From: Pseudomonadota bacterium
GTDB taxonomy: Bacteria > Pseudomonadota > Gammaproteobacteria > Burkholderiales > Burkholderiaceae_C
Length of the DNA stretch: 37,800 nt
Reading direction: 5' to 3'
NCBI GenBank assembly: GCA_030538085.1
Contig: JAUNUR010000027.1
Coordinates: 1-37,800, forward strand
Position 1 is the stretch's first letter; each line of letters opens with the position of its first letter. This document shows, piece after piece, positions 1 through 37,800 of the stretch. The position numbers and the translations under genes were made by a program. The notes under the pieces are model-generated. The model was given only the letters and a program-made list of their open reading frames with translations. It did no database searches and was not told the DNA's origin.

Positions 1-1
1 C

Positions 2-763
2 GTGTGCCAGAACAGCCTGGACGCCGTGAGCGACCGCGACTTCGCCATCGAATTCACCGCCGCCGCCAGCCTGGTGATGGTGCACGTCAGCCGCCTGTCG
101 GAAGAGCTGATCCTGTGGATGAGCCAGAACTTCGCCTTCATCCGCATCGCCGACCGCTTCACCACCGGCTCGTCGATCATGCCGCAGAAGAAGAACCCCG
201 ACGTGCCCGAACTGGCGCGCGGCAAGACCGGGCGCGTGGTGGGTCACCTGATGGGCCTGATCACGCTGATGAAGGGCCAGCCGCTGGCCTACAACAAGGA
301 CAACCAGGAAGACAAGGAGCCGCTGTTCGACACCGTCGACACGCTACGCGACACGCTGCGCATCTTTGTCGAGATGATCGGCGGGCAGCCTGATCCGGCC
401 GCCGGCGCCAAGGAAGGTGGCATCACCGTCAACGCCACCGCCATGGAAGCCGCCGCACAGAAGGGCTACGCCACCGCCACCGACCTGGCCGACTACCTGG
501 TGAAAAAGGGCCTGCCCTTCCGCGATGCGCACGAAACCGTGGCCCATGCCGTCAAGGCCGCGCAGTCGCACGCCTGCGACCTGTCGGAACTGCCGCTCAA
601 GGTGCTGCAGGAATTCCACCCCGCGATCGAGAAGAACGTGTTCGACGTGCTCTCGCTGCGCGGCAGCCTGGAGGCGCGCAATACGCTAGGCGGCACCGCG
701 CCAGCGCAGGTACGCGCGCAGATCGCCCGGCACCAGGCACGGCTGGCGGGCTTTTTCGATTGA
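2..763 (+). CDS. argH: Argininosuccinate lyase, C-terminal part (5' end outside window)
   Basis: Last enzyme of arginine biosynthesis: it splits argininosuccinate into arginine and fumarate in the cytoplasm. About 253 residues are present out of a usual 460-470, so the gene begins upstream of the window and the GTG at 2 is not its start. The fumarase/aspartase superfamily signature [12 protein letters not shown] is plain at about residues 57-68; this mobile loop carries the catalytic serine. It is followed by the helical bundle and the C-terminal segment with the GGTAP region normal for ArgH. The stop is at 761-763. A REP-like hairpin and then a strong terminator follow, so this is the end of its transcription unit. 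Family assignment is secure. Confidence 0.97.
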
Positions 764-783
764 CCCCACGATCAGACTTGCTT

Positions 784-817
784 GCTTATCGTGGGCGCGG
801 GCTTGCCCGCGATAAGC
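784..817. repeat. REP-like palindrome
   Basis: An inner perfect hairpin GCGGGC-TT-GCCCGC (797-810) is flanked by arms GCTTATCG (784-791) and CGATAAGC (810-817). The inner 14 bases are identical to those of the REP-like pair at 18131-18204. It resembles the REP sequences known from Pseudomonas. It lies between the argH stop and the terminator. Confidence 0.6.
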
Positions 818-894
818 CTTGGCTCAGGGCCAAGCGCTGCCGTCAGCGTGCGGGGTAGCCCGGCCTTTGCTCGCGCCAAGCGCGCTCGCAAGTC

Positions 895-925
895 AAGCCA
901 GCCCCTTGGGCTGGCTTTTCTTTTT
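895..925 (+). terminator. Rho-independent terminator downstream of argH
   Basis: A perfect 10-bp stem AAGCCAGCCC / GGGCTGGCTT (895-904 with 908-917) with a CTT loop is followed by TTCTTTTT. The T-run is on the + strand, so it best terminates argH transcription. The same stem could also stop the convergent transporter gene, though the minus side lacks a good T-run. Confidence 0.85.
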
Positions 926-939
926 GCTACCGTGCTTCA

Positions 940-2379
940 TCACCGCAAGAAGAAATACCCCCACAGCGTCAGCACGATGACGCAGAACACGTTCAGCACC
1001 GCGCCGGCCTTGATCATGTCGCTCTGGCCGATTTGGCCGGTGCCGTAAACGATGGCGTTGGGCGGGGTGGCCACGGGCAGCATGAAGGCGCACGAGGCAC
1101 CGATGCCGATCATCAGCACCAGCACCGTGGGCGGCATGCCCATGCGCTCGGCGATGGCGGCGAACACCGGCACCAGCAGCGCGGCCGAGGCGGTGTTGCT
1201 GGTGAACTCGGTCAGGATGATGATGAAGGTGGTCACGCCCAGGATGATGATGAACGGCCCCGCCCCGGTGAGGAACGCCGCCACCTGATCGCCCAGCACC
1301 GCCGACGCGCCCGAGCTGCGCAACAGCCCCGACAGCGTGAGCCCGCCGCCAAACAGGAACAACACGCCCCAGTCGGTGTTTTCCGACACCTGCTGCCAAC
1401 TGGCCAGCCCCAGCGTGATGATGACCACGGCCGCCGTCATGGCGATGAAGGTATCGGGCGCGGTCACGCCCAGCAGGCCGGCCACCTTGCTGCCGAAAAT
1501 CCATGCCAGCGCCGTCATGGTGAACACCACCATGGTCAGCACGCGCCGCGTGGTCCACGGAATTTCCTCCATCGGCACGCTGATCCTGCGGTTCAGGTTG
1601 GGGCGGAACACCAGCCACAGCGTGAAGATCATGATCGGCATCAGGATCAGCATGAGCGGAAAGCCCACCTTCATCCACCCGGCGAAGTCCATGTTGATGG
1701 CGCGCGCGGCGATGGCGTTGGGGGGCGATCCCACCAGCGTGCCCAGCCCGCCGATGCTGGCCGAATAGGCAATGCCCAGCAGAATGAAGACAAAGGTCTT
1801 GCGCTCGGTCTTGCGGTCGAGGTGGCTCATGATGCCCATGGCCAGCGGCAGCATCATGGCGGCGGTGGCGGTGTTGCTGATCCACATCGACAGCCCGGCC
1901 GTGACGGCGAACAGCAGCAGCGCCGCCAGCCCCAGGTGCGAGCCAGACAGCGACATCAGCCAGAAGGCGATCTTGCGGTCGAGCCGCTGCACGTGCAGCG
2001 CCGTGGCCAGCGCGAAACCGCCGAAGAACAGGAAGATCACCGGATCGGCGAACGGCGCGAAGGCCTTGGCCGTGTTCAGCTCCGGAAAGCCCAGCAGCAG
2101 CGCGCCCACCGGCACCATCAACGCCGTCAGCGTGGTGTGCACGGCCTCGGTCAGCCACAGGATGGCGATGAACAGCAGCAGCGCCAGGCCTTTTCTGGGC
2201 GCGGGCTCGAACGGCATCAACTGATAGGCCAGCCAGCTGGCCACCAGTGCGATGACGAACACGATCAGGCCGCGCCGCACGCGCCCAGGCTCGATGCCGG
2301 CGGGGCGCTGCTCGTCCAGCTCCTCGATCTGCACGGCTGGGGTACCAGCGGCGATGGATGAATCGTTGGGTGCATTCAT
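940..2379 (-). CDS. DASS-family (SLC13-type) anion:sodium symporter
   Basis: A 479-residue inner-membrane carrier of the divalent anion:sodium symporter family, which imports di- and tricarboxylates or sulfate with sodium. Two internally repeated SNT motifs are visible, SNTATAAMMLP and SNTASAALLVP. In VcINDY the equivalent Ser-Asn-Thr motifs bind substrate carboxylates and sodium. Each is followed by a Pro/Gly-rich loop (GSPPNAIA and TPPNAIVYG), so both inverted repeats are intact. Around a dozen hydrophobic segments follow a polar N-terminus of about 35 residues. The start at 2379 is preceded by a purine-rich GAAAGGGAAAG, an acceptable ribosome site. The gene converges on argH across a terminator and stands alone. 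The substrate cannot be read from the sequence; C4-dicarboxylates are the commonest guess. Confidence 0.9.
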   Translation of the reverse strand: MNAPNDSSIAAGTPAVQIEELDEQRPAGIEPGRVRRGLIVFVIALVASWLAYQLMPFEPAPRKGLALLLFIAILWLTEAVHTTLTALMVPVGALLLGFPELNTAKAFAPFADPVIFLFFGGFALATALHVQRLDRKIAFWLMSLSGSHLGLAALLLFAVTAGLSMWISNTATAAMMLPLAMGIMSHLDRKTERKTFVFILLGIAYSASIGGLGTLVGSPPNAIAARAINMDFAGWMKVGFPLMLILMPIMIFTLWLVFRPNLNRRISVPMEEIPWTTRRVLTMVVFTMTALAWIFGSKVAGLLGVTAPDTFIAMTAAVVIITLGLASWQQVSENTDWGVLFLFGGGLTLSGLLRSSGASAVLGDQVAAFLTGAGPFIIILGVTTFIIILTEFTSNTASAALLVPVFAAIAERMGMPPTVLVLMIGIGASCAFMLPVATPPNAIVYGTGQIGQSDMIKAGAVLNVFCVIVLTLWGYFFLR

Positions 2380-2835
2380 GCGTGGTCTTTCCCTTTCTTT
2401 TGGATGGTCGAGCCAGCGCGGCAGTCAACCGCCAACCCGTGGCGCCACGTGGCTCGAAGCCATGATACGGGCGCCCCTGCCGCGCTTTTCGCGCGCCGCG
2501 CACGGCGGCATGACGCGGCGCGCCATGCCCCGCGCCATTTCGCTTGATTCCGGGCCTTATGGAGCGCCGCTGCCGCAATGACGATCTTATTGATCTTCGT
2601 CAACATTTTTGGGCAATGAGCGTCACGAACGCGCAAAAAACCGCCCACCCGCGTACCGTGCAAGCTCGTGAAAGTCTGGGAGCCTGTTCCTCACGGTCCT
2701 CGCACCGCGTTTTGATGACCGGCCTCGGACGCCTTGCAGGGCGCCCGATCCGGGGCAATCGCTTACCGCGACCACTTCGAGTGGCAGGCCCTGACGCAGC
2801 GGTTTGCTACGCTATCGACCACTGGACGCGCCACC
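2380..2835. other. 456-bp divergent intergenic region
   Basis: This separates the DASS transporter (-) from the alpha-2-macroglobulin gene (+). Open frames here are short and show no recognisable protein. The only structure I can point to is the dyad at 2579-2602. Promoters for both flanking genes should lie here, but no convincing -35/-10 pair was found. Confidence 0.5.
2579..2602. promoter_or_regulatory. Inverted repeat, possible operator
   Basis: TGACGA (2579-2584) and TCGTCA (2597-2602) form perfect half-sites around an AT-richer centre with a second GATC...GATC symmetry. The dyad sits about 200 bp upstream of the DASS transporter start and about 230 bp upstream of the A2M start. A regulator binding site is an inference only. 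Confidence 0.3.
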
Positions 2836-5800
2836 ATGCGCGCCGCTCACCGGATCAGCACCATGCTTATTTCACCCCCCTCTTCTTCCGTTTCGCGGCG
2901 CGTGCTTCGTGGCCTGGTCTGGCTGGCCGGCACCACGGCACTGGGCGCGCAAGCGCTCAGCATCACCTCGCTCAGCCCTCGGGGCGAGGTATCGCAGGTC
3001 CGACAGGTGGTGGCCAAGTTCAGCGAGAACGCCGTCAACTTCGGTGATCCGCGCGCGCCAGCGCCGCTCACGGTGACCTGCGACAACGCCGCCGCATCGC
3101 GTGGGCAGGCACGCTGGACCAGCGCGCGTGAGTGGGTATACGACTTCGCCGCCGACCTGCCGCCCGGCACGCGCTGCCAAATCAATGCCGCACCGGGCTT
3201 CAAATCATCGACTGGCCAAGCATTGACGGGGGTCAGGAGCTATCAATTCAATACCGGCGGGCCTTACGTGCAGCGCATCATGCCAGGCACCGGGACCACC
3301 ATCGACGAAGACCAGGCCTTCGTGCTGCGCCTGAACGGCGACGCCACGCCCGAGAGCATTCAGGCCAACGTGTGGTGCGCCATCGACGGGCTGGGCGAGC
3401 GCGTGCCCATCCAGCTGATCGAGGGCGATACCCGCGCCGCCTTGCTCCAGGCGCTCCGCCTGGACAGGGAAGTCGCGCGGACGCCGCAGCGCTTTGCCAT
3501 GTTCAGCTGCAACCGGCGCCTCACGCCCGACAGCCGCGTGCAAGTGGTCTTCGGCAAGGGCGTGGCCACGCCCAGCGGCGTGGTCAACAACGTGGAGCGG
3601 CGCTTCGCCTTCCAAGTGCGCAAGCCCTTCACCGCCAGCATGAGCTGCGAGCGCGAGAACGCCCAGGCCGCCTGCATGCCGATCCGGCCCATCTCGCTGG
3701 CCTTCAGCGCGCCGGTGCCGCGGCGCCTGGTCGAGCAGATCCGCCTGCGCGCGGACGGCGCCGAACACGCCCCCGAGATCGAGGAAGGCCTGCAGGACGA
3801 CGCGCTGCTGGAGCACGTGCGGTTTCCCTCGCCGCTGCCCGAGCGCACCGCTTTCACGCTCAGCCTGCCGCCCGACCTGAAGGACGCCAGCGGCCGCCCG
3901 CTGACCAACGCGGCCAGCTTTCCGCTGAAGGTGGCGGTCGGACCCATGCCGCCGCTGGCCAAGTTCGCCGCCGCGCCATTCGGCATCGTCGAGCGCTTCG
4001 CCGAAGGCCCGGACGGCCCGGCCATTCTGCCCGTCACCCTGCGCTACGTGGAACCGCACCTGCAAGCGCAGGCGCTGCAGATCAGCCAGTTGCAACCGCA
4101 AAGCGACGCCGACATCATCGCCTGGTTCCACCGGGTGGAGCGCTACAACAACTGGATGGTGCCGCGCGAGCAGGCCGCCAAGGACGTGCGGCAGAAACTG
4201 CCGCCGCCGGTGAACGAGGAGACCACGGACATGGTCGAGTCGCGCACTGTCTCGCTGCTGGGCGGTGCGCCCGGCGTGAAGACCATCGACCTGCCACCCC
4301 CGCCTAACCAGGGCGGCGGTGCGACCGAACGCCCATTCGAGGTGGTGGGTATTCCGCTTGCGCCCGGCTTCCACGTGCTGGAGCTGGCCTCGCCGCGCCT
4401 GGGCCAATCGCTGCTGGACCCCAAGTACGGGGCCGAGCGCACCATGGTGGTGCGCACCTCGGCGCTGGTCACCAACCTGGGCGTGCATTTCAAGCTCGGT
4501 CGCGAGAATTCGCTGGCCTGGGTCACCACGCTCGACAAGGGCCAGCCGGTGGCTGGCGCCACGGTGCGCGTATCCAGTTGCGCCGGCAAGGAAATCGCCA
4601 GCGCCACCACCGACGCGCAGGGCATCGCACGTTTCAAGGATCTCTCGCCGCGGGCACCGCGCTGCGACGATGACGGCTTCTACAGCGACACGCACTACGC
4701 CTATTTCGTCAGCGCGCGGGCTGAAAGCCAGGGCGTGCAGGACATGGCCTTCACCTGGTCATCGTGGCAGCAAGGCATCGAGTCCTGGCGCTTCAACGTC
4801 CCCACCAACCACGATCCACGACCCGACACGCGCGCCCACACCGTATTCGACCGCACGCTGCTGCGTGCTGGCGAAACGGTGTCGATGAAGCACTTTCTGC
4901 GCACCGAAACTGGCGGCGGCTTCGGCCTGCCCAAGGCCAGCCCGGCCACGCTGGTCATCACCCACGTCGGCAGCGGGCAGGAGTACACGCAACCCCTGCG
5001 CTGGCGCGACACGGCCACCGGTGGACGCAGCGCCGAATCCACGTTCGCGATTCCAGCGGCGGCCAAGCTGGGCGTCTACCAGGTCACGCTGCAAGCGGCC
5101 AAGGGCGAGCAGGACGAGGACGAATATCCCGTCAACCATGACTCGGGCGAATTCCGCGTCGAGGAGTTCCGTCTGCCGGTGCTGCAAGGCCAGGTCGGCC
5201 CCGAAAGCAAGGAGGCGCTGATCGCCGCCACCAGCGTGCCGGTGCAGGTTCAGGTCAACTACGTCTCGGGCGGACCGGCCACCGGGCTGCCGGTGCGCGT
5301 GTCGGCGCTCACGCGCGAGAAGTGGCTGCGCTTCGGCGATTACGACGACTTCAGCTTCGACGCACCGCGCGGCAGCCGCCAGACCGATGATGGCGGCGAG
5401 GAAGAAGCCACCTCCACCCAGGACCAGCGCGTGGTGGCCGACAAGCTGGCCGCCACGCTGGACAAGAACGGCATCGCCAAGGTCACCATCGCCGACCTGC
5501 GCGCTTCGCCCCGCCCGCGGGATTTGCTGATCGAAACCAGCTTCGCCGACCCCAACGGCGAAATTCAGACCCTGAGCGGCGCCACCACGCTGTGGCCCGC
5601 GGGCGTCATCCCCGGCATCAAGACCGAGGGCTGGGTATCGGCCAGCCACTCCGTCAAGCTGCAGGCGCTGGCGCTCGACCTGACCGGCCAGCCCCGGGCC
5701 GGCGTGCCGCTGGACGTGACGGCCATAGCCCGCATCACCACCACCAGCCGCAAGCGCATGGTGGGCGGCTTCTACACCTACGACAACCGCACCGAAACCA

Positions 5801-8800
5801 AGGACCTGGGCACCGTGTGCACCGGCACCAGTGACGCGCGCGGGTTGCTCGCCTGCGACGTCAAGATGACGCAGCCCGGCGAGATCGAACTGATCGTGAC
5901 CGCGCGCGACGCGCAGGGCCGCCAGATGCAGGCCGCCGGCTCGGTATGGGTCACCAGGCAGGGCGAGCTGTGGTTCGGTGGCCAGAACCACGACCGCATG
6001 GACGTGCTGGCCGAGAAAAAGCGCTACCAGCCGGGCGAGACAGCCAAGTTCCAGGTGCGCATGCCGTTCCGCTACGCCACCGCGCTGGTGGCGGTGGAAC
6101 GCGAGGGCATCGTGCACACGCAGGTGGTGGAACTGCGCGGCGACGACCCGACGATTTCATTGAAAGTCGACGAAGCCTGGGGCCCCAACGCCTACGTCAG
6201 CGTGCTGGCCCTGCGCGGGCGCCTGCGCGAAGTGCCGTGGTACAGCTTCTTCACCTGGGGCTACAAGGCGCCGCGCGAATGGTGGCGCGCTTTCCGGGAA
6301 GACAGCAAGGACTACGTGGCCGCCACGCCGCTGGTCGATTTGAGCAAGCCCGCATTTCGCTTGGGGCTGGCCGAGATCCGCATCGCCAGCAAGGCGCACG
6401 AGCTGGCCGTGGACGTGAAAGCCGACCAGGAGAGCTACCCGGTGCGCGGCAAGGCGCGGGTCACCATCGCCGTCAAGCGCCCCGACGGCCAGCCCGCCGC
6501 CCATGCCGAGGTGGCGCTGGCCGCCGTTGACCAGGCGCTGCTGGAGCTGATGCCCAACGGCAGCTGGAAGCTGCTGGACGCCATGCTGCAGCGCCGCGCC
6601 TGGGGCGTGGAAACGTCCACCGCGCAGATGGAAATCGTTGGCCGCCGCCACTATGGCCGCAAGGCCGTGCCCACCGGCGGCGACGGCGGGCGCGGCAGCC
6701 CCACGCGCGAGCTGTTCGACACGCTGCTGCTGTGGCAACCCAGCCTGCAGCTGGATGCGCAAGGCCAGGCCAAGGTCGAGGTGCCGCTGAACGACGCGCT
6801 CACCACCTTCCAGATCGTCGCCGTGGCCGACATGGGCGTGGGCCTGTTCGGCACCGGACAGACCGCCGTGCGCGCCACGCAGGACCTGCAGATCATCAGC
6901 GGCCTGCCACCGCTGGTGCGCGAAGGCGATGAGTTCCGCGCCATGCTCACGCTGCGCAACACCACGGCCAAGCCGATGAAGGTGGAGCTGACGCCACGCG
7001 CCACGCTGCTGGAGCTGAAACCGCAGACGCTCGACATCCCCGCTGGAGAGGCGCGCGAGGCGCACTGGGACGTCACCGCTCCGCCACAACTGGCCGCCAC
7101 GCGCGCCGAGGCGCTGATCTGGGAGATCGAGGCCCACGACACCACCAACGGCGCGCGCGACGCGCTGAAAGTGAGCCAGCGCATCATCCCCGCCGTGCCC
7201 CTGACCGTGCAGCAGGCCACGCTGGTGCAGCTTGACCAGCCCTACGCGCTCGACGTGGCGCCCCCCGCCGACGCGCTGCCCGCCTCCGGCGACAAGCGCG
7301 GCGGCATCCAGGTGTCGCTGCAGCCCAAGCTGGCCGAGGGCCTGCCCGGCGTGCGCGACTGGTTCGCGCGCTACCCCTATACCTGTCTGGAGCAGACCGT
7401 CAGCAAGGCCATCGGCCTGCGTGACGAGAAACTGTGGCAGCAAACCGTGGCGCGCCTGCCCGTCTACCTGGATCGCAGCGGCCTGGCCTACTACTTCCCA
7501 CCACGCGACGCCGACGCCACGAACGGCAGCGACAGCCTCACGGCCTGGCTGCTGGCCGCCACGCACGAGGCGGGCCTGCTGCACAAATCCTTCACCCTGC
7601 CCGATGACGTGCGCGCGCAGTTGATCGCCGGTCTGACGGCCTTCGTCGAGGGCCGCATCGAACGCAAGCACTGGTCGCCGCGCGAAGACCTGGACATGCG
7701 CAAGCTCGCCGCCATCGAGGCCCTGTCTCGCTACGGCGCGGCCAAGCCGGCCATGCTCAGCAGCCTGACCATCGCGCCCAACCAGTGGCCAACACACGCG
7801 GTGATCGACTGGATGAGCGTGCTCAAGCGCGTGAAGGGCATTCCCGAGCAATCCGCCCGCCTGTTCGAGGCCGAGCAAATCCTGCGCGCGCGCCTGTCCA
7901 CCCAGGGCACGCGGCTGATCTTCAGCACCGAACGGGACGACTACTGGTGGTGGCTGATGGCCGGCGGCGACGTCAACGCCGCGCGCCTGCTGCTGACGGT
8001 GATGAACGACCCGGCCTGGAAGGACGACCTGGGCCGCCTGGTGGCCGGCTTCATTGCCCGCCAGCAAAACGGTGCCTGGGCCACCACCACCGCCAACCTG
8101 TGGGGCGGACTGGCACTGGAGCAATTCTCCAATGTGCATGAATCCACGCCCGTGGCGGGCTTCACCCTGGCCAAGCTGGGCGCGGCCAGCGGCGCGGTGG
8201 ACTGGACCAAGGTCACGCGCCTGAAATCCACCGATCCGCAGGGCGAGACACACGCCGCCAGCGCGTTCGGCGCGCCCGCCGCCCCAGGCATGCTCACCAA
8301 CAACCGCCTGCTGCTGCCCTGGGGCGCCGGCAAGGGCAGCCTGAGCGTGACGCACGAAGGCAGCGGCAAGCCCTGGCTGACGGTGCAGTCGCTGGCCGCC
8401 ATTGAGCTGAAGGCACCGTTCGCCGCCGGCTACCAGATCAAGAAGACGGTCACGCCCGTCGAGCAAGCCGACAAGAAACTGCCCGCCGGCCAGTACAGCC
8501 GTGGCGACGTGCTGCGCATCACGCTCGACATCACCGCCGCCAGCGACATGACCTGGGTGGCGCTGAGCGATCCAGTGCCCACCGGCGCCACCATCCTGGG
8601 CAGCGGCCTGGGGCGCGACTCGGCCATCGCCACGCTGGGAGAAAAGCTGGGCCGCACCACCTGGCCGATTTTCGAGGAGCGCAGCTTCGAGGCCTTCCGC
8701 TCCTATTACGACTACCTGCCCAAGGGCACGGCCAAGGTCGAATACACCGTGCGGCTGAACAATGCCGGCAACTTCCAGTTGCCGCCCACGCGCATCGAGG

Positions 8801-8859
8801 CGCTGTACGCGCCCGAGATGTTCGGCGAAACGCCCAACGCGCGGGTCACCGTGAAGTAA
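2836..8859 (+). CDS. Bacterial alpha-2-macroglobulin family protein, thioester type
   Basis: A periplasmic protease-trap protein of about 2,007 residues: a client protease cuts the bait region and is caught by an internal thioester. The CLEQ thioester motif lies at about residue 1517 in YPYTCLEQTVSKAIG. Upstream is the A2M domain core (LLLWQPSLQLDAQG then VPLNDALTTFQIVAVADMG), and downstream an alpha-barrel complement-like domain and a C-terminal receptor-like region. The N-terminal third is a series of macroglobulin-like beta domains. The signal peptide is hydrophobic (LRGLVWLAGTTALGAQA) with no cysteine at the cleavage site, so the protein should be soluble rather than a lipoprotein as in E. 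coli YfhM (1,653 residues). The start is uncertain: ATG 2836 is used, ATG 2863 gives an even more compact signal peptide, and a TTG at 2734 is unlikely. No clear ribosome site precedes any of them. pbpC follows 19 bp downstream. Confidence 0.93.
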   Translation: MRAAHRISTMLISPPSSSVSRRVLRGLVWLAGTTALGAQALSITSLSPRGEVSQVRQVVAKFSENAVNFGDPRAPAPLTVTCDNAAASRGQARWTSAREWVYDFAADLPPGTRCQINAAPGFKSSTGQALTGVRSYQFNTGGPYVQRIMPGTGTTIDEDQAFVLRLNGDATPESIQANVWCAIDGLGERVPIQLIEGDTRAALLQALRLDREVARTPQRFAMFSCNRRLTPDSRVQVVFGKGVATPSGVVNNVERRFAFQVRKPFTASMSCERENAQAACMPIRPISLAFSAPVPRRLVEQIRLRADGAEHAPEIEEGLQDDALLEHVRFPSPLPERTAFTLSLPPDLKDASGRPLTNAASFPLKVAVGPMPPLAKFAAAPFGIVERFAEGPDGPAILPVTLRYVEPHLQAQALQISQLQPQSDADIIAWFHRVERYNNWMVPREQAAKDVRQKLPPPVNEETTDMVESRTVSLLGGAPGVKTIDLPPPPNQGGGATERPFEVVGIPLAPGFHVLELASPRLGQSLLDPKYGAERTMVVRTSALVTNLGVHFKLGRENSLAWVTTLDKGQPVAGATVRVSSCAGKEIASATTDAQGIARFKDLSPRAPRCDDDGFYSDTHYAYFVSARAESQGVQDMAFTWSSWQQGIESWRFNVPTNHDPRPDTRAHTVFDRTLLRAGETVSMKHFLRTETGGGFGLPKASPATLVITHVGSGQEYTQPLRWRDTATGGRSAESTFAIPAAAKLGVYQVTLQAAKGEQDEDEYPVNHDSGEFRVEEFRLPVLQGQVGPESKEALIAATSVPVQVQVNYVSGGPATGLPVRVSALTREKWLRFGDYDDFSFDAPRGSRQTDDGGEEEATSTQDQRVVADKLAATLDKNGIAKVTIADLRASPRPRDLLIETSFADPNGEIQTLSGATTLWPAGVIPGIKTEGWVSASHSVKLQALALDLTGQPRAGVPLDVTAIARITTTSRKRMVGGFYTYDNRTETKDLGTVCTGTSDARGLLACDVKMTQPGEIELIVTARDAQGRQMQAAGSVWVTRQGELWFGGQNHDRMDVLAEKKRYQPGETAKFQVRMPFRYATALVAVEREGIVHTQVVELRGDDPTISLKVDEAWGPNAYVSVLALRGRLREVPWYSFFTWGYKAPREWWRAFREDSKDYVAATPLVDLSKPAFRLGLAEIRIASKAHELAVDVKADQESYPVRGKARVTIAVKRPDGQPAAHAEVALAAVDQALLELMPNGSWKLLDAMLQRRAWGVETSTAQMEIVGRRHYGRKAVPTGGDGGRGSPTRELFDTLLLWQPSLQLDAQGQAKVEVPLNDALTTFQIVAVADMGVGLFGTGQTAVRATQDLQIISGLPPLVREGDEFRAMLTLRNTTAKPMKVELTPRATLLELKPQTLDIPAGEAREAHWDVTAPPQLAATRAEALIWEIEAHDTTNGARDALKVSQRIIPAVPLTVQQATLVQLDQPYALDVAPPADALPASGDKRGGIQVSLQPKLAEGLPGVRDWFARYPYTCLEQTVSKAIGLRDEKLWQQTVARLPVYLDRSGLAYYFPPRDADATNGSDSLTAWLLAATHEAGLLHKSFTLPDDVRAQLIAGLTAFVEGRIERKHWSPREDLDMRKLAAIEALSRYGAAKPAMLSSLTIAPNQWPTHAVIDWMSVLKRVKGIPEQSARLFEAEQILRARLSTQGTRLIFSTERDDYWWWLMAGGDVNAARLLLTVMNDPAWKDDLGRLVAGFIARQQNGAWATTTANLWGGLALEQFSNVHESTPVAGFTLAKLGAASGAVDWTKVTRLKSTDPQGETHAASAFGAPAAPGMLTNNRLLLPWGAGKGSLSVTHEGSGKPWLTVQSLAAIELKAPFAAGYQIKKTVTPVEQADKKLPAGQYSRGDVLRITLDITAASDMTWVALSDPVPTGATILGSGLGRDSAIATLGEKLGRTTWPIFEERSFEAFRSYYDYLPKGTAKVEYTVRLNNAGNFQLPPTRIEALYAPEMFGETPNARVTVK

Positions 8860-8878
8860 CCCACGGGCACGACAACGA

Positions 8879-11080
8879 ATGCTCAAGGCATGGCGGGGGT
8901 GGTTTTTCGTGGCCGTGCTGGCGCTGGCCGGGCCTGCGCGGGCCATCCCCGGCTTTGCAGAGGTGCGCGCCGACCACCAGCCGTCCGAGACCGTGCTGCT
9001 CGACCGCGCCGGCGAGCCACTGCACCGCCTGCGCACCGATGCCCACGTGCGCCGCGGCCCATGGGTGGCGCTGAAGGACATCTCGCCCGCCCTGCGCCAG
9101 GCGCTGGTGCTGTCTGAAGACAAGCGCTTTCATGAGCACAGCGGCGTCGACTGGCGCGCCGTCAGCAGCGCCGCCTGGGCCAACCTGTGGAACACCCGCA
9201 CGCGCGGCGCCAGCACGCTGACCATGCAGCTGGCCGGCCTGCTGGACGACGACCTGCGCCTAGGACAAGGCGGACGCACGCTGCGCCAGAAAATCGGCCA
9301 GGCGGTGATGGCCACGCGGCTGGAATCCAGTTGGCAGAAAAGCCAGATCCTCGAGGCCTATCTGAACCTGGTGCCCTTTCGTGGCGAGCTGGTGGGCATC
9401 GATGCGCTGTCGCGCACGCTGTTCGCCAAGGCACCGCACGGCCTGCAGGACACCGAAGCCGCCATTGCCGCCGCCCTGGTGCGCGCGCCCAATGCCCGCC
9501 CCGCGCTGGTGGCGCAGCGCGCCTGCGGCGTACTGAAAACCATGCGCGGCAGCGGCGTGCCCACCGACTGCGTGGCGCTCGACATGCAGACCGAGGTGAC
9601 CCTGGCGCGCCGCGCCTTCGCCGCCAGCGAAGGCCTGGCGCCGCACGTGGCGCGCCGGCTGGTCACGGCCAGCGAAGGCGGCGCGCCCGCCACCTTGCGC
9701 AGCACGCTCGACGCCGGCCTGCAGCGCCTGGCGCAGCAAGCGCTGCAGCAGCACATCCGCGAGCTGCATGGCCGCAACGTCGAGGACGGTGCCGTGGTCG
9801 TGCTCGACAACGCCAGTGGCGACGTGCTGGCCTGGGTGGGCTCCACCGGCATCCTGAGCAGCGCGGCCGATGTGGATGGCGTCACCGCGCGCCGCCAGCC
9901 CGGCAGCACGCTCAAGCCCTTTCTGTACGCCCAGGCGATTGCCGAGCGGCGCCTCACCGCCGCCTCGCTGCTGCACGATTCGCCCGCCCACCTGCAAACC
10001 GCCAGCGGCCTGTACATCCCGCAGAACTACGACCGCCAGTTCAAGGGCTGGGTGTCGGCGCGCACCGCGCTGGCGGCCTCGCTCAACGTGCCGGCGGTGC
10101 GCACGCTGGTGATGGTGTCGCCCGACGCCTTCGCGCGCCAGCTCGGAAAGCTGGGCATCACGCTCAAGGAAGGCGGCGACTACTACGGCTACAGCCTGGC
10201 GCTGGGCAGCCCCGAGGTGTCGCTGCTGGAGCTGACCAACGCTTTTCGCGCGCTAGCCAACGGCGGCCGACTGTGCCCCACGCGCTTGCAGGCCTCGGTC
10301 GGGCAAGAGGCCTGCACCCAAGCCATCGACCCCGCCGCCGCCTTCATCGCCGGCGACATCCTGAGCGACGGCAACGCCCGCGCCCGCACCTTCGGCACCG
10401 ATTCGGTGCTGTCCACGCGCTTCTGGACGGCGGTGAAAACCGGCACCAGCAAGGACATGCGCGACAACTGGGCCGTGGGCTTTTCCCAGCGCTACACCGT
10501 CGGCGTGTGGATGGGCAACGCCAGCGGCGCCGCCATGTGGGATGTCAGCGGCACCAGCGGCGCCGCGCCCGTGTGGGCCACGCTGATGCGCCATCTGCAC
10601 GCGCGCACCCCGTCGCGCCCGCCCGCGCCACCGCCTGGCGTGCTGCGCCAGGCGGTGCGCTTTGGCGACCAGCTGGAGGCGGCGCGCGACGAGTGGTTCC
10701 TGCCCGGCACCCAGCAAGCGTTGTTCGCCATGGCCTCGGAAGCCGCCGCTGGCAGCTCCACCAGCGCGGGCAACGTCAGCGTGCCGCCGCGCATCACCGC
10801 GCCACAGGATGGCACCATCCTCGCGCTCGATCCCGACATCCCGCCCGCGCGCCAGCGCCTCACCCTGCTGGCCGACGCGGGCGGCGCCGCGCCCGCCGGC
10901 CTGCGCTGGTGGATTGGCGCGCACGAAATCGGTCGCGGCACACAGACGCAATGGCTGCCCTGGCCGGGCCGCCACCTGGTGCAATTGCGCGACCCCGCGG
11001 GCCGCGTGCACGACCAGCGCCGCATCGAAGTGCGCGGCGCCGCCGCCAAGGCCGCGCACGCGGGTTCGCGCTCGAAATGA
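8879..11080 (+). CDS. pbpC: Penicillin-binding protein 1C (bifunctional transglycosylase/transpeptidase)
   Basis: A 733-residue class A peptidoglycan synthase anchored in the inner membrane and acting in the periplasm. The N-terminal signal/anchor segment is followed by a GT51 glycosyltransferase domain: EDKRFHEHSGVD with the catalytic Glu at residue 80, GASTLTMQLAG at 110-120 and RTLRQKIGQ. The transpeptidase domain shows all three motifs: STLK (Ser343, Lys346), SLN (401-403) and KTGT (520-523). The last roughly 90 residues match the PBP1C C-terminal domain. It lies 19 bp after the alpha-2-macroglobulin gene, surely co-transcribed. This pairing is conserved in many proteobacteria, where the macroglobulin is thought to trap invading proteases while PbpC repairs the wall. 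The TGA stop lies inside a repeat unit (11077-11153). Confidence 0.95.
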   Translation: MLKAWRGWFFVAVLALAGPARAIPGFAEVRADHQPSETVLLDRAGEPLHRLRTDAHVRRGPWVALKDISPALRQALVLSEDKRFHEHSGVDWRAVSSAAWANLWNTRTRGASTLTMQLAGLLDDDLRLGQGGRTLRQKIGQAVMATRLESSWQKSQILEAYLNLVPFRGELVGIDALSRTLFAKAPHGLQDTEAAIAAALVRAPNARPALVAQRACGVLKTMRGSGVPTDCVALDMQTEVTLARRAFAASEGLAPHVARRLVTASEGGAPATLRSTLDAGLQRLAQQALQQHIRELHGRNVEDGAVVVLDNASGDVLAWVGSTGILSSAADVDGVTARRQPGSTLKPFLYAQAIAERRLTAASLLHDSPAHLQTASGLYIPQNYDRQFKGWVSARTALAASLNVPAVRTLVMVSPDAFARQLGKLGITLKEGGDYYGYSLALGSPEVSLLELTNAFRALANGGRLCPTRLQASVGQEACTQAIDPAAAFIAGDILSDGNARARTFGTDSVLSTRFWTAVKTGTSKDMRDNWAVGFSQRYTVGVWMGNASGAAMWDVSGTSGAAPVWATLMRHLHARTPSRPPAPPPGVLRQAVRFGDQLEAARDEWFLPGTQQALFAMASEAAAGSSTSAGNVSVPPRITAPQDGTILALDPDIPPARQRLTLLADAGGAAPAGLRWWIGAHEIGRGTQTQWLPWPGRHLVQLRDPAGRVHDQRRIEVRGAAAKAAHAGSRSK

Positions 11081-11153
11081 CGAATGACTTCGCCGCGCTT
11101 CAATGACAAGGAAGTCATTCGTCATTCGTCATCGTTTTGAACGCGAAACGGCA
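11077..11153 (-). repeat. TGACGAATGAC-family repeat, copy 1
   Basis: This is an inverted-arm unit: ATGACGAATGACTTCGC on the left, GTCATTCGTCATTCGTCATC on the right, then CGTTTTGAACGCGAAACGGC. Read on the minus strand it matches the copy at 16081-16158 nearly base for base. It fills most of the pbpC-recJ gap, and its first TGA is the pbpC stop codon. Related copies are at 20171, 29176 and 33112. Confidence 0.85.
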
Positions 11154-11178
11154 GCAATGGACAAGCACACTCCCCACC

Positions 11179-13059
11179 ATGAAGATTGAAGTTCGAGACG
11201 TCCCTCCCCGCGCCGCCTGGGCACTGGAGCAAGCCGGCGTGCACCCCCTGCTGGCGCGCCTGTTCGCCGCGCGCGGCGTGACCAGCCACGACGAGCTGGA
11301 CGACGGCCTGGCCCGCCTGCTGCCACCCACGGGCCTCAAGGGCGCGCAAGAAGCCGCCGTGCTGCTGGCCGATGCCATCGCCGCCGGGCAGCGCATCTGC
11401 TTCGTGGCCGATTACGACTGCGATGGCGCCACCGCGTGCGCGGTCGGCATCCGCGGCCTGCGGCTGCTGGGCGCGGCCCATGTCGATTACCTGGTACCCG
11501 ACCGCGTGGTCGATGGCTACGGCCTCACGCCACCGATTGCCGAGCGCGTGGCGGCCAAGGGCGCCAACGTGCTGATCACCGTGGACAACGGCATCGCCAG
11601 CGTCGAAGGCGTGGCGCGCGCGCGCGAACTGGGGCTGAAGGTGCTGGTGACCGACCACCACCTGCCCGGCAGCGAACTGCCCACCGCCGACTGCATCGTC
11701 AACCCCAACCAGCCCGGTTGCGAGTTCGAGAGCAAGTCGATGGCCGGCGTCGGCGTGATGTTCTACGTGCTGCTGACGCTGCGGGCCGAGTTGCGGGCGC
11801 GTGGCGTGTTCGATGCACCGAGCACCGCCGGGCCGCCCCAAGGCGCGAGCGCCCCCTCGGGGGGCAGCGGAGCAAGCGAAGCTGCGGAGCGTGGGGGCAA
11901 AGTGCCTCAGCCCAAGCTGGATGCGCTGCTGCCCCTGGTCGCCCTGGGCACCGTGGCCGACGTGGTGCGGCTGGACGCCAACAACCGGCGCCTGGTGGCG
12001 CAGGGCCTGCGGCGCATTCGCGCCGGACAATTGCCAGCGGGCCTGAATGCTCTGTTTACCGTCGCTGGTCGCGCGCAACAGAAGGCCACCACTTTCGACT
12101 TCGGTTTCGCCCTCGGCCCGCGCATCAACGCCGCCGGGCGGCTGGCCGACATGACGCTGGGCATCGAGCTGCTGCTGACCGACGACGCCGCGCGCGCCGA
12201 CGAACTGGCGCGCACGCTGGACGGCATCAACCGCGAGCGGCGCGAGATCGAGGGCGGCATGCGCGAGCAGGCTTTCCTCATTGTCGAGCGCTTGCTGGTC
12301 AACCCCGAGCCGCCGCCGGGCCGCCCCAAGGCGGCGAGCGCCCCCCCGGGGGGAAGCGCACCAGGCGAAGCCGGAGAGCGTGGGGGCATATTGCTCGATC
12401 CACCATCGGCCATCGCCGTATTCGACCCCGACTTCCACGAAGGCGTGGTCGGCATCGTCGCCGCGCGGCTGAAGGACCGGCTGCACCGCCCCACCTTCGT
12501 GTTCGCCGCCAGCGGCGCGCCGGGGCGCGAGCATGAGCTGAAGGGCTCGGGCCGCTCAATCCCCGGCTTTCACCTGCGCGACGCGCTGGATCTGATCGCC
12601 AAGCGGCATCCCGGCGTTCTATCCAGGTTTGGCGGCCACGCCATGGCGGCCGGCTGCACGATGGCGAAAGAGCACTTCGACACCTTCGAGCAGGCGCTGC
12701 GGCAAGTGGCCGCCGAATGGCTGGATGCCGCCCAACTTTCGCGCCGGCTGGAAACCGATGGCCCCCTGCTGCCCGAGTACCGCCGGCCCGACATGGTGGA
12801 CACACTGCACCGCGAGGTCTGGGGCCAGGGCTTCGCGCCGCCGGTATTCAGCGAGGAGGTCGAGGTGGTGAGCCAGCGCCTGGTGGGCGAGAAACACCTG
12901 GCACTGAAGCTGCGCCACCAGGGCCAGCCCGTGGACGGCATCTGGTTCGGCCACACCGAGCCGCTGCCAGCACGCGCGCACCTGGCCTTCAGGCTGGAAG
13001 CCGATGAATGGCAGGGCGTGCGGCGGGTGCGGCTGCTGGTGGAAGGGGTGGCGGGGTAA
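11179..13059 (+). CDS. recJ: Single-stranded-DNA 5'-3' exonuclease RecJ, with two repeat-derived insertions
   Basis: A cytoplasmic DNA-repair exonuclease used in RecF-pathway recombination, mismatch repair and base excision. The 626 residues carry the DHH phosphoesterase motifs DYDCDG (78-83), VDNGIAS and DHH (159-161), then LVALGTVADVV, the DHHA1 domain (GRSIPGFHLRDAL, FGGHAMAAGC) and a C-terminal OB-like region. ATG 11179 is chosen because homologues begin close to this KIEVRDVPPRA stretch; the in-frame ATG at 11137 lies in a repeat. Two low-complexity stretches, residues about 216-241 and 379-404, read ASAPSGGSGASEAAERGG and ASAPPGGSAPGEAGERGG. They are encoded by two copies of one 73-74 bp repeat, also found outside coding sequence at 26359-26435. 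Both fall in expected surface loops, so activity is probably retained (inference). Confidence 0.95.
   Translation: MKIEVRDVPPRAAWALEQAGVHPLLARLFAARGVTSHDELDDGLARLLPPTGLKGAQEAAVLLADAIAAGQRICFVADYDCDGATACAVGIRGLRLLGAAHVDYLVPDRVVDGYGLTPPIAERVAAKGANVLITVDNGIASVEGVARARELGLKVLVTDHHLPGSELPTADCIVNPNQPGCEFESKSMAGVGVMFYVLLTLRAELRARGVFDAPSTAGPPQGASAPSGGSGASEAAERGGKVPQPKLDALLPLVALGTVADVVRLDANNRRLVAQGLRRIRAGQLPAGLNALFTVAGRAQQKATTFDFGFALGPRINAAGRLADMTLGIELLLTDDAARADELARTLDGINRERREIEGGMREQAFLIVERLLVNPEPPPGRPKAASAPPGGSAPGEAGERGGILLDPPSAIAVFDPDFHEGVVGIVAARLKDRLHRPTFVFAASGAPGREHELKGSGRSIPGFHLRDALDLIAKRHPGVLSRFGGHAMAAGCTMAKEHFDTFEQALRQVAAEWLDAAQLSRRLETDGPLLPEYRRPDMVDTLHREVWGQGFAPPVFSEEVEVVSQRLVGEKHLALKLRHQGQPVDGIWFGHTEPLPARAHLAFRLEADEWQGVRRVRLLVEGVAG
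11827..11899 (+). repeat. GCCCCCTCGGGGGGC-core repeat, copy A, inside recJ
   Basis: This 73-bp unit has the perfect core palindrome GCCCCCTCGGGGGGC, preceded by GCCGGGCCGCCCCAAGGC and ending GAGCGTGGGGGCA. It is translated in frame. It differs from copy B by one missing G near the start, so its first few codons read in another frame, which also stays open. Confidence 0.85.
12315..12388 (+). repeat. GCCCCCTCGGGGGGC-core repeat, copy B, inside recJ
   Basis: This 74-bp unit is aligned end to end with copy A (11827-11899): same opening GCCGGGCCGCCCCAAGGC, same GC palindrome (one base changed), same ending AGCGTGGGGGCA. It is translated in frame as part of recJ. Confidence 0.85.
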
Positions 13060-13079
13060 GCACGGCCCCGCACGGACGC

Positions 13080-13115
13080 TGCCCCCCAATTCAGGGGGCG
13101 CCTTGGCCGCGTTGC
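13080..13115 (-). repeat. Possible degenerate GC-core repeat after recJ
   Basis: The minus strand reads GGCGCCCCCTGAATTGGGGGGCAGCG, which keeps the GCGCCCCC...GGGGGGCAGCG frame of the core repeat with four extra central bases. The flanks diverge. It could be a related but distinct repeat, or a simple hairpin. Confidence 0.35.
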
Positions 13116-13276
13116 CCCAAAAAGCGCGGGGCGTGACGCTCGTCACGTCCGCATCGAAAGCTGGCACGGCTCCTTCTCCGCGACCAGAATCCGCCGCTTG
13201 GCAAACTGCGCGGGCGGCAGTGCGACAATACGGGGGTTTCCCCTTGTTTGCCGCGCTCGCCGCGCGTTCTTGATCC

Positions 13277-14050
13277 ATGGCCGCTTTCGACGACGAAAAA
13301 GTTCTCACCGTCCACCATTGGACCGACCGCCTGTTCAGTTTCACCACCACGCGCAGCACCAGTCTGCGCTTTTCCAACGGCCACTTCACCATGATCGGCC
13401 TGCGGGTGGATGGCAAGCCGCTGCTGCGGGCCTACTCCATCGTCAGCGCGAACTACGAAGAACACCTGGAGTTCCTCAGCATCAAGGTGCAAGACGGCCC
13501 GCTGACCAGCCGCCTGCAGCACATCCAGCCGGGCGACAGCATCATCGTCGGCCACAAACCCACCGGCACGCTGCTGATCGACTACCTGCTGCCCGGCAAG
13601 CGCCTGTACCTGTTCGGCACCGGCACCGGGCTGGCGCCTTTCATGAGCATCATCCGCGACCCCGACACCTACGAGAAGTTCGAGGAAGTGATCCTGGTGC
13701 ACGGCTGCCGCCTGGTGGCCGAACTGGCCTACCGCGACTACATCACCAACGAGTTGCCCAAGCACGAGTTCCTGGGCGAGATGATCGCCAGCCAACTCAA
13801 GTACTACCCCACCGTGACGCGCGAACCCTTCCCCACGCAAGGCCGCATTCCGGACCTGATCGAAAGCGGCCAGATGTCGCGCGACCTGGGCGTGCCCCAG
13901 CTCGACCCCAAGATCGACCGCGCCATGCTGTGCGGCAGCCCCGAAATGCTCAAATCGATCAAGCACGTGCTGGAAGCACGCGGCTTCAACGAGGGCAACA
14001 CCACCACGCCGGGCGACTTCGTGGTGGAGCGCGCGTTCGTGGAGCAGTAA
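13277..14050 (+). CDS. fpr: Ferredoxin/flavodoxin-NADP+ reductase
   Basis: A 257-residue cytoplasmic FAD enzyme passing electrons between NADPH and ferredoxin or flavodoxin. It feeds Fe-S cluster and radical enzymes and takes part in oxidative-stress responses. The FAD-binding RAYSIVSA motif is at about residues 51-58. The NADP-binding segment FGTGTGLAPFMSI is at about 114-126, and the C-terminal CGSPEML motif of the bacterial Fpr type is present. Length and the C-terminal FVVERAFVEQ are typical of the subclass I bacterial enzymes. It follows recJ by 217 bp and precedes the AGCS symporter, each apparently its own unit. A CGACAATACGGGG stretch about 50 bp upstream could hold a -10 element, but this is weak. 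Confidence 0.95.
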   Translation: MAAFDDEKVLTVHHWTDRLFSFTTTRSTSLRFSNGHFTMIGLRVDGKPLLRAYSIVSANYEEHLEFLSIKVQDGPLTSRLQHIQPGDSIIVGHKPTGTLLIDYLLPGKRLYLFGTGTGLAPFMSIIRDPDTYEKFEEVILVHGCRLVAELAYRDYITNELPKHEFLGEMIASQLKYYPTVTREPFPTQGRIPDLIESGQMSRDLGVPQLDPKIDRAMLCGSPEMLKSIKHVLEARGFNEGNTTTPGDFVVERAFVEQ

Positions 14051-14118
14051 GCGCCTGTTCAGCCCCCCGGGCGGCCCGTGGCCCCGCCGCCCACATCCGT
14101 TAACTCTGAAAGACTCTG

Positions 14119-15492
14119 ATGGAAAGTCTGAAACTCCTTTTCGACACGCTCGGAGGCTGGGTGTGGGGTCCCTACATGCTGGTGTTCCTGGTGGGCACCG
14201 GCGTGTTTCTCACGCTGCGCCTGGCGGGCCTGCAGTTCTCGCTGCTGCCCTACGCGCTCAAGCAGGCCTTCATGCCGCACAAGAAGAAGGCCGATGGCAG
14301 CGACCCTGAAGGCGACATCTCGCATTTCGGCGCGCTGATGACGGCGCTGTCGGCCACCATCGGCACCGGCAACATCGCCGGCGTCGCTACGGCCGTCGTG
14401 CTGGGCGGGCCGGGCGCGGTGTTCTGGATGTGGATGACCGCCATCTTCGGCATGGCCACCAAGTACGGTGAGGGCGTGCTGGCCGTCAAGTACCGCATCG
14501 TCAACCGCAAGGGCGAGATGTCCGGCGGCCCCATGTACTACATCGAGCGCGGCATGGGCAGCCGCTGGAAGTGGCTGGCCTATGCCTTCGCCTTCTTCGG
14601 CGCCGTGGCCTCGTTCGGCATCGGCAGCTCGGTGCAGTCCAACTCGGTGGCGCAGGCCATCGAGACCAGCTTCGGCGTGCCGGGCTGGATGACCGGCGTG
14701 GTGCTGACGGTGTTCACCGGCATCGTGATCCTCGGCGGCATCCAGAGCATCGCCAGGGCTTCGTCGATCATCGTGCCCTTCATGGCCATCGGCTACGTGC
14801 TGGGCGGCCTGGTCATCATCGCGCTGAACCTGGACAAACTCGGCCCGGCACTCAGCCTGATCTTCAGCGACGCCTTCACCGGCCAGGCGGTGGCAGGCGG
14901 CGCCCTGGGCACCGTCATCCGTTACGGCGTGGCACGCGGCGTGTTCTCCAACGAGGCGGGCATGGGCTCGGCCCCCATTGCCGCCGCCGCCGCCAGAACC
15001 GACCACCCCGTGCGCCAGGCGCTGGTGTCGATGACCGGCACCTTCCTGGACACCATCGTCGTCTGCTCCATCACCGGCATCGTGCTGGTGATGGGGCTGC
15101 TGAGCAGCGGAGAGTTCGTCAAGCCCGAGCTGACCGGCGCCGCCCTGACCACCGTCACTTTCGACAAGCTGCTGCCCGGCCCGGGTGGCTGGCTCGTGAC
15201 CTTTGGCCTGGTCTTCTTCGCCTACTCCACCATCCTGGGCTGGAGCTACTACGGCGAGAAGTGCGCCGTCTACCTGCTGGGCGACGGCTTCGTGCTGCCC
15301 TACCGCGTCATCTACACCATCACGGTGATGCTGGGCACGCTGGCCAGCCTGGACCTGGTGTGGTCGGCCGCCGACACCTTCAACGGCCTGATGGCGATAC
15401 CCAACCTGATCGCGCTGGTGGCGCTGTCGGGCGTGATCGTGAAGGAAACGCGCGAGTTCAAGGACAAGCGTCGGCGCGGCGAACTGCCCTGA
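14119..15492 (+). CDS. Alanine/glycine:cation symporter (AGCS family)
   Basis: A 457-residue inner-membrane protein of the AGCS family (AgcS, DagA, AlsT), which imports alanine or glycine with sodium. The family signature region ATIGTGNIAGVATAVVLGGP (about residues 79-98) is intact and followed by GAVFWMWMTAIFGMATKYGE. Another conserved block lies at GVARGVFSNEAGMGSAPIAAA. About eleven hydrophobic segments are visible. The start at 14119 has a GAAAGA about 8 bp upstream. It converges with coaD; a GC-rich stem at 15518-15544 separates the two. Whether alanine, glycine or glutamine is the substrate cannot be told from the sequence. Confidence 0.93.
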   Translation: MESLKLLFDTLGGWVWGPYMLVFLVGTGVFLTLRLAGLQFSLLPYALKQAFMPHKKKADGSDPEGDISHFGALMTALSATIGTGNIAGVATAVVLGGPGAVFWMWMTAIFGMATKYGEGVLAVKYRIVNRKGEMSGGPMYYIERGMGSRWKWLAYAFAFFGAVASFGIGSSVQSNSVAQAIETSFGVPGWMTGVVLTVFTGIVILGGIQSIARASSIIVPFMAIGYVLGGLVIIALNLDKLGPALSLIFSDAFTGQAVAGGALGTVIRYGVARGVFSNEAGMGSAPIAAAAARTDHPVRQALVSMTGTFLDTIVVCSITGIVLVMGLLSSGEFVKPELTGAALTTVTFDKLLPGPGGWLVTFGLVFFAYSTILGWSYYGEKCAVYLLGDGFVLPYRVIYTITVMLGTLASLDLVWSAADTFNGLMAIPNLIALVALSGVIVKETREFKDKRRRGELP

Positions 15493-15517
15493 TACGACGG
15501 CGCGACGGGCATCTCAA

Positions 15518-15544
15518 CCGGCCCGCGCTGGCACCGTGGGCCGG
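15518..15544. terminator. GC-rich hairpin between convergent genes
   Basis: CCGGCCC (15518-15524) pairs perfectly with GGGCCGG (15538-15544) across a 13-base loop. It lies between two convergent stop codons, where a bidirectional terminator is expected, but there is no T-run on either side. Confidence 0.45.
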
Positions 15545-15545
15545 C

Positions 15546-16046
15546 TCAGGGCTTGCTGCCGGCCTCTTTCTTTTGCATCAGCCGCGTCCATACGTGGGGC
15601 GACACGAACTGCGCCACGTCGCCGCCCAGCAAGGCGATTTCGCGCACGTAGGTGCTGCTGACGAACTGGTACTGCCCGCTGGGCGTGAGGAACACGGTTT
15701 CCACCTCGGGCGCCAGCTTGGCGTTCATGCCGGCCAGTTGAAATTCGTAGTCGAAGTCGGTCACCGCGCGCAGACCGCGCACCATGGCCTTGCCGCCCTT
15801 GTCGCGCACGAAGTGGCTCACCAGGCCATCGAAAGGCTCAGCCCGCACGTCGGGCCACTGGGCCACCGACTCCTTCACCATCGTCAGCCGCTCGTCGAAG
15901 CCGAACAACGTCTTCTTGTGGTGCGCGATGGCGACCGCCACGATGATCTCGTCGAACAGCTCGCGCGCCCGGCGGATGATGTCCTCATGGCCCAGGGTGA
16001 TGGGATCGAAGGTGCCGGGATAGACGGCGATGGTGTAACGACTCAT
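15546..16046 (-). CDS. coaD: Pantetheine-phosphate adenylyltransferase
   Basis: The penultimate step of coenzyme A synthesis: it transfers AMP from ATP to 4'-phosphopantetheine, giving dephospho-CoA. The 166 residues match the family length of about 160-170. The nucleotidyltransferase signature YPGTFDPITLGHEDII (from residue 9, with the TLGH catalytic histidine) and the C-terminal SSTYVREIA motif are both present, as is RGLRAVTDFDYEFQLAGMN, the hexamer/substrate region. It is the last gene of the minus-strand block after the M16 pair and rsmD. A 95-bp gap to rsmD is filled by a repeat unit, so coaD might be separately expressed. The C-terminal KKEAGSKP tail is unremarkable. Confidence 0.97.
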   Translation of the reverse strand: MSRYTIAVYPGTFDPITLGHEDIIRRARELFDEIIVAVAIAHHKKTLFGFDERLTMVKESVAQWPDVRAEPFDGLVSHFVRDKGGKAMVRGLRAVTDFDYEFQLAGMNAKLAPEVETVFLTPSGQYQFVSSTYVREIALLGGDVAQFVSPHVWTRLMQKKEAGSKP

Positions 16047-16080
16047 GAGCGGTGTCTCGCGGAAAGTTGTTCAGGCCTTG

Positions 16081-16158
16081 GATGCCGTTTCGCGTTCAAA
16101 ACGATGACGGATGAACCATTTGTCATCGAAGCGCGGCGAAGTCATTCGTCATCTTGAA
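16081..16158 (+). repeat. TGACGAATGAC-family repeat, copy 2
   Basis: The unit reads GATGCCGTTTCGCGTTCAAA, then ACGATGACGGATGAACC, then TTTGTCATCGAAGCGCGGCG and AAGTCATTCGTCATCTTGAA. It is the reverse complement of copy 1 with few changes. It overlaps the end of rsmD and supplies that gene's last codons and TGA stop. Confidence 0.85.
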
Positions 16159-16771
16159 GTTGGCGCGATGATGCCGACAGTGTAAGCAGATGCGCGTGCA
16201 CGGCGCCGGCCTTGAGGTGGCGGTGCACGGTCAGTCCCGCCTCGGCCAGTGCCGCGTCGTCCCAGGCGGCAGGCGCCTCGAGGTAGACGAAGCCATCGGC
16301 CCGCGCGGCGCGGGCGGCGGCGGCCAAGGCGGGGCCGAACAGCGCCAGCGCGTCGAACGGCGGATCGATCAGCACCAGGTCCACGCTGGCCGGAGGCAGC
16401 GCGTTCAGCGCCGCCACGCCGTCGCCACGCTGCACGCGCACGGCGGCGGCCTCCAGCCTGTCCTTCAATCCGCGCAGCGCGTGGATCAGCGCTGCATCCT
16501 GCTCCACCATCAGCACCTCGGCAGCGCCGCGCGAGGCGGCTTCAAGGCCCAGCGCGCCCGTGCCGGCAAAGGCATCGACCACCCGCCAGCCACTCAAGTC
16601 CTGCCCGAGCCAATTGAACAGCGTCTCGCGCACGCGGTCGGGCGTGGGGCGCAGGCCTGGCCTATCAGCCACCGGCAGGCGCGTGCGGCGCCATTGGCCG
16701 CCGATGATCCGCACCTCGCGCGGCGCGGCCGCCATGCGGCGGCTGGCAGACGACGCGGCGGGGCGAGGCAT
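16142..16771 (-). CDS. rsmD: 16S rRNA (guanine966-N2)-methyltransferase
   Basis: Methylates G966 of 16S rRNA in the assembled 30S subunit, using S-adenosylmethionine. The 209 residues show the RsmD start RIIGGQWRRTRLPV and the conserved RPTPDRVRETLFNWL. The SAM-binding motif I follows as VVDAFAGTGALGLEAASRG, then the catalytic IDPPFDA (the N-methyltransferase (D/N)PP(F/Y) motif). A shorter start at 16735 (MAAAPREV) is possible. The final residues DDE and the stop come from the repeat copy at 16081-16158, so the original C-terminus has been altered. It lies 26 bp after the upstream M16 gene and is probably co-transcribed with it. Confidence 0.95.
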   Translation of the reverse strand: MPRPAASSASRRMAAAPREVRIIGGQWRRTRLPVADRPGLRPTPDRVRETLFNWLGQDLSGWRVVDAFAGTGALGLEAASRGAAEVLMVEQDAALIHALRGLKDRLEAAAVRVQRGDGVAALNALPPASVDLVLIDPPFDALALFGPALAAAARAARADGFVYLEAPAAWDDAALAEAGLTVHRHLKAGAVHAHLLTLSASSRQLQDDE

Positions 16772-16797
16772 GGCGCGGCGGCCCGATCGCGCGGCGC

Positions 16798-18276
16798 TCA
16801 GCGCCCGCCCACCACCACGGTGACCATGCGCTCCGGCTGCAAGACGCGCTGGAACGCCGCCCTGATCTGCGCCGTCGTCACGGCGTCCACGCGCTGCGTC
16901 CAGTGCTCCAGATAGTCCAGCGGCAGGTTGTTCCAGGCGATGTTGGCAACGTTGTCGAGCAGCTTGCGGTTGCCGTCCAGCCGCAGCGGAAAGCCGCCAA
17001 TCAGGTTGTCCTTGGCGGCTTGTAATTCGGCATCGGTCGGGCCGCTGGACACGAAATCGGCGATGACCTTGCGCGACACGGCCAGCGCCTCGGCCACCTG
17101 GTCGGGGCGCGTCTGCAGGCCGGCGGTGAAGGCGCCCGCGTGCAGGCCGGGGGCAAAGTAGCTGTACACGCTGTAGGAAAGACCGCGCTTCTCGCGCACC
17201 TCATCCATCAGGCGCGAGGTGAATCCCCCGCCCCCCAGGATGTGGTTGCCCACCAGCAGCGCGAAGAAGTCCGGGTCGCTGCGCTTGTAGCCCGGCTGGC
17301 CGATGAGCATGTGCGACTGGGCCGAAGCGAACGGGATGCGTTCGTCCTTGGCCACGGCCAGCGGCGCCACCTCGGGCACGGCGGGCAGCGGCGCGCAATT
17401 GGCGCCCTGCGGCAGGCGCGACAGCAGTTGCGTGACCAATTGATCGGCCTGCGCGCGCGTGACGGCGCCGACCAAGCTGACCTTGGCGCGGCAGGAACGG
17501 ATGAAGTCGGCATAGCGCGCGCGCATGTCGGCCACGCCAATGCGGGCCAGCGACTCGGGCGTGGTCTCGTAGCCGTAGGGGTGGCTGCCATACACCGCCG
17601 CGCTGTAGGCCAGGCCAGCGATGGTGCCGGGGCGCGTGCGCGACTCCTTGATGGCGGCACTCAGGCGCTCGCGCTCGCGCTGCCACACGGCGTCGGGCCA
17701 GGCCGGTTCGCCCAGTTCGCGCGCGGCAAGCGCCACCGATTTCTGCAGCAGATCGGGTTCGGTCAGCGTGCGCAACTGAAAGCTCATGCGGTCGTCGCTG
17801 GCGCTGCCGCCAAAGGCGGCGCCCAGGTCGGCCCAGGCCTCGCCCAGCGCGTTCTCGTCCAGCGCCGGCTGGCCATCGCGCGCGGCCACGCCCTTGCCGG
17901 CCATCAGCGCGGTCACGCCAGCCAGCCCGGCCTGGCTTGCCGGGTCGCGCCGGCTGCCGGCGTCGAAGTCGACCCGCACGTCCAGCATCGGGATCACCGG
18001 GCTTTCGACCAGCCACACCTGCGCGCCGCTGGGCTGCGTCCAGTGCTGGATGGGGATGGCGGCGAAGGCAGGAGCAGTGCAGAAAGCCATCGCCAGGCCA
18101 ACGCCTGCAGCGCGGGCGGCCCAGGCTTGGGTAGGAGCGGGCTTGCCCGCGATGGGGCGATGATTTGAAGCGAGGCGCTGCATCGCGGCCAAGGCCACTC
18201 CCACAGGCTTGGCGCTTTTTTTGACTCTAGCGCCCGTCCAGCAAGCGCGAGCAGCTATTTTTTTCAGAGTATTCAT
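16798..18276 (-). CDS. M16-family peptidase-like protein without zinc site (partner subunit)
   Basis: A periplasmic M16 (pitrilysin/processing-peptidase) homologue of about 492 residues. The first half has GLAGVTALMAGKG where active members have the zinc motif HxxEH, so it should not bind zinc. The second half keeps GGGGFTSRLMDEVREKRGLS, the conserved substrate-clamp region. This fits the beta/alpha-type pairing with the active protein encoded just upstream (18416-19855). The N-terminus is odd: from ATG 18276 the signal peptide is about 73 residues long, ending near CTAPAFA. It is encoded by an AGCGCTTG-type repeat and a REP pair. An ATG at 18183 would give a shorter signal of about 41 residues. 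A longer frame to 18339 enters another repeat and is not used. Confidence 0.88.
   Translation of the reverse strand: MNTLKKIAARACWTGARVKKSAKPVGVALAAMQRLASNHRPIAGKPAPTQAWAARAAGVGLAMAFCTAPAFAAIPIQHWTQPSGAQVWLVESPVIPMLDVRVDFDAGSRRDPASQAGLAGVTALMAGKGVAARDGQPALDENALGEAWADLGAAFGGSASDDRMSFQLRTLTEPDLLQKSVALAARELGEPAWPDAVWQRERERLSAAIKESRTRPGTIAGLAYSAAVYGSHPYGYETTPESLARIGVADMRARYADFIRSCRAKVSLVGAVTRAQADQLVTQLLSRLPQGANCAPLPAVPEVAPLAVAKDERIPFASAQSHMLIGQPGYKRSDPDFFALLVGNHILGGGGFTSRLMDEVREKRGLSYSVYSYFAPGLHAGAFTAGLQTRPDQVAEALAVSRKVIADFVSSGPTDAELQAAKDNLIGGFPLRLDGNRKLLDNVANIAWNNLPLDYLEHWTQRVDAVTTAQIRAAFQRVLQPERMVTVVVGGR
18131..18204. repeat. REP-like inverted pair inside coding sequence
   Basis: GTAGGAGCGGGCTTGCCCGC (18131-18150) faces TCGCGGCCAAGGCCACTCCC (18183-18202) in inverted orientation, the arrangement of paired REPs in Pseudomonas. 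The hairpin core GCGGGCTTGCCCGC recurs at 797-810. It lies within the N-terminal coding region of the M16-like gene on the minus strand. Confidence 0.75.
18209..18270 (-). repeat. AGCGCTTG-type dispersed repeat, copy 1
   Basis: The minus strand reads AAATAGCTGCTCGCGCTTGC, then TGGACGGGCGCTAGAGTCAA. I know this pattern as a common intergenic motif in Comamonadaceae (recall, not checked). Here it is translated as the start of the M16-like protein. Looser copies are at 20279-20323 and 32890-32935. Confidence 0.5.
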
Positions 18277-18293
18277 GAGATCACTTGATGAGA

Positions 18294-18395
18294 CCCCCTC
18301 TCCCGCCGGCGGGAGAGGGTAGGGGTGAGGGTGCGGCACCCAGCAGGCGGAAGCGGCCCCTCACCCCTGCCCTCTCCCCAGCGGGGCGAGGGAGG
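18294..18395. repeat. GGTGAGGG-type repeats in inverted pair
   Basis: CCCTCTCCCGCCGGCGGGAG followed by AGGGTAGGGGTGAGGG (18296-18333) is answered by an inverted copy CCCCTCACCCCTGCCCTCTC at 18357-18377. Together they fill the 139-bp gap between the two M16 genes. A third unit is at 37357-37382. A spacer hairpin could tune expression of the downstream gene (inference). Confidence 0.7.
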
Positions 18396-18415
18396 AACAG
18401 CCAAGGCCAAGCGGC

Positions 18416-19855
18416 TCAATGCCGCGCACCTGCCGACGCCGCACGCGGCTTGACATTCGGGTCGCGCGGCTGCGGCAGCAGCGTGGCCACCGTGAGCTGG
18501 TCGTCGCCAAAGTATTTCTGCGCCACGGCCTGCACCTGCGCCGCCGTCACGCCGCGCAGGCGCGCCATCAACTGCTCGTCGGCGTCCAGCGGCAGGCCCT
18601 GAATCCAGTAGTGGCCCAGCTCCTGCGCCTGGCCCATCACGCTGTCGCGCTTGTAGACCTCGCTGGCCACCCATTGCGTCTTCACGCGGTTCAGCTCGGC
18701 CTCGCTCACGCCGTCCTTGGCGATGCGCGCCACCTGTTCGCGCAGCGCCACCTCGACCTGCACCGCCGTCTTGCCCGCCGCTGGCACGCCGGTCAGGCTG
18801 AAGGTCTGCGGCCCGCGGCCCAGCAGGCCGTTGCCGGCGCTGGCGCTGTCGGCCACACGGTCAGCGCCCTGCGTCAGCGCGCGGTCCAGCCGGGCGCCGC
18901 TGTAGCCGTCGAGCACGGCCGACAGCACCGTGAGCGCCAGTGCGTCGTCGTTGTCGGGCGAAGGCTGCAGGCCGGTCATCTGCGGCACGCGGAAATTCAG
19001 CGCCACCAGCGCCTGCTCGGCTGGCGCCTTGACGTCGATGCGGCGCAGGCCGCGCTGCTCGGGTTCGGGGCGCGGCTTGCGCGCGGGCACGGCGTGGGTC
19101 TGGATGCCGCCGTAGTGCTTCTTCGCCAGCGCCAGCACGGCCTGTGGATCGACATCGCCCACCACCACCACGGCGGCGTTGGCGGGGGTGTACCAGCGCT
19201 TGAAAAAATCGCGCGCGTCCTGCGCGGTGAGCGATTCCAGATCGCCCATCCAGCCGATCACCGGGCGGCGGTAGGGCGAGGCAGTGAAAGTGGTGGCGCG
19301 CAGCTGCTCGAACATCAGGGCGCGTGGGTTGTCCTCGGTGCGCGAGCGGCGCTCTTCCTTGACGACTTCCAGCTCCTTGGCGAACTCCTCGTCGCTGTAG
19401 CGGCTGTGCGCGAAGCGGTTGGCCTCCAGCGCCATCACGTCGCTCAGGCGGTTGGCGGGCACCTGCTGGTAGTAACCGGTGTAGTCCATGCTGGTGAAGG
19501 CGTTCTCGCGCCCGCCCAGCGCGGCCACGCGGCGCGAGAACTCGCCGGGCTGCAGCTTGTCGGTGCCCTTGAACATCATGTGCTCCAGCACGTGGGCCAC
19601 GCCGCTGGCGCCGTCCACCTCGTCCATCGAGCCGACACGCACCCACAGCATGTGCACCGCCGTGGGCGCGCGGCGGTCGGGCTTGACGATGACGGCAAGG
19701 CCGTTGTCGAGCTTGAACTGGCTGATCTGCGACGCGGCCACGGTGGCCGGCGGCGTGGTGGGCGCGAGTTGCTGCGACCAGGCGGGTGTGAAGGCAGCGC
19801 CGGCGGCCAACAGCAGGGCCACGCCTGTCGCGCGGAGGTGAATCTTGAGACGCAT
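18416..19855 (-). CDS. M16-family zinc metallopeptidase (active subunit)
   Basis: A periplasmic zinc peptidase of 479 residues with a clear signal peptide (GVALLLAAGAAFTPAWSQ). The inverted zinc motif is intact: HVLEH at residues 88-92 in SGVAHVLEHMMFKGT. The distal zinc-ligand glutamate lies in the ELEVVKEERRSRTEDNPRA segment. The second half has the usual M16 C-terminal domain fold but ends in GVTAAQVQAVAQKYFGDDQL and a short basic tail. It is the first gene of a minus-strand block with the inactive M16 partner, rsmD and coaD, a layout common in Burkholderiales. The natural substrate of this pair is not known to me. Confidence 0.93.
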   Translation of the reverse strand: MRLKIHLRATGVALLLAAGAAFTPAWSQQLAPTTPPATVAASQISQFKLDNGLAVIVKPDRRAPTAVHMLWVRVGSMDEVDGASGVAHVLEHMMFKGTDKLQPGEFSRRVAALGGRENAFTSMDYTGYYQQVPANRLSDVMALEANRFAHSRYSDEEFAKELEVVKEERRSRTEDNPRALMFEQLRATTFTASPYRRPVIGWMGDLESLTAQDARDFFKRWYTPANAAVVVVGDVDPQAVLALAKKHYGGIQTHAVPARKPRPEPEQRGLRRIDVKAPAEQALVALNFRVPQMTGLQPSPDNDDALALTVLSAVLDGYSGARLDRALTQGADRVADSASAGNGLLGRGPQTFSLTGVPAAGKTAVQVEVALREQVARIAKDGVSEAELNRVKTQWVASEVYKRDSVMGQAQELGHYWIQGLPLDADEQLMARLRGVTAAQVQAVAQKYFGDDQLTVATLLPQPRDPNVKPRAASAGARH

Positions 19856-19913
19856 GACGGAACTTGAGTGAAATCGGAGGTGAATTGTTCCCCGCTGGGC
19901 GGCAAGTGTGCCT

Positions 19914-19933
19914 GATGCCGTTTTGCATTCAAC
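19914..19933 (+). repeat. Detached left arm of the TGACAAATGAC-family repeat
   Basis: GATGCCGTTTTGCATTCAAC matches the left arm of the family (compare 16081 and 29176). The matching right half appears only at 20171, with the palindrome at 20026-20153 in between. This suggests one repeat was interrupted by another. Confidence 0.5.
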
Positions 19934-20025
19934 CTATTGAGCAACCCACCCCCGCCAGCAGGGCCGGTGTACCTGAAGAAAATCAATGATTTACAAAACG
20001 TTTTCTTGAGAGAGCTTCGTCATTC

Positions 20026-20153
20026 AGGACAAGCCTATGTCATGCCTTCACCTCATACCGTCATTGCGGCGAAGGCCGCAATCCACACGGTGTCTACGGG
20101 TCAATACCGTGTCAAGGTGACTCCCCATGGATTGCGGCCTTCGCCGCAATGAC
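20026..20153. repeat. Long palindrome with GTCATTGCGGCGAAGGC arms
   Basis: Perfect 26-bp inverted arms (20060-20085 and 20128-20153) begin GTCATTGCGGCGAAGGC. Inside is a second stem ACACGGT / ACCGTGT (20085-20091 with 20106-20112). The leader ATTCAGGACAAGCC at 20026 and the following 40 bases recur at 37745-37800. Partial copies are at 29085, 32632 and 33047. Together with the units at 20171 and 20279 it fills most of the 510-bp gap between the M16 gene and selD, which has no credible coding sequence. Confidence 0.88.
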
Positions 20154-20170
20154 GAGGGGATGTGAGGGAG

Positions 20171-20229
20171 TTGTCATTGAAGCGCAGCGAAGTCATTCGT
20201 CATTTGTCATCTTGAAAGCCAATGCGCAT
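20171..20229 (+). repeat. TGACAAATGAC-family repeat, right half, copy 3
   Basis: TTGTCATTGAAGCGCAGCGA then AGTCATTCGTCATTTGTCAT, followed by CTTGAAAGCCAATGCGCAT. The last part also follows the copy at 29176, showing that the repeat extends past the GTCAT arms. Confidence 0.8.
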
Positions 20230-20278
20230 AAGAGACTGCCGCCGTCTGAACAGGCGCCAGAGCGCGTCATGAAAAATT

Positions 20279-20323
20279 CAAAAAGTGTAGCTGCCAGCGC
20301 TTTGAAGAGAACACTTTGAGGCC
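20279..20323 (+). repeat. AGCGCTTG-type dispersed repeat, copy 2 (diverged)
   Basis: CAAAAAGTGTAGCTGCCAGC then GCTTTGAAGAGAACACTTTG resembles the unit at 18209-18270. It lies just upstream of selD and could overlap its leader. Confidence 0.35.
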
Positions 20324-20365
20324 CGTTCGCCTCGCGGCTTACGGCCATCGGCGACAATCGCCGCC

Positions 20366-21436
20366 ATGAATGCCTCGCCCCCACCCGCCCCCGAACCGCG
20401 TCTGACCAGCCTCTCGCACGGCGGCGGCTGCGGCTGCAAGATCGCGCCCGGCGTGCTGTCGGGCATCCTGCGCGGCACCACCGGCATGCCGGTGCCGCCC
20501 GAGTTGCTGGTGGGCATCGAAACCTCGGACGATGCCGCCGTCTACCGGCTGAACGACGAGCAGGCACTGGTGGCCACCACCGATTTCTTCATGCCCATCG
20601 TCGACGACCCGTTCGACTTCGGGCGCATCGCCGCCACCAACGCGCTGAGCGACGTGTACGCCATGGGCGGCACGCCCATCATGGCGCTGGCCATCGTGGG
20701 CATGCCCATCAACGTGCTGTCGGTGGGCACCATCGGCAGGATTCTGGAAGGCGGTGCCAGCGTGTGCCGAACGGCGGGCATCCCAATCGCCGGCGGGCAC
20801 ACCATCGACTCGGTCGAGCCCATCTACGGCCTGGTCGCGCTGGGCCTGGTGCATCCCGACCGCGTGCAGCGCAACGCCAGCGCGCAAGTGGGCGATGTGC
20901 TGGTGCTGGGCAAGCCACTGGGCGTGGGCATCTACTCCGCCGCGCTCAAGAAAGACAAGCTCGGCGCCGATGGCTACGCGCGGATGATGGGCGCCACCAC
21001 GCTGCTCAACACCCCCGGCCCGGCGCTGGCCGCCCTGCCCGGCGTGCACGCCATCACCGACGTCACCGGCTTCGCCCTTGCTGGTCACGCGCTGGAGCTG
21101 GCGCGCGGCGCCGGCGTGACGGTGCGCCTGGACTGGCCCGCCGTGCCGTTGCTGCCCGGCGTGCGCGACTTCGCGGCGCAAGGCATCGTCACCGGCGCCT
21201 CGGGCCGCAACTGGGCCGCCTACGGGCACGAAGTGGCCCTGCCCGACGGCTTTGCCGACACCGAACGTGCCCTGCTGACCGACCCGCAAACCAGCGGCGG
21301 CCTGCTGGTGGCCTGTGCGCCGGACAGCGTGGGCGAGGTGATGGCGGTGTTCGAGCGCCAAGGCTTTGGCGAGGCGGCCGTGGTGGGGCGCGTGGAACCC
21401 GCCGGGGCGAAGCCGCTGGCCGTGACCGCCGCCTAG
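20366..21436 (+). CDS. selD: Selenophosphate synthase (selenide, water dikinase), cysteine form
   Basis: Makes selenophosphate from selenide and ATP, the selenium donor for selenocysteine and 2-selenouridine. The 356 residues carry the glycine-rich N-terminal catalytic loop HGGGCGCKIAP. Cys22 and Lys25 correspond to E. coli Cys17 and Lys20, and there is no in-frame UGA, so this is the Cys rather than the Sec variant. ATP-binding aspartates lie in ETSDDAAVY, TTDFFMPIVDDPF and GGHTIDSVEP, as in the AIRS superfamily. No selA, selB, tRNA-Sec or mnmH is within the window. The NDH-like flavoprotein often fused or adjacent to SelD is found after ftsY. ftsY starts only 11 bp downstream. Confidence 0.95.
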   Translation: MNASPPPAPEPRLTSLSHGGGCGCKIAPGVLSGILRGTTGMPVPPELLVGIETSDDAAVYRLNDEQALVATTDFFMPIVDDPFDFGRIAATNALSDVYAMGGTPIMALAIVGMPINVLSVGTIGRILEGGASVCRTAGIPIAGGHTIDSVEPIYGLVALGLVHPDRVQRNASAQVGDVLVLGKPLGVGIYSAALKKDKLGADGYARMMGATTLLNTPGPALAALPGVHAITDVTGFALAGHALELARGAGVTVRLDWPAVPLLPGVRDFAAQGIVTGASGRNWAAYGHEVALPDGFADTERALLTDPQTSGGLLVACAPDSVGEVMAVFERQGFGEAAVVGRVEPAGAKPLAVTAA

Positions 21437-21447
21437 AATCCCACCCA

Positions 21448-22611
21448 ATGTTCAGCTTCTTCCGCCGCAAGAAAGCCGAGCCAACGCCCGATGAAGCGTT
21501 GGCACCGGCCGCCTCCTCCACTGACTCACCCGCGCCCGACGAAGCGCCGGTGGATCTGGACGATTTGGAGCGTCAGGCGCTCGCGGCGGACTTGGTCGAG
21601 GTCGCGCCTTCCGAAGCCCCCCAGCCTGCCCAGCCAGCGCCTGTGCAACCCCCGCCGGCCATCGCTGAAAAAGACCTGGAGCTGGCACCCCCCACCGCCA
21701 CCGCGCAGGCCGCCCGCGCTGGATGGATGGACCGGCTCAAGACCGGCCTGAAGCGCACCGGCAGCTCCATCACCACCGTCTTCACCGGCACCCAGATCGA
21801 CGAGGCGCTGTACGAAGACCTGGAAACCGCCCTGCTGATGGCCGATGCCGGCGTGCCAGCCACCGAGTTCCTGCTGCAGGACCTGCGCCGCCGCGTGAAG
21901 GAAGCGCGCGCCACCGATCCCGCCCAGGTCAAGACCCTGCTGCAGGACGCCATCGCCAACATGCTGGCGCCGCTGGAAAAGACGCTGGTGGTGGGCGTGT
22001 ACCACCCCACGGTGATCATGGTGGCCGGCGTCAACGGCGCCGGCAAGACCACCAGCATCGGCAAGCTGACCAAGCACTTCGCCGATGCCGGGGCCACGGT
22101 GCTGCTGGCCGCGGCCGATACCTTTCGCGCCGCCGCGCGCGAGCAGTTGGCCGTGTGGGCCGACCGCAATGCGGTGGAAATCATCAGCCAGCAAGGCGCC
22201 GACCCGTCGGCCGTGTCGTTCGACGCCGTGGGCGCCGGCCGCGCGCGCCGCAAGGACGTGGTGCTGGTCGACACCGCCGGCCGCCTGCCAACGCAAAAGC
22301 ACCTGATGGAAGAACTCACCAAGATCCGCCGCGTGGTCACCAAGGCCGACATCACCGCCCCGCACGAGGTGCTGCTGGTGATCGACGGCAACACCGGGCA
22401 GAACGCGCTGGCGCAGGTCAAGGCTTTCGACGAAGCGGTGCAACTCACCGGCCTGGTGGTGACCAAGCTCGACGGCACGGCCAAGGGCGGCGTGCTGTGC
22501 GCCATCGCGCGCGAAAAGCCGATTCCCGTCTATTTCATCGGCGTGGGCGAGCGGCTGGAGGATTTGCAGACCTTCAAGGCGCGCGAGTTCGCGCAAGCGC
22601 TGGCCGGGTGA
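21448..22611 (+). CDS. ftsY: Signal recognition particle receptor FtsY
   Basis: The membrane-associated SRP receptor GTPase that docks ribosome-SRP complexes to the Sec translocon. The 387 residues start MFSFFRRKK and continue with an acidic, Pro/Ala-rich A domain (to about residue 90). The N domain helices follow, then the G domain: GVNGAGKTT (194-202), AADTFRAAAREQL, DTAGRLPTQKHLMEEL, TKLDGTAKGG and the closing GVGERLEDLQTF. All GTPase motifs are intact. The ATG at 21448 lies 11 bp after selD, so the two are probably co-transcribed. In many proteobacteria ftsY lies next to rsmD; here rsmD is about 5 kb away on the other strand with the M16 pair, with selD intervening. Confidence 0.96.
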   Translation: MFSFFRRKKAEPTPDEALAPAASSTDSPAPDEAPVDLDDLERQALAADLVEVAPSEAPQPAQPAPVQPPPAIAEKDLELAPPTATAQAARAGWMDRLKTGLKRTGSSITTVFTGTQIDEALYEDLETALLMADAGVPATEFLLQDLRRRVKEARATDPAQVKTLLQDAIANMLAPLEKTLVVGVYHPTVIMVAGVNGAGKTTSIGKLTKHFADAGATVLLAAADTFRAAAREQLAVWADRNAVEIISQQGADPSAVSFDAVGAGRARRKDVVLVDTAGRLPTQKHLMEELTKIRRVVTKADITAPHEVLLVIDGNTGQNALAQVKAFDEAVQLTGLVVTKLDGTAKGGVLCAIAREKPIPVYFIGVGERLEDLQTFKAREFAQALAG

Positions 22612-22658
22612 TGGCAATCAGTATCCAACCGCAAGGTTTGCAACAACAACCATCCGAT

Positions 22659-22764
22659 GGCCGCGGAGCAGGCCACCCCAGAAACGCCGTGGAGCGGGCT
22701 TGCACCGGCCACTGGCGTTGTCCCCTTGAGGGGAAGGCGCCGCAGGCGGCTTAAGGGGTGAGCC
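22659..22764 (+). repeat. GGCCGCGGAGCAGGCC-type repeat, copy 1
   Basis: It opens GGCCGCGGAGCAGGCC, runs through GGCCACTGGCGTTGTCCCC and TTGAGGGGAAGGCGCC, and ends near AAGGGGTGAGCC. It aligns along its length with the inverted copy at 25309-25423. It occupies most of the gap between ftsY and the flavoprotein gene. Confidence 0.75.
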
Positions 22765-22787
22765 CATCCACTCGATACACTCCCCGC

Positions 22788-23879
22788 ATGACCGTGAATC
22801 CCTCCCGGAAACACTTGGTGCTGCTGGGCGCCGGACGCGCCCACCTGCAGGTTCTGAAAGCGCTGGCCCGCCAGGGCAGCGGCGGCCTGGACGTCACCCT
22901 GGTGGCACCGCACCCCTACTATGTCGAGCCCGCGCTGCTGCCCGGCTACGTGGCCGGCGACTATGCGCTGGAAGACCTGCGCATCGCGCTCGACGGTCTG
23001 GTGGAAGCCAGTGGCGCGCACTTCGTGCCGGCGCACGTGATCTCGCTCGACCCCGCGGGCCGGCGCGTGCAGTTGAGCAGCGGCGACGCCATGCCCTACG
23101 ACGTGCTGTCGGTCAATGTCGAACCAGCGGTCGACCGCGACGCCGTCGAGGCCGTCATGCCCGGCGCGCGCCGCAATGCGCTGTTCACCCATCCGCTTGA
23201 AAACTTCGTGCAGCTGTGGCCCCAGTTGCAGGCACTGGCGCGCGAGCGCGCGCTGCAAGTCGCCGTGATGGGCAGCGACATCCCCGCCATCGAGCTGGCC
23301 ATGTCCGCCGCGCACGCCCTGGCGGCGCCGCACGGCAGCCGCGTGACGCTGATCGCCGGTGAAGCCCCCGTGCTGGCCGATCAGCCACCCGCCCTGCAGC
23401 GGCGCGTGCTGGCGCGCCTGAAGGCACTGAACATCACGGTGCTGCAGGACCAGTGCACCGGCCTGGATGGCCGCGCCCTGCAACTGGCCAGCGGCGCCAC
23501 GCTGGTTTGCGACGCTCCGCTGCTGGCCCACGGCGCGGGCACCCCTGGCTGGCTGCCGCAGGCCGGCCTGCAGCTTGACGACCGTGGCCAGCCGCTGGTC
23601 AACGAGCGGCTGCAAAGCGACAGCCACCGCCAGGTGTTCGTGGTGCCCGACGACGCGCCTGCCGAGGTCGGCCCGGTGCTCGAAGCCAATCTGCGCACCG
23701 CCATCTCGGGCGGCACCTTCAAGAAAGCGCCGCTGGAGCTGTCGAGCCTGAAGGTGGTCGGCTGCGGCGACGGGCGCGCCATCGCCGTCTGGGGCCCGCT
23801 CAGCCTGGAAGGCCGCGAGGTCTGGCACTGGAAAGACCGGCGCGACCGCCGGCAGTTGGCTGCTTTGTTCACCCCCTGA
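22788..23879 (+). CDS. NDH-like FAD-dependent oxidoreductase (SelD-associated type)
   Basis: A 363-residue flavoprotein of the type II NADH dehydrogenase-like superfamily. The N-terminal dinucleotide fold reads LVLLGAGRAHLQVLKAL (GxGxxH variant of the FAD motif), followed by VAPHPYYVEPALLPGYVAG. A second nucleotide-binding segment is VAVMGSDIPAIELAMS, and the FAD-closing region is VFVVPDDA. The length equals the NDH-like domain that in many organisms is fused to the N-terminus of SelD. Its place two genes after selD supports a link to selenium metabolism, perhaps supplying reduced selenide (inference). ATG 22788 is chosen; upstream in-frame sequence is repeat-derived. I cannot tell whether NADH or another reductant is used. 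Confidence 0.82.
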   Translation: MTVNPSRKHLVLLGAGRAHLQVLKALARQGSGGLDVTLVAPHPYYVEPALLPGYVAGDYALEDLRIALDGLVEASGAHFVPAHVISLDPAGRRVQLSSGDAMPYDVLSVNVEPAVDRDAVEAVMPGARRNALFTHPLENFVQLWPQLQALARERALQVAVMGSDIPAIELAMSAAHALAAPHGSRVTLIAGEAPVLADQPPALQRRVLARLKALNITVLQDQCTGLDGRALQLASGATLVCDAPLLAHGAGTPGWLPQAGLQLDDRGQPLVNERLQSDSHRQVFVVPDDAPAEVGPVLEANLRTAISGGTFKKAPLELSSLKVVGCGDGRAIAVWGPLSLEGREVWHWKDRRDRRQLAALFTP

Positions 23880-23971
23880 ACCGGGGATTCATCCTCTTTC
23901 AAGCCCTTGACCAGCCGTTTTTCATGCCGTCCTGCATGGAAAACCCTGAGAATTCGGCTACCAACGTGAAC

Positions 23972-23977
23972 TATACT
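23972..23977 (+). promoter_or_regulatory. Possible -10 element of the liv operon
   Basis: TATACT lies about 130 bp upstream of the binding-protein start in a locally AT-richer stretch. No good -35 box is seen at the right spacing, so the call is tentative. Confidence 0.3.
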
Positions 23978-24093
23978 GCGTGCGAACAGGCAATTTAGTT
24001 CATGTTTTCCTGCCTTGATTTGCATGAGTGCACGGATGGTTCTGAACCTTTCCTGTTTCCCCAACCACGACTTCGCCATTACCTGACACATCC

Positions 24094-24100
24094 AAAGGAG
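24094..24100 (+). promoter_or_regulatory. Strong ribosome binding site
   Basis: AAAGGAG, seven bases before ATG 24108, fixes the start of the binding-protein gene and suggests high expression. Most other genes in the window have weak sites. Confidence 0.85.
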
Positions 24101-24107
24101 TTTCGCC

Positions 24108-25313
24108 ATGACAGCTCAAGCCCGCGGCCTCAGCCGCCGTCTGCTGCTCTCCCGCAGCGCCGCCGTGGTCGGCGCCAGCTCGGCCGGTCTGCTGCTGCCC
24201 GAAATCGTGCGGGCGCAGAGCAACAAGGTTCGTGTCGGCTTCATGCTGCCGTTCACCGGAACCTATGCGCAGCTCGGCGTCGCCATCGAGAACGGCGTGC
24301 GCATGGCCATCGCTGAAAAAGGCGGCAAGCTGGCCGGCCGCGAAATCGAGTGGTTCAAGGTGGATGACGAGTCCGAGCCGTCCAAGGGCGTCGAGAACGC
24401 GCAGAAGCTGGTGCAGCGCGACAAGGTGGACGTGCTGATCGGCACCGTGCACTCGGGCGTGCAGATGGGCATCCAGCGCGTGGCGCGCGACTCCGGCGTG
24501 CTCAGCATCATTCCCAACGCCGGCGTGCATGCCGCCACCCGCGCGCTGTGCGCGCCCAACGTGTTCCGCACCAGCTTCACCAATGCCCAGCCCACGCAGG
24601 CGCTGGGCAAGCCGATGGTGGAAAGAGGCCTGAAGAAGGCGGTCTGGATCACCTGGAAATACGCCGCCGGCGACGACGCGCTGGAAGGCTTCAAGAACAG
24701 TTACACCAAGGCCGGCGGCACCATCATCAAGGAGCTGGGCCTGCCGTTCCCGAACGTCGAATTCCAGGCGCTACTGACCGAGATCGCCAACCTCAAGCCC
24801 GATGCCGTGGCCTGCTTCTTCGCTGGCGCCGGCGCCGCCAAGTTCATGCGCGACTACGCCGCCGCCGGCCTGAAGGACAAGATCCCACTGTGGGGCTCGG
24901 GCTTCCTGACCGAGGGCGTGCTGGAAGCCGCCGGCCCGGCCGCCGAGGGCGTGATGACCACGCTGCATTACGCCGACTCGCTCGACACGCCGCGCAACCA
25001 GCAGTTCCGCACGGCCTATGCCGGCCAGTTCAAGCTGCAGCCCGACGTGTACGCCGTGCAGGGCTACGACGCCGGCCAGCTGCTGCTGCGTGGCGCCGAC
25101 GCGGTCAAGGGCGACCTGTCCAACAAGGCCGCGTTGTACAAGGCCATGGAAACCGCCGTCATCGACAGCCCGCGTGGCCGCTGGACCATGAGCAAGGCGC
25201 ACAACCCGGTGCAGGACATGTACCTGCGCGTGGTCGAAAAGGGCGACAACAAGGTGCTTGGCGTGGCGGAGAAGGCGGTTGCCGACTCGGGCGCTGGGTG
25301 CAGGATGGGTTGA
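24108..25313 (+). CDS. Branched-chain amino-acid-type ABC transporter substrate-binding protein
   Basis: The periplasmic binding component of a HAAT-family importer, 401 residues. The N-terminus SRRLLLSRSAAVVGASSAG has a twin arginine and a weak hydrophobic core, so Tat export is plausible, with cleavage after VRAQ. The mature protein shows the Leu/Ile/Val-binding (type I periplasmic) fold: VRVGFMLPFTGTYAQLGV at the start, then a central GTVHSG loop. The start is fixed by an AAAGGAG site. It heads a full livHMGF set. Ligand is uncertain; such proteins bind branched-chain amino acids, aromatic acids or amides, and the downstream CoA-transferase hints at an acid. The last residues GAGCRMG and the stop run into a repeat. 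Confidence 0.92.
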   Translation: MTAQARGLSRRLLLSRSAAVVGASSAGLLLPEIVRAQSNKVRVGFMLPFTGTYAQLGVAIENGVRMAIAEKGGKLAGREIEWFKVDDESEPSKGVENAQKLVQRDKVDVLIGTVHSGVQMGIQRVARDSGVLSIIPNAGVHAATRALCAPNVFRTSFTNAQPTQALGKPMVERGLKKAVWITWKYAAGDDALEGFKNSYTKAGGTIIKELGLPFPNVEFQALLTEIANLKPDAVACFFAGAGAAKFMRDYAAAGLKDKIPLWGSGFLTEGVLEAAGPAAEGVMTTLHYADSLDTPRNQQFRTAYAGQFKLQPDVYAVQGYDAGQLLLRGADAVKGDLSNKAALYKAMETAVIDSPRGRWTMSKAHNPVQDMYLRVVEKGDNKVLGVAEKAVADSGAGCRMG

Positions 25314-25423
25314 ACCCCCTGAGGCGCTGACGTGCCTTCCCCCTTCTTGCGCTAAGGGGGACGACACCAGTGGCCAGCGCAGGTCCGGCCACGGTGTCCA
25401 CTTGCATGGCCTGCTCCGCGGCC
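25309..25423 (-). repeat. GGCCGCGGAGCAGGCC-type repeat, copy 2
   Basis: The minus strand reads GGCCGCGGAGCAGGCC, later CTGGCCACTGGTGTCGTCCC, and ends with AGGGGGTTCAACC. It aligns with 22659-22764. Its outer end covers the TGA stop of the binding-protein gene, and it fills most of the 179-bp gap to livH. Confidence 0.75.
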
Positions 25424-25492
25424 TTTTGAACCCTTGCTCTGTCATACGCGTCGGTTAACAAAAAGTCTGTCGCCTTTCTCTTTCTTCTCGCC

Positions 25493-26356
25493 GTGGACTT
25501 CGCCAACTTTCTCATCCAGACGCTGAACAGCGTGCAGTACGGGCTGCTGCTGTTCATGCTGGCCGCCGGCCTGACGCTGATCTTCGGCATCATGGGCGTG
25601 GTCAACCTCGCGCACGGCAGCTTCTACATGCTGGGCGCCTACTTGGCGTTCGCGCTATCGAGCAAGCTGGGCAGCTTCACGCTCGCCATCGTGGTGGGCA
25701 CCGCGCTGTCCGTGGTGTTCGGGCTGATCCTGGAGCGCCTGCTGTTCCGCCACTTCTACCACCGCGACCACCTCGACCAGGTGCTGCTGACCTTCGGGCT
25801 GATCTACATCTTCGAGGAAGCCCGCTCCCTGCTGTGGGGTGACGACGTGCACGGCGTGGCTATTCCGCCGCTGCTGAATGGCTCCATCGCGCTGACCGAC
25901 AACCAGTCCTATCCCGTCTACCGCCTGTTCATGATGGGCGTGTGCGTGCTGCTGGCCATCGGCCTGTACCTGCTGATCAACAAGACGCGGCTGGGGATGA
26001 AGATCCGCGCCGGCGCCTTCAACCGCGACATGACGGAGTCGCTGGGCATCAACATCAAGTTGATTCACGCCGTGGTGTTCGCCATCGGCGTGGCGCTGGC
26101 CACGGTGGCGGGCATGATCGCCTCACCCATCTCCAGCGTGTACCCCAACATGGGCTCGTCAGTGCTCATCGTGTGCTTCGTGGTGGTGGTGATCGGCGGC
26201 ATCGGCTCGGTGCGCGGCGCGCTCATCGCGGCGCTGCTGGTGGGCTTTGTCGACACCTTCGGCAAGGTGCTGCTGCCGCAGGTGGCGGGCATGCTGGTCT
26301 ATATGCTGATGGCGGCGGTGCTGCTGTGGAAACCTGAAGGGTTGTTCAAGCAATGA
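25493..26356 (+). CDS. livH: ABC transporter permease, LivH type
   Basis: One of the two inner-membrane permeases of the branched-chain amino-acid-type importer; 287 residues, mostly hydrophobic, about eight membrane segments. The family pattern GLTLIFGIMGVVNLAHGSFY is at about residues 26-45. The cytoplasmic EAA-like loop that contacts the ATPases is around KTRLGMKIRAGAFNRDMTES. The start is GTG 25493 in the stretch MDFANFLIQTLNSVQYGLLL, which matches the usual LivH beginning; no strong ribosome site is visible. The protein ends WKPEGLFKQ, a conserved LivH ending. A repeat follows within 3 bp of the stop. Confidence 0.94.
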   Translation: MDFANFLIQTLNSVQYGLLLFMLAAGLTLIFGIMGVVNLAHGSFYMLGAYLAFALSSKLGSFTLAIVVGTALSVVFGLILERLLFRHFYHRDHLDQVLLTFGLIYIFEEARSLLWGDDVHGVAIPPLLNGSIALTDNQSYPVYRLFMMGVCVLLAIGLYLLINKTRLGMKIRAGAFNRDMTESLGINIKLIHAVVFAIGVALATVAGMIASPISSVYPNMGSSVLIVCFVVVVIGGIGSVRGALIAALLVGFVDTFGKVLLPQVAGMLVYMLMAAVLLWKPEGLFKQ

Positions 26357-26358
26357 AA

Positions 26359-26435
26359 CTTGCCCCCACACTCCCCACTTCGTGTGGTTCGCTGCCCCCC
26401 GAGGGGGCCTTCGCCACCTTCGGGCGGCCGGGCGG
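26359..26435 (-). repeat. GCCCCCTCGGGGGGC-core repeat, copy C, between livH and livM
   Basis: The reverse complement aligns with the two units inside recJ: GGCCGCCCGAAGGTGGCGAA, then the identical core GCCCCCTCGGGGGGCAGCG, ending AGTGTGGGGGCAAG. It fills the livH-livM gap almost exactly. As RNA the core would form a strong hairpin between two co-transcribed genes. Confidence 0.85.
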
Positions 26436-26441
26436 TGGCTC

Positions 26442-27467
26442 ATGAGCGCGCCGAAATCCAATCTCGAAGCACTGCCGCGCAGCATCCAGTTCGTGCTGCT
26501 GCTGGGCCTGATCGCGCTGGCTGTGTTCCCCTTCGTCGGCAGCGAGTTCTACCAGCAGATGGTGGCGCGCATGATGATCCTGGCGATCTTCGCCATGAGC
26601 CTCGATCTGCTGCAGGGCGTCACCGGCCTGGTGTCGCTGGGCCACGCGGCCTACTTCGGCCTGGGTGGCTACGCGCTGGCGCTGCTGTCGTCCGACAACG
26701 GCCCCGTCAGCCTGTGGTGGACCCTGCCCGTGGCGGTGCTGGTGTCGGGGCTGTTCGCGCTGGTCATCGGCTTCTTCGTGGTGCGCACGCGCGGCATCTA
26801 CTTCATCATGGTGACGATGGCGTTCGCGCAGATGCTGTTCTACCTGGTGTTCGACAACAGGGAGCTGAGCTTCTTCGGCCTGTTCCCGCTCGCGCTGGGC
26901 GGCTCGGACGGCGTGTACATCAACTTCAAGCCCGACGCCCTGCTCTTCGATCTGGAGAACAAGAAGGTCTTCTACTACTTCGTGCTGGGCTGCCTGGTGG
27001 TGGTCTACCTGTTCCTGCGCCGCCTGCTGTGGAGTCCGTTCGGCCGTTCGCTGGCTGGCATCCGTGTGAACGAGCACCGCATGCGCGCCGTGGGTTTCGG
27101 GTCTTTCAGCTACAAGCTCAGCGCCTTCACGCTGGCCGGCGCGCTGGCCGGGCTGGCGGGCTACCTGTGGGGCGCACAAACCGGTTTCGTGAACCCCGAG
27201 CTGATGGGTTTTCACATGAGCGCGCACGCCATCATGATGGTCATCCTGGGTGGCATGGGCAACTTTGCCGGCGCCATCGTCGGCGCCTTCGCGTTCGAGT
27301 TCATGCTGGAGCTGTTCAAGGACCTGCCCGCCATCGGCGACTTCAACACCGGCAAGCACTGGCAACTGTGGATGGGCCTGTTCATCGTGGCCGTGATCGT
27401 GTTCGCGCCGCGCGGCCTGCTCGGCCTGCTGGAGCGCTTTGGCCGCAAAGGGGGCGAGCATGAGTGA
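26442..27467 (+). CDS. livM: ABC transporter permease, LivM type
   Basis: Second permease of the importer; about 341 residues from ATG 26442 (MSAPKSNLEALPR). A longer frame from 26382 would be read from the repeat and is rejected. The LivM hallmark LDLLQGVTGLVSLGHAAYFG is at about residues 47-66, and the coupling region is around SPFGRSLAGIRVNEHRMRA. Eight to ten hydrophobic segments are visible. The C-terminal FAPRGLLGLLERFGRKGGE is typical. Its last codons overlap the start of livG by 8 bp, so the two are translationally coupled. Confidence 0.94.
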   Translation: MSAPKSNLEALPRSIQFVLLLGLIALAVFPFVGSEFYQQMVARMMILAIFAMSLDLLQGVTGLVSLGHAAYFGLGGYALALLSSDNGPVSLWWTLPVAVLVSGLFALVIGFFVVRTRGIYFIMVTMAFAQMLFYLVFDNRELSFFGLFPLALGGSDGVYINFKPDALLFDLENKKVFYYFVLGCLVVVYLFLRRLLWSPFGRSLAGIRVNEHRMRAVGFGSFSYKLSAFTLAGALAGLAGYLWGAQTGFVNPELMGFHMSAHAIMMVILGGMGNFAGAIVGAFAFEFMLELFKDLPAIGDFNTGKHWQLWMGLFIVAVIVFAPRGLLGLLERFGRKGGEHE

Positions 27468-28221
27468 AGTCCTCCTCAGCGCCAAAAGCTTGACCAAGAA
27501 GTTCGGCGGGCTGGCCGCCGTCAACGAGGTATCCGTCGATCTGTGGCGCGAGCGCATCCACTGCGTCATCGGCCCCAACGGCGCCGGCAAGTCCACGCTG
27601 ACCAACCTGCTCTCGGGCGACCTGCCGCCCACCAGCGGCAGCATCACGCTGGGCAGCCACGACATCACCAGCGCCTCGCCCGAGCAGATCTCGCGCCGGG
27701 GCCTGGGCCGCAGCTACCAGAAGACCAACATCTTCCTGCCCTTCACGGTGTGGGAAAACGTGCGCCTGGCCGCGCAGTCGCGCTCGGCGCAGCAGCCCTT
27801 CAACCCGCTGCGTTGGCTGCAAAGCGCCCGCACCGATGCCAGCGTGAACGAGCGCGCCGAGAAGGCGCTGGAACTGGCTGGCCTGACAGCGCGCCGCGAC
27901 TTCATCGCCGGCGCCGCCAGCCATGGCGAGCAGCGCCAGCTCGAGATCGCCATGACGCTGGCCACCGACCCGCAGGTGCTGCTGCTCGACGAGCCCCTGG
28001 CCGGCATGGGCGTGGCCGAGGCCGAGCGCATGGTCGAGTTGCTGCTGCGCCTGAAGCCCCACCACGCCATGATGCTGGTGGAGCACGACATCGACGCCAT
28101 CTTCGCGCTGGCCGACCATCTGACGGTGATGGTCAACGGCACCGTCATCGCCAGTGGCGAGCCGGCCGCCATCCGTGCCGACCGCGGGGTTCAAGCCGCG
28201 TACCTGGGCGAGGAGCATTGA
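27460..28221 (+). CDS. livG: ABC transporter ATP-binding protein, LivG type
   Basis: A cytoplasmic ATPase of the importer, 253 residues. Walker A is GPNGAGKST (38-46). The signature region reads ASHGEQRQLEIAMTLA, the SHGEQ variant of LSGGQ that is usual in LivG proteins. Walker B is VLLLDEPLAG, and the switch histidine is in MLVEHDID. Start ATG 27460 overlaps livM and is preceded by AAAGGGGGCGAG. livF follows with a one-base gap. Confidence 0.95.
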   Translation: MSEVLLSAKSLTKKFGGLAAVNEVSVDLWRERIHCVIGPNGAGKSTLTNLLSGDLPPTSGSITLGSHDITSASPEQISRRGLGRSYQKTNIFLPFTVWENVRLAAQSRSAQQPFNPLRWLQSARTDASVNERAEKALELAGLTARRDFIAGAASHGEQRQLEIAMTLATDPQVLLLDEPLAGMGVAEAERMVELLLRLKPHHAMMLVEHDIDAIFALADHLTVMVNGTVIASGEPAAIRADRGVQAAYLGEEH

Positions 28222-28222
28222 C

Positions 28223-29032
28223 ATGGCCACCCATTCCAACGCCAACGTCCAAGACGACCCCAACGACCCGCTGTCGCCACGCTCGCAGAACACCGCGCCG
28301 ACCGCGCGCCACGGGCACGACCCCGACCTGCTGATCCACGCCATCGACCTGCACACCTACTACGGTGCCAGCCACATTCTGAAGGGCGTCAACTTTCGGG
28401 TGCGGCGCGGCGAAACCATCGGCCTGATGGGCCGCAACGGCATGGGCAAGAGCACGCTGCTCAAGTCCATCATGGGCCTGGTCAAGCCCCGGCGCGGCGG
28501 CGTGCTGGTGATGGGCAAGCCGATGACTGGCCGCGCGCCCTACGAGATCGCACAGCTCGGCGTGGCCTACGTGCCCGAGGGGCGCGGCATCTTCGGCAAC
28601 CTGAGCGTGGTCGAGAACCTGAAGATGGCCGCCCGCGCCGGCACGCGCGGCCAGCGCGACTGGACGTATGAGCGCGTGCTGGAGACCTTCCCGCGCCTGA
28701 AGGAGCGCCTGGGCCATGGCGGCCAGCAGCTGTCGGGTGGCGAGCAGCAGATGCTGACCATCGGCCGCGCGCTGATGACCAACCCCGACGTGCTGATTCT
28801 GGACGAAGCCACCGAAGGCCTCGCGCCGCTGATCGCGCGCGAGATCTGGCGCATCTGCGACGTCATCCGCCAAAGCGGCATCAGCAGCATCATCGTCGAC
28901 AAGAACTGGCGCCACGTGACGCAGGTGACCGACCGCAACGTCATCCTGGTCAAGGGCGAAGTGGTGTTCGAGGGCACGTCGGGCGACATCCGGGCGCAGC
29001 CGGACTTGCTGACCCGGCATCTGGGCGTTTGA
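28223..29032 (+). CDS. livF: ABC transporter ATP-binding protein, LivF type
   Basis: The partner ATPase of LivG, 269 residues. Walker A GRNGMGKST (70-78), AYVPEGRGIFGNLSV (the LivF Q-loop region), signature LSGGEQQMLTIGRAL and Walker B DVLILDEATEGLAP are all intact. The H-loop position reads IIVDKNWRH rather than the usual VEQN, a variation seen in part of the family. An N-terminal polar extension of about 35 residues precedes the ABC domain. ATG 28223 lies one base after the livG stop, with AGGAG at 28211-28215. It ends the operon; the region downstream is made of repeats. Confidence 0.94.
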   Translation: MATHSNANVQDDPNDPLSPRSQNTAPTARHGHDPDLLIHAIDLHTYYGASHILKGVNFRVRRGETIGLMGRNGMGKSTLLKSIMGLVKPRRGGVLVMGKPMTGRAPYEIAQLGVAYVPEGRGIFGNLSVVENLKMAARAGTRGQRDWTYERVLETFPRLKERLGHGGQQLSGGEQQMLTIGRALMTNPDVLILDEATEGLAPLIAREIWRICDVIRQSGISSIIVDKNWRHVTQVTDRNVILVKGEVVFEGTSGDIRAQPDLLTRHLGV

Positions 29033-29084
29033 CGCGCCTGCCCTCAAGTTCGCTTGCGGCTTGTCCGCCCCTTACTTCCCCCTT

Positions 29085-29146
29085 CATTGCGGCGAAAGCC
29101 GCCATCCACACCGCGTCCTTCGATCAACGCCGTGTCAACGGTGCGG
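29085..29146 (+). repeat. GTCATTGCGGCGAAGGC-type repeat, half copy
   Basis: CATTGCGGCGAAAGCCGCCA, then TCCACACCGCG and CGCCGTGTCAACGGTG, follows the left arm and centre of the palindrome at 20060 for about 58 bp; the right arm is missing. It lies in the 382-bp gap after livF, which holds no credible gene. Confidence 0.7.
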
Positions 29147-29175
29147 CGCTTCATTCGATTCCTCCGCGCCCTTTT

Positions 29176-29310
29176 GATACCGTTTTGCGTTCAGAACGAT
29201 GACGAATGACCGCGGCTAGCGCCGCATGACAAATGACAAATACGCCATTTGTCATTGAAGCGCAGCGAAATCATTTGTCATTTGTCATTTTTGAAGAAAG
29301 CCAATGCGCA
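29176..29310 (+). repeat. TGACAAATGAC-family repeat, full copy 4
   Basis: The unit runs GATACCGTTTTGCGTTCAGA, ACGATGACGAATGAC, a small hairpin GCGGCTAGCGCCGC, then ATGACAAATGACAAA and the inverted arm CATTTGTCATTGAAGCGC with three TTTGTCAT/ATTTGTCATT units. It ends AAAGCCAATGCGCA as at 20171. This is the most complete copy, with a nearly identical partner at 33112-33225. Confidence 0.88.
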
Positions 29311-29414
29311 TGCGTCCGTCCGCGAGCGCGCACATGGGGAATTTCTGGTACAGAATATGCTACATCCGCAGGCACTGCTTGCACGGAAAGCTATTCATTT
29401 CATAGTACCCAGAC

Positions 29415-30326
29415 ATGGCCACACGCTCATCCAACAAGCCACTCACCGGTATTCGCATCGTCAGCCTGGCGCTCAACCTGCCCGGCCCGGCGGCGCTGAT
29501 GCGCCTGGCCGCCATGGGCGCGCGCTGCCTGAAAGTGGAGCCGCCCGGCCCTGGCACCACGCCGGCGGGCCGCCCCATCAGCGGCGACCCGATGGGCCAG
29601 TACGACATCGGCGCCTACAGCGCGATGCACGAGGGCGTGCGCGTGGTGCAGATGGATCTGAAGACCGAAAGCGGTCAGGCCCAGCTGGCGCGCGAGTTGC
29701 TGCGCGCCAACCTGCTGCTGACCTCGTTCCGCCCTTCGGCGCTGACCAAGCTGGGCTTGAACTGGCGGACGCTGCACCGCAGCTTTCCGCACCTGTCGAT
29801 GGTGGAAATCGTCGGCGCTCCCGGCGAGCGCGCCGACGAACCCGGCCACGACCTCACCTATCTGGCCGAAGCCGGCCTGGTGACCGGCACCGATCTGCCG
29901 CCCAGCCTGCTGGCCGACATGGCCGGCGCGCTGATGACCAGCGAAGCCGCGCTGTCGGCGCTGATGCAGGCGCGCGCCACTGGCCGGGGCCAACACCGGC
30001 AAGTGGCCCTGTCCAAGGCCGCCGAATGGCTGGCACTGCCGCGCACCTGGGGCCTGACCCTGCCCAGCGGCGCCGTGGGCGGCGCGCACGCCGGCTACCG
30101 CGTGTACCCCTGCAAGGATGGCCGCGTGGCCATCGCCGCGCTGGAGCCGCACTTCGCCCGCGCGCTGTTCGCCGCCGCCGGCTTGCCCGAGCCGGACATG
30201 CGCGCGCCCTTTGCTCCGCAGGCGCGCGAGGCCATCGCCGCCTGGGCGCTGACCAAGACGCGCCGCCAGCTCGCCGCGCTGGCCGCGGCCAACGACATTC
30301 CGCTGCACACGCTGCCGAAGGCGTAG
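29415..30326 (+). CDS. Family III CoA-transferase / alpha-methylacyl-CoA racemase-like protein
   Basis: A 303-residue cytoplasmic protein of the CaiB/BaiF family. The fold is recognisable from the start: IRIVSLALNLPGPAALMRLA then GARCLKVEPPGPG. GHDLTYLAEAG puts His145-Asp146 where alpha-methylacyl-CoA racemases have their catalytic histidine, and LLADMAGALM puts Asp168 at the second catalytic position. The pattern therefore fits racemase-type more than formyl-CoA-transferase-type members. It is short for the family (usually 350-400 residues), ending after the small domain. Start ATG 29415 has no clear ribosome site. Adjacent to the liv operon, it might act on an imported acid after CoA activation (inference); no CoA ligase or dehydrogenase is nearby. 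Confidence 0.85.
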   Translation: MATRSSNKPLTGIRIVSLALNLPGPAALMRLAAMGARCLKVEPPGPGTTPAGRPISGDPMGQYDIGAYSAMHEGVRVVQMDLKTESGQAQLARELLRANLLLTSFRPSALTKLGLNWRTLHRSFPHLSMVEIVGAPGERADEPGHDLTYLAEAGLVTGTDLPPSLLADMAGALMTSEAALSALMQARATGRGQHRQVALSKAAEWLALPRTWGLTLPSGAVGGAHAGYRVYPCKDGRVAIAALEPHFARALFAAAGLPEPDMRAPFAPQAREAIAAWALTKTRRQLAALAAANDIPLHTLPKA

Positions 30327-30401
30327 ATTCCAGCCATTGCCGCAAGAACGCCGACACCCGGAGCCACTTGAAATCCAGGCCCGCTTCCCTCGCCCCACCC
30401 C

Positions 30402-31073
30402 ATGATCCGCACCGGCCACATCGTCCGCTGGAACGCCGGGCGCGGCTTCGGCTTCATCGCCACGCCCACGGGCGAGCAGAACATCTTCTTCCACGTGCGG
30501 GACTTTCGCGATGGCGAACCGGCGGTGGGGCTTGCGGTGCGCTTCGAGCAGATCGAAGTCGGTGGCAAGGGGCCGCGCGCCATGGCCGTGCAGCCACTGA
30601 CGCGTGGGCCAGCCACCACCGCGCCCCGTGCGGCGCACCCTGAACGCTCGGTACGTACCGAGCGCACTGAACGCACCTCCCGCACACGGCGCGGCGCCAC
30701 GCCACGGGCGCTCGACGGCCAGCCCGCCCTGTTCAGCCTGGCATTGCTGGCATGGCTGGGGCTGCTGCTGATCATCAGCCTGCACCGCCTGTGGCCGGTG
30801 GAGCTGCCGCTGGTACTGCTGGGGCTGATGGCGGTGAACATCGCCACCTTCATCGCCTACGCCGTGGACAAGTCAGCCGCCGCGCAAAACCGCTGGCGCA
30901 CGCCCGAGAGCACGCTGCACGCGCTGGCCCTGGCTGGCGGCTGGCCCGCCGCGTGGCTGGCGCAGCGCGCGCTGAGGCATAAATCCCGCAAGCGCGAGTT
31001 CCTGGCCGTCTACGCGCTCACCGTGCTGCTGCATCTGGGCTTGCTGGGCGGGCTGCTGTGGCACGGCCTGTAG
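30402..31073 (+). CDS. Cold-shock domain protein with DUF1294 membrane domain
   Basis: A 223-residue two-part protein. Residues 1-65 form a cold-shock-like OB fold, TGHIVRWNAGRGFGFIATP followed by NIFFHVRDF, with both RNA-binding motifs recognisable (RGFGFI and IFFHV). A basic, polar linker (to about 105) leads to a C-terminal DUF1294 domain. This has hydrophobic segments and the conserved YAVDKSAAAQNRWRTPE, then GGWPAAWLAQRALRHKSRK. Such fusions are known in proteobacteria, but their job is not. It suggests an RNA-binding domain tethered to the inner membrane (inference). It lies 75 bp after the CoA-transferase and 45 bp before the ribonuclease gene, so one transcript is plausible. Confidence 0.88.
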   Translation: MIRTGHIVRWNAGRGFGFIATPTGEQNIFFHVRDFRDGEPAVGLAVRFEQIEVGGKGPRAMAVQPLTRGPATTAPRAAHPERSVRTERTERTSRTRRGATPRALDGQPALFSLALLAWLGLLLIISLHRLWPVELPLVLLGLMAVNIATFIAYAVDKSAAAQNRWRTPESTLHALALAGGWPAAWLAQRALRHKSRKREFLAVYALTVLLHLGLLGGLLWHGL

Positions 31074-31118
31074 CCATCGCTGGCTATCATGACCCCGCCT
31101 TTTTTGAAGGATTTCCCC

Positions 31119-32597
31119 ATGAACAACACGCTGCACCCTCACCAGAAGGAAGAACTGGCCGACCTGGCCGTCGTCGCCATGCACGAGCGCGGGCTGGCAC
31201 CCCAGTTCTCGCGCGCCGTGCGCGACCAGTTGGCCACCATCGACGGCCCCAGCGAGGAAGACGGCGCCGGCATCGCCGACCTCACCGGCCTGCTCTGGTG
31301 CTCGATCGACAACGACGACTCGCGCGACCTCGACCAACTGAGCGTGAGCGAGGTACTGCCCGATGGCGGCGTGAAGATCATGGTGGCCGTCGCCGACGTT
31401 GACACGCTGGTGAGCAAGGACAGCGCCATCGACCGCCACGCGCAGATCAACACCACCAGCGTGTACACCTCGGCGCGCATCTTCCCGATGCTGCCCGAGC
31501 AACTGTCCACCGACTACACCTCGCTCAACCCCGGCACCAACCGCCTGGCCGTCGTCACCGAAATGGTCTTCCAGCCCGACGGCACGCTGGCACGCTCGCG
31601 CATCCTGCGCGCGCGCGTGCACAACAAGGCCCAGCTGGCGTACGACAGCGTCTCGGCTTGGCTGGAAGGCAATGACCCCTTGCCCGCCGCCGCCGACGCC
31701 GTGCCCGGCATGGACCAGCAACTGCGCACGCAGGATTCGGTGGCCCAGCAACTGCGCGCCAAGCGGCGCGAAGCCGGCGCGCTGGAGTTCCAGACCTTCC
31801 AGCCCAAGGCCGAGTTCGAGGGCGAGCAGGTGGTCGCCATCCGTCAGCAGGCGCAAAACCGCGCCCGTCAGCTGATCGAGGAGTTCATGGTCGCCACCAA
31901 CGGCGTCACCGCGTTGTACCTGGCGGGCAAGCGCCGCCCGTCGATCCGCCGCGTGGTGCAGTCGCCCGAGCGCTGGGCGCGCATCGCCGAAGTCGCGGCC
32001 GATCGTGGCTGGCAACTGCCGGCCGACCCCGATTCGGCCGCGCTGGAGCAATTTCTGGCCGCCGAGCGCCGGCGTGACCCGCTACGCTTTCCCGACCTGT
32101 CGCTCACCATCGTCAAGCTCATGGGCCGGGGCGAGTACGTGGTCGAACAACCTGGCGGCGCGCGCATCGGCCATTTCGGCCTGGCGGTGCGCGACTATGC
32201 CCACAGCACCGCGCCCAACCGCCGCTACCCCGACCTCATCACCAGCCGGCTGGTCAAGGCCGCGCTGGCCGACGAGCGCTCGCCCTATGCCGTGCGCGAG
32301 CTGGAAATGCTGGCCAACCACTGCACGCGCCAGGAAGACGCGGCCAACAAGGTCGAGCGCCAGATGCGCAAGTCCGAAGCCGCCATGCTGCTGGAGCGGC
32401 ACATCGGCGCGCAATTCGACGGCGTGGTGACCGGCGTCTCGCGCGGCAACAACTGGGTGCGCATCTTCGACCCACCAGCCGAAGGCAAGTTGCTGCTGGC
32501 GCGCGGCAGCACGGTGAAGGTGGGCGACAAGGTACGCGTGAAACTGCTCGCCACCAACGTTGAGCGCGGCTTCATCGACTTCGAGATGGTGGGCTGA
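31119..32597 (+). CDS. RNB-domain ribonuclease (RNase II/R-like), compact form
   Basis: A 492-residue 3'-5' exoribonuclease-like protein. The RNB catalytic signature is CSIDNDDSRDLDQLS at residues 61-75. Asp64, Asp70 and Asp72 match E. coli RNase II Asp201, Asp207 and Asp209, but the fourth metal ligand (Asp210) is replaced by Gln73. Other RNB blocks are present, including YTSLNPGTNRLAVVTEM and HSTAPNRRYPDLITSRLV. There are no N-terminal cold-shock domains as in RNase II or R, and the C-terminal 55 residues look like a short S1-like barrel. ATG 31119 is chosen for its GAAGGA site at 31106-31111; an upstream ATG at 31089 is unlikely. RNA targets are unknown. Confidence 0.88.
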   Translation: MNNTLHPHQKEELADLAVVAMHERGLAPQFSRAVRDQLATIDGPSEEDGAGIADLTGLLWCSIDNDDSRDLDQLSVSEVLPDGGVKIMVAVADVDTLVSKDSAIDRHAQINTTSVYTSARIFPMLPEQLSTDYTSLNPGTNRLAVVTEMVFQPDGTLARSRILRARVHNKAQLAYDSVSAWLEGNDPLPAAADAVPGMDQQLRTQDSVAQQLRAKRREAGALEFQTFQPKAEFEGEQVVAIRQQAQNRARQLIEEFMVATNGVTALYLAGKRRPSIRRVVQSPERWARIAEVAADRGWQLPADPDSAALEQFLAAERRRDPLRFPDLSLTIVKLMGRGEYVVEQPGGARIGHFGLAVRDYAHSTAPNRRYPDLITSRLVKAALADERSPYAVRELEMLANHCTRQEDAANKVERQMRKSEAAMLLERHIGAQFDGVVTGVSRGNNWVRIFDPPAEGKLLLARGSTVKVGDKVRVKLLATNVERGFIDFEMVG

Positions 32598-32631
32598 GGC
32601 CAACTCCTGATCAAAGCGCTGCAACACCTCG

Positions 32632-32705
32632 TCATTGCGGCGAAGGCCACAATCCAGACGGCGTGCGCGGGGAAACATGGCTCTCGGTCTTTGCCGGGAT
32701 GACGG
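32632..32705 (+). repeat. GTCATTGCGGCGAAGGC-type repeat, decayed copy
   Basis: CGTCATTGCGGCGAAGGCCA begins like the arm at 20060, and CTTTGCCGGGATGACGG near 32690 is a decayed right arm. It starts the 633-bp gap between the ribonuclease and DUF924 genes, which consists largely of repeats. Short open frames there show no recognisable protein. Confidence 0.6.
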
Positions 32706-32889
32706 TGATTGACGTCTTGAAGTGGAAATGGAACAAGGCCACGCTGGCTGGGGCGTATGTCGTTCCGTTTCAGAACGCCCGTGACCGCCACCCTGGCGAG
32801 GAGCGGCTGTTTTTGACCCTAGAAACGGCATTGGCAAGTGCCTGCCGCCATTTGAAATCAGGCGATAGCCATTTGGCGCCACAAGGCAG

Positions 32890-32935
32890 TATCAAAATAA
32901 GAGCTTTTTGCGCTTGTTAATCAAGGGCCAAGCAC
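32890..32935 (+). repeat. AGCGCTTG-type dispersed repeat, copy 3 (diverged)
   Basis: ATCAAAATAAGAGCTTTTTG, CGCTTGTTAATCAAG and GGCCAAGCACTCATTTC keep the layout of the family but not a perfect stem. Confidence 0.35.
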
Positions 32936-33046
32936 TCATTTCAACCATTGTTTTTTTAATGACATCCCCACTTGATGGGTGACCCATGGGGTTGACGCCG
33001 CGCCACGGCCAGGGCGGCCCATCACATGCGCCCTTCGCTTCCCCTC

Positions 33047-33225
33047 GTCATTGCGGCGAATAAAGGCGTTGTGCGCCTTGGTGAGATGCGCCGCGTCCTC
33101 CGCGCCCCCTTGATACCGTTTTACGTTCAGAACGATGACAAATGACCGCGGCTGACGCCGCATGACAAATGACAAAGGATTCATTTGTCATTGAAGCGCA
33201 GCGAAGTCATTTGTCATTTGTCATT
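33047..33225 (+). repeat. Composite: GTCATTGCGGCG arm plus full TGACAAATGAC-family unit (copy 5)
   Basis: The arm CGTCATTGCGGCGAA at 33047 is followed by TCCTCCGCGCCC and then the full unit 33112-33225. That unit has GATACCGTTTTACGTTCAGA, GATGACAAATGAC, hairpin GCGGCTGACGCCGC, ATGACAAATGACAAA, and inverted arms to 33225. The same order occurs at 29085-29310. It ends 5 bp before the stop of the DUF924 gene. Confidence 0.85.
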
Positions 33226-33230
33226 CTTTC

Positions 33231-33842
33231 TCAAAACCCCGCGCCCGGCTGCGCCAGATAGTCGCGCTCGACGGCCGTGCTCTCGCGCCCCAGAATGGCG
33301 TTGCGGTGCGGAAAGCGGCCAAAGCGCTCGATCACGTCCTGGTGCTTGCGCGCGAAATCCAGCGTGACATCGAAGAAGGTCTTCGGCTCGGCATCGGGCG
33401 CATCGCGCAATGCCTGAAACAGCGCCACGCTGCGCGCCTGCATGGCGGCGTCCTCGGCATGCTCCAGCGGCAGGTAGCAGAAGATGCGCGCCATCGGCGG
33501 CACCGCCTGGTCGTGCCCACGCTCCAGGCCTTCCAGCGCGATGCGCAGCGCCTGCGCATCGGCGGCAAAGCTGCCTGGCTGGCCGCGAAAGGCGTTGCGC
33601 GTGAACTGGTCCAGCACGATCAGCAGCGCCAGCCGGCCATCGGCGTCCTGCGTCCAGGCGTCCAGCGCGCCCGCCCGCGCGGCGGCGATGGTGGGGCCGA
33701 AGCGGGCACGCAATTCGGCATCGAACGCCTCGTTCTTCTGGAACCACTGGCTTTGCACCCGCTGCATCGCGGCGGCCTCGATGGGGTGCGCGCCAAGCCA
33801 GAAGCGCAGCACGTCGGCGGGTGTGGTGTCGGGATGTTGCAT
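33231..33842 (-). CDS. DUF924 family protein
   Basis: A 203-residue soluble, alpha-helical protein of unknown function (TPR-like fold in solved members). Conserved blocks are VLRFWLGA near the N-terminus, QWFQKNEAFDAELRARFG, LLIVLDQFTRNAFRG, ARIFCYLPLEHAEDAAMQ, and FGRFPHRNAILGRESTAVE near the end. ATG 33842 is chosen because the protein then starts just before the conserved VLRFWLGA block; the longer frame to 33962 runs into the region upstream of the divergent GTPase gene. The two divergent genes share about 100 bp of promoter space. Its 3' end touches the repeat at 33047-33225. No function is assigned. Confidence 0.9.
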   Translation of the reverse strand: MQHPDTTPADVLRFWLGAHPIEAAAMQRVQSQWFQKNEAFDAELRARFGPTIAAARAGALDAWTQDADGRLALLIVLDQFTRNAFRGQPGSFAADAQALRIALEGLERGHDQAVPPMARIFCYLPLEHAEDAAMQARSVALFQALRDAPDAEPKTFFDVTLDFARKHQDVIERFGRFPHRNAILGRESTAVERDYLAQPGAGF

Positions 33843-33926
33843 CGACGGATTGTGGCACTGCCTCAGGTCAAGAAACCCGCATATCGGCTCTTGTGCCGGT
33901 TTCGCCACCGTTCTACGCTGCGGCTG

Positions 33927-33939
33927 AAAAGGAGAGAAG
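33927..33939 (+). promoter_or_regulatory. Ribosome binding site deciding a GTG start
   Basis: AAAAGGAGAGAAG ends four bases before GTG 33944. It makes this GTG a much better start than the in-frame upstream codons near 33821, whose translation does not look like EF-G. Confidence 0.8.
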
Positions 33940-33943
33940 AACC

Positions 33944-35995
33944 GTGGCCTCATCCATTGCACCCACTGCCCCGCACATCCGCACCCTGGCCCTGGTCGGC
34001 CCCGCCGCCGCTGGCAAGACCACGCTGGCCGAAGCCTTGCTGCACAGTACCGGCGCCATCGCCACGCCCGGCAGCGTGGAGCGCGGCAGCACCGTCAGCG
34101 ACCACGACCCCATGGAGATCAAGGCCGGTCACTCGCTGCAGTCCAGCGTGATGCACGCCGAGCACGACGGCTGCCGCATCCACCTGATCGACACACCCGG
34201 CGCGCTGGACTTCGTCGGCCAGAGCCTGCCCGCGCTGGAAGCGGTGGAAACCGCCGCCATCGTCATCAACGCTGCCGCCGGCATCGAGCCGATGGCGCGG
34301 CGCATGATGGACTACGCCGCCGAGCAGGAGCTCGACCGCCTGATCATCGTCAACAAGATCGACGCCGAGGGCATCGACCTGCCCGGCCTGCTGGCCGAAA
34401 TTCAAACCACCTTCGGCAAGGAATGCCTGCCGCTCAACCTGCCCGACGCCGGCGCCACCCAGGTGGTGGACTGCTTCTTCAACCGCGAGGGCCACAGCGA
34501 CTTCGGCGCCGTGGCCGACGCGCACCGCGCGCTGGTGGAACAGGTGGTGGAGGTCGATGGCGACTTCGTCGACCGCTACCTGAGCGAGGGCGACGTCGAT
34601 GCCAGCGAGCTGCACGCACCGCTGCAACAGGCGCTGCGCGAAGGCCATCTGATTCCGGTCTGCTTCGTCTCGGCGCGCTCGGGCGCTGGCGTGGACGCGC
34701 TGCTGGACATCATCACCAAACTGCTGGCCAACCCGGCGGAAGGCAATCCGCCCGACTTCTTCCGGGGCGAGGGCACCGGCGCCGAACTGATGCATGCCCA
34801 GCCCGACCCCGACGCCCACGTGCTGGCGCAGGTGTTCAAGATCAGCATCGACCCCTACGTGGGCAAGCTGGGCTTCGCGCGCGTGCACCAGGGCACCATC
34901 CGCCCGGGCACACAGCTCTATGTGGGCGACGGGCGCAAGCCGTTCAAGGTGGCGCACCTGTACCTGCAGCAGGGCAAGGGCCATGTCGAGGTGCAAAGCG
35001 CCGGCCCTGGCGACATCTGCGTGATCGCCAAAGTCGACGAACTGCACTACGACGCCGTGCTGCACGACGCCGCCGAGGACAACCACATCCACCTCAAGCC
35101 CCTGCCCTTCCCGGTGGCGGTGCACGGCATCGCCATCGCACCCAAGCGGCGCGGCGACGAGCAGCGCCTGTCGGAGTTGATGGGCAAGCTGGTGAGCGAA
35201 GACCCCTGCCTGCGCGTGGAGCACGTGCCCGCCACCAACGAAACCATCGTCTACGGCCTGGGCGAGCTGCACCTGCGAGTGCTGCTGGAGCGCCTGCGCG
35301 AGGTGCACAAGCTGGAGGTGGACACGCGCCTGCCGCGCATCGCCTACCGCGAAACCATCACGCAAAACGCCACCGCGCAATACCGCCACAAGAAGCAGTC
35401 GGGCGGCGCCGGCCAGTTCGGCGAGGTGCATCTGCGCATCGAGCCGCTGCCGCGCGGCGCGGGCTTCGAGTTCGTCGACCAGGTCAAGGGCGGCACCATT
35501 CCGGGCCAATTCATGCCGGCGGTGGAAAAAGGCGTGCGCGAGGCGCTGGCCGAGGGCGTGATCGCCGGCTACCCGGTGCAGGACGTGCGCGTGATCGTGC
35601 ACGATGGCAAGCACCACGCCGTGGACAGCAAGGAGATCGCCTTCGTCACCGCTGGCAAACGCGCCTTCCAGGCGGCCATCCGCGAGGCCAAGCCGGTGGT
35701 GCTGGAGCCCATCGCCCGCGTGCAGATCACCGCGCCCGACAGCGCCATAGGCGCCATCACGGGCGACCTGTCGTCGCGCCGTGGCATGGTCAGCGGCACC
35801 GATTCAGGCAAGCAGGGCCAGATGACGGTGATCGGCCAAGCGCCGATGGCCGAGCTGGCCGACTACCAGAGCCGCCTGAACGCCATGACCGCTGGCCAGG
35901 GCAGCTATGCGCTGGCGCTGTCGCACTACGAAGTGGTGCCGCCCGCCGTGCAGCAGCAGCTGACGAGCCAGCACAAGGTGCAGGAGGAGGATTGA
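33944..35995 (+). CDS. Elongation factor G-like GTPase (EF-G paralogue)
   Basis: A 683-residue translational GTPase of the EF-G-like group found beside the normal fusA gene in many bacteria. The G1 loop is GPAAAGKTT (19-27), a change from GHxDxGKTT of true EF-G; G3 is DTPGALDF and G4 is NKID. Domain II follows (VFKISIDPYVGKLGFARVHQ), then domain III, then domain IV with KKQSGGAGQFGEVHLRIEPL and domain V ending in SHYEVVPPAVQQQL. Switch I lacks the usual ERGITI and reads RGSTVSDHDPMEIKAGHSL, as in this paralogue group. Its role may be ribosome recycling or translation under stress; this cannot be settled from sequence. Confidence 0.9.
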   Translation: MASSIAPTAPHIRTLALVGPAAAGKTTLAEALLHSTGAIATPGSVERGSTVSDHDPMEIKAGHSLQSSVMHAEHDGCRIHLIDTPGALDFVGQSLPALEAVETAAIVINAAAGIEPMARRMMDYAAEQELDRLIIVNKIDAEGIDLPGLLAEIQTTFGKECLPLNLPDAGATQVVDCFFNREGHSDFGAVADAHRALVEQVVEVDGDFVDRYLSEGDVDASELHAPLQQALREGHLIPVCFVSARSGAGVDALLDIITKLLANPAEGNPPDFFRGEGTGAELMHAQPDPDAHVLAQVFKISIDPYVGKLGFARVHQGTIRPGTQLYVGDGRKPFKVAHLYLQQGKGHVEVQSAGPGDICVIAKVDELHYDAVLHDAAEDNHIHLKPLPFPVAVHGIAIAPKRRGDEQRLSELMGKLVSEDPCLRVEHVPATNETIVYGLGELHLRVLLERLREVHKLEVDTRLPRIAYRETITQNATAQYRHKKQSGGAGQFGEVHLRIEPLPRGAGFEFVDQVKGGTIPGQFMPAVEKGVREALAEGVIAGYPVQDVRVIVHDGKHHAVDSKEIAFVTAGKRAFQAAIREAKPVVLEPIARVQITAPDSAIGAITGDLSSRRGMVSGTDSGKQGQMTVIGQAPMAELADYQSRLNAMTAGQGSYALALSHYEVVPPAVQQQLTSQHKVQEED

Positions 35996-36316
35996 AGTCT
36001 TAATAACTGTGCCGAGCGTAGCGCCCGCATGCCCGGGTGCGGGTGCGGGGGTGTCCGAGTCAGCCCCGCTCTGAACGCCCCAAAACCCCTGGCCGTGAAC
36101 AGCACTGTTTTCACGGCGGCTGAATTCCGCTGGCGACACGCGAGGAAATCTTTTTTCATCGAAAATGAAAGTGATTCACGGCATGCCATCCGCCAGCCTG
36201 CGGTTGTGTGATGACTGGCGATGGGTAAAAATAACCGAATGTCATTCATGAAATGGCTTCGCCACATTGGCCGTGCATACTGCCCCTTTGTTTTTTGAAA
36301 AAGCGTTTATCCCAAC
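35996..36316. other. 321-bp intergenic region before parA
   Basis: No coding sequence recognised. It contains a GC-rich tract after the GTPase stop, a hairpin at 36092-36117, and an AT-richer final 100 bp with CATACT at 36276-36281 as a possible -10 element. A small TTCATGAA palindrome lies at about 36245-36252. Confidence 0.5.
36092..36117. other. Hairpin upstream of parA
   Basis: GCCGTGAA (36092-36099) pairs with TTCACGGC (36110-36117). The stem can extend inward by AACAG/CTGTT with a two-base bulge. No T-run follows, so it is not a normal terminator. TTCACGGC recurs at about 36174-36181. Confidence 0.45.
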
Positions 36317-37171
36317 ATGCCCGTCATCGCCATCATTAATCGCAAAGGCGGAAGTGGCAAAAGCACGATAGCCACCCACATTGCCGGATGGCTGGCCAAG
36401 CAAGGCTGCGCCGTCATGCTGGGCGACGTTGACAGGCAGCAGTCCACGCAAAGCTGGCTGCGCGCTCGCAGCCCGGCGCTGCCACCCATTGCGTCGTGGA
36501 TCATGGACACGAAAAACGTGCTGCGCGTGCCCGCCGGCATCTCGCACGTGGTGCTGGACACGCCCGGCGGCCTGAACGGTTTTGAGCTGGCGCGCACCGT
36601 GATGCTGGCCGACGCCATTCTGATGCCCGTGTGCGATTCGATATTCGACCGCAATTCCGCCGCCGCCTGCCATGCCGAATTGCAGCAACTGCCCCGAATA
36701 TCCAGTGGCCGCTGCAAAGTAGGCGCCATCGGCATGCGTCTGGATTCGCGCACGCGCTCCAGCGCCGCCATGCAGGAGTGGGCCAGCGCCCACCAGATCG
36801 GCTATATCGGCAGCCTGCGCGATACGCAGAACTATGTACGCACCGTGGAGCGCGGCATGACGGTGTTCGACCTGTCACCCGGCATGGGCGGCATCGACCA
36901 GCAGCAGTGGCAACCCATTCTTGACTGGCTGCGCCCCATCCTGTGGCCGTCCGCCAATCAGGACACCATGGCGCCCCGCGCCTCGGCCTGGGGCGCCTCC
37001 AGCGTCTTGCAGCGTGCCGCGCAGCAGCGCACGCCCCTTCAGGCCAACGCCCATAGGCCAGTGGAGCCCGGCCCCGTATCGCGCGTTGCACCGGCCATCG
37101 GCCCGGCTGAACACACCAAGCCGCCACCGCCAGCCGCCCAAGCGCCCGCCTACCTGCGCAAGGTGGTCTGA
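36317..37171 (+). CDS. ParA-type ATPase, orphan
   Basis: A 284-residue P-loop ATPase of the ParA/MinD group. The deviant Walker A motif KGGSGKST is at 10-17 with the signature lysine. The switch I-like DVDRQQS is at 37-43, and Walker B-like VVLDTPGG follows. Residues up to about 212 are the ATPase; the remaining 70 are Ala/Pro/Gln-rich and probably disordered. No parB or centromere-like repeat array is next to it, so a simple plasmid-type partition pair is not supported. It could position another cell component or be a leftover of a mobile element (inference). It stands alone between the EF-G-like gene and an IS scar whose end begins at or near its stop codon. Confidence 0.85.
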   Translation: MPVIAIINRKGGSGKSTIATHIAGWLAKQGCAVMLGDVDRQQSTQSWLRARSPALPPIASWIMDTKNVLRVPAGISHVVLDTPGGLNGFELARTVMLADAILMPVCDSIFDRNSAAACHAELQQLPRISSGRCKVGAIGMRLDSRTRSSAAMQEWASAHQIGYIGSLRDTQNYVRTVERGMTVFDLSPGMGGIDQQQWQPILDWLRPILWPSANQDTMAPRASAWGASSVLQRAAQQRTPLQANAHRPVEPGPVSRVAPAIGPAEHTKPPPPAAQAPAYLRKVV

Positions 37172-37303
37172 TACCGACCTTGCCCCTATTTCGTGTAGCT
37201 CTTGGCCGGTACACACGGCCTTTTTACGCTGTGCCTCATACCAGCGTTGCTCGTATTGCATTGGGCTGCGGTAGCCCAGCGTCGAGTGCAACCTACGATG
37301 ATC
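37172..37303 (-). pseudogene. 3' remnant of an IS3-family transposase (OrfB)
   Basis: The minus strand encodes HRRLHSTLGYRSPMQYEQRW then YEAQRKKAV, the C-terminal end of the IS3-family DDE integrase, where HSTLGY..P is a hallmark. Nothing of the catalytic core is left; homology begins abruptly near 37303 and the frame drifts after KKAV. The outer end, TGATACCGACCTTGCCCC from 37169, looks like an IS3-type terminal repeat (TG start, GCCCC tract). If so, the parA stop TGA is the first three bases of the IS end. Confidence 0.8.
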
Positions 37304-37356
37304 CTATTGAGATTTTCAAAAATCACGACAGCGCGAGCCATCAGAAAGAAATCTCC

Positions 37357-37382
37357 CTCTGGGAGAGGGTTGGGGTGAGGGC
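37357..37382 (+). repeat. GGTGAGGG-type repeat, single unit
   Basis: CCCTCTGGGAGAGGGTTGGG followed by GTGAGGGC matches the units at 18294-18395. It lies between the IS scar and the inverted-repeat element. Confidence 0.7.
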
Positions 37383-37395
37383 AAGCGGCGTGTCA

Positions 37396-37750
37396 TGAAT
37401 TACGAAATTTTCAATAGAAACGGCAGTTGGATGCGCCCGAGCGTGCCGTGATGGGCGTGCCAGGCAAGGGCAAGTGCCGCGGCTCCAAAGCTGCCTGCGC
37501 AGCTTTGGACGGCACGAGCGGCATCGGGCTCTGACCGATGCGCGCCCTGCAAGGGTGAGGACGCGGCAGGCTCGTGCCTGCAAGGACGAGCAACGCCGCT
37601 TGGGCAGCGAGCCAGCGCGGTGCGATCGGGTGCATAGCGCGCTCACCCACCAGGTGAACGTGATCGAAGCCGTGAAAGTCAGCGCTCATGCCAGTTGCCC
37701 AAGGATGGCGAGCGGTCAACTGCCGTTTCTATTGAAAATTTCGTAATTCA
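37396..37750. mobile_element. 355-bp noncoding element with perfect 34-bp terminal inverted repeats
   Basis: The ends 37396-37429 and 37717-37750 are perfect 34-bp inverted repeats beginning TGAATTACGAAATTTTC; four more outer bases match after one mismatch. The ends are AT-rich but the interior is GC-rich and full of stems. They are CCAAAGCTGC/GCAGCTTTGG (37485-37508), closed outside by GTGCC/GGCAC; GCATCGG/CCGATGC (37521-37541); GCAGGC/GCCTGC (37566-37581); and a long-range CTTGGGCA/TGCCCAAG (37599-37606 with 37696-37703). Open frames of 90-102 codons on both strands look like no known protein and use the end repeats as their termini. It could be a MITE, or a mobile element carrying a structured RNA. 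No transposase is present and no clear target duplication was found. Confidence 0.75.
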
Positions 37751-37800
37751 GGACAAGCCCATGTCATGCCTTCACCTCATCCCGTCATTGCGGCGAAGGC
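37730..37800 (+). repeat. GTCATTGCGGCGAAGGC-type repeat, copy running off the window
   Basis: ATTCAGGACAAGCCCATGTC then ATGCCTTCACCTCATCCCGT and the arm beginning GTCATTGCGGCGAAGGC match 20026-20077 with two visible differences. Homology extends left into the end repeat of the 355-bp element (TTCGTAATTCAGG versus TTCGTCATTCAGG). The rest lies beyond the window. Confidence 0.8.

Follow-up and report, generated by a model that had tools for sequence, protein, structure and literature searches.

A bacterial MITE family whose interior is preserved as a single-strand fold of one polarity and whose core module recurs between other ends

Introduction

The closest described relatives of the element reported here are the small non-autonomous DNA transposons (MITEs) of bacteria. 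MITEs with hairpin transcripts are already known, and one of the named families, Chunjie, has a length of 178–235 bp, according to a paper that for MITEs also cites the Polaromonas JS666 genome (PMC10969869). MITEs are usually seen as passive leftovers defined by their ends; in the family described below the conserved part is the centre. Folded parts are a feature of other mobile elements too: the omega RNA of IS200/IS605, the bridge RNA of IS110 and HEARO are structured RNAs with a transposase or nuclease partner. Plant retrozymes (PMC4918200) are non-autonomous mobile elements with a conserved folded RNA.

Here we analysed a window of 37,800 nucleotides, by which we mean the whole stretch of DNA examined (contig JAUNUR010000027.1, assembly GCA_030538085.1), in which a structured repeat lies 50 bp from the end of the contig (C67) of a 3.5-Mb draft genome; by inference, the genus of the host genome is Ottowia. 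Among the matches listed in our literature search, which covered few subscription journals, so that an earlier description is possible, no paper dealt with the element, with its folded module or with the sharing of the module among differently ended MITEs.

Results

The Window Copy and Its Boundaries

The original prediction had described a perfect 34-bp inverted repeat around 287 bp, MITE-like and with neither a protein-like frame nor a recognisable transposase remnant. All of this was borne out: the repeat lies at 37396–37429 and 37717–37750, and the three overlapping ORFs of the element gave no Pfam match. A coding interior had also been considered, as copy lengths in the own genome mostly differ by multiples of 3 (311/308, 227/224), and was dropped on account of lengths of 309, 312, 322 and 225 among further copies and relatives and of the ORFs devoid of a Pfam match.

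The boundaries, on the other hand, had to be redrawn. Most other copies align with the 355-bp query only from about position 20 to 336, and therefore the outer 19 bp or so of each side (37396..37414 and 37732..37750, features of no particular strand), which lengthen the inverted repeat to 34 bp, are flank, lying on the left outside the element in most other copies; two places, on contigs C74 and C38, have more of this flank in common with the window copy. The terminal repeat of the family is 17 bp, not the 34 bp first taken as the element boundary, and the AT-rich ends noted at the same time are mostly flank. From the match extents and from the ends and lengths compared across copies, the element is a long-form MITE copy of 321 bp at 37413..37733, on the + strand, which is the strand that folds. 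Fifteen of the 17 bp are intact in this copy: the left terminal inverted repeat TAGAAACGGCAGTTG (37415..37429, +), in which the usual CCTAG has lost its CC, and the right one, CAACTGCCGTTTCTA (37717..37731, +), both assigned from the letters and the comparison of copies. An inverted-repeat scan reports a 43-nt pair at 95%. The window copy has no target duplication, its flanking 5-mers being TTTTC and GAAAA.

The flank contains a further repeat, CTATTGANANTTTC, with 3 occurrences in the window where 0.29 would be expected. As CTATTGANANTTTC...CACGACAGC, this separate repeat is seen beside or under several MITE insertions, namely in the window (37304–37317, 37404–37417 and 37729–37742) and at loci L006, L009, L012 and L013; at L012 the MITE seems to lie inside it. 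In phage sequences the window element was unmatched, as was one other module copy, and viral contigs held no exact match to one motif pattern.

A Dispersed Family with 17-bp Ends

Across the copies compared, the family ends are CCTAGAAACGGCAGTTG...CAACTGCCGTTTCTAGG, flanked by 5-bp NTNAN duplications such as TTCAA, GTCAC and TTTAT. The loci fetched from the own genome comprise 62 copies with both ends (65 listed rows minus 3 alternative end pairings in L023 and L051), 35 of which have identical 5-bp flanks; copies truncated at a contig end or showing a single terminus do not enter the copy, flank and singleton counts. By length, 34 copies are of 234 bp, 12 of 237, 7 of 321 (the window type), 4 of 318, 2 of 322 and 3 of other sizes.

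To look beyond these loci we used R1, a covariance model of the core without its ends. In the own genome, where 150 of 4877 candidates were scored, it gave at least 100 matches with E no higher than 0.001; multiple copies with precise shared boundaries, for which the original prediction had proposed a search, are therefore present. With the own genome counted each time, R1 matched 24 of 29 genomes across the genus, 47 of 150 across the order and, at a stricter E of 1e-9, 6 of 299 across the phylum. Both CCT-type ends were recognised in 17 of the 25 order loci (L203–L227), the left end only in L216, and neither end in the remaining 7. The elements are thus shorter than 500 bp, have no coding capacity, share precise terminal repeats, are dispersed in many copies and, as a family, carry target duplications: the stretch 37413–37733 belongs to a family of non-autonomous DNA transposons (MITEs) whose ends are 17 bp long and whose duplications are of the NTNAN form.

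At least six contigs of the own genome (C7, C14, C33, C61, C81, C93) start no more than about 100 bp away from a MITE end. Because several contigs start in this way, the family probably breaks the assembly, and the true copy number may be higher. Second MITE ends were observed near a complete copy at L023:1695-1713 and L051:3019-3388, the second right end of L023 lying 19 bp further on. In 11 of 51 copies the duplication contains a stop codon that closes a frame otherwise free of stops over 300 nt or more; every TNA is a stop on one strand, hence we make no claim from this count.

Candidate Mobilisers

ISs with related ends were found in relatives. The original prediction had suggested looking for a full-length IS with the 34-bp ends; none of the full-length ISs read in relatives has that repeat. 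On a Polaromonas plasmid, an IS of 1630 bp with a 5-bp duplication, TTAAA, agrees with the MITE end at 16 of 17 positions on the right and 12 of 17 on the left, so that this best candidate fits well at one end only, and a MITE copy starts 358 bp past its end. A relative of 1648 bp in an Ottowia genome (G014), flanked by ATCAT and TTCAT, has ends 3 and 4 positions off the MITE end. In a further genome (G097) ends were recognisable in 5 of the 6 IS loci read (CCTATTTCCGGCAGTTG / CCTAAATCCGGCAGTTA), with identical 5-bp flanks in 3 of those 5. Overall, 17 loci encoding relatives of the Polaromonas transposase were read, and ends were located in 5, all in G097; in the 11 loci outside the six of G097, where the relatives are more distant or partial, no ends were found.

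The partner transposases pass the Pfam DDE_Tnp_1_4 threshold (59.3 and 86.5 bits against a gathering score of 34.7). With 141.1, 155.5 and 151.8 bits they lie below the NCBIfam IS1380 cut-off of 180, and for this reason appear to form a divergent IS1380-like group. ISEcp1-like elements of the IS1380 family have the end CCTAG. Those classical IS1380 elements of the genus whose ends could be located were rejected as the partner, these ends being different (CTAGCCCGGATATTTCACC). Searches for relatives of the Polaromonas-type transposase in the own genome, and of the transposase in viral contigs, found none. When R1 was run on 25 sources in search of an autonomous IS carrying the module, 4 matches were obtained: 2 lie in the MITE copy next to the Polaromonas IS, and the other 2 are weak (E 0.089 and 0.75) and lie in the flanks of L237 and L233; the folded core was not found inside the ISs searched. 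From the related ends and the 5-bp duplications we infer, with fair confidence, that IS1380-like DDE transposases move the MITE family in trans.

The Interior Is a Covarying Fold

The 321-nt element folds at −174.2 kcal/mol against an average of −142.35 for 100 shuffles (z = −6.11), and the strong stems expected from the sequence, including a long-range pairing, are present, among them a perfect 11-bp hairpin (37484–37494/37499–37509) and a long-range helix near 37430–37460/37600–37640. The 5' strand of this long covarying helix (P2/P3), placed in the window by comparison, occupies 37430..37464 (+); it corresponds to helix 2 of a 27-sequence alignment, where 27 of 31 pairs are changed on both sides. 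Its 3' strand, 37600..37640 (+), positioned by fold and alignment, is partly disrupted in the subfamily of the window copy. Between the two, 37465..37548 (+; borders approximate, from copy comparison and fold) is an extra long-form domain with hairpins that is missing from the 234–237-bp form, and a hairpin TCACC...GGTGA follows at 37643..37657 (+; helix 6, paired in 93.8% of cells).

Aligned, 27 copies of 228–237 bp from many genera have one common structure of 62 pairs, 41 of them doubly changed, with the architecture of a long helix, an internal loop AAG/AACGC(N) and a variable hairpin cap. Cells are paired in 96.1% of cases, compared with 79.1% in shuffles and 32–39% when the alignment is slid, and 248 cells are doubly changed against 70.3 in shuffles, so that relatives retain the pairing; the interior thus covaries as a fold and is more than a by-product of the inverted repeat.

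In Rfam, no match at the gathering score was found inside the elements tested, in keeping with the original prediction; the one match in the set is a SAM riboswitch elsewhere in L284. At a relaxed E-value, three stretches gave matches all far below gathering, mostly to microRNA families (the best 36.1 bits against 184). On these Rfam scores a known RNA was rejected as the identity of the element.

The Module Recurs between Other Ends

Six of the seven weaker R1 loci without CCT-type ends (L221–L227, the exception being L227) have the same internal loop atop a long hairpin, between other ends. A second model, R2, was built from 34 sequences of the loop region alone (alignment A6 leaves out L269, L224, L284, L214 and L215). 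The R2 alignment has 178 doubly changed cells compared with 54.7 in shuffles; the number of doubly changed pairs, 17 against 15.0, is not beyond the shuffles, the other measures are. In the window, R2 places the shared folded module with its internal-loop motif at 37538..37609 (+; 51.8 bits), and the conserved 3' loop strand AACGCC, read from the letters and the consensus of module copies, is at 37591..37596 (+). Twenty-nine hand-anchored copies, found by the motif and therefore alike in their loops partly by construction, show AAG on the 5' side of the loop in 28 cases and AACGC at the start of the 3' side in 25. The 12 outer pairs form in 18 to 29 of these copies through a wide variety of base-pair combinations, with the exception of the first pair, which is invariably C-G.

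With E allowed up to 0.01 and 150 of 4350 candidates scored, R2 found at least 119 places in the own genome; across the class, at 1e-5, it matched 78 of 369 sampled genomes, own included, belonging to 60 of 272 sampled genera. As to specificity, 32 sources yielded 9 matches, each of them in the window or in one of five motif-bearing loci, and 26 IS loci that served as control yielded none.

Three further module families, each of 161–165 bp, were distinguished in the own genome. F2 (6 copies, ends GTGTGCTGTCCCGCAAATA) has TA-like junctions, identical in only 1 of 6; F3 (8 copies, ends GTACGCCGACACGG) has TA on both sides in 7 of 8; F4 (22 copies, ends GAGGCTGTCCTCAAA) has identical TNA-type triplets in 14 of 22. 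By the duplications characteristic of each type, F2 and F3 would be putative IS630-type MITEs (TA) and F4 a putative IS5-type MITE (TNA). Yet other ends surround the module in other genomes, and on an Azotobacter plasmid an element with two motifs adjoins an annotated IS630 transposase. The module is not tied to one kind of ends; ends and cores are mixed and matched.

Larger elements with two facing modules about 110 bp apart were also seen, at L361:1190-1440 (Azotobacter chroococcum plasmid NZ_CP066311.1), L362:1188-1376 (a Halomonas plasmid) and L309:903-1092; those of L361 and L362 start GGGCCTGTT.

Other elements have the ends of the window family. A second family of 162–164 bp with the same CCTAGAAACGGCAGTTG ends was observed at L092, L109, L111, L118, L131, L135, L144, L162, L182 and L194, on contigs labelled Chlamydiae, Nitrospirae, Nitrospinota, Magnetococcales and Gammaproteobacteria. 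It has a covarying fold of its own, with 30 of 51 pairs doubly changed and conserved loops around CTCTTGA, and a polarity on the opposite strand (G-U 56, A-C 11). Elements of 163 bp sharing these ends had been candidates for carrying the module and were rejected, having the common terminal repeat and no R2 match: R2 found nothing in 21 loci with 162–164-bp elements of this kind, nor in L157, a long relative of the window family, and only 2 matches (L180, L158) in 36 chosen loci that share the terminal repeat. In Methyloversatilis, L164, L121 and L158 hold 170-bp elements with the same ends and a further interior type, CTTCGAC..GCTCAGGACAGGC.

One Strand Is Conserved

The long interior helix of the 27 copies contains 133 G-U pairs and 5 of the mirror-image type, A-C. 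The helix structure was predicted on the + strand with G-U allowed, which favours G-U counts; the reverse complement folds at −46 compared with −98 kcal/mol and, on its own predicted structure, has 76 G-U and 49 A-C. When pairs were set by position alone, in 24 copies outside the window family, the counts were 30 G-U and 2 A-C. Of the two strands, the forward one gave the better fold in every one of the 40 window-family rows that were folded (out of 65), in 5 of 6 of F2, 8 of 8 of F3 and 22 of 22 of F4. G-U counts of forward strand and complement are 619 and 349 in the window family and 113 and 58 in F4, and nearly equal in F2 (22 and 23) and F3 (35 and 31).

Mutation of double-stranded DNA should yield G-U and A-C about equally, and thus selection acts on one strand as a single strand: what is conserved in the interior of the window family is a single-strand fold with one polarity. 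This separates RNA or single-stranded DNA from a double-stranded or template-switching origin and does not separate the first two from each other. As G-T wobble is tolerated in single-stranded DNA too, polarity is insufficient as proof of RNA. The proposal that the interior functions as RNA or structured DNA accordingly stands as far as the conserved folded single strand is concerned, seen in covariation and polarity; the roles considered below are hypotheses.

Selection on Resident Copies

The 49 short copies of the own genome hold 95 singleton changes, 16 of them over 43 columns conserved between genera and 34 over 77 variable columns. New G-T and A-C singletons are 8 and 7. Helix columns have 29 singletons over 89 columns, compared with 56 over 110 in the unpaired interior, and pairing survives in 14 of 26 helix singletons, where 9.2 would be expected (P 0.043). 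One subfamily, 12 of the 49 short copies, has amplified even though several of its helix pairs are broken. Constraint on resident copies is weak, although it may not be nil, and conservation probably arises mainly from which element lineages spread.

Discussion

Taking these observations together, we somewhat favour the view that this is a non-autonomous MITE with a fold of one polarity, mobilised by IS1380-like transposases, whose module acts as RNA. The family would be moved in trans by IS1380-like DDE transposases, and the element would be transcribed, usually by read-through from outside; the transcript would fold into a capped hairpin and act as RNA in cis. Less certainly, the internal loop might be recognised by some host factor, a recognition that would keep insertions tolerable or aid the spread of the element, whatever the transposase, and selection would act more on the lineages that spread than on individual resident copies. 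Orientation toward neighbouring ORFs has no clear preference (21 and 18), an observation that speaks against a simple use of the module in read-through. An RNA in cis is the most likely role suggested for the module, and single-stranded DNA is its main rival.

On that rival account, which we hold to be possible though distinctly less probable and which retains about half the weight, the module would work as single-stranded DNA of one strand, for example of the lagging-strand template or of the transferred strand, and its hairpin would, with the same degree of likelihood, aid excision, assist the capture of new ends or protect a long inverted repeat from hairpin nucleases. Polarity and covariation fit it equally well; the module was observed in inverted-repeat elements with transposon-like ends, copies have no orientation preference toward genes and, in the families of about 162 bp, the arms reach the tips. 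However, the DDE transposases of these families are not known to depend on a folded single strand.

It is improbable that the module is instead a small RNA, useful to the host or addictive, with its own promoter and captured by transposons as cargo. Fold and loops are indeed conserved, 60 of 272 sampled genera of the class have matches, and many redundant copies would mask selection on each of them, but on reading the 27-copy alignment no promoter-like conserved stretch is evident, and in the loci inspected by eye the motif lies within a longer inverted repeat.

Slightly weaker still, and very improbable, is an ordinary MITE with a functionless interior, whose arms covary merely through template-switch correction of the hairpin: the arms of imperfect palindromes are known to be corrected one from the other by template switching, and the G-U counts of the two strands are nearly equal in F2 and F3, but such switching treats the strands alike, against G-U to A-C counts of 133 to 5 and 30 to 2, and the loop strands stay fixed as the arms diverge, the same loops recurring under other ends. 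That MITE transcripts commonly form stable stem-loops (PMC10969869) also fits an ordinary MITE; on balance, a template-switching origin is disfavoured.

Returning to the favoured reading of a one-polarity fold acting as RNA, a further and tentative proposal, to which we give clearly less than even credence, is that the folded module, be it RNA or single-stranded DNA, is itself the selected unit and acquires the ends of successive transposon families. If so, unrelated transposases would have carried one core into a fifth of the genomes sampled from the class. Ends and target-site type vary, and the folded core with its fixed internal loop persists; this offers a specific and testable account of the success of some non-autonomous elements. 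The module is also a structural motif for RNA or single-stranded DNA biology that has no Rfam match, and R2 can serve as its search model.

As regards known systems, retrozymes are retrotransposons with hammerhead ribozymes, and nothing in the MITE described here suggests reverse transcription or a known ribozyme. With IS200/IS605, IS110 and HEARO it shares the nature of a mobile element with a conserved folded part; unlike them, the elements here are without a gathering-score Rfam match and have ends and duplications of the DDE type, and no linked nuclease gene was noticed. The ISs of the IS1380 family resemble it, through the putative partners, in DDE_Tnp_1_4, 5-bp duplications and ends starting CCTA with an inner GCAGTT, and differ in that the partner transposases score 141 to 155 bits against 180 and that the ISs searched are without the folded module. 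Closest are the bacterial MITEs (Correia/NEMIS, ERIC, QMITE, Chunjie), which, as described in PMC10969869, are likewise short and non-coding, with terminal inverted repeats, target duplications, many copies and hairpin transcripts; Chunjie, compared by description only, is also of similar length. Unlike bacterial MITEs in general, the family reported here combines conservation of the interior across genera, covariation on both sides of its helices and a strand polarity with a loop that is common to elements of other end types.
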